DNA of 40,761 nt from Streptosporangiales bacterium (lineage in GTDB: Bacteria; Actinomycetota; Actinomycetes; Streptosporangiales; WHST01), in the NCBI GenBank assembly GCA_009379955.1, contig WHST01000053.1, positions 1 to 40,761 on the forward strand, read 5' to 3'. The first letter of the stretch is position 1; each line of letters starts with the position of its first letter. The translations under genes and the position numbers were made by a program. Positions 1 to 40,761 of the stretch are shown here, one piece after another. The notes under the pieces are model-generated. The model made no database searches, was not told where the DNA came from, and was given only the letters and a program-made list of their open reading frames with translations.

Positions 1-99
1 ATCACCTGTATGACGATCCCGAAGGGTCGACCTTCATCTCCAGCACAGCACGACAATCACGAGCATTCCAGCTTCTACATCAGAACCTCACAATCATCT

Positions 100-1272
100 T
101 CAGGACACACGGTGTCGCTTGCACAGGCAGTGCAGGTTCGCGGTGGCGGTGGGACCACCCTTGCCCCACGGGACCGTGTGGTCCAGCTCGGAACGCCGGG
201 CTCTGCGGGTGCAGCCAGGGAACCGGCAGGTCACGTCTCTGGCCCGGATGTGCCTGGCGAGCCGCGCGCTGGGTGTGTACTGCGGTTCCGCGGGCAGCGG
301 TGCCTCGACCGGCGCCGCGAGGAGCCTGTCGAGGTCTCCGGCGCGGTAGGTCTTGTCCCCGACGGCGGCGAGGACACCGGTTTCCCGGTCGAATGCGAGG
401 CTCCGCCACGAGACCCGCTCACCGGAGGCGAGCGCACGGGCGGTGGACGCGGACACCGATCCGTAGCCGCGCAGCTCCCCGGGTGCGGTGCCGCCTTGGA
501 GGGTGTCGACCGGGACGGTCACCTCCACGAGTGTGGTGATGTTCCGGCGGACGTGGTCGTCGAGGATGAGGTCGGTGAACGCGTCGAACCGGCGCTGCTC
601 CAGGGTCCGCGTATCGCCGGGGATCAGCTTCCGCGCAAGGTCGTCGACCAGGCCGAACACGGTGGTGGTCTGGTCCGCGGGTCCGCGTAGCACGAGGACA
701 CCGGTTTCGCCGGGGTCGGGGCGGTGCCACAGGGTCCGGTCCTCGAAGGCGCGGTCCTTGTGCTCCTCGACCCCGGCGGGGTCGAACTTGGCGACCGCGT
801 GGTTGACGCGGGCGCGGAACTGTCCGACCGGCAGGTCCGGGCGCCGCAACGCGTACTCCTCCACCAACGCGGTCGTCTCCGGGTCCAGGTGTTCGACCGC
901 GTCGGCGAGGATCCGCACGTGCATCGCGGTGAGTTCCCCGGCGGCGAACAGCTTCTGAGTCGCGGGGAGCCGGTCACAGGTGATCCGGGAGACCGCAAGC
1001 CGGTCCGCCGCGGTACCGGTCGCGATCCGCAACACCGCCGCGACCTCCTCGCGGGTGAAGTCATCCTTGGTCACGTCACGAAGCTGATCCAGCCGCGCGA
1101 GCGCGGCGAACTGACGGGCCTGCGCCGCAGCGAGACACCGCTCATAGCCAGCAAGCACCGCAAGAGCGATCTCGGCCGGCGCGGTAGCGAGGTCGACAGT
1201 GTCGAGGGCGGCGTGGGTGGTGCCGGAGGCGGGGAGTGCCTCGATCCGGTCCAGCTCCTCGACGTCGAACAT
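100..1272 (-). CDS. DUF222-domain HNH endonuclease (13E12 repeat family)
   Basis: Predicted nuclease of the actinobacterial DUF222/HNH family, which usually occurs in many copies per genome and whose cellular role is not settled. The first two thirds (about residues 1-290) are the helical DUF222 region. The C-terminus carries the HNH zinc-finger-like motif: CRFPGC, then LDHTVPW with the first catalytic His, then ATANLHCLCKRH with the Asn and last His. The protein stops only three residues after that last His, whereas relatives normally continue with a short helix, so the end may be slightly truncated. The start at 1272 (MFDVEELDRIEAL) is preferred because family members begin this way; an upstream in-frame ATG at 1302 is possible. 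Its 5' flank is rich in repeats. Confidence 0.85.
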   Translation of the reverse strand: MFDVEELDRIEALPASGTTHAALDTVDLATAPAEIALAVLAGYERCLAAAQARQFAALARLDQLRDVTKDDFTREEVAAVLRIATGTAADRLAVSRITCDRLPATQKLFAAGELTAMHVRILADAVEHLDPETTALVEEYALRRPDLPVGQFRARVNHAVAKFDPAGVEEHKDRAFEDRTLWHRPDPGETGVLVLRGPADQTTTVFGLVDDLARKLIPGDTRTLEQRRFDAFTDLILDDHVRRNITTLVEVTVPVDTLQGGTAPGELRGYGSVSASTARALASGERVSWRSLAFDRETGVLAAVGDKTYRAGDLDRLLAAPVEAPLPAEPQYTPSARLARHIRARDVTCRFPGCTRRARRSELDHTVPWGKGGPTATANLHCLCKRHRVS

Positions 1273-1418
1273 GTGTTCGACTCTACCACAACCGGAGGGC
1301 ATCCGATAGGCCGGATTCCCTTATACAGCAAGGGATTCCGCCAACAAACCGCCACCGCGAGACCCCCGGGAAGCGAGGCAGCCACAGAGCTGCCTCACCC
1401 CGTAGATGCCGCGCCCTT

Positions 1419-1506
1419 GGGTCGGGCGGTGGGTGTCAAGACTCCGCCAGACCACCGCACCACGAAGCAATGGCCGTGCGGATTCTTGACACCCACCGCC
1501 CGACCC
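1419..1506. repeat. 23-bp perfect inverted repeat with 42-bp spacer
   Basis: Arms at 1419-1441 and 1484-1506 are exact reverse complements (GGGTCGGGCGGTGGGTGTCA... and its complement). They enclose 42 bp. The arms would form a very stable hairpin. It has no T-tract and does not sit right after a gene end, so a simple terminator is not the best reading. It may be a miniature repeat element associated with DUF222/HNH loci, or the ends of a small mobile unit. Confidence 0.75.
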
Positions 1507-1524
1507 CAACACTCAAAGAAGGGG

Positions 1525-1584
1525 TGAGGCAGCGTCCCACAGAGGGGTTGAGGCAGCGGCCCACAAGAGGGCAGCGCCCACAGG
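1525..1584. repeat. Imperfect short tandem repeat
   Basis: The unit GAGGCAGCG-(T/G)CCCACA-GAGG occurs at 1526 and again at 1550 (period 24), followed by a shortened copy from 1571 (GCAGCGCCCACAGG). A related GAGGCAGC-CACAGAG segment lies just upstream at about 1375. The array abuts the inverted repeat at 1419-1506. Confidence 0.55.
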
Positions 1585-1931
1585 CAACCAAAGACAGGCA
1601 CCAACCACCCCCAACCTAGGTAAGGGACCAAAGCCCCTACGCCGCCGTATCCCATGAAGCGCGACCAGCGACCACCCACCGCACCCAGTCACCGAAGAAG
1701 CACAGGTCGAGGACGTCACGTGACCCGCCGACTGCGCCCCGACACCGCAAGAGAGCGCTCCGCCATCGACCTCACACCAACGGCTTGGCACCGGATCCGC
1801 CGACGCACGTTGCGTCGCACTCCATGAAGTGGCACGCGCCGGAAGGTCCCGGACGTAACGTCAAGGCGCCGTTTTGGCACATGGGGATCGGCCACCGTGG
1901 CCCGTCGTCGGCCGCGGCTCGGGAGGGAAAC

Positions 1932-2372
1932 ATGAAATCCATGTACCGCGTACTCGCCTACACCATCGCAGTCCTGGTCGCCCTGCAGGCGGCCTGGGTG
2001 GCGCTGTCCGCGTTCGGCGTGATCAACGCGGTGGACTCGGGCACGGTCATCGACGAGAGCTACGAGCCGAACGCCGGCGCGATGCTGCACGGCATCGGCG
2101 GCATGTACGTCATCCCGGTCGTCACGCTCGCGCTGCTGGTCGTGTCGTTCTTCGCGCACATCGCCGGTGGGGTGAAGTGGGCGCTGTTCATCGTGCTCGC
2201 CGTGGCGCTGCAGATCGCGTTCGGCTTCGTCGCGTTCGGGCTGCCCGCGATCGGTCTGCTGCACGGCGTCAACGCGTTCGTCATCCTCGGTCTCGCGGTG
2301 ACCGCGGCGATGCGTGTCTCCAGGACCACCGCCTCCGCGACCTCCGAGCCGATGGACCGCACGGCGGCGTGA
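1932..2372 (+). CDS. DUF6220-like four-helix membrane protein
   Basis: Small integral membrane protein (146 aa) of unknown function. Four hydrophobic segments are visible: about residues 5-28 (VLAYTIAVLVALQAAWVALS), 55-75, 82-103 and 106-125, with a polar Thr/Ser-rich C-terminal tail. The spacing and the HG-containing loops resemble the DUF6220 family. The start at 1932 has a strong upstream GGGAGGGA. The frame is open further upstream, but those codons have no ribosome binding site. It lies 3 bp before the multicopper oxidase gene and is probably co-transcribed with it, so a membrane redox or anchoring partner is possible but not shown. Confidence 0.75.
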   Translation: MKSMYRVLAYTIAVLVALQAAWVALSAFGVINAVDSGTVIDESYEPNAGAMLHGIGGMYVIPVVTLALLVVSFFAHIAGGVKWALFIVLAVALQIAFGFVAFGLPAIGLLHGVNAFVILGLAVTAAMRVSRTTASATSEPMDRTAA

Positions 2373-2375
2373 GAG

Positions 2376-3881
2376 GTGCTGTCGAGGAGAGCGCGGCTGG
2401 TCCTGGCCGGCGGCGCGACGGTCGCGCTCCTGGCGCCTCCGGCCTGGATGTGCGCGCGGAGTTTCGCCCCACCCACGTACTCGGTGATGGGGATGGGACG
2501 GGTCGACTTCGGGGGCGGTCCCGCGCTCGGCGGACACCTCGGACACACCGACGACCGGTGGGTGGGGCCGGCCCGCCGACCCGGTGACGTCAGCGTCGCC
2601 GACCTCACCGGGCCGCGCGACGTCCGTCCCGACGTGTCGACGACACTGGTCGCGCGCAAGGGTCCGGTCACCCTCGCCACCGGGGAGAAGGTCGACGGCT
2701 ACTCCCTGAACGGCTCCTCGCCAGGGCCACCGATCCGCGCCCGACAGGGCGACGTCGTGCAGGTACGCCTCGTCAACGCGAACATCGCCGAGGGCACGAC
2801 CCTGCACTGGCACGGCGTCGACGTCCCGAACGCCGAGGACGGCGTCGCCGGCGTCACCCAGAACGCCGTGCCCGCCGGCCGGTCACACGTGTACCGGTTC
2901 GTCGCCGAGGACGCCGGCACGTACTGGTACCACTCGCACCAGATCTCCAGCGAACAGGTACGCGACGGCCTATGGGGCACCCTCGTCGTCGAACCACGCG
3001 GCAGGAGCACCTACGCGACGGACGTCGTCGCGCCCGTGCACTCCTACGGCGGGCTCCGCACGGTAGCCGGACGCACCGGCGAGTACCGCGTGCCGGCCCG
3101 CCCGGGCACGACCGCGCGGGTCCGAGTGATCGACACCGACAACGGGCCACTGCGACTCTGGGCCGGCGGCGGCTACCGCGTACTCGCCGTCGACGGCCGC
3201 GACGTGCACCGCCCGACACCCGTCCACGGCAAGAGCGTCGTCGTCGGCGCCGGCGGCCGCGTCGACCTGGAGGTCGCGGTGCCGGCGAGCGGCGACGCCG
3301 TCCGTGTCGAGCTCGGCGGCGGCTCGGCCGTAGTTGTCGGCCCGGCCGGATCGTCCGTACGCAGGACACCGGAACCGTCGCAGCGACTCGACCTGCTCTC
3401 ATACGGCTCGCCGGCCAAGGACGACCTCCGCACCGCGAAGCCGGACCGCGTCTTCGACTACCGCGTCGGCCGGCGTCCCGGCTTCATCAACGGCAAACCC
3501 GGGATGTACTGGTCGATCAACGGCCGACTGTTCCCCGACGTCCCGATGTACGTCGTCGCCGAAGGCGACATCGTACGGATGAAGATCCACAACGGCAGCG
3601 GCGAGGCCCACCCCATGCACCTTCACGGCCACCACGCCCTCGTCCTGTCACGCAACGGCGTCCCTGCGTCCGGGAGCGAGTGGTGGGTCGACTCGCTGAA
3701 CGTCCAGAACGGCGAGTCGTACGAGGTCGCCTTCCGCGCCGACAATCCCGGGCTCTGGATGGACCACTGCCACAACCTGCCGCACGTCAACGAGGGCCTG
3801 ATGGCGCACCTGATGTATGCCGGCGTCTACGGCCCCTACCGCATCGGCGACGCGGCCGGCTCCCACAACAAGCCCGAGTAG
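2376..3881 (+). CDS. Secreted or membrane-anchored multicopper oxidase
   Basis: Laccase-type oxidase (501 aa) that oxidises phenols or metal ions and reduces O2 to water outside the membrane. All four copper-binding motifs are present: HWHG (His144/146), WYHSH (His186/188), HPMHLHGH (His412/415/417) and HCHNLPH (His464, Cys465, His466, His470), the Cys465 segment supplying the type 1 copper. The axial position after His470 reads GLM, favouring a Leu-type, high-potential type 1 site. The N-terminus has a hydrophobic segment (residues 8-25) that acts as signal or anchor. The GTG start lies 3 bp after the DUF6220 stop. About 60 residues of Gly-rich linker precede the first cupredoxin domain. It is convergent with ilvD, separated by 5 bp. 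Confidence 0.9.
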   Translation: MLSRRARLVLAGGATVALLAPPAWMCARSFAPPTYSVMGMGRVDFGGGPALGGHLGHTDDRWVGPARRPGDVSVADLTGPRDVRPDVSTTLVARKGPVTLATGEKVDGYSLNGSSPGPPIRARQGDVVQVRLVNANIAEGTTLHWHGVDVPNAEDGVAGVTQNAVPAGRSHVYRFVAEDAGTYWYHSHQISSEQVRDGLWGTLVVEPRGRSTYATDVVAPVHSYGGLRTVAGRTGEYRVPARPGTTARVRVIDTDNGPLRLWAGGGYRVLAVDGRDVHRPTPVHGKSVVVGAGGRVDLEVAVPASGDAVRVELGGGSAVVVGPAGSSVRRTPEPSQRLDLLSYGSPAKDDLRTAKPDRVFDYRVGRRPGFINGKPGMYWSINGRLFPDVPMYVVAEGDIVRMKIHNGSGEAHPMHLHGHHALVLSRNGVPASGSEWWVDSLNVQNGESYEVAFRADNPGLWMDHCHNLPHVNEGLMAHLMYAGVYGPYRIGDAAGSHNKPE

Positions 3882-3886
3882 GGACG

Positions 3887-5572
3887 TCAGCCGCAGACGG
3901 CCCCCTCGGCCGCGGTGCCGACGAGCTTGGCGTACTTGGCGAGGACGCCGGTGCCGGTCGGGACGGGCGGCGGGGTCCAGTCGGCGCGGCGCTTCTCGAG
4001 CTCGTCCTCGTCGATGAGCAGGTCGAGGGTGCGCGCAGCCAGGTCGAGCCGGATCGGGTCGCCGTCCCTGACGAACGCGATCGGGCCGCCGACGACCGAC
4101 TCGGGCGCGACATGGCCGACGCACAGGCCGGTGGTGCCGCCGGAGAAGCGTCCGTCGGTGAGCAGCATGACGTCCTTGCCGAGTCCCGCGCCCTTGATCG
4201 CACCGGTGACGGCGAGCATCTCGCGCATGCCGGGCCCGCCCCTCGGGCCTTCCTGCCTGATCACCACGACGTCGCCCTTGCGCAGCGAGCCGTCGGCGAC
4301 GGCGTCCATCGCGCCAGGCTCGCCGTCGAACACCCGCGCCGTGCCGTCGAAGACCTCGGCGTCGAAGCCCGCGCTCTTGACCACGGCTCCCTCGGGCGCG
4401 AGCGAGCCGCGCAGGATGGTGAGGCCGCCGGTGCGGTGGATCGGGTCGCCGAGCACGTGGATGATCTTGCCGTCCGGGTCGGGCGGGTCGACGGCCGCGA
4501 GGTTCTCCGCGATCGTCCTGCCGGTGACCGTGAGGCAGTCGCCGTGCAGCAGGCCGGCGTCGAGGAGCGCCTTCATCGCGACCGGCACGCCGCCGACCTC
4601 GTCGACGTCGGTCATGACGTAGCGGCCGAACGGCTTCACGTCGGCGAGGTGCGGGGTGCGGTCGCCGATGCGGTTGAAGTCGTCGAGGTCGAGGTCGACC
4701 TGCGCCTCGTGCGCGATCGCGAGCAGGTGCAGGACCGCGTTGGTCGAGCCGCCGAGCGCCATGACGACGGTGATCGCGTTCTCCAACGCCTCCTTCGTCA
4801 TGATCTGCCGCGCGGTGATGCCCGCGTCGACGAGCGCGACGACGGCCTCGCCGCTCTGCCGCGCGAAGACGTCGCGGCGGGCGTCGGGCGCGGGCGGCGC
4901 GGCGCTGCCCGGCAGCGACATGCCCATCGCCTCGGCGGCGGCCGCCATCGTGTTGGCGGTGTACATGCCGGCGCACGCGCCCTCGCCCGGGCAGATCGCG
5001 CGCTCGATCTCGCCGAGCTCGGCCTCGGTGATCCGGCCGGCGAGGCACGCGCCGACGCCCTCGAACGCGTCGATGATGTTCATGTCGCGGCCGTGCAGGC
5101 GTCCCGGCATGATCGTGCCGGCGTACAGGTAGACCGACGCGAGGTCGAGGCGCGCCGCGGCCATCAGCATGCCGGGCTCGGACTTGTCGCATCCCGCGAG
5201 CAGCACGCTGCCGTCGAGGCGTTCGGCCTGGATGACGGTCTCGACGGAGTCGGCGATCACCTCGCGCGACACGAGCGAGTAGTGCATGCCCACGTGCCCC
5301 ATCGAGATGCCGTCAGACACCGAGATGGTGCCGAACTCCAGCGGGTACCCGTCAGCGGCGTGCACGCCCTCCTTCGCCTTCTTGGCGAGCCGGTCGAGCG
5401 ACAGGTTGCACGGGGTGATCTCGTTCCACGACGACGCGACGCCGATCTGCGGCTTGCGCCAGTCGTCGTCGCCCATGCCCACCGCACGCAGCATGCCGCG
5501 CGCACCGGCACGCGCGATGCCGTCGGTGACCTCGTGGCTCCGTGGCTTCTTGTGCTCCCGGCGCTCCCGCAT
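3887..5572 (-). CDS. ilvD: Dihydroxy-acid dehydratase
   Basis: Dehydrates 2,3-dihydroxy-isovalerate and 2,3-dihydroxy-3-methylvalerate to the 2-oxo acids in branched-chain amino acid synthesis. Full length at 561 aa. The three cysteines of a [2Fe-2S] type enzyme are visible: Cys55 (EITPCN), Cys128 (AGCDKSEPG) and Cys200 ([14 protein letters not shown]). The start at 5572 has GAGGAGA 5 nt upstream and the N-terminus is typical ([17 protein letters not shown]). Its neighbours are unrelated to amino acid synthesis, so it is probably a monocistronic housekeeping gene. Related sugar-acid dehydratases share the fold, but overall motif identity favours IlvD. Confidence 0.92.
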
Positions 5573-6019
5573 GCGGTCTCCTCGTCCGTCCCCGGTCCGA
5601 CTCCCCGGGTCGAGCCTAGTGTCCCCGTGTCCGCGATCACCGTCGGGAGTGCTCGCTTTCCGTAATCGTCGGGAAGCGCCGGAGTGATCACTGGGGTGTA
5701 TCCGTCACTTACAGATAGTGAGACCTAAACGGGACCTTCGCGACATTGGCCTCGCCCCGTCACTCGATCGACCCACTCCGGCCACGCAGAGCGTCCGGCC
5801 GCACGCGGCCTGCCCCGCCCTGCCCGTCGTCACACTCCGACCGCGTTGCCTTGACACTCCGCGAGCGACGCTGGAAGGGTCACATTCCAGAAACAATTGA
5901 ATAATTACGGCCGCTTTGCCGGCTCTACCCATTTTCGTTTCTGCGGTGCCACGCGGGTATCGCCTAAAGCGGTCGTATTCGTGCTGCCCAAAAATCGATT
6001 GCCCCCAGAGGGAGCCACG
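5573..6019. other. Divergent intergenic region ilvD / protease
   Basis: About 450 bp between the divergent ilvD and serine protease starts. It must hold both promoters. The segment 5890-6005 is distinctly AT-rich (AATTGAATAATTACGG near 5895, CAAAAATCGATTG near 5990) compared with its surroundings and is the likely protease promoter and leader. A weak dyad TCACT-N7-AGTGA lies at 5705-5721. An in-frame extension of the protease upstream to 5897 exists but would place a non-signal stretch before the signal peptide. No RNA gene was recognised. Confidence 0.5.
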
Positions 6020-7075
6020 ATGAGAAGGATCAAGCCCTCATCCCGTGTCGTCACGACCGGGATCGCCGCCGCTGGACTCCTCGCACTGGCCATCAGTGCG
6101 CCACAGGCCAGCGCCGACACCTCGCCCACGAAGGCGAGCCCAAAGAAGGCCGCGTCCCTGGCCAAGCAACTCGGCGACGCCAAGGCCGCAGGAACCTATA
6201 TCGACGCGAAGACGAAGCAGACGGTCGTCAACGTCACCGACGCCGCGGCAGCGGACGAGGTGCGGGCCGCCGGCGCGACTCCTCGCATCGTCGAGCGCAG
6301 CGGCGCTCGGCTGGAGTCCGTGAAGTCCGCCCTGGACCGCAAGACGCTCGTCGCGGGTTCGGCGTGGGCGGTCGACCCGAAGACCAACCAGGTCGTGGTC
6401 TCGGTCGACAAGACGGTCACCGGCAAGAAGCTGGCCACGGTGAGGAAGGCGCTGTCGTCGTACGGCGAGTCGGTCGAGCTGCGCAGGGCCAAGGGCACCT
6501 ACTCGACCAAGATCACCGGTGGCGATGCCATCTGGGGTGACGGCGGCCGTTGCTCCCTGGGCTTCAACGTGGTCTACGACAGCGACCCCAACAAGCACGC
6601 GTTCCTCACCGCGGGCCACTGCGGCGAGGCCATCACCACCTGGTCCGAGGACCAGGGCGGCAGCGACGTGCTCGGTGACACCGTCGACTACTCGTTCCCG
6701 GACAACGACTACGCGATCGTCGACTACAACGCCGACTACACCGACCACCCGTCGGCCGTCGGTTCGCAGACGATCACCGCCGCGGGCACTCCCACGGTCG
6801 GCGAGACCGTGAACCGCGCCGGCAGCACGACGGGGAACCACGACGGTGACGTCCTGGCACTCGACGCGACCGTCCAGTACCCCGAGGGCATCGTCAACGG
6901 GCTGATCCACACCGACGTGTGCGCCGAGCCCGGCGACAGCGGCGGCTCACTGTACGCGGGTGAGACAGCGTACGGCCTGACCTCCGGCGGCAGCGGCAAC
7001 TGCACCTCCGGTGGGGAGACGTTCTTCCAGCCGGTCCAGGAGGCGCTCGACGTCTACCAGGTGTCGATCCCGTAA
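6020..7075 (+). CDS. Secreted streptogrisin-type serine protease (S1E) with pro-region
   Basis: Extracellular chymotrypsin-fold protease made as a pre-pro-enzyme (351 aa). Residues 1-32 form a Sec signal ending APQASA before Asp33. About 33-160 is the pro-domain typical of alpha-lytic/streptogrisin proteases. The mature domain begins near YSTKITGGDAIW (161). The catalytic triad is visible: His200 (TAGHC), Asp230 (PDNDYAIV), Ser307 (PGDSGGS). Cysteine pairs 178/201 and 301/328 match the family disulfides. The start at 6020 has GAGGGAGCC just upstream. A strong terminator follows at 7115. Confidence 0.95.
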   Translation: MRRIKPSSRVVTTGIAAAGLLALAISAPQASADTSPTKASPKKAASLAKQLGDAKAAGTYIDAKTKQTVVNVTDAAAADEVRAAGATPRIVERSGARLESVKSALDRKTLVAGSAWAVDPKTNQVVVSVDKTVTGKKLATVRKALSSYGESVELRRAKGTYSTKITGGDAIWGDGGRCSLGFNVVYDSDPNKHAFLTAGHCGEAITTWSEDQGGSDVLGDTVDYSFPDNDYAIVDYNADYTDHPSAVGSQTITAAGTPTVGETVNRAGSTTGNHDGDVLALDATVQYPEGIVNGLIHTDVCAEPGDSGGSLYAGETAYGLTSGGSGNCTSGGETFFQPVQEALDVYQVSIP

Positions 7076-7114
7076 GGACGGATCGACAGGTGCGGTAACC
7101 ACACGCACGAACGA

Positions 7115-7145
7115 GCGGCCCCGACCAGCCTCTGGTCGGGGCCGC
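7115..7145 (+). terminator. Rho-independent-like terminator after protease gene
   Basis: A perfect 14-bp stem (7115-7128 with 7132-7145, GCGGCCCCGACCAG and complement) closes a 3-nt loop, 40 bp after the protease stop. The T-tract is weak (TTCGCGT), as is usual in actinobacteria. It separates the protease from the catabolic island. Confidence 0.85.
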
Positions 7146-7173
7146 TTCGCGTCCACCGCCGTACGGATGCTGT

Positions 7174-7194
7174 ATCCTACATTATGTCTAGGAT
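7174..7194. promoter_or_regulatory. Candidate promoter/operator of first hydroxyacid dehydrogenase
   Basis: An AT-rich island 27 bp before the 7221 start contains the perfect dyad ATCCTA-N9-TAGGAT (7174-7179 / 7189-7194). Its middle, CATTATGTCTAGG (7180-7192), is nearly the same as CATTATGTACTAGG at 8200-8213 upstream of the M24 gene, differing by one inserted base. This suggests a shared binding site. The CAT-N5-ATG core seen at other promoters is not intact here. Confidence 0.45.
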
Positions 7195-7220
7195 CCCTTT
7201 TCCCCGTGACGTGAGGACCC

Positions 7221-8168
7221 ATGCACGTCCTGATCACCGAACCCGTCCACGACTCCGCGCTCGCGTGGCTGCGCGACCAGGGCGCGATCGTCACGCTCGC
7301 CTACGAGGACGCGGCGTGGCGCGAGTCCGCCGGTGACGTCCGAGGCCTCGTGGTGCGCGCCTGTCCGGTGGACGTGGCGCTGCTCGACGAGCTGCCGGCA
7401 CTGGAGGTCGTGGCGAAGCACGGCAGCGGGGTCAACACGATCGATCTCGCCGCCACGGCCGCGCGCGGCATCAGGGTCACCAACGTGCCGGGCGCGAACA
7501 CCGACGCGGTGGCCGAGCACGCGGTCGCCCTGCTGAGCGCGCTCTCCCGCGACCTCGTCGACTGCGACCGGCTCGTCCGGCAGGGACGGTTCGACGAGCG
7601 GTTCGGCCTGCGGCAGCTGAAGGAGCTGACGGGCAGCAGGCTCGGTCTCGTGGGCGCCGGTCGGGTTGGCCGCCGGGTCGCGGCCATCTGTCGCGGCGGG
7701 TACGACTGTCGGATCGGTGTCTACGACCCGTTTCTCGGCGACGACACCGACCTGGACGCCACGCGGTTCGGCACCGTCGCCGACCTGGTCGAGTGGGCCG
7801 ACAACGTCGTCGTCGCGGCACCACTGACGCCGCAGACCCGAGGCCTCCTCGACGCCGGTGTGCTCGGCCGCCTCGGTGTCGAGGGCTCGCTCGTGTGCGC
7901 CAGCCGGGGTGGCATCGTCGACGAGACGGCGCTGGCCGAGCTGCTGCGCGACGGGCGCCTGCGCGGCGCCGCGCTCGACGTCTACGAGCCCGAGCCGCCG
8001 GGCGCGGACCATCCGCTGTTCGCGCTGGGCGGCACCGCCTTCACGCCGCATGTCGGCTACTCGAGCGACCGGAGCATGGTGCGGATGGGCGTGGAGTCGT
8101 GCCGGCAGCTCTGGGCGCTCCTGCACGGTGGCGACGCGCCGTTGGTCACGGCGGACTCGTGGGGCTGA
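7221..8168 (+). CDS. D-isomer-specific 2-hydroxyacid dehydrogenase (PGDH-like), copy 1
   Basis: NAD-dependent oxidoreductase interconverting a 2-hydroxy acid and its 2-oxo acid; the substrate is unknown. 315 aa, the usual length for a two-domain member without ACT domain. The dinucleotide motif is GLVGAGRVG (142-150), with an acidic residue at the end of strand 2 (VYDPF, Asp169) favouring NAD. Catalytic Arg229 (CASRGG), Glu258 (YEPEP) and His277 (FTPHVG) are present. It is followed 105 bp downstream by an M24 protein, an arrangement repeated at 33.8-36.1 kb. A biosynthetic serA role is unlikely given the short length and context. Confidence 0.88.
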   Translation: MHVLITEPVHDSALAWLRDQGAIVTLAYEDAAWRESAGDVRGLVVRACPVDVALLDELPALEVVAKHGSGVNTIDLAATAARGIRVTNVPGANTDAVAEHAVALLSALSRDLVDCDRLVRQGRFDERFGLRQLKELTGSRLGLVGAGRVGRRVAAICRGGYDCRIGVYDPFLGDDTDLDATRFGTVADLVEWADNVVVAAPLTPQTRGLLDAGVLGRLGVEGSLVCASRGGIVDETALAELLRDGRLRGAALDVYEPEPPGADHPLFALGGTAFTPHVGYSSDRSMVRMGVESCRQLWALLHGGDAPLVTADSWG

Positions 8169-8193
8169 CCTCGGGGTCGCGTCCATCGTAAAC

Positions 8194-8208
8194 ATCATGC
8201 ATTATGTA
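8194..8208. promoter_or_regulatory. Shared operator, site A (CAT-N5-ATG palindrome)
   Basis: ATCATGCATTATGTA, with core CAT (8196-8198), five bases, ATG (8204-8206). It can also be read as ACAT-N8-ATGT (8192-8207). It lies 65 bp before the M24 start at 8274 and is one of four sites of this form in the island (others at 10758, 14361, 33707). Probably the binding site of an FCD-type GntR regulator. Confidence 0.6.
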
Positions 8209-8273
8209 CTAGGTGGAATCGTCGCCAGGCTTCGCCGCGTGAGGGGGCCTGTCCCTACGAAGGGGAGCCAACC

Positions 8274-9500
8274 GTGGACCGCTACGCACGAGGACAGGCC
8301 AACGTCGGGTACGAGGACCGCCTGGACGTCCGCGACCTGCGGGCGGGCCGCATCGCCAAGGCCCAGGCCGCCAGGCGCGAGGCGGGGCTCGACGCCCTGC
8401 TCGTCTGGAAGGACGAGAACGTCCGCTATCTCACCGACCTACGCCCACAGCTGCTCGCCGGCAAGTCGACGGTACTCAACGGCGCGCTGCTGATCGACGG
8501 CGCGGACCCGATCCTCTTCTGCTCCGGCGGCGAGAAGGACCGCGTCGATCGGACGATGTCGTGGATCACCGAGTCGCACATCATCCCGATCATGGAGGAG
8601 CGCTCGCTGATCAGCGGCGCCGTCGGCACCGCGCTGCGGGGCGCGCTCGCCGACCACGGCCTGCTCCGGTGCCGGCTCGGCGTCGACGAGTCGTCCACGA
8701 TCTTCTTCGAGGAGGTCGCGCGGCAGCTGCCGAACGTGGAGGTCGCCGACGGCGACACCCCGATGCAGCAGAGCCGCAGGATCAAGCTCCCCGGGGAGCT
8801 CCTGCTGCTCGAGGAGGCCACCGCGATCGCGGATGCCGTCACGGCCACCGCGGTCCGCGGCGTGCGCGAGGGCGTACGCGAGAACGAGCTCGCGGCCGAC
8901 GCGATGCACACGCTGTTCCACCTCGGCGGCGAGTACGCGCACGTGATGACGCCGTTCGTCGCGTCGGGCGAGCACATGTCGCCGCCCAACCGGATCTCCA
9001 GCGACAAGATCGTGCGCAACGGCGACCTGATCTTCGTCGACATCGGCGCCTCGTGGTCCGGCTACTTCGGCGACGTCGCGCGTACGGCGATCTGCGGGCG
9101 TCCGTCGACCGCCCAGCGCGAGATCTACACCGCGGTCTACGCCAGCCTGCGGGCGGGCATCGAGCACATGCGCCCCGGCAAGACCAACGTCGACGCCGCC
9201 AGGGCGATCAGGGCGGCCGCCGAGGAGTTCGGGCTGGGCGACCGCTTCCTGTCACTGTTCATCGGCCACGGCGTCGGCATCGGCTCGAACGAGCCGCCCT
9301 ACATCGGCGAGACGCTGCCCGGCTCGCCGGAGTACGAGTTCGAGCCCGGCATGGTCTTCGCGCTCGAGCCGCTCATCTGGGTCGACGGCATCCGCGGCGG
9401 TGGCGGCGTGCGGCTCGAGGAGATGATCACGATCACCGACGCGGAGGCGCACGTCATGTCGAGGACGGCCTTCTGCGACGAGCTGCTGCTCGACAGCTGA
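8274..9500 (+). CDS. M24-family metallopeptidase-fold protein, copy 1
   Basis: Pita-bread-fold protein of the prolidase/aminopeptidase P/creatinase group (408 aa). The N-terminal creatinase-like domain covers about 1-165; the catalytic domain follows. All five classic metal ligands are seen: Asp256 (FVDIG), Asp267 (YFGDVART), His332 (IGHGVGIG), Glu365 (ALEPL) and Glu382 (VRLEEM). It could cleave an X-Pro-like amide, or, as with creatinase or the DMSP lyase DddP of the same fold, a small non-peptide substrate; the catabolic context favours the latter. The GTG start at 8274 has AAGGGGAG in front. It ends 3 bp from the convergent HMGL-like gene. Confidence 0.85.
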   Translation: MDRYARGQANVGYEDRLDVRDLRAGRIAKAQAARREAGLDALLVWKDENVRYLTDLRPQLLAGKSTVLNGALLIDGADPILFCSGGEKDRVDRTMSWITESHIIPIMEERSLISGAVGTALRGALADHGLLRCRLGVDESSTIFFEEVARQLPNVEVADGDTPMQQSRRIKLPGELLLLEEATAIADAVTATAVRGVREGVRENELAADAMHTLFHLGGEYAHVMTPFVASGEHMSPPNRISSDKIVRNGDLIFVDIGASWSGYFGDVARTAICGRPSTAQREIYTAVYASLRAGIEHMRPGKTNVDAARAIRAAAEEFGLGDRFLSLFIGHGVGIGSNEPPYIGETLPGSPEYEFEPGMVFALEPLIWVDGIRGGGGVRLEEMITITDAEAHVMSRTAFCDELLLDS

Positions 9501-9503
9501 CCC

Positions 9504-10721
9504 TCAGGTGCAGGCGTCGACGATCCGAGTGAACTCCTCGCGGTCGAGCAGGTCGCGCTTGGCGAGGGAGGCGGCCTTGACCTCCTGCAGGATCTCGAGC
9601 CGCTGGTCCTCGGTCGCCTCGCGGCCGATGAGCTCGAGGTACTCGACCACGTTGTCGATGCCGCTGCCCTTGCCCAGGACGATGTGCGGCCCGGTCTGGC
9701 CGACGATGCGCGGGTCGTAGGGCACGCACTCGGTGAGCGCCTCGTCGCGGACGTTGCGCACCCAGGTCGCGATGATGCCCGACTCGACGTCGAACAGGCT
9801 CTCCCCCGTAACGGCCCTGTTGGACGGCTGGCGCACCTTCGACAGCTCGCCGACCAGCTTCGCCAGCCCGGTCAGCTTCTCCGTCTTGATGCCGCAGTCG
9901 TGGTCGTACAGCGTGCGCAGCGCCATCACGGTCTCCTCGAACGGGACGTTGCCCGCCCGCTCGCCGATGCCCGCCACGGTCGTCTGGATGACCGACGCAC
10001 CAGCGGTCGCCGCGATGAGGCTGTTCGCGATGCCGAGCCCGTAGTCCATGTGGAAGTGCGTCTCGAGCGGGACGTCGAACCGTTCGCGGCTGGTGCGGAC
10101 GAAGCGCTCGACGGCATGCGGCGCGAGCACGCCGAACGTGTCGACGAGCACGAGGGAGTCCATGTGCCCGTCGGTCGCCACCCGGTCGATGAGGTTGAGA
10201 TAGTCCTCGAGCGACGCCCGGGTGGAGTCGATCGGGAAGAATGACACGAGCAGGCCGTTGTCGTGCGCCAGGTTGGTGGCCTCGACCGACAGCTCGATGG
10301 CACGCTCGACGCTCCACCGGTAGCCGAGCTCGATCAGGTGCCGGCTCGACGGCACCTCCATGACCACGCCCTCGACCCCGCAGTCGACGGCGCGCTTGAC
10401 GTCGTCGACCATGCAGCGCGAGAACGCGTAGACCTGCGACGGCAGCCCGAGCTTCGCGATCCGGCTGACCGCCTCGGCGTCCGAGGGCGACACGGCCGGC
10501 AGGCCGGCCTCGATCCGCTGGATCCCCACCTCGGCGAGCGCCTCGGCGATCCGCACCTTGTCGTCAGCGGAGAACTCCACGCGCGCCTGCTGCTCCCCGT
10601 CGCGCAAGGTCACGTCGTGGAAGATCACCGACTCCGGCAGCGCGAGATCGGCGGTGACCTCCGCGTCGTGATTCCAGGGAGACGTGAACCAGTCCGCCGT
10701 CTTCCACGGTGTCGACGTCAT
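9504..10721 (-). CDS. HMGL-like (isopropylmalate/homocitrate synthase-type) DRE-TIM enzyme
   Basis: 405-aa TIM-barrel metal enzyme of the family that makes or breaks C-C bonds next to an acyl-CoA or 2-oxo acid. The signature FHDVTLRDGEQ (Arg40, Asp41) and the metal-binding HFH (His222, His224) are present, plus GIGERAGNVPFE around residue 252. The usual HxHND reads HFHMD, so Asn is replaced by Met225. There is no LeuA C-terminal regulatory domain, arguing against a leucine enzyme. The ATG start at 10721 is preceded by GAAAGGGG. Site B lies 36 bp upstream, so it has its own promoter although the ABC transporter genes lie upstream on the same strand. Substrate unknown. Confidence 0.82.
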   Translation of the reverse strand: MTSTPWKTADWFTSPWNHDAEVTADLALPESVIFHDVTLRDGEQQARVEFSADDKVRIAEALAEVGIQRIEAGLPAVSPSDAEAVSRIAKLGLPSQVYAFSRCMVDDVKRAVDCGVEGVVMEVPSSRHLIELGYRWSVERAIELSVEATNLAHDNGLLVSFFPIDSTRASLEDYLNLIDRVATDGHMDSLVLVDTFGVLAPHAVERFVRTSRERFDVPLETHFHMDYGLGIANSLIAATAGASVIQTTVAGIGERAGNVPFEETVMALRTLYDHDCGIKTEKLTGLAKLVGELSKVRQPSNRAVTGESLFDVESGIIATWVRNVRDEALTECVPYDPRIVGQTGPHIVLGKGSGIDNVVEYLELIGREATEDQRLEILQEVKAASLAKRDLLDREEFTRIVDACT

Positions 10722-10757
10722 CGCGAACCCCTTTCCTGTCGATCCAATCGACAGTAC

Positions 10758-10772
10758 ATCATGTATCATGCA
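10758..10772. promoter_or_regulatory. Shared operator, site B (CAT-N5-ATG palindrome)
   Basis: ATCATGTATCATGCA, core CAT (10760-10762), five bases, ATG (10768-10770), 36 bp upstream of the HMGL-like start on the minus strand. Same spacing and flanks as sites A and C. Confidence 0.6.
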
Positions 10773-10822
10773 GGAGCCGCTACCCCGTCCGACGAGGCCG
10801 TGTCCGAGGTGCTGCGGGTCCC

Positions 10823-11749
10823 CTACTTGACCGCGCCGGACGTGATGCCCGAGACGACGTACCGCTCGATGCGCATGTAGACGAAGATGAACGGGAGGAC
10901 CGTCAGTAACGCGAACGCAGCCTCCGCGGGGAAGTTCGGGATGCCCTCGATGCCCTGCATCGTGAAGAGCTCGTACGGCAGCGTGCGCTTGCCAGGCGTC
11001 GTCGTCAGCACGAGCACGAGGGTGAACTCGTTCCACGCCTCGCGGAACGCCAGCACGCCGATGGTGATGAGCGCGGGCACCGACAGCGGGATGACGATGT
11101 AGCGCATGCGCTTGAACAGGTTGCACCCGTCGACGTTCGCCGCCTCCTCCAGCTCCCTGGGGATCCGCTGGTAGAAGCCGACCAGGAGCCAGACCGCCAG
11201 CGGCACCAGCATGCCCGTGTACACGACGATGAGCGTGAGCCGGCGGTCGAGCGCGCCGAGGGCGACGGCGATCCGGTACAGCGGCACCATCAGGCCGAGG
11301 CTCGGCACCAGCCGCGGGAGCAGGGTGAAGAGCAGCAGCAGGTGCCTGCCCGCGAACCTGAAGCGCGCGAACGCGTATGCCGCGGGCATCGAGATCGCCA
11401 GCGTGAGCGCCGTGGTGCCGAGTCCGACGAGCACGCTGTTGAGCAGCGTGGCGCGGAAGCCGGGACGGGCGAGCACCTCGCCGTACGCGCCCAGGGTCGG
11501 GTCGTTCGGGAGCAGGCCCGGGTCGGCGAACACCTCGCCGCGGGACTTGAACGAGATGCCGAGCGTCACGAGGAACGGGATCATGGTCCAGAGCACCAGC
11601 AGGAGCAACGGGATCCAGGCCAGCACCTGGAGCACGCGACGGCGCACCAGGTCGTAGCGGGCCCTGCCACTCAGGGGCGGGCGGCCGCCTCCCGACGAGC
11701 GGCCCGTCGCCCGTCGCGCCGTGGCCTGCGCGGAGTCGGTGGCCATCAT
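10823..11749 (-). CDS. ABC importer permease, MalG/CUT1 type
   Basis: Inner-membrane permease (308 aa) of a carbohydrate-type ABC importer. Six hydrophobic segments are visible, the first at about residues 38-60 (VLQVLAWIPLLLLVLWTMIP). The cytoplasmic EAA loop, EEAANVDGCNLFKRMRYIVI, contacts the ATPase. The first ATG at 11749 overlaps the stop of the preceding permease (ATGA); the second ATG, three bases later, is equally possible. No ATPase gene is present in the window, so the importer probably uses a shared MsiK-like ATPase encoded elsewhere, which is common in actinobacteria. Confidence 0.9.
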   Translation of the reverse strand: MMATDSAQATARRATGRSSGGGRPPLSGRARYDLVRRRVLQVLAWIPLLLLVLWTMIPFLVTLGISFKSRGEVFADPGLLPNDPTLGAYGEVLARPGFRATLLNSVLVGLGTTALTLAISMPAAYAFARFRFAGRHLLLLFTLLPRLVPSLGLMVPLYRIAVALGALDRRLTLIVVYTGMLVPLAVWLLVGFYQRIPRELEEAANVDGCNLFKRMRYIVIPLSVPALITIGVLAFREAWNEFTLVLVLTTTPGKRTLPYELFTMQGIEGIPNFPAEAAFALLTVLPFIFVYMRIERYVVSGITSGAVK

Positions 11750-12714
11750 TCGTCTCCCATCCCGAACCGGCGGGACACGGTGATGAAGCACACCGTGAGC
11801 AGAGCGTTGAGGACGAGGATGAACGTGCCGATCGCGAGCGCCTGGTTCATCTCCAGGCGGGTGAACGCCGTGTCGTACATCTCCATCGGCAGTGTCTGCG
11901 TCGCCTTGAGCGGACCACCGCCCGTCAACGACAGCACGACACCCAGCCCGGTGAGCGTCGAGTAGCTCTGCCAGACCACCGCGATCGCGATCTGCGGCGC
12001 GATCAGCGGGATGGACACGTGCAGCGCCCGCTTCCAGCCCGTCGCCCCGTCGACGAGCGCCGCGTCGAGGTACGCATCGTCGATGGTCTGCAGGCCGCCG
12101 AGGAGCAGCAGGATCGTGAGCGGAAGGTCCGTCCACACCTGGCAGAAGATCACGACGACCATCGCCAGCTTGGGGTCGCTCAGCCAGCGCAGGCCGTCGA
12201 ACCCGAAGAACTCGATGGTCTTGTTGAGCAGGCCGAACTCGGTGTTGAAGAGGATGCGGAACATCACCGCGGCCGCGACGTTCGACACGATGTACGGGGC
12301 GATGGTGATCGCGCGGAGGAACCGCAGGTGCCTGACCACCCGGTTCAGCGCGAACGCGAACAGCAGTCCGAGCACGATCCCGACGGCGATGCAGCCGAAC
12401 ACGAAGATCGCGGTGCGGATCAGCGACGCCAGGAACTCCGCGCTCTTGAACATGTCGGCGTAGTTGCGCAGGCCCACGAACTCCTGTGGCGCGCCGAGCC
12501 GCTCGGCGCGGAACAGGCTCTTGTAGACGCCGTACAGCACCGGGAACCCCAGCAGCAGGCTCACGATGACCACCGACGGCGCGGAGAACAGGTACGGCGT
12601 CAGCTTGCTGTGACCGATGAGGCTCGACTTGTCCATGCGGACGGATCGCCGCTTCGGACGCCTCCCCGGATCGATCGGCGTCGCCACGCGCGGGCTCGTC
12701 ACACTCACACGCAC
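11746..12714 (-). CDS. ABC importer permease, MalF/CUT1 type
   Basis: Partner permease (322 aa) of the CUT1 importer. After a basic N-terminal tail there are about six membrane segments (first at about residues 43-63, FSAPSVVIVSLLLGFPVLYG). The EAA loop reads LDAALVDGATGWKRALHVSI. The annotated GTG at 12714 sits almost on top of its AGGGG; the in-frame GTG at 12708 has better spacing and may be the true start. Its stop overlaps the start of the second permease by four bases. Upstream, 34 bp away, is the solute-binding protein gene. Confidence 0.9.
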   Translation of the reverse strand: MRVSVTSPRVATPIDPGRRPKRRSVRMDKSSLIGHSKLTPYLFSAPSVVIVSLLLGFPVLYGVYKSLFRAERLGAPQEFVGLRNYADMFKSAEFLASLIRTAIFVFGCIAVGIVLGLLFAFALNRVVRHLRFLRAITIAPYIVSNVAAAVMFRILFNTEFGLLNKTIEFFGFDGLRWLSDPKLAMVVVIFCQVWTDLPLTILLLLGGLQTIDDAYLDAALVDGATGWKRALHVSIPLIAPQIAIAVVWQSYSTLTGLGVVLSLTGGGPLKATQTLPMEMYDTAFTRLEMNQALAIGTFILVLNALLTVCFITVSRRFGMGDE

Positions 12715-12748
12715 ACCCCTGTCAGACGTCCGGCCAGAAGACCGTCGC

Positions 12749-14068
12749 CTACTTCACGGAGTCGAGCTTCGGCTGATACTTGTCGGCCAACTGCTTCGCG
12801 CTGAGGTCCGTCCCCGTGACGATCTCGCCGAACAGCTGCTCGAGCACGTCCTCCACCTCACCGGCGTTGAGAGCCGCCGGCACCGGCTCGCTCTCCTTGA
12901 ACGCGGTCTTCAGGTCGTCGGTGAAGAACGGCATGAACTTGTTCAGCCTCGGGTCCTCGAGCGCCTCGGTGTTGCGCGGCGGCACCGCGCCCTCGAGGAC
13001 GGAGTCGACGAGGTTCTTGCTGTCGGCGATGTAGCGCAGCAGCAGGCTCGCCTCGTACGGGTGCTCCGTCCCGGTGGTGATGGCCCAGCTCCTGGCCGAC
13101 GAGATGCGGGCACCCGTCGTCCCGGACCCGGTGTCGGTCGGCATCAGCGTGGTCGCCCACTTCTTGTCGTAGTCGAAGCCGGGCACCTCGCCGAAGTCGG
13201 CGGCCGTGTTGAGCCCGTCGAGGATGAACCCCGCCTGGCCGCGGATGAACGCGCCACGCGCCTCGGCCTCGCCCCAGGAGATGGCCTCCTCCGGCAGCAG
13301 GCCCTCGGCCTGGAAGCGCTTGTACCAGTCGAGGACGTACTGCGCTGCCGGCGACTGGAGGTCGGGCTTCGCCCCGTCGAACGGCACGCCGGCCGCCGCC
13401 ATCGTGGTCTTCAGGCTGGTGATGCCCTCACCGGCCTTCGCCTGCACCGACATCGGCACGCTGTCGGGACTCGACTTCTTGAGCTTCAGCGCGGCGTCGT
13501 AGACGTCCTCGAGAGTCTTGAACGGGAGCTCGATGCCGGCCTTCTCGAACATCGGCTTGTTTTAGTAGTAGAGGTCGAAGTTCGCGGCCGAGCTCATGCC
13601 CATGGTCTTGCCGTCGATCTTCGCCTCGTCCCAGACGATCGGCAGCATCTTCTTGTAGCCGGCCGCGTCCTCCTTCTTCCACCGCGTGACGTACTCGTCG
13701 ATCGGCTGGATGAGATCGGACTGCGCGTACGCCTCCATCAGGAAGACGTCGTCCTGGATGACGTCGGGCATCGCCTGACCGGCGTCCTTCATCCGCAGCA
13801 GCTGCTGGAGGATGTCGTCCTTGTCCATGACGTCGAACTTCACGGTGATGTTCGGGTGCTCGGCCATGAAGCTCTTGAAGTGGTCGGGCGGAATGTAGTA
13901 CGTGCGGGATCCCCACACGGTGAGCGTGATCTTGCCGTCGTCCTCGCCGCCGCCACCGCCGCCGCAGCCCGCAACGAGGAGGGTGAGAACGGCGATCAGG
14001 GCGACGACCCCGAGACCCTGCCTCTTCCCGGCGGGTCGGATGCGTGGGGTCGGGAAGCTTGCGCTCAT
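12749..14068 (-). pseudogene. ABC solute-binding lipoprotein interrupted by an in-frame TAA
   Basis: Extracellular substrate-binding lipoprotein of the CUT1 importer, about 439 codons. The lipobox LVAGC follows a hydrophobic signal. Reading stops after AANFDLYY at TAA (13562-13564), and the same frame continues with NKPMFEKAGI to the normal end at 12749. Family members often read YYYNK or similar here, so a single TAC-to-TAA change (Tyr to stop) explains the break. There is no frameshift. ATG 13552 could restart translation but would give a fragment without a lipid anchor. Possibly a sequencing error. Without it the two permeases have no visible receptor. Confidence 0.75.
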
Positions 14069-14426
14069 CGGCAGCCGTTCCTCTCTGGCAGCCCACGCCG
14101 TCGTGAGCTGTACCTGTCAGAGCCCGACCGGGAGACCGGCGGTGGAAGGCCGCAAGGGCGATGCCGATCGGTGGCCCGCTCACTTTCGGCTAATATTGCA
14201 CTCGGCATTCTACACAATCCATACCTTTGACCAACCCGTTGCCTTGCGCCACCCCGGATGCCGAAGTCGGTGCCCGTACCGCAAGACGTGATCGCGCGAC
14301 TCCCGTGTGTGGATCCCCGCCGCACCGGTTCGCCGATCTCAACTCAAGCAGATTTACTATATCATGCGTGATGCACTGTGCCCCGGCCTTCGCGTAGACT
14401 GCTCGGGACCGACGGATGGAGGGGCC
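14069..14426. other. Divergent control region, ABC importer / hydroxyacid dehydrogenase 2
   Basis: About 360 bp between divergent genes. Near the centre-left, 14190-14220 is AT-rich (CTAATATTGCACTC, then TTCTACACAATCC), the likely importer promoter. Site C (14361-14375) serves the rightward gene. A candidate -10 TATCAT lies at 14360-14365, overlapping site C. No gene was found. Confidence 0.5.
14361..14375. promoter_or_regulatory. Shared operator, site C (CAT-N5-ATG palindrome)
   Basis: ATCATGCGTGATGCA, core CAT (14363-14365), five bases, ATG (14371-14373), 51 bp before the 14427 start. It overlaps the candidate -10 TATCAT, consistent with a repressor site. Confidence 0.6.
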
Positions 14427-15446
14427 ATGGGCGTCCGGATCTTCGTTCCCCAGCCGATCCCCCAGGCCGCTGTGCGGCGTCTGGGCGAGCTCGGCGACCT
14501 CACCATGTACGAGCACCTCGACCGGGTCATCCCGCGCGACGAGGTGCTCGCCGCCGTACGGGACCAGCACGTCCTGTACGCGCTCGGTGGCATCGGCTAC
14601 GACGCGGAGATCCTCGACTCCGCGACCGAGCTCCGGCTCGTCGCCGCGATGCACGTCAATCCGACGTTCGTCGACGTCGCGGCCGCGACCCGGCGCGGCA
14701 TCCCCGTGACGGGCATCCCGAACACCGGACTCGCGAGGACGACGGCCGAGTTCACGTTCGCGCTGCTGCTGGCGACGGCCTGGCGACTGCCGGAGGCCGA
14801 CCGGTTCCTGCGCGACGGGCGGTGGCAGCAGAACCAGTCGGAGGCGTTCGTCGGCACCCGCCTCTACGGCAAGACGGTCGGCATCGTCGGACTCGGCGCC
14901 ATCGGCACCGAGGTCGCGACGAAGGCACGGGGCTGCGCCATGGACGTCGTCTACACCAAGCGGACCCCGCTCTCCCCCGCCGAGGAGGCGGCGCTCGGCG
15001 TCGAGTACCGATCGCTGGAGGACCTGTTCAGGGAGTCCGACTTCGTCGTGCTGACGCCACCGCTGACCCGGGAGACCGAGGGGCTGGTCGGCGCCGACCT
15101 GCTCGCGCTGATGAAGCCGAGCGCCATCCTCGTCAACACCTCGCGCGGGCCGGTGCTCGACGAGGCCGCGCTCGAGGAGGCACTCGTCGAGGGTCGTATC
15201 CGGGGCGCGGGCCTCGACGTGTACCTGCACGAGGGAACCGACCCGGGTCCGCGGGAAGGGCTGACACGACTGCCGAACGTCGTGCTCACGCCGCACATCG
15301 GCAGCGCCGCCAGGGAGACCCGCGAGGAGATGGCGCTGCGCACCGTCGCGAACATCGAGCGCTTCCTGGCGGGCAGGCGACCGATGGACGTGCTCAACCC
15401 CGAGGTGTACGGCGAGGCGCCCAGGCGTACCGAACGGATCGGCTAG
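14427..15446 (+). CDS. D-isomer-specific 2-hydroxyacid dehydrogenase, copy 2 (probable NADP type)
   Basis: 339-aa two-domain dehydrogenase. The Rossmann motif is GIVGLGAIG (152-160). Catalytic Arg240 (NTSRGP), Glu269 (YLHEGT) and His290 (LTPHIG) are present. After strand 2 the sequence reads VYTKRT rather than the Asp-containing VYDPF or HDPY of the other two copies. The missing acidic residue and the Lys-Arg pair (178-179) suggest NADP(H), as in glyoxylate/hydroxypyruvate reductases. The start at 14427 has GGAGGGG directly upstream; the frame stays open for 120 bp more without support. It is 2 bp from the Gfo/Idh gene and forms an operon with it. Confidence 0.87.
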   Translation: MGVRIFVPQPIPQAAVRRLGELGDLTMYEHLDRVIPRDEVLAAVRDQHVLYALGGIGYDAEILDSATELRLVAAMHVNPTFVDVAAATRRGIPVTGIPNTGLARTTAEFTFALLLATAWRLPEADRFLRDGRWQQNQSEAFVGTRLYGKTVGIVGLGAIGTEVATKARGCAMDVVYTKRTPLSPAEEAALGVEYRSLEDLFRESDFVVLTPPLTRETEGLVGADLLALMKPSAILVNTSRGPVLDEAALEEALVEGRIRGAGLDVYLHEGTDPGPREGLTRLPNVVLTPHIGSAARETREEMALRTVANIERFLAGRRPMDVLNPEVYGEAPRRTERIG

Positions 15447-15448
15447 TC

Positions 15449-16441
15449 ATGGCGCAGGGATGGGCGATCATCGGGATCGGCAAGCTCGCCGACGTCGCCA
15501 TCGCGCCGGCGATCGCGTCGGCTGCCGGCTGCGAGCTCGTCGCCGTGTGCAGCCGCGACCTCGGGCGCGCGAAGGCGTTCGCCGGCAGGCACGGCGTCGC
15601 GACGGCGTACGACGATCTGGCGGCGATGGTCGCCGACGACAGCGTCGACGTCGTCTACATCGCGACGCCCAACGGCCTGCACCGCGCGCACGCGTTGACG
15701 GCGATGCGTGCGGGCAGGCACGTCCTCGTCGACAAGCCGCTCGCTGTCACGGTCGCGGACGGCCGGGAGATGGTCGAGGCCGCGTCGGCGGCGGGCGTGC
15801 GGCTCGGCACCGGCTTCCAGATGCGGCACAAGGAGACCAACCTCGCGGCGCGCGCGAGCATCCGCGCCGGTGACATCGGCCGTGCGGTGTTCCTCGACAT
15901 CTGGCTCAGCGCGGGCAAGGACCACTTCCCCTACGACACCTGGCGATCCGACACGACGCTCGCCGGCGGCGGCACGGTGCTGAACCAGGGAACGCACGTG
16001 ATCGACCTGCTGCAGTTCCTCGCCGACAGCCCGATCGTCGAGGTCTCCTGCGTCACCGACGTCGCACCGCTCGAGGACGTCTTCGCCGCCACGTGCCGGC
16101 TCGACAACGGCGCGCTGGCCACCATCGCCTCGAACCAGGTACTGGGCGGCACTCCCCGCGACTGGGTCGCCGTCGGCACCGAAGGCTGGTTGGAGGGTCG
16201 CCGCGCACTGGCCGCACCCGGCGGCGACGAGCTGACGTTGCACCGCGGCGACGCGACGACGGTGCTCGCGCGGAGCACCGCGCCGGCATACGCCAGGGAG
16301 GTGGAGGAGTTCGCCGCGGCGGTACGCGAGCAACGCCAGCCCAACGGCTCCGGCGAGGACGGCCTGCGCACCATCGCCGTCGTCGACGCCCTCTACCGCG
16401 CCGCGCGCGAGGCCCGCACCGTCACCGTCGACCTCCCCTGA
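15449..16441 (+). CDS. Gfo/Idh/MocA-family oxidoreductase, copy 1
   Basis: NAD(P)-dependent dehydrogenase (330 aa) usually acting on sugars, inositols or other polyols. The N-terminal Rossmann start is WAIIGIGKLADVAIAPAI. The family Lys lies in DKPLAVT (usual EKP, here DKP) and NQGTHVIDLL carries the catalytic-site His. Its ATG lies just after the dehydrogenase stop (TAGTCATG), so the two are translated together. A strong bidirectional hairpin follows. Substrate unknown; a polyol-like or cyclic hydroxy substrate would fit the family. Confidence 0.87.
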   Translation: MAQGWAIIGIGKLADVAIAPAIASAAGCELVAVCSRDLGRAKAFAGRHGVATAYDDLAAMVADDSVDVVYIATPNGLHRAHALTAMRAGRHVLVDKPLAVTVADGREMVEAASAAGVRLGTGFQMRHKETNLAARASIRAGDIGRAVFLDIWLSAGKDHFPYDTWRSDTTLAGGGTVLNQGTHVIDLLQFLADSPIVEVSCVTDVAPLEDVFAATCRLDNGALATIASNQVLGGTPRDWVAVGTEGWLEGRRALAAPGGDELTLHRGDATTVLARSTAPAYAREVEEFAAAVREQRQPNGSGEDGLRTIAVVDALYRAAREARTVTVDLP

Positions 16442-16464
16442 CCCCGGCCCGGACGGCCCGACTG

Positions 16465-16513
16465 GTGAGGGGCACCCTCACCGGGCTATGACGCGGGTGA
16501 GGGTGCCCCTCAC
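16465..16513. terminator. Bidirectional terminator between convergent genes
   Basis: A perfect 18-bp stem, arms 16465-16482 and 16496-16513, with a 13-nt loop. The right arm covers the stop codon (16510-16512) of the leftward MFS gene. Confidence 0.85.
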
Positions 16514-17773
16514 GGGTCCGGAACGGTGAGGTCGTCGTCGACGGTCTGGTGCCAGAGCCGACGTCCGCGCCAGGCGAGAAGCAGCGCGCCGGCCACGCTC
16601 GCCAGGCCGCCGGTGACCACCGAGATGCTCGGCGTCGTCAGTGCCGCGACGGCACCCGCCTCGGCGTCGCCCAGGCGCGGGGCGCTGCCGGTGAGCGCCA
16701 TCTTGAACGCGGTCAGGCGTCCGCGCATGCCCTCCGGCGCGGCGGCCTGGAGGATCGTGTTGCGGAAGACGTTGGACACGACGTCCGCGGCGCCCGCGAC
16801 GGCGAGCAGGACGAGGGCGAGCCAGAGGTGGCGCGCGAAGCCGAAGGCCGCGATCGCCAGGCCCCAGACGCAGACGGCGAGGATCACCATCCGGCACCGC
16901 CGACACCCAGCCCGTGGTCAGCGCCCCGGCGAGCGCTCCCGCACCCGGCGCAGCGTGGAGCAGGCCGACCGTGCTCGCGTCGCCGCCGAGCACCACCGTC
17001 CCGATGACGGGGAAGAGCGCGCGCGGCATCCCGAACACCATCGCGTTGAGGTCGATCAGCATCACCTGCTGGATCAGCGGCACGCTCCGCAGGTAGCGCC
17101 ACCCGTCGCCGATCGCCCGTATGGTGAGGCGTCCGCTCGCACCCGCCGGACGCTGCGGCCCGAGGCGGACGAGGGCCAGCGCGGTGAGGAACGCTGCGAC
17201 GGCGGCGATCCAGTACGTCGCCGCGATCCCGAGCCGCGCGATGACCACGCCGGCCACTGCGGGGCCGACGATCTGGGCCGTCTGGTTCAGGGTCTGGTTC
17301 AGCGCGAAGGCGGCCGGCATCTGCCTGGTGCCGACGAGGGTCGAGATCATCGCCGTCCTGGTGGGCGCCTCGACACCCGAGAGCCCGGCGTTGATCGCGA
17401 TCAGCACGAAGATCGGCCAGGTGCGCTCGCCCCAGGCCGAGTTCAGCGCGAAGCCGACCGTCGACGCCGCCACCAGGACCTCGACGCCGACGAGCAGCCG
17501 GCGCCGGTCGAAGGCGTCCGCTGCGGTGCCACCGAGGATGGAGCAGACGACCAGCGGAGCGATCTGCACGAGTCCGACCATGCCGACGAGCAGCGTCGAC
17601 CCGGTGACCACGTACACCTGGTACGGCACCGCGACGACGAGCAACTGGCGGGCGAGCGCGCTGCCGATCTGGCCGAGGTAGAGCCAGCGGAAGCCCGGAC
17701 TGGTCCGCAACGGCGTGACGTCGACCAGCACCGAACGCAGCAGACGGACGAACCGTCCCGCTGGTCCGCTCAT
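16510..17773 (-). pseudogene. MFS transporter (EntS-like, MFS_3) with a single frameshift
   Basis: Twelve-helix efflux or uptake carrier, about 420 aa if repaired. The N-terminal part runs cleanly from MSGPAGRFVRLLRSVLVD through MPAAFALNQTLNQTAQIVGP to TTGWVSAV. The frame is then lost near 16891-16900 and the C-terminal part resumes in another frame as MVILAVCVWGLAIAAFGFAR. Total length is one base more than a multiple of three; removing one C from GGTGCCGGATGG restores VSAVRMVILAVC. Hence a one-base insertion or sequencing error. The ATG overlaps the upstream MFS stop (ATGA). Last gene of the amidohydrolase operon. Confidence 0.75.
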
Positions 17774-18939
17774 GCCGTACGGCCCTCCCGCAGCAGGAGG
17801 CAGCCGCCGAGCAGGCCGACGGCCGCGACCATCAGCCACGCCGGTGTGAAGCCGTGCTCGGCTGCCACGAGGCCGAAGACGACCGGGCCGACGAGGCCGC
17901 CGGTGAGTGCGCCGGAGTGCACCACCCCGCTCGCCGCCGCGGGCGTCCGCATGTGCGCCTGCACGATGCCGAGCTGCAGCAGGCCCGGCCAGCCCCAGCC
18001 GGCGACGAACGCGACGAGGGTGGCGACGACGAGCGCGGCCGTGCCCGACCCGAAGGCCAGCAGGACGAGTCCGAGCGTGCCCGTCGCCATCATCAGGCCG
18101 GCGGCGCGCAGCGACCGGGTCGAGCGCCGCCCGGCCAGCCAGCCCCCGACCAGCCGGGTGACGATCCCCGCCACGCTGGCGCAGCTGAGCAGCAGGCCGG
18201 CGGTGGCGAGCGACCGGCCGGACGCGACGGTCGACTCGACGTAGAACGCGCCGAGCGAGTTGGCGGCCACCGTGCCGCAACAGCTCGCGGCGGCCACCCG
18301 CAGCAGGGAAGGGAACAGCGCGGGGTCGATCCTCACCCGCGGCTGCCTCGGCAGTCGCGACGCGCGGCCGCCCGGCGCCGACACGGCGACGACGACCAGC
18401 AGGGTGACGGCGACCAGCGCCGCGCCCGCGAACGCCCACCGCCACCCGATCGTGAGGCCGACGACCGGCACCGCGGCGCCCGCGAGCAGCGTCGCCGTGG
18501 GGACGGCCGACTGCTTGACGCCGAACGCGAAGCCCAGTCGGTGGGCGGGTATCCCCCGCGCGAGGGCGAGGTTCGCGGCGGGCTGGATCAGGCCGTTCGA
18601 CATCCCGCCCACCGCGAGGCAGGCGGCGAGGACGGGCAGGGAGCGGGCGAGTCCGGCCACCGCCCCGAGGGCGGTCACCGCGAGCGCGACGCCCAGCGCC
18701 AGCGTCCAGCGCGCCCCGAGGCGTTCGGCGATCCTGCCGCCGGGTATCGCCGTCAGCGCGGACGCGCCGTAGAAGACGCCGATGACCAGGCCGAGCCCCG
18801 CCTCGTCGAACGCCAGGTCGGCCCGGACCAGCAGGGCCAACCCGCTCACCAGGAAGTTCGGGAGCACGCCGACGACCGTGCAGGCGACGGCGGCGCCCAT
18901 CAGCAGCGACGACCGCATGCGTCCCGGTGGCGCGCTCAC
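17770..18939 (-). CDS. MFS transporter
   Basis: 389-aa major facilitator with about twelve hydrophobic segments, a Gly-rich first half (GVFYGASALTAIPGGRIAER, the loop 2-3 motif) and a second half beginning near residue 205. Resembles the cyanate/small-anion and sugar-acid branch of MFS_1, but no substrate can be assigned. Start is GTG at 18939, ten bases after the Rieske stop; ATG 18918 is an alternative. It lies in an operon with the Rieske ferredoxin and two amidohydrolases, so it probably carries their substrate or product. Confidence 0.83.
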   Translation of the reverse strand: MSAPPGRMRSSLLMGAAVACTVVGVLPNFLVSGLALLVRADLAFDEAGLGLVIGVFYGASALTAIPGGRIAERLGARWTLALGVALAVTALGAVAGLARSLPVLAACLAVGGMSNGLIQPAANLALARGIPAHRLGFAFGVKQSAVPTATLLAGAAVPVVGLTIGWRWAFAGAALVAVTLLVVVAVSAPGGRASRLPRQPRVRIDPALFPSLLRVAAASCCGTVAANSLGAFYVESTVASGRSLATAGLLLSCASVAGIVTRLVGGWLAGRRSTRSLRAAGLMMATGTLGLVLLAFGSGTAALVVATLVAFVAGWGWPGLLQLGIVQAHMRTPAAASGVVHSGALTGGLVGPVVFGLVAAEHGFTPAWLMVAAVGLLGGCLLLREGRTA

Positions 18940-18949
18940 CCGGCGGTCG

Positions 18950-19363
18950 TCACGAGCAGACGACCAGGTAGTCGTCGTCGACGGTGACCCGCAGCGTCTC
19001 GACGGTGTACGCGCGGACGCGGGTGCGTGTCGGGTCGAACCAGGACCGTCCGGTGGCGAGGTCGAACTCCCAGTTGTGCCAGGGACAGGCGAGGAAGCTG
19101 CGACCGGGCTCGTGGTCGTACTCGCCCGGCGACGATGACCTCAGCGAACCGACGACGTCGCCCTCGCACAGCGGCGCCCCCTGGTGCGGGCAGGTGTTCC
19201 TCAGCGCGTAGTACCTGCCGCCGACGTTGAAGACCCCGATCGAACGTCCGTCGATCTCGACGATGCGGCGACTCCCCGGAGGGAGCTCGTCCGCACGTCC
19301 GATCACATGGCGGGGCATCGGAAGGGACTCGTTCTGAACGTCGCCACTGCCCGCCCCTCTCAC
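18950..19363 (-). CDS. Rieske [2Fe-2S] ferredoxin, stand-alone
   Basis: Small single-domain Rieske protein (137 aa from GTG 19363, or 122 aa from ATG 19318, MPRHVIGRADELPPG). Cluster ligands are Cys58/His60 in CPHQGAPLC and Cys93/His96 in CPWHNWEF. Such proteins transfer electrons to ring-hydroxylating oxygenases or related enzymes. No oxygenase alpha subunit or reductase is present in the window, so its partner is either elsewhere or one of the operon enzymes. Between the two halves there is a loop of about 26 residues (SLRSSSPGEYDHEPGRSF) longer than in NirD-like proteins. It lies 3 bp after the amidohydrolase stop. Confidence 0.88.
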   Translation of the reverse strand: MRGAGSGDVQNESLPMPRHVIGRADELPPGSRRIVEIDGRSIGVFNVGGRYYALRNTCPHQGAPLCEGDVVGSLRSSSPGEYDHEPGRSFLACPWHNWEFDLATGRSWFDPTRTRVRAYTVETLRVTVDDDYLVVCS

Positions 19364-19366
19364 CGT

Positions 19367-20455
19367 TCAGTTCGGCTGCGAAGTCGGCGACAGCGGAGCA
19401 AGCCGGTAGCAGCGTGTGGCGTTCCCGTACCGCACCTTGTCCGCCGCGGCGGGCGGCAGCCGGTCCACCAGCGCCATCGGGTCACAGCCGTGGTCGTGCG
19501 GGAAGTCGGTGCCGTACATCAGGACGTCGTCGGAGCCGATCTGGTCGACGATCGTCATGACCTGGTCGCCCGTCGCGGGCGCGTCGACCGGCTGGACGCT
19601 CATCGTCACGTGCCGGCGCACGTACGCCGACGGCGGCTCCTCCACCCACGGCACCTCGCGCCTGATGCCGCGCCACTCCTTGTCGAGCCGCCACATCAGC
19701 TGCGGTAACCACGTCCAGCCGCCCTCGAGCAGCGCGACCCGGAGGTCGGGGAAGCGCCGGAACGCACCCTCGAGGACGAGGCTCGAGAGCTGCGCCTGCA
19801 TCACGTGCGCCATGCCGACGTACTCCTCGAGGTAGTAGCTGGGCCAGCCCACGGGAGTCGGCGGCGTCCACGTCATGCCACCGAAGTGCACGCCGACGGC
19901 AAGTCCGTGCCGCTCGGCCGCGGCGAGGATCGGGTAGTAGTTCCTGTTGCCGTACGGATGCGTCGCCCGTGCGGGGAGGAACACCTGCACGACCCGCTCG
20001 TGACCGGCCATCCGTTCGATCTCCGCCGCGGCGAGCTCCGGGTACTGCGGCGGCACCACGACGCTGCCGAGCAGCCGGTCGTCGGCGCTCAGGCACTCGT
20101 GCACGAGCCAGTCGTTGACCGCGGCGCTCATCGCGACGGCGAAGTCGGGCGGACCCATCGCCTCCACCCCGTAGTGACAGTTGACGACCGCACGCGTACC
20201 GGGGTCGTCGCCGAGACAGTCCGTCCGCAGCGCGCGCAACGCGTCGTCGAGAGTCGCGCCGAAGCGTGCACGTCCCGACGTCCGCGCGCCGGGCGGGTAC
20301 GTGCTCGTCGTGGCCATCGTGCCGGTGAAGCCGGCGACCGCGATGTACTCGTTCCAGTGCTCGGACAGGTACGGTGCGAGCTGCCCGACGGTCGGCGTCG
20401 GGACATGCACGTCGCAGTCGACGAGGGGCGCGCGGACGGCGCGCTCAGGCGGCAC
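19367..20455 (-). CDS. Amidohydrolase-2 family protein (decarboxylase/hydrolase), copy 1
   Basis: Metal-dependent TIM-barrel enzyme (362 aa) of the ACMSD/gamma-resorcylate decarboxylase-like group. Motifs: VDCDVHVP (residues 12-18, D-x-H metal site), VGVHFGG (metal or catalytic His), LEGGWTWLPQL and YGTDFPHDH (active-site Asp). Members remove carboxyl groups from aromatic acids or hydrolyse lactones. A GTG start at 20455 overlaps the end of the sister gene by 11 bp. The two amidohydrolases are diverged paralogs and may form a complex or act in sequence. Confidence 0.85.
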   Translation of the reverse strand: MPPERAVRAPLVDCDVHVPTPTVGQLAPYLSEHWNEYIAVAGFTGTMATTSTYPPGARTSGRARFGATLDDALRALRTDCLGDDPGTRAVVNCHYGVEAMGPPDFAVAMSAAVNDWLVHECLSADDRLLGSVVVPPQYPELAAAEIERMAGHERVVQVFLPARATHPYGNRNYYPILAAAERHGLAVGVHFGGMTWTPPTPVGWPSYYLEEYVGMAHVMQAQLSSLVLEGAFRRFPDLRVALLEGGWTWLPQLMWRLDKEWRGIRREVPWVEEPPSAYVRRHVTMSVQPVDAPATGDQVMTIVDQIGSDDVLMYGTDFPHDHGCDPMALVDRLPPAAADKVRYGNATRCYRLAPLSPTSQPN

Positions 20456-21545
20456 GGTCGATCCCGTACAGCGAGGCCGCGTGGTCGTACAACACCGCGC
20501 GCCTGAGCTCCTTCGACATCTCGCGAGGCAGGGCGCGGTCGGGCGCGTCGAAGTCCCAGTGCGGGTAGTCGCTGGAGAACAGCAGCCGCTCGGTGACCCC
20601 CAGCTCGTCGAGTTGGTCGAGCAGCTGCGTGAACTGCTCGGGTCGCTCCGGTTCCTCGATCGGCTGCGTGGTGTACCAGAAGTGGCGACGCACGTAGGTC
20701 GACGGGAGCTCGTCGACGTGCGGCACCTCGTGACCGAGCAGGTGCCATGCGCGGTCGAGCCGCCAGCTCAGCCACGGCACCCACGCGAAGCCGCCCTCCT
20801 GGCAGATCCACTTCAACGTCGGGAAGTGCGTGAACACGCCCTGACAGACGAGGCTGGCGACGTGGGCGTGGAACGCCTGCGGGTAGCCGGCATGGTCCTC
20901 GAAGTAGTAGGAGGGGAATCCCGCACCGGTGATGGTGTTGCCGCCCACTCCCCCGACGTGGACGGCCACCGGCAGGTCGTACTCGACCGCGGCCTCGTAG
21001 ATCCGCCAGTACCTGCGGCTGCCGAGTGGCTCGCGTGTCCTGAGGTTCAGCAGCACCTGGACGAACCTCGGGTGGTCCGCGAGCCGGCGGATCTCCGCGA
21101 CGGCGAGGTCGGGATCCTCGTACGCCACACAGATCGAGCCGTACAGCCGCGGCTCGGGATCGATCCACCGGTCGAGGGTGTAGTCGTTGAGCGCGGTCGT
21201 GAGCGCCGCGGCGTACTCGGGGAACTGGCTGCCCATGAAGATCTGCTCGAGCGGGTTGAGGATGCCGACCGTGATCCCCCACCGGTCGAGATGCTGGTCG
21301 CGCATCAGCTGCAGGTCGCTGCCCGGCGCTCCCGTCTCCGGCCACGTGTCCGCGCGGGCGGCCATGTTGCGCGGGCGCGTCGGGAAGAAGGCGATGGAGT
21401 TCGGGCTGCGGATGCCGAACTCCTCGTGGTAGCGACGCCACCGTGCCGGCAGGTACTCCCTGATGGTGTTCGCGTCCGGCAGGTAGTTGTGGATGTCGGT
21501 GTCGATGATCGGCCCGTGCCGTCGCGGCCGGGTTGAATCCAACAT
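20445..21545 (-). CDS. Amidohydrolase-2 family protein (decarboxylase/hydrolase), copy 2
   Basis: 366 aa, same fold as its downstream neighbour. Motifs: IDTDIHNYLPD (D-x-H site at the N-terminus), VAVHVGGVGG, CQEGGFAWVPWLSWRLDRAW and LFSSDYPHWDFD. First gene of a five-gene operon (two amidohydrolases, Rieske, two MFS carriers). The start at ATG 21545 (MLDSTRP) is chosen; an in-frame GTG at 21572 would run into the divergent control region. No clear ribosome binding site precedes 21545, so a leaderless or short-leader transcript is possible. Confidence 0.83.
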   Translation of the reverse strand: MLDSTRPRRHGPIIDTDIHNYLPDANTIREYLPARWRRYHEEFGIRSPNSIAFFPTRPRNMAARADTWPETGAPGSDLQLMRDQHLDRWGITVGILNPLEQIFMGSQFPEYAAALTTALNDYTLDRWIDPEPRLYGSICVAYEDPDLAVAEIRRLADHPRFVQVLLNLRTREPLGSRRYWRIYEAAVEYDLPVAVHVGGVGGNTITGAGFPSYYFEDHAGYPQAFHAHVASLVCQGVFTHFPTLKWICQEGGFAWVPWLSWRLDRAWHLLGHEVPHVDELPSTYVRRHFWYTTQPIEEPERPEQFTQLLDQLDELGVTERLLFSSDYPHWDFDAPDRALPREMSKELRRAVLYDHAASLYGIDRAA

Positions 21546-21595
21546 TCTGCAGACTATACTACGCAACAACACTCGCGCGCGGATAAGGAGCCACG
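21546..21595. promoter_or_regulatory. Very short divergent promoter region
   Basis: Only 50 bp separate the amidohydrolase operon from the divergent alpha/beta hydrolase. It contains the AT-rich block CTGCAGACTATACTACGC (about 21547-21564), with TATACT as a possible -10 for the rightward gene, and the Shine-Dalgarno AAGGAG (21585-21590). Both promoters must overlap, so a single regulator could control both directions. The CAT-N5-ATG core is not intact here. Confidence 0.45.
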
Positions 21596-22825
21596 ATGGC
21601 GAACACCGACGGTGCCGGAGGTCGGATCAGGCTGCGACGCGACTCGCAGCAATGGGCGTTCGACCGCTTCGTCAACGAGACCGGCCGGGTGTTCCACTGG
21701 CAGCAGAACGGCCGCGGACGGCTACCGGCCGCCGTCAAGCAGCACGACATGATCAGCAAGCACGTCGGCCGCTCGGCGGCAGCGCTCGAGCGCATCGCCA
21801 AGTCCGAGGCCGAGGCAGGGCACGACCTGACGGCCCTGGAGTTCTACTTCGACGCCGCGTCGGCGTACGCGCAGGCACAGCACCCGGTCTTCGCACTGAA
21901 CGACGAGAAGCGCCACCTGCACGGCGGCGTGCTCCGCTGCTACGACGAGGTGCGCCGTCTCGCCCCGACTCCCATCGAGAAGATCGACGTCCCGTTCGAG
22001 GGCAACACCGTCTCCGGCTACCTGCACCTGGCCCCGGTCGACGGCCCCGCGCCGCTCGTCTTCTTCATACCCGGCTGCGACATGACCAAGGAGATGGTCC
22101 CGCATCCCCTGTTCAACTTCGCGACCAGCCGCGGCATGCACCTGTTCGTCTTCGACGGGCCCGGCCAGGGCGAGTCGAACCTCCGGGGCCTGAGGCTGAC
22201 GCTCGACAACTATGAGCGCGCCGCGAGCGCGGCCCTGACCGAGCTGCTCGCCCGCCCGGAGGTCGACGAGAGCCGCGTCGGGCTGTACTCGCTCAGCTTC
22301 GGCTCCTACTGGGGCGCACGCTTCGCCGCGACCGACCACAGGATCGCCGCGACGGTGATCCTCTGGGCATCGATCTCCGACAAGTACTACCTCCTGGAGG
22401 AGGAGTCTCCGCGCTACAAGCAGCTCTTCGCGTTCATGACCGGCCTCGAGTCCGAGGCCGAGCTCGACACCTTCCGCGACAACTTGGCCCTGGAGTCGGT
22501 GCTCCCGGAGATCGTCGGCCCGACCCTCTTCACGATCGGCCAGTACGACCCCCGTAGCCCCCTGGAGGACGTCTACCGCCTCGTCGACACCGTCACCGCA
22601 CCGACGGAGCTGTGGGTCTTCGAGGACCAGCACCACAACACCAACATGAAGGCGTCGTTCGCCACCCAGTGGCTCGGCGACCATCACTCCATGTCGGCCG
22701 ACTGGCTGAAGGACCGCCTCGACGGCAAGCCGATCGCCCAGCCGGGCGAGACCAAGTGGATCGCCCCCAAGGGCCACAGCCCCAACGACCCGGCCGTCCC
22801 GAGAAAGCGCCACTGGTTCGACTAG
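21596..22825 (+). CDS. Alpha/beta hydrolase (dihydropseudooxynicotine-hydrolase/FrsA-like)
   Basis: 409-aa hydrolase with a helical N-terminal domain (about 1-130) and a C-terminal alpha/beta-hydrolase core. Nucleophile elbow LYSLSFGS with Ser234, acid Asp318 (GQYDPRSP), His346 or His347 (EDQHHNTN); oxyanion loop near FIPGCDMTKEM. This architecture is that of C-C-bond hydrolases such as 2,6-dihydropseudooxynicotine hydrolase and of the EstB/FrsA group. Strong start: ATAAGGAG seven bases before ATG 21596. It is divergent from the amidohydrolase operon, so a joint role in breaking down an aromatic or beta-diketone-like compound is plausible. Confidence 0.85.
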   Translation: MANTDGAGGRIRLRRDSQQWAFDRFVNETGRVFHWQQNGRGRLPAAVKQHDMISKHVGRSAAALERIAKSEAEAGHDLTALEFYFDAASAYAQAQHPVFALNDEKRHLHGGVLRCYDEVRRLAPTPIEKIDVPFEGNTVSGYLHLAPVDGPAPLVFFIPGCDMTKEMVPHPLFNFATSRGMHLFVFDGPGQGESNLRGLRLTLDNYERAASAALTELLARPEVDESRVGLYSLSFGSYWGARFAATDHRIAATVILWASISDKYYLLEEESPRYKQLFAFMTGLESEAELDTFRDNLALESVLPEIVGPTLFTIGQYDPRSPLEDVYRLVDTVTAPTELWVFEDQHHNTNMKASFATQWLGDHHSMSADWLKDRLDGKPIAQPGETKWIAPKGHSPNDPAVPRKRHWFD

Positions 22826-22838
22826 CACATCACCTCAC

Positions 22839-22904
22839 CAACGTGGACTTCACCTCGTCCCTGCACGAGGTGAAGTCCACGTTGATCACGTCAACGTGAT
22901 CAAC
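22839..22904. terminator. Two overlapping hairpins between convergent genes
   Basis: Hairpin 1: a perfect 20-bp stem, arms 22839-22858 and 22865-22884, loop of 6. Hairpin 2: an 11-bp stem, arms 22881-22891 and 22894-22904, almost a continuous palindrome. They share GTTG at 22881-22884, so they compete at the base. Hairpin 2 covers the stop codon (22900-22902) of the leftward Ldh2 gene. Likely a bidirectional terminator. Confidence 0.8.
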
Positions 22905-23976
22905 GGGGCAGGAGGCTCGGCGGCGGGCGCAGGCCCAGGTCCGACGCAAGGGCCGACAGCCGCTCGACGACCTCTTGCTCCAACGGGAGCCCGTCGGCCA
23001 GGGCGCGCGACTCGTGCAGGGCCTCGATCTCCCCCGGGACGTAGACCCGCGACACCCCAGGCGCGCGCGGTGCCGCCGTGATCTCCTCGCACAGCGCACG
23101 CACCCGGTCCTGGAAGAGCGCGAACGCGCTCTCCGACGACACGTCGATGACGAGCAGGAAGTAGCCCGTGTCGCTCGGGGTGTCCGGGTCGTAGAGCCAG
23201 TTGCCGACTCCGCTCGCCATCGCCGCGCCGGACAGCGCCGCCGCGAGCGTCTCGATCATCAGGGCGAGGCCGTAGCCCTTGTGGCCCTCGACCGGGAGCA
23301 GGGCGCCGCGTTCGACGAAGAAGTCCTCCGGGGCGGTCGATGGCTCACCGTCGGGGTCGAGGATCCAGCCGAGCGGCACCTGCTCACCACGTTGCGCGGC
23401 CAGCCGGATCTTGCCGCCGGCCACCTTGCTCATCGCGATGTCGAGCACGAACGGCGGCGCGCCGGTGCGCGGGGCGCCGAAGCCGAGCGGGCTGTTGCCA
23501 ATCGACCGGCTCCGCGACCCGGTGACGGCCATGATGGGCGGGGTGTTCGACGCCATCAGGCCGACGCATCCCGCCTCCGCGCACATCAGGGCGTAGTGGC
23601 CGGCGGCGCCGAAGTGGTTGGCGTTGCGGACCGACACCATCGCGAGCCCGTGCTCGCGCGCACGCTCGATGCCCAGCCGCGTGGCGTACGACGCGACGAC
23701 GGGACCCACGCCCGCGCGGGCGTCGGCGGCCACGAGCCCGCCGCGATCGGTCTCGTGCACCAGGCGCGCCCGCGGATCCGCGCCGCCGTCGCGCAACTGC
23801 CTGACGTACTGGTGCAGGTACGCGACGCCGTGGCTCTGCACACCGCGCAACGACGTGCGGACGAGCACGTCAGCACCGGCCGCGGCACCCTCGGCGTCGA
23901 CACCCGACGCCTCGAACGCGCGCCGTGCGAACAAGCGCAGTTCCGCCGCGTCGACGACCACCGGCGCATCCGTCAC
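22900..23976 (-). CDS. Ldh2/MDH2-family malate/L-lactate-type dehydrogenase, copy 1
   Basis: NAD(P)-dependent 2-hydroxyacid (or imine) oxidoreductase of the Ldh2 family, which includes malate, ureidoglycolate and (R)-sulfolactate (ComC) dehydrogenases. 358 aa, full length. Family motifs: LRGVQSHG with His49, VRNANHFGAAGHY with His121 and His127, MAVTGSR, and EGHKGYGLAL. GTG start at 23976 overlaps the crotonase stop (GTGA), so translation is coupled. Unlike the second copy at 32.5-33.7 kb, this frame is intact. Third gene of the CaiB-crotonase operon; it may oxidise the hydroxy acid released by CoA chemistry. Confidence 0.88.
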   Translation of the reverse strand: MTDAPVVVDAAELRLFARRAFEASGVDAEGAAAGADVLVRTSLRGVQSHGVAYLHQYVRQLRDGGADPRARLVHETDRGGLVAADARAGVGPVVASYATRLGIERAREHGLAMVSVRNANHFGAAGHYALMCAEAGCVGLMASNTPPIMAVTGSRSRSIGNSPLGFGAPRTGAPPFVLDIAMSKVAGGKIRLAAQRGEQVPLGWILDPDGEPSTAPEDFFVERGALLPVEGHKGYGLALMIETLAAALSGAAMASGVGNWLYDPDTPSDTGYFLLVIDVSSESAFALFQDRVRALCEEITAAPRAPGVSRVYVPGEIEALHESRALADGLPLEQEVVERLSALASDLGLRPPPSLLPR

Positions 23977-24773
23977 GTGGTACCGCCGAGGCCCGTGCCC
24001 TTGAACACGGGCTTGCGCTTCTCCAGGAACGCCCGGACGCCCTCGCGGTAGTCCTCGGTGTCGAACGCCGCCCGGCGCAGCGCCAGCGTCTCCTCGGTCT
24101 CGCGCGTCAGCCCGCCGAGCAGCATCTCGACGACGCGCTTGGTGCCCTGCACCGAGTACTGCGCACGCGACGACACCGCCTCGGCGTACTCGGTCACGTG
24201 GCGTTCGAGTGAACCCTCGTGGACGTCCTGGACGAGGCCGATCTCGTACGCGCGTCGCGCGCCGATCGTCATGCCGGTGAACAGGATGCTCTTCGCATGC
24301 GCGGCTCCGACGAGATCGACCAGTCGCTTGGTGACGGCGACCGGGTAGACGATGCCGAGACGCGCCGGCGTGATGGCGAACTTCGCGGACGTGTCGCAGA
24401 ACCTGAGGTCGCACGAGAGCGCGAGCCCGCAACCGCCACCGACGCACGCCCCTTGGATCATCGCGATGCTCGGCTTGACCAGGGTGGCGAGGGCGTCCTG
24501 CGCCTTCGCCGCCGCCGCGTCGTACGACTTCGTGCCCTCCGACGAGGCGCGCAGCGTCTGGAACTCGCTGATGTCCGCGCCTGCCGAGAACGCCGCGTCG
24601 CCCGCACCGCGCAGGACAAGCACCCGCAGCGCGTCGTCCTTCGCGAACCGCGCGAGCAGCTCGGCCAGCTCGACCCACATCGCGTACGTGATCGCGTTGC
24701 GCTTCGCGGGCCGGTTCAGCACGATCGTCGCCACGCCGTCGCGCGCCTCCAGGTAGACGTCGTCCTCGCTCAT
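23973..24773 (-). CDS. Crotonase/enoyl-CoA hydratase family protein
   Basis: 266-aa crotonase-fold enzyme acting on an acyl-CoA. Oxyanion-hole segments are GAGDAAFSAGADISEF (first) and IQGACVGGGCGLALSCDLRF (second). The stretch that in classical hydratases carries the catalytic Glu (PE before the hydrophobic strand) reads ITPARLGIVYP, with Ala instead. A reaction other than simple water addition, for example isomerisation, decarboxylation or hydrolysis, is therefore open. The ATG overlaps the CaiB stop (ATGA) and its own stop overlaps the Ldh2 start. Confidence 0.86.
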   Translation of the reverse strand: MSEDDVYLEARDGVATIVLNRPAKRNAITYAMWVELAELLARFAKDDALRVLVLRGAGDAAFSAGADISEFQTLRASSEGTKSYDAAAAKAQDALATLVKPSIAMIQGACVGGGCGLALSCDLRFCDTSAKFAITPARLGIVYPVAVTKRLVDLVGAAHAKSILFTGMTIGARRAYEIGLVQDVHEGSLERHVTEYAEAVSSRAQYSVQGTKRVVEMLLGGLTRETEETLALRRAAFDTEDYREGVRAFLEKRKPVFKGTGLGGTT

Positions 24774-25990
24774 CCGTGCACCACCTTTGCCGACCGTGCC
24801 GCGTCGTACACCGTGCCGTCGTCGAACAGCTCGCCGACCTGCGCGGCGGTGAGACCGCTCTCGGTCAGGACGTCCCCGGTGTGCTCGCCGACCCCGGGTG
24901 ACGGCAGCCGCAACCGCAACGGAGTGGCGGACAGCTTCGCCGCGGGCACCAGCGTCCTGATCGTCCCCATCGTCGGGTGCTCGACCTCGGTGACCATGCC
25001 GCGCGCGAGCATGTGCTCGTCGGCGAGCGCCTCGTCGTACCGCAGCACGGGCCCGCCGGGTACGCCCGCCGCGTCCATCCGTTCGACCCAGGTCCGCGTC
25101 GGCTCCGCGACCGTGACGCGTTCGATGTCGGCCTCGAGCGCCTCGACGTTGGCGAGGCGCGCGTCCTTGTCCGCGTACCGCGGGTCGGCGAGGAGCTCCG
25201 GTGCCTTCAGCACGTCGGTGCACAGCACCCGCCACATCGGTTCGGTGTTGCCGCCGATCGTGACGTAGCCGTCGCTCGTCCGGTACGCCTGGTACGGCGC
25301 GTTGCGCCGATGCCGCGTGCCCGACTGTTCGGGCAGCTCGCCGCTGCCGAAGTACGCGGCGGCCTCCCAGACGGTGAGCGCGAGGCCCGCCTCGACGAGC
25401 GACAGGTCGATGTACTGTCCCTCGCCGGTCTGCAGCCGGTGGATGTACGCGGCGAGGACGGCCTGCACGGCGAGCGTGCCCGCGACCAGGTCGTTGACGG
25501 CGAAGCCGACCTTGGCCGGCCGCTCGTCCGGCTGCCCGGTCATCCGCAGGAACCCGCAGAGGCCCTGCGCGATGATGTCGAAGCCCGGCCGGTCGCGGTA
25601 CGGCCCGTCCTGGCCGAACCCCGTGATCGAGCAGTAGACGACGTCGGGACGCTCCGCCCGCACGCTTGCGTAGTCGATACCGAGCCGCTCGGTGACGCCC
25701 GGCCGGAAGTTCTCGACGACGACGTCGGCCGTGCGCGCGATCGCCATCAGCACGTCACGACCGCGCGGCGTCGACACGTCGAGACCGATGCTGCGCTTGT
25801 TCCTGTTGACCATGGCGAAGCAGTAGCTCTCGCCGTTCACGTACGGTCCCAGCGCCCGCACGTCGTCGCCCGCCGGCGGACGTTCGACCTTCACGACATC
25901 GGCACCCATGTCGCCGAGCGTCATCGTGCAGTACGGGCCCGAGAGGAACCTGGTCAGGTCGAGCACTCTCATCTGGTTCAGCGGCAGCAT
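24770..25990 (-). CDS. CaiB/BaiF family III CoA-transferase
   Basis: Transfers CoA between carboxylic acids, activating the pathway substrate at the expense of an acyl-CoA. 406 aa, the normal length. N-terminal MRVLDLTRFLSGPYCTMTLGDMGADVVKVERP is diagnostic in position and spacing (starts at residue 7). The nucleophilic Asp lies in RPGFDIIAQG (about residue 138). First gene of the CaiB-crotonase-Ldh2 operon, with four-base overlaps throughout. The perfect dyad at 26054-26072 lies 63 bp upstream. With the NDP-forming synthetase just upstream, this neighbourhood has two ways to make a CoA ester. Confidence 0.9.
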   Translation of the reverse strand: MLPLNQMRVLDLTRFLSGPYCTMTLGDMGADVVKVERPPAGDDVRALGPYVNGESYCFAMVNRNKRSIGLDVSTPRGRDVLMAIARTADVVVENFRPGVTERLGIDYASVRAERPDVVYCSITGFGQDGPYRDRPGFDIIAQGLCGFLRMTGQPDERPAKVGFAVNDLVAGTLAVQAVLAAYIHRLQTGEGQYIDLSLVEAGLALTVWEAAAYFGSGELPEQSGTRHRRNAPYQAYRTSDGYVTIGGNTEPMWRVLCTDVLKAPELLADPRYADKDARLANVEALEADIERVTVAEPTRTWVERMDAAGVPGGPVLRYDEALADEHMLARGMVTEVEHPTMGTIRTLVPAAKLSATPLRLRLPSPGVGEHTGDVLTESGLTAAQVGELFDDGTVYDAARSAKVVHG

Positions 25991-26053
25991 CTCGCCCGGC
26001 CTCCCGGACTGGGGCGCGCGGTGAGCCGTCCGCGCTCGGAGCCACGATGCTAT

Positions 26054-26072
26054 ATCATATTGTCGATATGAT
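26054..26072. promoter_or_regulatory. Promoter/operator dyad of the CaiB operon
   Basis: Perfect palindrome ATCATAT-N5-ATATGAT (26054-26060 / 26066-26072) in an 87-bp gap between the synthetase stop and the CaiB start. On the minus strand TATGAT makes a good -10, with CTGACC 16 bp upstream as a possible -35, so the dyad fills the spacer. It resembles the shared sites in composition but its half-sites are spaced differently. Confidence 0.6.
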
Positions 26073-26077
26073 CGAGG

Positions 26078-28186
26078 TCAGGGATACAGACGGACCACGG
26101 CGTCGGCGGCGCGCCAGTGTCCGTTCGCGTACACGACGGGGTTGACCTCGAGCTCGTCGACGACGTCGCCGTACGTCACGGCGATCTCGGAGAGTCGCGC
26201 GACGAGAGCGGCCAGCTGCGGCTCGTCCGCGCCCGGGGCGCCACGGTAGCCGCGCAGCAGCAGGTGTCCGCGCAGCGAGTGGATCAGGCCGAGCGCCTGC
26301 TCGACGTCGAACGGCGGCACAGCGAGCGCGACGTCGTCGATCGCCTCCGCAAGGCTGCCGCCCGTGCCGACCACGACGAGCGGCCCGAGCGCCGGGTCGG
26401 TGACGAACCCCGTCACCATCTCGATGCCGGGCGCGTACTCCTCGACGAGGTAGCCGTCGACCTCGGCGTCAGGCGCGGACGTGCGGACGTTCCCGGCGAT
26501 CGCCTCGCAGGCGCGCCGCACCGCGTCGCCGTCGCGGAGATCGAGCTCGACGCCGCCGAGGTCCGTCTTGTGCGCCACGTCGCGCGAGACGACCTTGGCC
26601 ACGACCGGGAACCCGATGCCCGCGGCGGCCTTCGCCGCCTCGTCGGACGTACGGGCGAAGGCGCGACGCAACGTCGGGTAGCCGAGGAGGTCGAGCGCCC
26701 GCTTGCCCTCCACCTCGGTCAGGTCGACCGCGCCGTCACGCCGAAGGTCTGTGAGGCCGGCCCTGACGTCCGGGTCGGGCTCGCCCGCCCGCACGACCGG
26801 TCGCCGCCGAACCTCGCCGAACCGCACCAGCCCGGCGACCGCGCGGACCAGGCTGTCGACGCTCGTGGTCACCGGAACACCGGCGCCACGCAGGATTTGC
26901 AGACCTTCGGCGCCGACGTCCCCGGCCAGCCACAGGTTGAGCGCCGGGGTGGTGGACGCGCGCGCGATCGCCGCGAGCTCCGCGGCCCGGTCGCGCGTGT
27001 GCTCACGCGGGTGTGGCGTCGATGCGGCCACGACCAGGTCGTACGCGGAGTCGTGGACGAACAACCGCACCACCTCGGGGTACCGCCCCGGCTCGGTGAT
27101 GATGCCGCCGAGGTCGGTCGGGTTGCCCGGCGCACCGTGCTGCAGGTACGGCTCGAGGTCGCGCTGCAACCGGGGCGTCGGCTCGGGGAGCGTCACCCGT
27201 GCCTCGTCGAGCTTGTCCGCGAGCAGCACCGCCGTGCCACCCGAGTGCGTGACGACGCCGACGTCGCCACCGGCGGGCACGGGTGCCCGCGCCATCAGCT
27301 CGGCGACGTCGAAGAGCTCCTCCGGCGTGCCCGTGACGGTGATGCCCAGCGCCTCGAACACCGCGAGGTAGCGGCGCCACGGCGCGGCCATCGCGCCGGT
27401 GTGCGTGCGCATGACGCGCTCGCCCACCTCGCTGCGCCCGATCTTGCAGACGACGACCGGCTTGCCCGCCTCGACCGCGGCGCGCGCGGCCGCGAGGAAG
27501 CGCGGACCGTCCCGCACCGTCTCGAGCATCAGGGCGATCGCGTGGACGTCAGGTCGTGCGACCAGCGTCTCCATCACCTCACCTGCACCCACGTCCGCCT
27601 CGTTGCCCGTCGAGACGGTCACCGCGAGGCCGCTGCCACGCTCGGCGGCGAGGTTGTGCAGGTAGCTCGCCGTGCCGCCGCTCTGGGTCACCACGCCGAC
27701 CGGACCCGGCCGCAGGCTCTGCGGCGACCGGTCGAGGCAGGTGAGGAAGCTCAGCACGACGCGTGCCGACGCGTCGATGACGCCGGCGGAGTTGGGACCG
27801 AGCAGGCGTACACCGCTGTCACGCGCCACGTCGCGTGCCCGCGCCTGCAACGCGGCGCCCTCCGAGCCCGCCTCGGCGAAGCCACCGCCGAACGCGATGG
27901 CGCCGCCGCACCCCACGGCACCGGCGTCCTCGAGCACCCGCGGCACCTGCGTACCTGGCACGGCGAGCACGACGGCGTCCGGCCCTTCCGGCAGGTCGCG
28001 TAGGGACGGGACGGTGGGGACGCCGTCGATCTCCGTCGCCTTGGGGTGCACGCCCCACACCTTGCCGCCGAACCCGAACCGGCGCAGGGCCGAGAGCACG
28101 CGGGCGCCGTGCTTGCGTGGGTCCGTGGACAGGCCGACGATGGCGACCGACTCGGGACACAGGAGACGGTCCAGCGCGGCGCTCAT
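26078..28186 (-). CDS. NDP-forming acyl-CoA synthetase (acetate-CoA ligase type)
   Basis: 702-aa fused synthetase that makes an acyl-CoA from an acid with ATP through a phosphohistidine. Domains in order: CoA-binding Rossmann (about 10-110, SVAIVGLSTDPRKHG), succinyl-CoA-ligase-like (about 160-300) with the active-site His262 in RTHTGAMAAP, a third alpha/beta domain (about 300-440), and ATP-grasp (about 485-702, ending EVNPVVYANGHW). Acid specificity cannot be read. Start ATG 28186 overlaps the CitE-like stop (ATGA), so the two are translationally coupled. This links CoA activation directly to a CoA-ester lyase. Confidence 0.9.
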   Translation of the reverse strand: MSAALDRLLCPESVAIVGLSTDPRKHGARVLSALRRFGFGGKVWGVHPKATEIDGVPTVPSLRDLPEGPDAVVLAVPGTQVPRVLEDAGAVGCGGAIAFGGGFAEAGSEGAALQARARDVARDSGVRLLGPNSAGVIDASARVVLSFLTCLDRSPQSLRPGPVGVVTQSGGTASYLHNLAAERGSGLAVTVSTGNEADVGAGEVMETLVARPDVHAIALMLETVRDGPRFLAAARAAVEAGKPVVVCKIGRSEVGERVMRTHTGAMAAPWRRYLAVFEALGITVTGTPEELFDVAELMARAPVPAGGDVGVVTHSGGTAVLLADKLDEARVTLPEPTPRLQRDLEPYLQHGAPGNPTDLGGIITEPGRYPEVVRLFVHDSAYDLVVAASTPHPREHTRDRAAELAAIARASTTPALNLWLAGDVGAEGLQILRGAGVPVTTSVDSLVRAVAGLVRFGEVRRRPVVRAGEPDPDVRAGLTDLRRDGAVDLTEVEGKRALDLLGYPTLRRAFARTSDEAAKAAAGIGFPVVAKVVSRDVAHKTDLGGVELDLRDGDAVRRACEAIAGNVRTSAPDAEVDGYLVEEYAPGIEMVTGFVTDPALGPLVVVGTGGSLAEAIDDVALAVPPFDVEQALGLIHSLRGHLLLRGYRGAPGADEPQLAALVARLSEIAVTYGDVVDELEVNPVVYANGHWRAADAVVRLYP

Positions 28187-29073
28187 CGGTACCCGCCGAG
28201 AGCGGCGACGCCGTCCGCGCGCGCGATGATCCGCTCGGCGCGCAGCACGTTCGCCCGGTCGACCATCCTGCCCTCGTGGCGGACTGCGCCACTGCCGTCG
28301 CTCTCAGCACGCGCGTACGCGGCCAGCAGCTCGCGGCTGCGCGTCACGTCCTCCGGCGACGGGGTGAAGGCGCGGTGGATGACGGGCAGCTGGGCGGGAT
28401 GGATCGCCATCTTCGCCTGGTAGCCGAGGACGCGGGCCAGCGCGCACTCCCGTTCGAGCGTCGCGTCGTCGTCGAGCGACATGCACACTCCGTCGACGGG
28501 CCACCAGAGACCGGCCGCCCTGGTGTCGCAGACGAGCCTGCTCCGCGGGTACATCATCGCCTCGCCCGCGGGAGTCCACTCGCCCTGCAGGTCGGCCATG
28601 AAGTCGCCGTCCTCGCCACTGGAGAACGCGAGGCCCACGACGCGCAGCGAGCTCACGGCGATGTCGTACGCGACGCGCAGCCCGCGGCAGCTCTCGACGA
28701 GCGGCAGGACGACGACGGACCCGAGCGCCATGTCGTGACGCGCCTCGCGCTCGGCGAGCGCCTCGTCGAGGCGGCGCATCTCGTCCACCGTCTCGACCTT
28801 CGGCAGCACCACGCCGTAGAGGTGCGGACCGACGGCCGCGTCGAGGTCCGCGTACATCTCGCCGGTGTCCGGATGGTTGGGCCGGACGAACACCGGCGGC
28901 CGGTCGGTCCGCGCGAGAGCCTCGGCCACGGCCCGTCGCGCCTGCGCTCGTGCGGACGGGGCGACGGCGTCCTCGAGGTCGTAGATCAGCGCGTCCGCAC
29001 CGGACGTCGCCGCCCTCGCCAGCTTGCGGGCGTCGGAGCCGGGCGAGAAGAGCAGGCTGCGGAACGGGAGCAC
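28183..29073 (-). CDS. CitE-like HpcH/HpaI-family CoA-ester lyase
   Basis: 296-aa TIM-barrel enzyme related to citrate lyase beta, malyl-CoA and citramalyl-CoA lyases, which split 3-hydroxy-acyl-CoAs into two fragments. Motifs: SLLFSPGSDARKLARAA (N-terminus), DALIYDLEDAV (metal and substrate Asp/Glu), VRPNHPDTG (usual VRVN), LPLVESCRGL with the metal Glu, and SSGEDGDFMADL. The GTG at 29073 is chosen because GGGAGGG lies six bases upstream and the family begins exactly here. The frame is open further upstream without support. Likely partner of the acyl-CoA synthetase. Confidence 0.87.
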   Translation of the reverse strand: MLPFRSLLFSPGSDARKLARAATSGADALIYDLEDAVAPSARAQARRAVAEALARTDRPPVFVRPNHPDTGEMYADLDAAVGPHLYGVVLPKVETVDEMRRLDEALAEREARHDMALGSVVVLPLVESCRGLRVAYDIAVSSLRVVGLAFSSGEDGDFMADLQGEWTPAGEAMMYPRSRLVCDTRAAGLWWPVDGVCMSLDDDATLERECALARVLGYQAKMAIHPAQLPVIHRAFTPSPEDVTRSRELLAAYARAESDGSGAVRHEGRMVDRANVLRAERIIARADGVAALGGYR

Positions 29074-29174
29074 CTTCGTCCCTCCCCGAGGACCGTTGTC
29101 CGTCGTCAATATTTTGCATAGTGTAACAACGCTCCTCACGGCTCGGCGACTGCTCACACGCAACGGAGGCGCCC
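29074..29174. promoter_or_regulatory. Divergent promoter region with AT-rich island
   Basis: 101 bp between the CitE-like and HIBADH-like genes. The island AATATTTTGCATAGTGTAAC (29108-29127) includes TGCAT followed by AGTGT, which matches the left half of the CAT-N5-ATG operator but not the right half. Probably a degenerate or half operator with promoters in both directions. Confidence 0.4.
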
Positions 29175-30113
29175 ATGCCCGGCACGGACCCGATCGGACT
29201 CGTCGGTCTCGGCCTGATGGGCACGGCCATGAGCGGCCGGCTCCTCGCGGCGGGTCGCGCCGTCGTCGGCTGCGACCCGTCCCCCGCCGCACGTGACGCG
29301 CACGTCGCCCGGGGCGGCACGGTCGTCGACACCGCCGCGGACGTCGCGTCCGGGTGCGACGTCGTGCTCCTGTCGTTGCCGAACGGCGAGGTGTCGCAGG
29401 AGGTGTGCCTCGGCCGGGACGGCGTCGCGGCCGGCGCGCGCGACGGCACGGTCGTCGTCGACACCAGCACGACACTGCCCGAGCAGGCGGAGGCCGTCGC
29501 CGAAGGGCTGGCGCCGTCCGGCGTGACGTTCCTCGACGCGGCGCTCAGCGGCTACAGCGGCATGGTGGCGCGCGGCGACGTGCTGGCCATGGTCGGCGGC
29601 GACGCGACGTCCGTCGCCCGGGTCGAGGACGTGCTCGCCGCGTTCTGCCGCGAGATCAGGCACGTCGGCGGCACCGGCGACGGCATGCGCGCCAAGCTCG
29701 TGGTGAACGAGGTGCTCAGCCTCAACAGGTACGCGCTCGCCGAGGGCCTCGTCCTCGCCGAGAAGGTCGGCCTCGACCCCGCGCAGATGCTGGCCGTGCT
29801 GCAGGCGAGCGCCGCGCACAGCACGGCCATGGACATGTGGGGGCGACGCATGGTCGAGCACGACTACGCCGAACCGGCGTCGCGCATCAGCACCCACGAC
29901 AAGGACGCGCAGCTGATCCTCGACCTCGGCCGCAGGAACGGCGCGCCGCTGCCGGCGCAGGCGCAGCTCAACGGCCTGGTGCGCGCCGCGATCGCGAACG
30001 GCCACGGCGACCGCGACAACGCCGTGATCGTCGAGGTCCTGCGCACCCTGGCCGGCGTCTCCGACCTGTCTACGGCGCGTAGCCCAGTGGGGCCAGGGCG
30101 TCCAGCGGGGTGA
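29175..30113 (+). CDS. 3-hydroxyisobutyrate-dehydrogenase-like oxidoreductase
   Basis: 312-aa beta-hydroxyacid dehydrogenase (HIBADH/tartronate semialdehyde reductase group). N-terminal NAD motif GLVGLGLMGTAM (8-19), substrate loop DAALSGYSGMVARG (usual DAPVSGG), catalytic Lys174 in GDGMRAKLVVNEVL with Asn178, and C-terminal helical domain ending in DNAVIVEVLRTLAG. Strong start (GGAGG six bases before ATG 29175). Its last 44 bp overlap the end of the convergent ThDP enzyme gene. The Gly-to-Tyr change in the substrate loop suggests a substrate other than hydroxyisobutyrate. Confidence 0.86.
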   Translation: MPGTDPIGLVGLGLMGTAMSGRLLAAGRAVVGCDPSPAARDAHVARGGTVVDTAADVASGCDVVLLSLPNGEVSQEVCLGRDGVAAGARDGTVVVDTSTTLPEQAEAVAEGLAPSGVTFLDAALSGYSGMVARGDVLAMVGGDATSVARVEDVLAAFCREIRHVGGTGDGMRAKLVVNEVLSLNRYALAEGLVLAEKVGLDPAQMLAVLQASAAHSTAMDMWGRRMVEHDYAEPASRISTHDKDAQLILDLGRRNGAPLPAQAQLNGLVRAAIANGHGDRDNAVIVEVLRTLAGVSDLSTARSPVGPGRPAG

Positions 30114-31749
30114 CCACGTCGACCACGGTCGGGCCGTCGGCCTCGAGAGCCTTGGCGAACGCCGGCTCGAAGTCCGCCGGCCGGGTGACCCGTACGCCGG
30201 ACGCGCCCATCGACCGCGCGACGGCCGCGAGGTCGACGTCGTCGAACTGCCACATCTCGTGGTGGCGGCCGCGCAGCTCGCCGCCGTACGCCTTCGTGTA
30301 CGGGTTGATCTCCTGGTTCAGCGAGCGGTTGTCGTTGACCACCACCACGAGGGGGACCTTCCAGCGCACCGCGGTCTCCAGCTCCCCGACGTGGTACCAG
30401 AAGCCGCCGTCACCAGTGAAGAGCACGACCGGACGGTCGGGCACCGCGAGCTGCGCGCCGATGGCCGCGGGCAGTCCCCACCCCAGCGAGCCGGCCGCGC
30501 GGATGTAGCCCTGGCCCTGGTGGCACAGGTCGACCATGCCTCCGGTCCACATGCCGGCGTGGCCGGTGTCGGCGACGAGCAGCGCGTCGGACGGCAACAG
30601 CCGGGTGAGGTCGCCGCACAGCCGCTCCGGCCGGACCGGCGACTCGTCGGACTCCATGAACGGCCGCCGCTCCTCGACGTACTCCGCGACGAGCGTCTGG
30701 ACGCGCGCCACCCAGGACGTCCGGTCGGCCGGCGAGCCGGCGGCGCCGAGCAGCGCCTGGAGCGCGAGCTTCGCGTCGCCGAGAACGGGCGTCGTCCGCG
30801 GGTAGTGGCGGCCGAGCTCCGCCGGCTCGGCGTCGACGTGCACCACCGGCGTCGACGCCGGCGGCACCTGCCAGCCGTGCGTCACCTGGCTGGACGTCTG
30901 GCTGCCGACGTACACGACGAGGTCGGCCTCGCTCACCGCGCGGTTCGCGCACGTACGGCTGTACGAGCCGACGACGCCTACGGACAGCGGATGGTCACCG
31001 GGGAAGGTGTCCTTGCCGTTCAGCGACGTCGCGACGGGCAGCGAGAGACGTTCGGCCAACGCCACGAGCTCGGCGGACGCGTCCGACGCGCGGACGCCGC
31101 CGCCGGCCACCAGGATCGGGCGTTCCGCCGACTCGATCACCCGCAACGCCTCGGCGACGGCACCAGGCTCGGGAGCCGCACGGAGTGCGGGCACCGAGGC
31201 GTACCTGGTGTCGACGAAGGTGTCGAGCTCCGCGGACGCGTGCTCGATCGGCTCGCCGGCATGGCCCGCGAGCTCGACGTGTGCCGGCCCCGGCTGACCC
31301 GTCGTCGCGTCGCGCAGCGCCTGCCGCAGGACGTCGGGCAGCCGATCGACGGACTCGACGTGCACGCTCGACTTCGTCACCGGCGCGAACATGCCGAACG
31401 CGTCGATCTCCTGGTACGCGCGACGACTGAGGCTCGACGGCACCGGTCCACCGGTGACCGCGAGCACGGGCGACCCCGCGAGGTAGGGGTCCTGGAGCCC
31501 GGCGGCGAGGTTGGCACGCCCGACGTTCTGCGCGCCGCAGAACCCGATCCGTCCCGACGCCCGCGCGTAGCCGTCGGCCATGTACGCGGCGGCCTTCTCG
31601 CCGTGGGTCACGACGCGTTCGACGCCGGTGTGCTCGTCCATCGCGATCAGCGTCTCGCTCAGGATCGTCGGGACGACGAAGGCGTGCGTGAGCCCGCACC
31701 GTTCCAGCATCGACGCGAGGAACCGCGCGCCGGTGAGCGCGGCACTCAT
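30070..31749 (-). CDS. ThDP-dependent 2-oxoacid decarboxylase/synthase (acetolactate synthase-like)
   Basis: 559-aa ThDP enzyme with the three-domain build of the acetohydroxyacid synthase/benzoylformate decarboxylase family. Catalytic Glu51 lies in VTHGEKAAAYMADGYAR. The ThDP/Mg motif runs from GDGGFWYH (446-453) to NDN (472-474). The central domain has VAGGGVRASDAS. It is not clearly acetolactate synthase: the tail after NDN (RSLNQEINPYTKAYGGEL) is unusual. The start ATG 31749 overlaps the stop of the upstream aldolase gene. Third gene of an operon with an Ldh2 dehydrogenase and an HpaI-type aldolase, so it probably handles the 2-oxo acid made there. Confidence 0.88.
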   Translation of the reverse strand: MSAALTGARFLASMLERCGLTHAFVVPTILSETLIAMDEHTGVERVVTHGEKAAAYMADGYARASGRIGFCGAQNVGRANLAAGLQDPYLAGSPVLAVTGGPVPSSLSRRAYQEIDAFGMFAPVTKSSVHVESVDRLPDVLRQALRDATTGQPGPAHVELAGHAGEPIEHASAELDTFVDTRYASVPALRAAPEPGAVAEALRVIESAERPILVAGGGVRASDASAELVALAERLSLPVATSLNGKDTFPGDHPLSVGVVGSYSRTCANRAVSEADLVVYVGSQTSSQVTHGWQVPPASTPVVHVDAEPAELGRHYPRTTPVLGDAKLALQALLGAAGSPADRTSWVARVQTLVAEYVEERRPFMESDESPVRPERLCGDLTRLLPSDALLVADTGHAGMWTGGMVDLCHQGQGYIRAAGSLGWGLPAAIGAQLAVPDRPVVLFTGDGGFWYHVGELETAVRWKVPLVVVVNDNRSLNQEINPYTKAYGGELRGRHHEMWQFDDVDLAAVARSMGASGVRVTRPADFEPAFAKALEADGPTVVDVVTPLDALAPLGYAP

Positions 31750-32516
31750 GCCGACCCCATCGACTTGCGCGCCTCGGCGATCGAGGCACTCGCGCCCTCC
31801 TGCAGGGCCGGCAGGTCGCGATAGACGGGCAGCAGGTTGAAACCGACCTCCTTGTACCAGCTCACGTCGGGCGACGGCGGATGGATGCCCGACCACCGCC
31901 CCGCCCGCTGGCACGACGCGGCGATGCGCTCGACGAGTGCACGGTGCGAGGCGTCGCGCAGCTCCAGCATCGGCGGCAGCCCCGCGGACGACGCGAGGTC
32001 GCTCGGTCCGACGTACACGACGTCGACCCCGTCGACGGCGACGATCTCGTCGATGCGGTCGACGCCCGCCACCGTCTCGACCATGACGAAGCACACGGCC
32101 TGGTCGTCACCGAGCGCCGGCGAGTACGGCACGTGCTCGAGCGCGGGACGCAGCGCGCCCCAGCTGCGGTGGCCGCGCGGCGGGTAGCGGCAGGCATCGG
32201 CCGCCTTCGCCGCCTCCTCGGGCGACTCGATCAGCGGGACGATGATCCCCTGCGCTCCCGAATCGAGCGCCCGGCCGATCTCGCCGGGGATGTTGCCCGA
32301 GACGCGGACGACGGTCGGCGTGCCGGACACGGCGACCGCCTGCAGCATGTGCAGCATCGTCTCGTACCCGATGAGCCCGTGCTGGGTGTCGATCCCGACC
32401 CAGTCGAAGCCCGCGCGCCCGACGGCCTCCGCGGCGACCGGGTTCGGCATCTGCAGCCAGGCACCGAGCTGGGGGCCGCTGGTGGACAACGCCTGGCGCA
32501 ACGATCGTGTGGTCAA
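31746..32516 (-). CDS. HpcH/HpaI-family class II 2-oxo-3-deoxy-acid aldolase
   Basis: 256-aa aldolase that reversibly cleaves 4-hydroxy-2-oxo acids to pyruvate and an aldehyde. Motifs: FDWVGIDTQHGLIGYE (usual DxEHG, here Gln45-His46), GAQGIIVPLIESPEEA, RYPPRGHRSWG, CFVMVETVAGVDRID with the metal Glu, and VVYVGPSDLASS. TTG is used as start at 32516 with GAGAGGA about nine bases upstream. It lies 30 bp after the broken Ldh2 gene and overlaps the ThDP gene by four bases. Confidence 0.86.
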   Translation of the reverse strand: MTTRSLRQALSTSGPQLGAWLQMPNPVAAEAVGRAGFDWVGIDTQHGLIGYETMLHMLQAVAVSGTPTVVRVSGNIPGEIGRALDSGAQGIIVPLIESPEEAAKAADACRYPPRGHRSWGALRPALEHVPYSPALGDDQAVCFVMVETVAGVDRIDEIVAVDGVDVVYVGPSDLASSAGLPPMLELRDASHRALVERIAASCQRAGRWSGIHPPSPDVSWYKEVGFNLLPVYRDLPALQEGASASIAEARKSMGSA

Positions 32517-32546
32517 CGGACTCGTCCTCTCGTGGGGTGGGCGGCG

Positions 32547-33652
32547 TCAGGTCACGGTGTGCGACAGCGGCAACGAGGCGAGCAGGTCACCGAGGTCGAG
32601 GGTCTCGGCCACGCGTTCGAGGTGTCCCCAGACGACCCGTTCGAGGACGAGGCCCTCGGCCGCCGCGCGCCGCTCGGCGTGGTGCTCCGGCTCGCCGGGG
32701 ACGACGACGCGGTCGACACCGGGCGCGGTCTCCAGCTCGTGCATCTCGTCGACGAGGAGCCGCATGCGCGCCTCGAACTCGGCGCGACCCATGAAGCACT
32801 CGACGTCCATGACGACGAACGCGTGGCCCGCGTTCGTCGGTGTGCCGGGTTCGACGAGCCACGGCACGACCGCACGCGTCATGGCCGCGCCGCTCAACGC
32901 GCCGGCCAGCACCTCGGTGAGCAGCGCGAGGCCGTAGCCCTTGTGCCCGCCGAGCGGCGCGAGCGACCCGCCGGCGGCGTACGCGCCCGGATCCGTCGTC
33001 GCGCGACCGTCGGCGTCGAGCACCCAGCCGAGCGGGATCTCCTCGCCCCGCTCCGCGGCGAGCCGCACCTTCATGCCCGCCGTCGCGCTCATCGCGACGT
33101 CGAGGACGAGCGGGAACAGCCCGGTCGGCACCGCGTAGGCGAACGGAGCGTTGGAGACGGCCTTGTGCCGTGACCCCGCGGCCGCCATGATCGGAGAGGC
33201 GTTGCTCGTGGCGAGGCCGAGGAATCCGGCCTCCGCCGCGGCCAGCGCGTAGAGGCCCACGGCCCCGAGGTGGTTGCTGTTGCGAACGACGACGACGGCG
33301 AGACCCGACGCCCGGGCCTTCTCGATCGCCACCCCCATGGCGCGGGTGGCGACGACGAAGCCGATCCCGCCCCCGCCGTCGATCACGGCGCTCACCGGGG
33401 TCTCGCGTACCCGTCGATCGCGGCGGGTGACCGCGTGCCGCCCTCGCGCAGGTTCCTGACGTGGGCGGGCAGCGTCTGCACCCCGTGCGAGTGCGTGCCC
33501 CGCAGGTCGGTGCGGACGAGCAGCCGCGCCGTCAGCGCGGCGTCGTCGTCACTCGCGCCCGCGGCGGTGAGCGCGGCGGCGCAGAAGGTGGTCAGGCGCG
33601 TGGGATCGAGACGGACGTCAGCACCCTCGATCGCCACCGAATTCACGGACAA
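32547..33652 (-). pseudogene. Ldh2/MDH2-family dehydrogenase, copy 2, with a one-base frameshift
   Basis: Second Ldh2-type dehydrogenase, about 368 aa if repaired. The N-terminal part (TDLRGTHSHGVQTLPAHVRN, then SPAAIDGYARPR-stop) and the C-terminal part (ETPVSAVIDGGGGIGFVVAT onward) are in different frames. Length is 1106 bp, one short of a multiple of three; adding one C in ATCGACGGG near 33415 gives IDRVRETPVSAVIDG, the expected family sequence. All other motifs are intact (VRNSNHLGAVGLYAL, GGHKGYGLAL). Either a recent inactivation or a base-calling error. Its start (TTG 33652 or GTG 33646) lies only 10-16 bp downstream of a TATAAT box, so the mRNA may be nearly leaderless. Confidence 0.75.
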
Positions 33653-33661
33653 ACCCTATAG

Positions 33662-33667
33662 ATTATA
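33662..33667 (-). promoter_or_regulatory. Consensus -10 box of the leftward Ldh2-aldolase-ThDP operon
   Basis: Reads TATAAT on the minus strand, embedded in the dyad CTATA-GAT-TATAG (33656-33668). Transcription would begin about seven bases further, within a few bases of the start codon. No good -35 at 17 bp. Confidence 0.5.
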
Positions 33668-33706
33668 GAATTATCGGTCAAGCGGATCGCGCGTTCTTGC
33701 CGATTG

Positions 33707-33721
33707 TGCATGATGTATGTA
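33707..33721. promoter_or_regulatory. Shared operator, site D (CAT-N5-ATG palindrome) inside a promoter spacer
   Basis: TGCATGATGTATGTA, core CAT (33709-33711), five bases, ATG (33717-33719); the best-matching copy of the motif, with outer T(G/A) and (T/C)A also paired. It lies within the 17-bp spacer between TTGCCG (33697-33702) and TAATCT (33720-33725), a plausible rightward promoter. It is shared with the divergent Ldh2 operon, whose -10 is about 40 bp to the left. Confidence 0.62.
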
Positions 33722-33769
33722 ATCTGATCTTCGCCTGACGGCGGACCGGCACCGACACGAGGAGGCAGC

Positions 33770-33832
33770 GTGGAAGCGGTGACGGCGACCGGCCTGGATG
33801 AGGCATCGACCCTGGTCAGCAGCCGCCGATGA
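33770..33832 (+). CDS. Possible 20-codon leader peptide coupled to dehydrogenase 3
   Basis: A short frame, GTG at 33770 to TGA at 33830-33832, encoding MEAVTATGLDEASTLVSSRR. It has a near-perfect GAGGAGG (33759-33765) four bases before the GTG. Its stop overlaps the ATG of the hydroxyacid dehydrogenase (ATGA), which itself lacks a ribosome binding site. Translation of the dehydrogenase therefore probably depends on this leader. The peptide has no known match from inspection; a frameshifted native N-terminus is the alternative. Confidence 0.45.
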   Translation: MEAVTATGLDEASTLVSSRR

Positions 33833-34776
33833 GCGCACGTCAGACGGTCGTCGTGACCGACCAGGTGTTCCCCGACGTCGACCTCGAACGCCGCATCCTC
33901 GGCGACGCCGGCCTCGACCTCGTGGTCGCCGACGGCACGCGGGAGGGCGCACTCGCCCTCGCCGGCGACGCGATCGCGATGCTCAACACCTACCTCCCGA
34001 TCGACGCCGGGTTCATCGAAGGCGCACCGCAGTGCAGGATCGTCGCCCGGTACGGCATCGGCACCGACAACATCGACATCGCGGCAGCACAGCGGGCGGA
34101 CATGGTCGTCACCAACGTGCCCGACTACTGCGTCGAGGAGGTCGCGACGCACGCGCTCACCCTGGTGCTCGCACTGGTCAGGCGCCTTCCCGAGTCGATG
34201 CGCCAGCTCGACGAGGGCGCGTGGGGCGTCGACGGCATCAGGCCGGTGTCGCGGGTGTCCGAGCTGACCGTCGGCCTGCTCGGCTACGGGCGCATCGCGC
34301 GGCGGCTCGCGGAGTCCGTCCGGCTCCTCGGCGCCACCGTCGTCGCGCACGACCCGTACGTCACGTCCGTCGACGACGGCACCGCACTCGTCGGGTTCGA
34401 GGAACTGCTCCGCGGGTCCGACGTGCTCTCTGTGCACGCACCGCTCACGCCGGACACGCGCGGAGTCATCGACGCCGACGCACTGCGCCTGCTCCCGCCG
34501 CACGCCGTCGTGGTCAACACGTCGCGCGGACCGCTGATCGTCCTCGCCGACCTGCTCGCCGCACTGCGCGAGGGCCGGCTGCGCGGAGCGGGTCTCGACG
34601 TGTTCGAGGTCGAGCCACCCGATCCTGAGCAGCTGCGTGACGTGCCCGGCCTGATCGCCACGCCGCACACGGCGTTCTACTCCGAGTCGTCGCTGAAGGA
34701 GTCGCAGCGCAAGGCGGCGACGCAGATCGTGAAGGTACTGCGCGGAGAGGCACTCGACTACCAGGTGCTGCCGTGA
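33829..34776 (+). CDS. D-isomer-specific 2-hydroxyacid dehydrogenase, copy 3
   Basis: 315-aa dehydrogenase with CtBP-like features (YCVEEVATHALTLVLALVRR). NAD motif GLLGYGRIA (149-157) with Asp175 (AHDPY) at the end of strand 2, favouring NAD. Catalytic Arg233 (NTSRGP), Glu262 (FEVEPP) and His280 (ATPHTA) are present. It is divergent from an Ldh2-type dehydrogenase and followed 55 bp later by an M24 protein, copying the arrangement at 7.2-9.5 kb. Pairing dehydrogenases of the D-specific and Ldh2 folds is known for stereochemical inversion of sulfolactate (SlcC/ComC); the actual substrate here is unknown. Confidence 0.87.
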   Translation: MSARQTVVVTDQVFPDVDLERRILGDAGLDLVVADGTREGALALAGDAIAMLNTYLPIDAGFIEGAPQCRIVARYGIGTDNIDIAAAQRADMVVTNVPDYCVEEVATHALTLVLALVRRLPESMRQLDEGAWGVDGIRPVSRVSELTVGLLGYGRIARRLAESVRLLGATVVAHDPYVTSVDDGTALVGFEELLRGSDVLSVHAPLTPDTRGVIDADALRLLPPHAVVVNTSRGPLIVLADLLAALREGRLRGAGLDVFEVEPPDPEQLRDVPGLIATPHTAFYSESSLKESQRKAATQIVKVLRGEALDYQVLP

Positions 34777-34831
34777 ACGCACGACCGACCACTCGCGCAG
34801 CTGTCCCGTTCGGCCGATCAGAGGAGCAGAT

Positions 34832-36070
34832 GTGAAGGAAGCCTTCGGCGTAGCCAGCACCGACTGGAAGGAAGGCATCAACTGGCCGAACGTGCGCGAG
34901 TGGCGGCTGCGCCGTGCACGCGAGGCGATGAGCAGGCACGGACTCGGCGCCATGCTGCTCATGTTCGACGAGAACATGCGCTACGTGTCGTCGACGTACA
35001 CGCCCGGCTGGAACCGTCTCAAGCCCGGTCTGCGTTACGTCGTGCTCGTCGAGGGCAAGGAGCCGATCGTCTACGAGCAGGGCGACATCGGCCAGCATCT
35101 CAAGGTGCACAACCCCTGGATCCCGCACGAGAACATCAGGTACTCGTACTCGTGGATCAAGGGCGCCGCGGGTCCGGCGTCCGAGCGACAGGTGGAGAAG
35201 TTCACCCAGGCGCTGGTCAACGACCTCGAGGACGCCGGCGTCAGGGACCAGCCGCTCGGCGTCGACTTCATCGACATCAACATGATCCGTGCGTTCGAGC
35301 GCGTCGGCCTCACGTGGACCGACGGCATGACGCCGATGATGGAGGCGCGGGCGATCAAGAGCCCGGACGAGCAGAAGGCCGTCCGCATGGTCGGGTCGAT
35401 CTGCGACACGCTCCACTACAAGTTCACGAACTTCATCAAGCCGGGCATGACGGAGAACGAGATCGCGGCGTTCGGCTTCGAGAACCTCTACAAGATCCCC
35501 GGCATGGAGGACGTCGAGGACGTCATCGTCTCGTCCGGTCCGAACGCGTGGCCCAACTGGCGCAACTTCTCCGACCGCATCGTCCGGCCGGGCGAGCTGG
35601 TGATCATCGACCTCGCGGCGCTCACCTGGAACGGCTTCAAGTCCTGCGTGTACCGCACGTACTGCGTCGGCGGGAAGCCGACCGACGAGCACAAGCAGTA
35701 CTACGACCTCGCACACAAGTGGCTGTGGGACGCGATCGGCGCCGTCCGGCCGGGCGCGACGACGGCGGACATCGCCTCGCAGTGGCCGTCGGCCAAGGAG
35801 GTCTGGGGGTACGAGGAGGAGGACCAGGCGGCGGCCAACTTCTGGGGCCACGGCCTCGGCCTGGCGCAGTACGACCAGCCGGTCATCTCGCGCATCTGGT
35901 CGCTCGACTACCCGCAGGAGATCCAGGAGGGCATGGTCTTCGCACTGGAGACCCAGCACGGCAAGCTGCACGAGTTCGGCGTGCGCCTCGAGGAGATGCT
36001 GATCGTCAACGAGACCGGCGCCGAAGCCGTGTCGACGTACGCGTCGCACGAGATCGTCGCCATCGACTAG
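34832..36070 (+). CDS. M24-family protein, copy 2, with an altered metal site
   Basis: 412-aa pita-bread-fold protein of the creatinase/prolidase/DddP group. Four metal-ligand positions are kept: Asp260 (VIIDLAAL), His340 (FWGHGLGL), Glu373 (ALETQHG) and Glu387 (VRLEEM). The second Asp is replaced: the segment aligned with FGDVART of copy 1 reads KSCVYRT, so Cys272 takes its place. A standard di-metal peptidase centre is therefore unlikely; a mononuclear or non-peptidase activity is possible. GTG start at 34832 with GAGGAG six bases upstream. First of three closely spaced rightward genes (M24, PEP-utilising, Gfo/Idh). Confidence 0.85.
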   Translation: MKEAFGVASTDWKEGINWPNVREWRLRRAREAMSRHGLGAMLLMFDENMRYVSSTYTPGWNRLKPGLRYVVLVEGKEPIVYEQGDIGQHLKVHNPWIPHENIRYSYSWIKGAAGPASERQVEKFTQALVNDLEDAGVRDQPLGVDFIDINMIRAFERVGLTWTDGMTPMMEARAIKSPDEQKAVRMVGSICDTLHYKFTNFIKPGMTENEIAAFGFENLYKIPGMEDVEDVIVSSGPNAWPNWRNFSDRIVRPGELVIIDLAALTWNGFKSCVYRTYCVGGKPTDEHKQYYDLAHKWLWDAIGAVRPGATTADIASQWPSAKEVWGYEEEDQAAANFWGHGLGLAQYDQPVISRIWSLDYPQEIQEGMVFALETQHGKLHEFGVRLEEMLIVNETGAEAVSTYASHEIVAID

Positions 36071-36076
36071 CGGCCG

Positions 36077-37753
36077 ATGTCCGAGACCCGCACCGGCCTC
36101 TCCGGCGCCGTCCTCGACCTCTTCGATCCGCGGTGCCGCGACGCGGCCGTGGCGGGTGGCAAGGCGGCCGGACTGTGTCGCGCGCGGTCGGTCGGCCTGC
36201 CCGTCCTCCCCGGCGTGGTGGTGCCTGCCGGGGAGGCCACCGAGGCACTCGCCGCGGGCGCCAAGGCTCTCGGTGAACGCGGCAGTGGCGGAGCCCGCCG
36301 CGCGGCGATGACGGTCGCCGTCCGGCCCGCGCTCAGCGAGCAGCTGCGCGTCGCCGTGACCGCGCTCGGCGGCGACGTCGTCGTCCGCTCGTCCGCCGAC
36401 GTCGAGGCGTCCGGGGAGTGGTCGGGGGCGTTCAGCACCTTCTCCGAGATCGGGCCGGACGACGCCGCGACGGCCGTGCGCGGCTGCTGGGCCTCGGCGT
36501 TCGGCGTCGACGCGCTCGACCGGGCCGAGCACACCGGACGGCCGCCGGAGAGCCTCGCCCTCGCGGTGCTGCTGCAGCCGCGTGTCGTCCCCGAGGTCGC
36601 CGGGCTCGCCCGGCTGGCGGACGGGGCGGTCACCGTCGAGGCCGTCGCCGGATCGCCGGCGGCGCTGATGGACGGGCACGCCGACGGCCACCGTGTCGTC
36701 GTCGCACCCGACGGCACGGTCGGCGGGTCCGGTCACGCGGTGCTCGACGAGGCCCGCGCGCGCGAGGTCGCGGCGCTCGTCCGGCGTGTGCACGACAGGC
36801 TGGGCCACGGTGTCGTCGAGTGGGCGTGGACCGGCGGCGGGCTGGTCCTGCTGCAGAGCATGCCCGCGCCGGAGACCGCGCCTCCCCCACCCGCGCCGGT
36901 CACCCGCCTCGCCGAGCTCGACACACGAGCCGCCGACCGCGTCGCCGCGCTCGCACTGGCCTTTCCCGGCGGCGCCTGCGACGAGCTGGTGTTCCCGTGG
37001 CTGCTCGGCGCGCGCACCGTACCGGCGATACCACCCGCAGCCGCGTCGCACGCCGTCGACCTCGACGGGCTGCGCCGGCTCGCCGGCGAGCTGGCCGCGC
37101 GGGTCTGGGCTACCTCGGCGAGCGAGGCCGTCACCCGCAGTAGCGACCTGCTGCGCGCGTTGCGCGGCGACGCCCCGGGTGCGGCACTGGCGACGCTCGA
37201 CGAGCTCGCCGTACCCGATGCCGACGGCGGTTCCGAGCTCCTCGCGCTGATGCTCGCGGTCGGTGAGCGGCTGGCGGCGGACGGCCGGCTGCGTCGTGCG
37301 TCCGACGTCTTCGGCTGCGACGCCGCCGACCTGGCCCGTGCGGCGGGCACGGCGGGTCACCAGTCGTGGGCGGGCGCGCGTCGCTGGGAGCCGTTCCTCG
37401 CGGCGGTCACCCAGACCCGCGGCACCACGGTCGGCGGCATCGGCGCTGCGGCCGGCATCGGCGCCGGCCGCGCACGGGTGGCCGGTGGTGCAGTACCGTC
37501 CGGACGCGGCGCCCGTGAGGTCGTCGTCGCCACGGCGCCGACCCCCTCGCTCTCGCCGTTGCTCTGGGACGCCGCCGCGCTCGTCACCGTCACCGGCTCG
37601 GCCGCGGCCCACGTGATCGAGGTGGCGAGGTCGCTCGGCGTCCCCGCGGTCGTCGCGAGCCAGGACCTCCCGCCGCTGCCTGACCTCGACGGCGCTCTGC
37701 TGGCGGTCGACGGCGACACGGGCACCGTGTCGTACCACCGCCCCACCCCGTGA
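36077..37753 (+). CDS. PEP/pyruvate-binding phosphotransferase-like protein
   Basis: 558-aa protein built like a short PEP synthase or rifampin phosphotransferase. The N-terminal ATP-binding half has AGGKAAGLCRARSVGLPVLPG (26-46) and VVRSSADVEASGEWSGAFST (101-120). The C-terminal mobile domain carries the phospho-accepting His512 in SAAAHVIEVARSLGVPAVV. It lacks the large PEP-binding TIM barrel of true PEP synthase, so it more likely phosphorylates a small molecule with ATP through the swinging His domain. It begins six bases after the M24 stop and lies 16 bp before the Gfo/Idh gene. Acceptor unknown. Confidence 0.8.
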   Translation: MSETRTGLSGAVLDLFDPRCRDAAVAGGKAAGLCRARSVGLPVLPGVVVPAGEATEALAAGAKALGERGSGGARRAAMTVAVRPALSEQLRVAVTALGGDVVVRSSADVEASGEWSGAFSTFSEIGPDDAATAVRGCWASAFGVDALDRAEHTGRPPESLALAVLLQPRVVPEVAGLARLADGAVTVEAVAGSPAALMDGHADGHRVVVAPDGTVGGSGHAVLDEARAREVAALVRRVHDRLGHGVVEWAWTGGGLVLLQSMPAPETAPPPPAPVTRLAELDTRAADRVAALALAFPGGACDELVFPWLLGARTVPAIPPAAASHAVDLDGLRRLAGELAARVWATSASEAVTRSSDLLRALRGDAPGAALATLDELAVPDADGGSELLALMLAVGERLAADGRLRRASDVFGCDAADLARAAGTAGHQSWAGARRWEPFLAAVTQTRGTTVGGIGAAAGIGAGRARVAGGAVPSGRGAREVVVATAPTPSLSPLLWDAAALVTVTGSAAAHVIEVARSLGVPAVVASQDLPPLPDLDGALLAVDGDTGTVSYHRPTP

Positions 37754-37769
37754 CAATCCAAGGAGCACC

Positions 37770-38765
37770 ATGAACGCCGTACGCGTCGCCTCGGTCGGAC
37801 TCGGCTGGTGGGGGCAGGTCCTGGCAGATCGCGCGGGCAACGCCGGACTGCAGATCGTGTCGTGCTTCGCGCGCAGCGATCACGCGCGCGACGACTTCGG
37901 CAGCAAGAACCACTGCCGGCAGGCCGACTCGCTCGACGCGGTGCTGGCCGACCCGGAGGTCGAGGCGGTCCTCGTCGCCACCCCGCACTCGACGCACGCC
38001 GGCATCGTCGAGGCGGCCGCGACGGCCGGCAAGCACGTGTTCGTCGAGAAGCCGTTCACCCTGACCGTCGCCGAGGGCAGGCGCGCGGTCACCGCGGCCG
38101 AGCAGGCCGGCGTCGTCCTGCAGGTCGGGCACAACAGGCGACGCCAACCGGCCACGCGGCGACTCAAGGACCTCGTCGGGTCGGGCGCACTCGGCGTCGT
38201 CCACCACCTCGAGGCGAACCTCTCCAAGCCGAGCGGCCTCGACCCGCGGACGGGCTGGCGCGGTGACCCCGCGGAGAGCCCGGCAGGCGGGATGACCGGC
38301 CTCGGCGTCCACATGGCCGACAACCTGATCTACCTCGCCGGCAGGCCGTCCAGGCTCGCGGCGTTCAGCCGCCGGCATCTCGGCCTCGGCATGCTCGACG
38401 ACGTCACCTCGGTCACGATCGAGTTCGAGTCCGGCGCCCTGGGCGTCCTGTCCACGTCGATGGTCGTCCCGGACGTCGCACGGACGGCCGTCCACGGCAC
38501 CGAGGCCGCGGCGTGGAACGAGGTCGACGGCGCGCGCTTCTACTTCCAGGTGGTGGGTGAGAAGGAGCGGTCGGAGCAACAGGTGGAGACCCTCGACACC
38601 ATCGAGGACGAGCTGACCGAGTTCGCGGCCTGCGTACGGGGCGATGCCACCCCGGAGACCGACGGACGAGCCGCGCTCGAGGTGGTCGCCGTCCTGGAGG
38701 GCATCGTCGAGAGTGTCACCACCGCCCGCGTCGTCGACCTGGACGAGATCCGCGCGAGGAAGTAG
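37770..38765 (+). CDS. Gfo/Idh/MocA-family oxidoreductase, copy 2
   Basis: 331-aa NAD(P)-dependent dehydrogenase. N-terminal VASVGLGWWGQVLADRA, the family EKP motif in HVFVEKPFTLT (Lys in the active site), and GGMTGLGVHMADNLIYL carrying the catalytic-site His and Asp. Excellent start (AAGGAG six bases before ATG 37770). Only distantly similar to copy 1. Its stop lies 3 bp from the end of the convergent GntR gene. Confidence 0.87.
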   Translation: MNAVRVASVGLGWWGQVLADRAGNAGLQIVSCFARSDHARDDFGSKNHCRQADSLDAVLADPEVEAVLVATPHSTHAGIVEAAATAGKHVFVEKPFTLTVAEGRRAVTAAEQAGVVLQVGHNRRRQPATRRLKDLVGSGALGVVHHLEANLSKPSGLDPRTGWRGDPAESPAGGMTGLGVHMADNLIYLAGRPSRLAAFSRRHLGLGMLDDVTSVTIEFESGALGVLSTSMVVPDVARTAVHGTEAAAWNEVDGARFYFQVVGEKERSEQQVETLDTIEDELTEFAACVRGDATPETDGRAALEVVAVLEGIVESVTTARVVDLDEIRARK

Positions 38766-38768
38766 CGG

Positions 38769-39434
38769 TCAGGCCTCGAGGAGGTGGCGGGAGCTCTCCA
38801 GCGTCTTGAGCGTCAGGTCGAGGTGACGGCGCGACAGCTTGGCGGCCGCTCCGGCGTCGTGCCTGCGCAGGACGTCGATGAACTCGTGGTGCTCCTTGTT
38901 GGCTTCCTTCATCTGCACCGGCCGCGACTGGATGGCCAGGCCGACGTACATGGCGGCGAGGTCGCGCAGCGTGCGCAGGATGTCGAGCAGGTACTTCGAG
39001 TCGACGTCCTGGATGAGGACGCCGTGGAACTGGCGGTTGAGATCGGCCCAGCGGCCGGGGTCGTCCTCGGCCTCCATCTGGGTCATCAGGTCCTCGGCGT
39101 CGGCGAAGGTCTCCTCGGTGATGACCTTGGTCGCCTGCCGCATGGCCTCGGGCTCGAGCATCTTGCAGATGTCGTGGATCTCGCGCGTCTCGTCGTACGA
39201 CAGGCGGTGGACGATCGCACCACGGTGCGGGTCGAGGCGGATGAGCCCCTCGGTTGCCAGGTCGCGCAGCGCCTCGCGGACGGGGGTCGTGCTCACCTGG
39301 AGGTCGCGGGCGACATCGGCCTGGACGAGGCGGAAGCCACCGGGGATGGTCCCGCGGAGGATCGCCTGACGCAGTGAGTCCTTGACGTACTCGTGGGCCG
39401 TCTTACGACCCGCCAGGCTGGCGGCGATCTCCAT
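38769..39434 (-). CDS. GntR-family transcriptional regulator, FCD (FadR/VanR) subfamily
   Basis: 221-aa regulator. The N-terminal winged helix spans about 12-75 with recognition-helix region LQVSTTPVREALRDLATEGL and the wing DPHRGAIV. The C-terminal all-helical FCD domain (about 85-215) has the metal/effector residues: Asp and His in DLNRQFHGVLI, then His in HHEFIDVLRRHDAGAA. Such regulators sense organic acids and repress catabolic genes. ATG 39434 is preferred over GTG 39443 because AGAGG is correctly spaced. It closes the catabolic island and is the only regulator seen in the window, so it is the natural candidate for the shared CAT-N5-ATG sites. Confidence 0.9.
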   Translation of the reverse strand: MEIAASLAGRKTAHEYVKDSLRQAILRGTIPGGFRLVQADVARDLQVSTTPVREALRDLATEGLIRLDPHRGAIVHRLSYDETREIHDICKMLEPEAMRQATKVITEETFADAEDLMTQMEAEDDPGRWADLNRQFHGVLIQDVDSKYLLDILRTLRDLAAMYVGLAIQSRPVQMKEANKEHHEFIDVLRRHDAGAAAKLSRRHLDLTLKTLESSRHLLEA

Positions 39435-39667
39435 TACCACCACCGCCTCTTTCCGTTCCGTACTCTCGAATATGACCGTGCAGACGACCGCATCTTTACC
39501 TGGAACCTCTCACACTACGACAACGCACATCGTCAGGCGTCGACGATCGCAGCTGTGTCGATCGTGGAGTATATAAAGGCCATCATATCAAACCTGCACG
39601 CTGATCATCTTACCTGGCACACACTCGACGACAGCTCAACCGCGCGTCGTGTCGGGCTGAACGGGCG
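39435..39667. other. Intergenic region upstream of the GntR gene
   Basis: 233 bp, noticeably AT-rich around 39568-39592 (GTATATAAAGGCCATCATAT). It should contain the GntR promoter. The shared operator core is not present here in intact form, so autoregulation is not evident. Confidence 0.4.
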
Positions 39668-40617
39668 TCACATCCGGTCGATAGCAGCCAGGTCGTCGAC
39701 CGTGAGCCGCCAGTCGACGGCCGCGGCGTTCGCGCGGACCTGATCCGGCCGTGTCGCGCCCGCGATCACCGACACCACCATCGGACGCGCCGCGAGCCAG
39801 GCGAACGCGAGCTCGAGGAGGGTGTGGCCGCGTTCCGCGGCGAACGCCGACAGGCGCGCGACCCGGTCGAGGTTCTCGTCGGTGAGGCCGAGGTGCGGGC
39901 GGTTCGGCGCGAAGTTCGCCAGCCGCGAGTCCGCCGGCGCCGGCCTGTCCTTGCCGTACTTGCCGGTGAGCAGTCCACCGGCCAACGGGAAATACGGCAG
40001 GAACGTGACGCCGTTCCTCTCGCACACCTCGAGCACCCCGCGCTCCGGCTCGCGGGACAGCAGGCTGTACTCGTTCTGCACGCTCACGAACGACGCGTCG
40101 CCCTGCCGGCCGCCGGCGGCGACCACCTCCTCGAGCTGGGCGGTCGTGAAGTTGGAGCAGCCGATCTCGCGCACCTTGCCGGCCTTGATCAGCTCGGTCA
40201 GCGCGCCGAGGGTCTCCTCGATCGGCGTGTCCGGGTCGGCCGGTGGATCTGGTAGAGGTCGATGTAGTCGGTGCCCAGCCGGCGCAGGCTGTCGTCGCAC
40301 GCGAGGTGAGTCCAGCGGCGACTGCCGCCCCTGTTCCGCGGGTCGTCGCCCATCGGGTTGCCGAACTTCGTCGCGACCACGACCCTCTCGCGACGTGACC
40401 TCAACGCCTTGCCGAGGAACTCCTCAGAGCGACCGTGCCCGGAGAACGGGAGGTCGCCGTACCCGTACCGGTCCGACGTGTCGAAGAAGTTGATGCCGGC
40501 GTCGAGCGCAGCGTCGACCACGTCGCCTGCCCGCCGTTCGTCGATCTTGCGCGCGAACTGGTTGCAGCCCACGCCGACCAGCGACACGGACAGGGAACCG
40601 ATCGAACGAGTCTCCAT
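39668..40617 (-). pseudogene. Aldo/keto reductase with a one-base frameshift
   Basis: NAD(P)H-dependent carbonyl reductase or dehydrogenase of the AKR superfamily, about 316 aa if repaired. The catalytic tetrad is visible: Asp46, Tyr51 (DTSDRYGYG), Lys84 (VATKFG), His125 (DLYQIHRP). After HRP the frame breaks near 40236-40242: the first frame runs into TRTRRSRR and stops, while PDTPIEETLGALTELIKAG continues in another frame to VDDLAAIDRM. Length is one base short of a multiple of three; adding one G gives HRPDPDTPIEETL. The ATG at 40617 has no ribosome binding site because the group II intron ends 3-4 bases before it. Confidence 0.75.
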
Positions 40618-40660
40618 GATGGTGAGTCGGCGGCGGGAGTTGCACCCGCCGCCGCTCGTA

Positions 40661-40694
40661 GAACCGTGCGTGACACTCTCGCGTCACACGGCTC
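40661..40694 (-). ncRNA. Group II intron domain V
   Basis: Exactly 34 nt. It begins GAGCCGTG and ends CACGGTTC, which pair over eight bases and include the AGC catalytic triad. A two-base bulge (CG) and an upper stem capped by a GNRA loop (GAGA) follow. This is the canonical domain V fold. Confidence 0.88.
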
Positions 40695-40761
40695 CCGTCG
40701 TCGAGCCGCTGGGGAGTGCACCGTGTTGCCAGTGGGTGAATAGTCCCGGCTGGTTGGTGGC
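40684..40761 (-). CDS. C-terminal end of group II intron-encoded reverse transcriptase/maturase (partial)
   Basis: The last 25 codons of an open frame entering from beyond the window: NQPGLFTHWQHGALPSGS and a few more residues, then TGA at 40684-40686. The G-L-F-x-H-W pattern is typical of the end of bacterial intron-encoded proteins, and the stop lies within domain V as is often seen. Too short to show any reverse transcriptase motif. Confidence 0.65.
   Translation of the reverse strand, partial: ATNQPGLFTHWQHGALPSGSTTGAV

Follow-up and report, generated by a model that had tools for sequence, protein, structure and literature searches.

An RmInt1-like group II intron resident in DUF222-HNH nuclease genes and its probable ectopic copy before an aldo/keto reductase gene

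The 3' end of a group II intron lies directly before the start codon of an aldo/keto reductase gene at the right edge of the window, which is the complete contig C53 (40,761 bases) of a draft Streptosporangiales genome (6.6 Mb in 225 contigs, 71% G+C, 3.8% estimated contamination). Comparison with the remaining contigs and with full-length relatives indicates that this is very probably one copy of a recently multiplied class D intron, encoding a reverse transcriptase (RT) without endonuclease domain, that homes to DUF222-HNH nuclease genes, the window copy being a rare ectopic insertion. The relevant features of the window are as follows (slashes within sequences mark the insertion point).

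1-110, minus strand: start of a second copy of this intron, 110 nt (GTGTGTCCTGAAG..., the shared 5' intron end)
111-1272, minus strand: 5' exon of that left-end copy, a DUF222-HNH nuclease gene (PF02720, PF01844) broken at ...CKRH/HR
39671-40617, minus strand: aldo/keto reductase gene (PF00248), two overlapping ORFs with a one-base frameshift between ~40234 and ~40239
40618-40620, minus strand: ATC, the 3' exon bases between the intron end at 40621 and the ATG; splice boundary set by IS3 reading frames in relatives
40621-40761, minus strand: 3'-terminal 141 nt of the group II intron (RF00029, 54.1 bits); the genome has 13 more 3' ends at 100% identity, and the contig ends inside the repeat
40624-40657, minus strand: domain VI hairpin, bulged A at 40627, seven bases from the intron end (minimum-free-energy fold)
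40661-40694, minus strand: domain V, 34 nt, AGC catalytic triad (GAGCC...GGTTC), from Rfam alignment and fold
40684-40761, minus strand: intron-encoded reverse transcriptase/maturase, last 25 codons and a TGA stop inside domain V (ATNQPGLFTHWQHGALPSGSTTGAV-stop, compared with ASVYPGMFAHWKHGALPTGSMTGAV-stop in relatives)

The only Rfam match in the entire window is RF00029 (group II intron domains V and VI) at 40621-40696 on the minus strand, covering the full model with 54.1 bits (gathering score 40, E 5e-8). Here the minus strand forms a domain V hairpin carrying the catalytic triad and a domain VI hairpin with a single bulged A, at a folding energy of -51 kcal/mol that none of 200 shuffles equalled (z -5.2). 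By analogy with the family, this A at 40627 is the putative branch point. A group II intron end immediately upstream of the reductase start, with a 34-nt domain V and a domain VI on the minus strand, had been proposed in a first-pass annotation made from the window alone, and is borne out by these data. Seven 5' ends belonging to other copies, which are not physically joined to the window copy, begin with GTGTG, in agreement with the 5' GUGYG typical of such introns.

The exact 3' end could be either ACTCAC (40622) or ACTCACC (40621), and the genomic copies cannot decide between these as the DUF222 target has a C on both sides. In two full-length relatives, the joined flanks give an intact IS3 transposase frame (RVGSALDNAAAESFF; GDSYDNALAE) only with ACTCACC as the last intron bases. 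The intron end is therefore placed at 40621, leaving ATC/ATG as the 3' exon start, which is consistent with the Rfam boundary, the GTGTG start and a branch A at -7. The end ACTCAC that the first-pass annotation had given, in line with the AY rule, does not stand, since with it the IS3 genes of both relatives would be out of frame; the exon boundary, formerly put at 3-4 bases before the ATG, is now settled at 3. The intron thus ends in CC by the reading-frame argument rather than in the common but not obligatory AY. This rule is not defining in the RmInt1-like class, since the Sinorhizobium meliloti copies likewise end in ACTCACC and RmInt1 itself is reported to have a run of four C at the 3' splice site (PMC4238363).

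The RT had been described as cut off, which holds insofar as the contig ends inside it, yet its last 25 residues are present (40761-40684). This C-terminus, ATNQPGLFTHWQHGALPSGSTTGAV-stop, matches those of the relatives' RTs (ASVYPGMFAHWKHGALPTGSMTGAV-stop), and an RmInt1-like copy ends in ...NPGLFVHWKA. Traces of an RT and of 5' intron domains, whose absence would have spoken against the first-pass reading, do exist: the RT C-terminus lies in the window and 5' intron ends lie on other contigs.

The genome contains 14 identical intron 3' ends (the window and 13 others), every one at a contig end. C53 hence ends where it does because the intron is a multicopy repeat. The 5' end (GTGTGTCCTGAAG...) was found at six contig ends (C36, C83, C134, C199, C67 and the left end of the window), leaving about eight 5' ends absent from the assembly, and is known for ~137 nt. 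A 76-nt remnant of the 5' end is also seen in a DUF222-HNH gene at C76:30537-30612, where part of the downstream exon is deleted as well. Most of domains I-IV and the RT are absent from the assembly; a search of the contigs for the RT body returned only the RTs of two other introns (on C50 and C180). Presumably, the bin lacks a collapsed, high-depth intron middle of ~1.6 kb. The two other group II introns are of a different type (domain V GAGAGCCCGGTG...), located on C50 (L039, positions 2404-4400, minus strand), with a 493-aa open frame for the RT, and on C180 (L038, positions 1-1010), with an RT truncated at the contig start.

All but one of the 3' exons (13 of 14) correspond to a single codon-level site in DUF222-HNH nuclease genes, as do five of the six complete 5' exons, the exception being that on C67. 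The home site CRCACC/ACCGG encodes ...C(K/R)RH/HR(L/M/W)KD..., such that the HNH motif is broken at its last histidines; uninterrupted DUF222-HNH genes are found on C54, C17, C28 and C35. In two of the 13 DUF222 copies (L027 on C12 and L034 on C205) the 3' junction is shifted 3 nt downstream (ACTCACC/GGATG), possibly through use of the repeated CACCACC as a slipped target. A coding motif as target does not correspond to class C (IIC) introns, which insert after terminator hairpins or attC sites and encode a class C RT. The identity of the many copies and their common target site imply recent mobility, as judged from sequence comparison. The intron is absent from two genomes of the same genus, so its expansion looks recent and local. 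When 84,980 species genomes were scanned for the sequence pattern of the intron/DUF222 junction, there was no match outside its own genome; none was found in the viral contigs and phages searched, and a literature search returned no paper joining group II introns with DUF222 or 13E12.

Full-length relatives of 1,898 and 1,924 nt, each with a 425-aa RT devoid of an endonuclease domain, were found on Rhodococcus and Streptosporangium plasmids, in both cases antisense in IS3 transposase genes. The intron of Rhodococcus aetherivorans plasmid NZ_CP154794.1 (~64803-66700, minus strand) matches the query at 85% identity across the query's final 119 nt and at ~76% across its initial 133 nt, and has the same 5' GTGTGTCCTGA and 3' CCGACTCACC as the intron described here. 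It lies in antisense orientation within an IS3-type transposase, at the DNA(L)AE motif (IBS1 GCGTTG), whereas the present intron sits in sense orientation in DUF222-HNH genes. The 1,924-nt intron of Streptosporangium sp. NBC_01495 plasmid NZ_CP109431.1 is 80% identical at both ends, its RT is 85% identical to that of the Rhodococcus intron, and it differs from the DUF222 copies in lying antisense in an IS3-family transposase at ...SALD/NAAAESFF. In the Streptosporangium intron, all six bases of EBS1 (CAATGC, nt 266) pair with IBS1 GCATTG; the Rhodococcus intron also contains CAATGC, facing IBS1 GCGTTG with one G-U pair. Related introns on Streptosporangium and Streptomyces plasmids (L143, L145 and L146) are likewise antisense to IS3-family transposase genes, the L143 junction having been read directly and the orientation of L145 and L146 taken from annotation only. 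In this orientation, removal of the intron from the transposase mRNA by splicing would not be possible.

The relatives' RTs are 51% identical to three near-identical, 413-residue RmInt1-like matches on pSymA/pSymB of S. meliloti 1021, compared with 36-41% to the RTs of other introns in that strain, a difference that likewise speaks against class C. The S. meliloti copies share with the relatives the RT C-terminus PGxFxHW and an RT without endonuclease domain, and with our intron the same 3' end (CTACTCACC/GACTCACC). This suggests assignment to class D (RmInt1-like) by way of the relatives' RTs, the RT of the window intron itself being known from its last 25 residues only. For RmInt1, the home is the multicopy ISRm2011-2, and ectopic insertions are known in oxidoreductase genes, including one with a home-like IBS (PMC5894124, PMC4496777). 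A multicopy home combined with rare ectopic copies, one of them in an oxidoreductase gene, is a further point of likeness. The two differ in their homes, an IS630-type ISRm2011-2 transposase for RmInt1 and the DUF222-HNH genes' HNH motif here, and in that the RT stop of our intron lies inside domain V.

The window copy is the only one with a 3' exon outside DUF222 genes, and is best read as an ectopic insertion. The only complete 5' exon outside DUF222 genes is that of C67, so that by parsimony C67 and C53 are probably the two flanks of one insertion. The candidate junction has ...GAATGCATC (right end of C67) as 5' flank and ATCATGG (C53) as 3' flank; joined, the site reads ...GACATTATGTAGAATGCATC/ATCATGGAGACT. 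The C67 5' exon keeps the positions common to all sites, TGY......RCAYC, a pattern that occurs at ~2.6e-4 per position in the window. Another 5' partner is possible, given the approximately eight 5' ends absent from the assembly. None of 80 reductase-homologue loci carried C67 neighbour genes, the flanking blocks being scattered, and hence synteny in relatives gave no instance of C67-C53 adjacency. The C67 flank is an intergenic region next to a divergent ORF. In it, a -10-like TAGAAT box precedes the joined ATG by 8 nt; this box was found by eye and post hoc in G+C-rich sequence, with a chance probability of ~0.0015. A sigma70-type promoter scan of the same flank found nothing by the two-hexamer rule, and no obvious Shine-Dalgarno sequence is seen there. 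The position of the box suggests a leaderless reductase message.

The best reductase homologues, at most 58% identical, align from their own Met at ATG 40617, which is therefore taken as the natural start. They also align unbroken across the point, ~380 nt into the ORF, where the frame changes; PF00248 is found in both overlapping ORFs, and the frameshift is either a mutation or a sequence error. If it is real, expression of the reductase may be moot. The first-pass annotation had the gene deprived of its native ribosome binding site and promoter unless rescued by splicing or by transcription supplied from the intron. It is indeed parted from its native upstream sequence, and the effect of the insertion is probably loss of native transcription, making the claim of lost regulation plausible. 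A lost ribosome binding site cannot be demonstrated; the probable native flank on C67 has no obvious Shine-Dalgarno sequence. Nor would splicing be a workable rescue if the C67 pairing holds and TAGAAT is the -10 box of the reductase: transcription would begin within the first intron bases and the transcript would have no 5' exon, so that splicing could not restore the reductase message.

We propose that an RmInt1-like, endonuclease-less class D intron, recently multiplied to 14 or more copies that show no difference in any 3' sequence open to comparison, would normally home to the HNH motif of the multicopy DUF222-HNH family through intron-exon pairing at a loose site, TGYnnnnnnRCAYC/R. By analogy with RmInt1 and the full-length relatives, the ribonucleoprotein would reverse-splice into DNA guided by EBS1/EBS2-IBS pairing. 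The window copy would then be the product of reverse splicing at a site that matches only in part, TGTAGAATGCATC/ATCATG, three bases before the reductase start codon and in sense orientation. Such an insertion would move the promoter region of the reductase ~1.9 kb away and, if the C67 pairing holds, would have split the TAGAAT box from the ATG; splicing would rescue only transcripts begun upstream of the 5' exon.

The arrangement could also stem from a recombination or deletion event that joined the reductase region to an intron in a DUF222-HNH gene, placing the reductase behind half a DUF222 gene, in which case the 5' exon would be DUF222. The many identical copies are suitable substrates, the C76 remnant shows that copies get deleted, and the assembly does not connect the window copy to its 5' partner. 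We nevertheless consider this route unlikely: the reductase side takes up precisely where the intron ends, C67 offers a 5' end outside DUF222 genes that is otherwise without a partner, and recombination within the intron would still require a pre-existing intron at the reductase site. The same exact join, unlike what a random misassembly would give, makes it highly improbable that the intron tail was wrongly attached to the reductase at the end of C53. An assembly chimera would fit a 225-contig draft with some estimated contamination, the location of 14/14 copies at contig ends inside a repeat, and a reductase frameshift that can itself be an assembly or read error, but the 141-nt intron part is also identical to the other copies.

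A distinctly unlikely alternative is that the intron 3' end now serves the reductase as promoter or leader, the insertion driving its expression instead of breaking it. The sense orientation three bases before the ATG is as this would require, and an intron-internal RT promoter would read toward the reductase. However, no Shine-Dalgarno-like sequence occurs in the last 20 intron bases, the reductase is frameshifted, and the single, sequence-identical and recent copy bears no sign of selection. Reverse splicing into an ectopic site is hence the reading we retain. A broader account, in which a class D lineage moved from a home antisense in a conserved IS3-transposase motif to the active-site motif of the DUF222-HNH family, a chromosomal one with many members interrupted, and in which the escapee sits between a -10 box and a leaderless start where splicing cannot rescue the gene, is tentative, and we lean somewhat against its holding in full.

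The ectopic reading was beyond reach without the rest of the genome, and the earlier annotation did not include the repeat nature of the intron, the reductase frameshift or the second copy at 1-110. A multicopy intron of this kind offers a practical explanation for many contig breaks in draft genomes. While the kind of element, an RmInt1-like group II intron, is already known, the target is new: DUF222-HNH proteins are a poorly understood multicopy nuclease family, here with the catalytic motif interrupted by an intron. The relatives, with another target and a readable EBS1, open a direct test of target switching in such introns. The RmInt1 life style of a multicopy home with rare ectopic jumps would thus extend to an actinobacterium and to a DUF222-HNH home.
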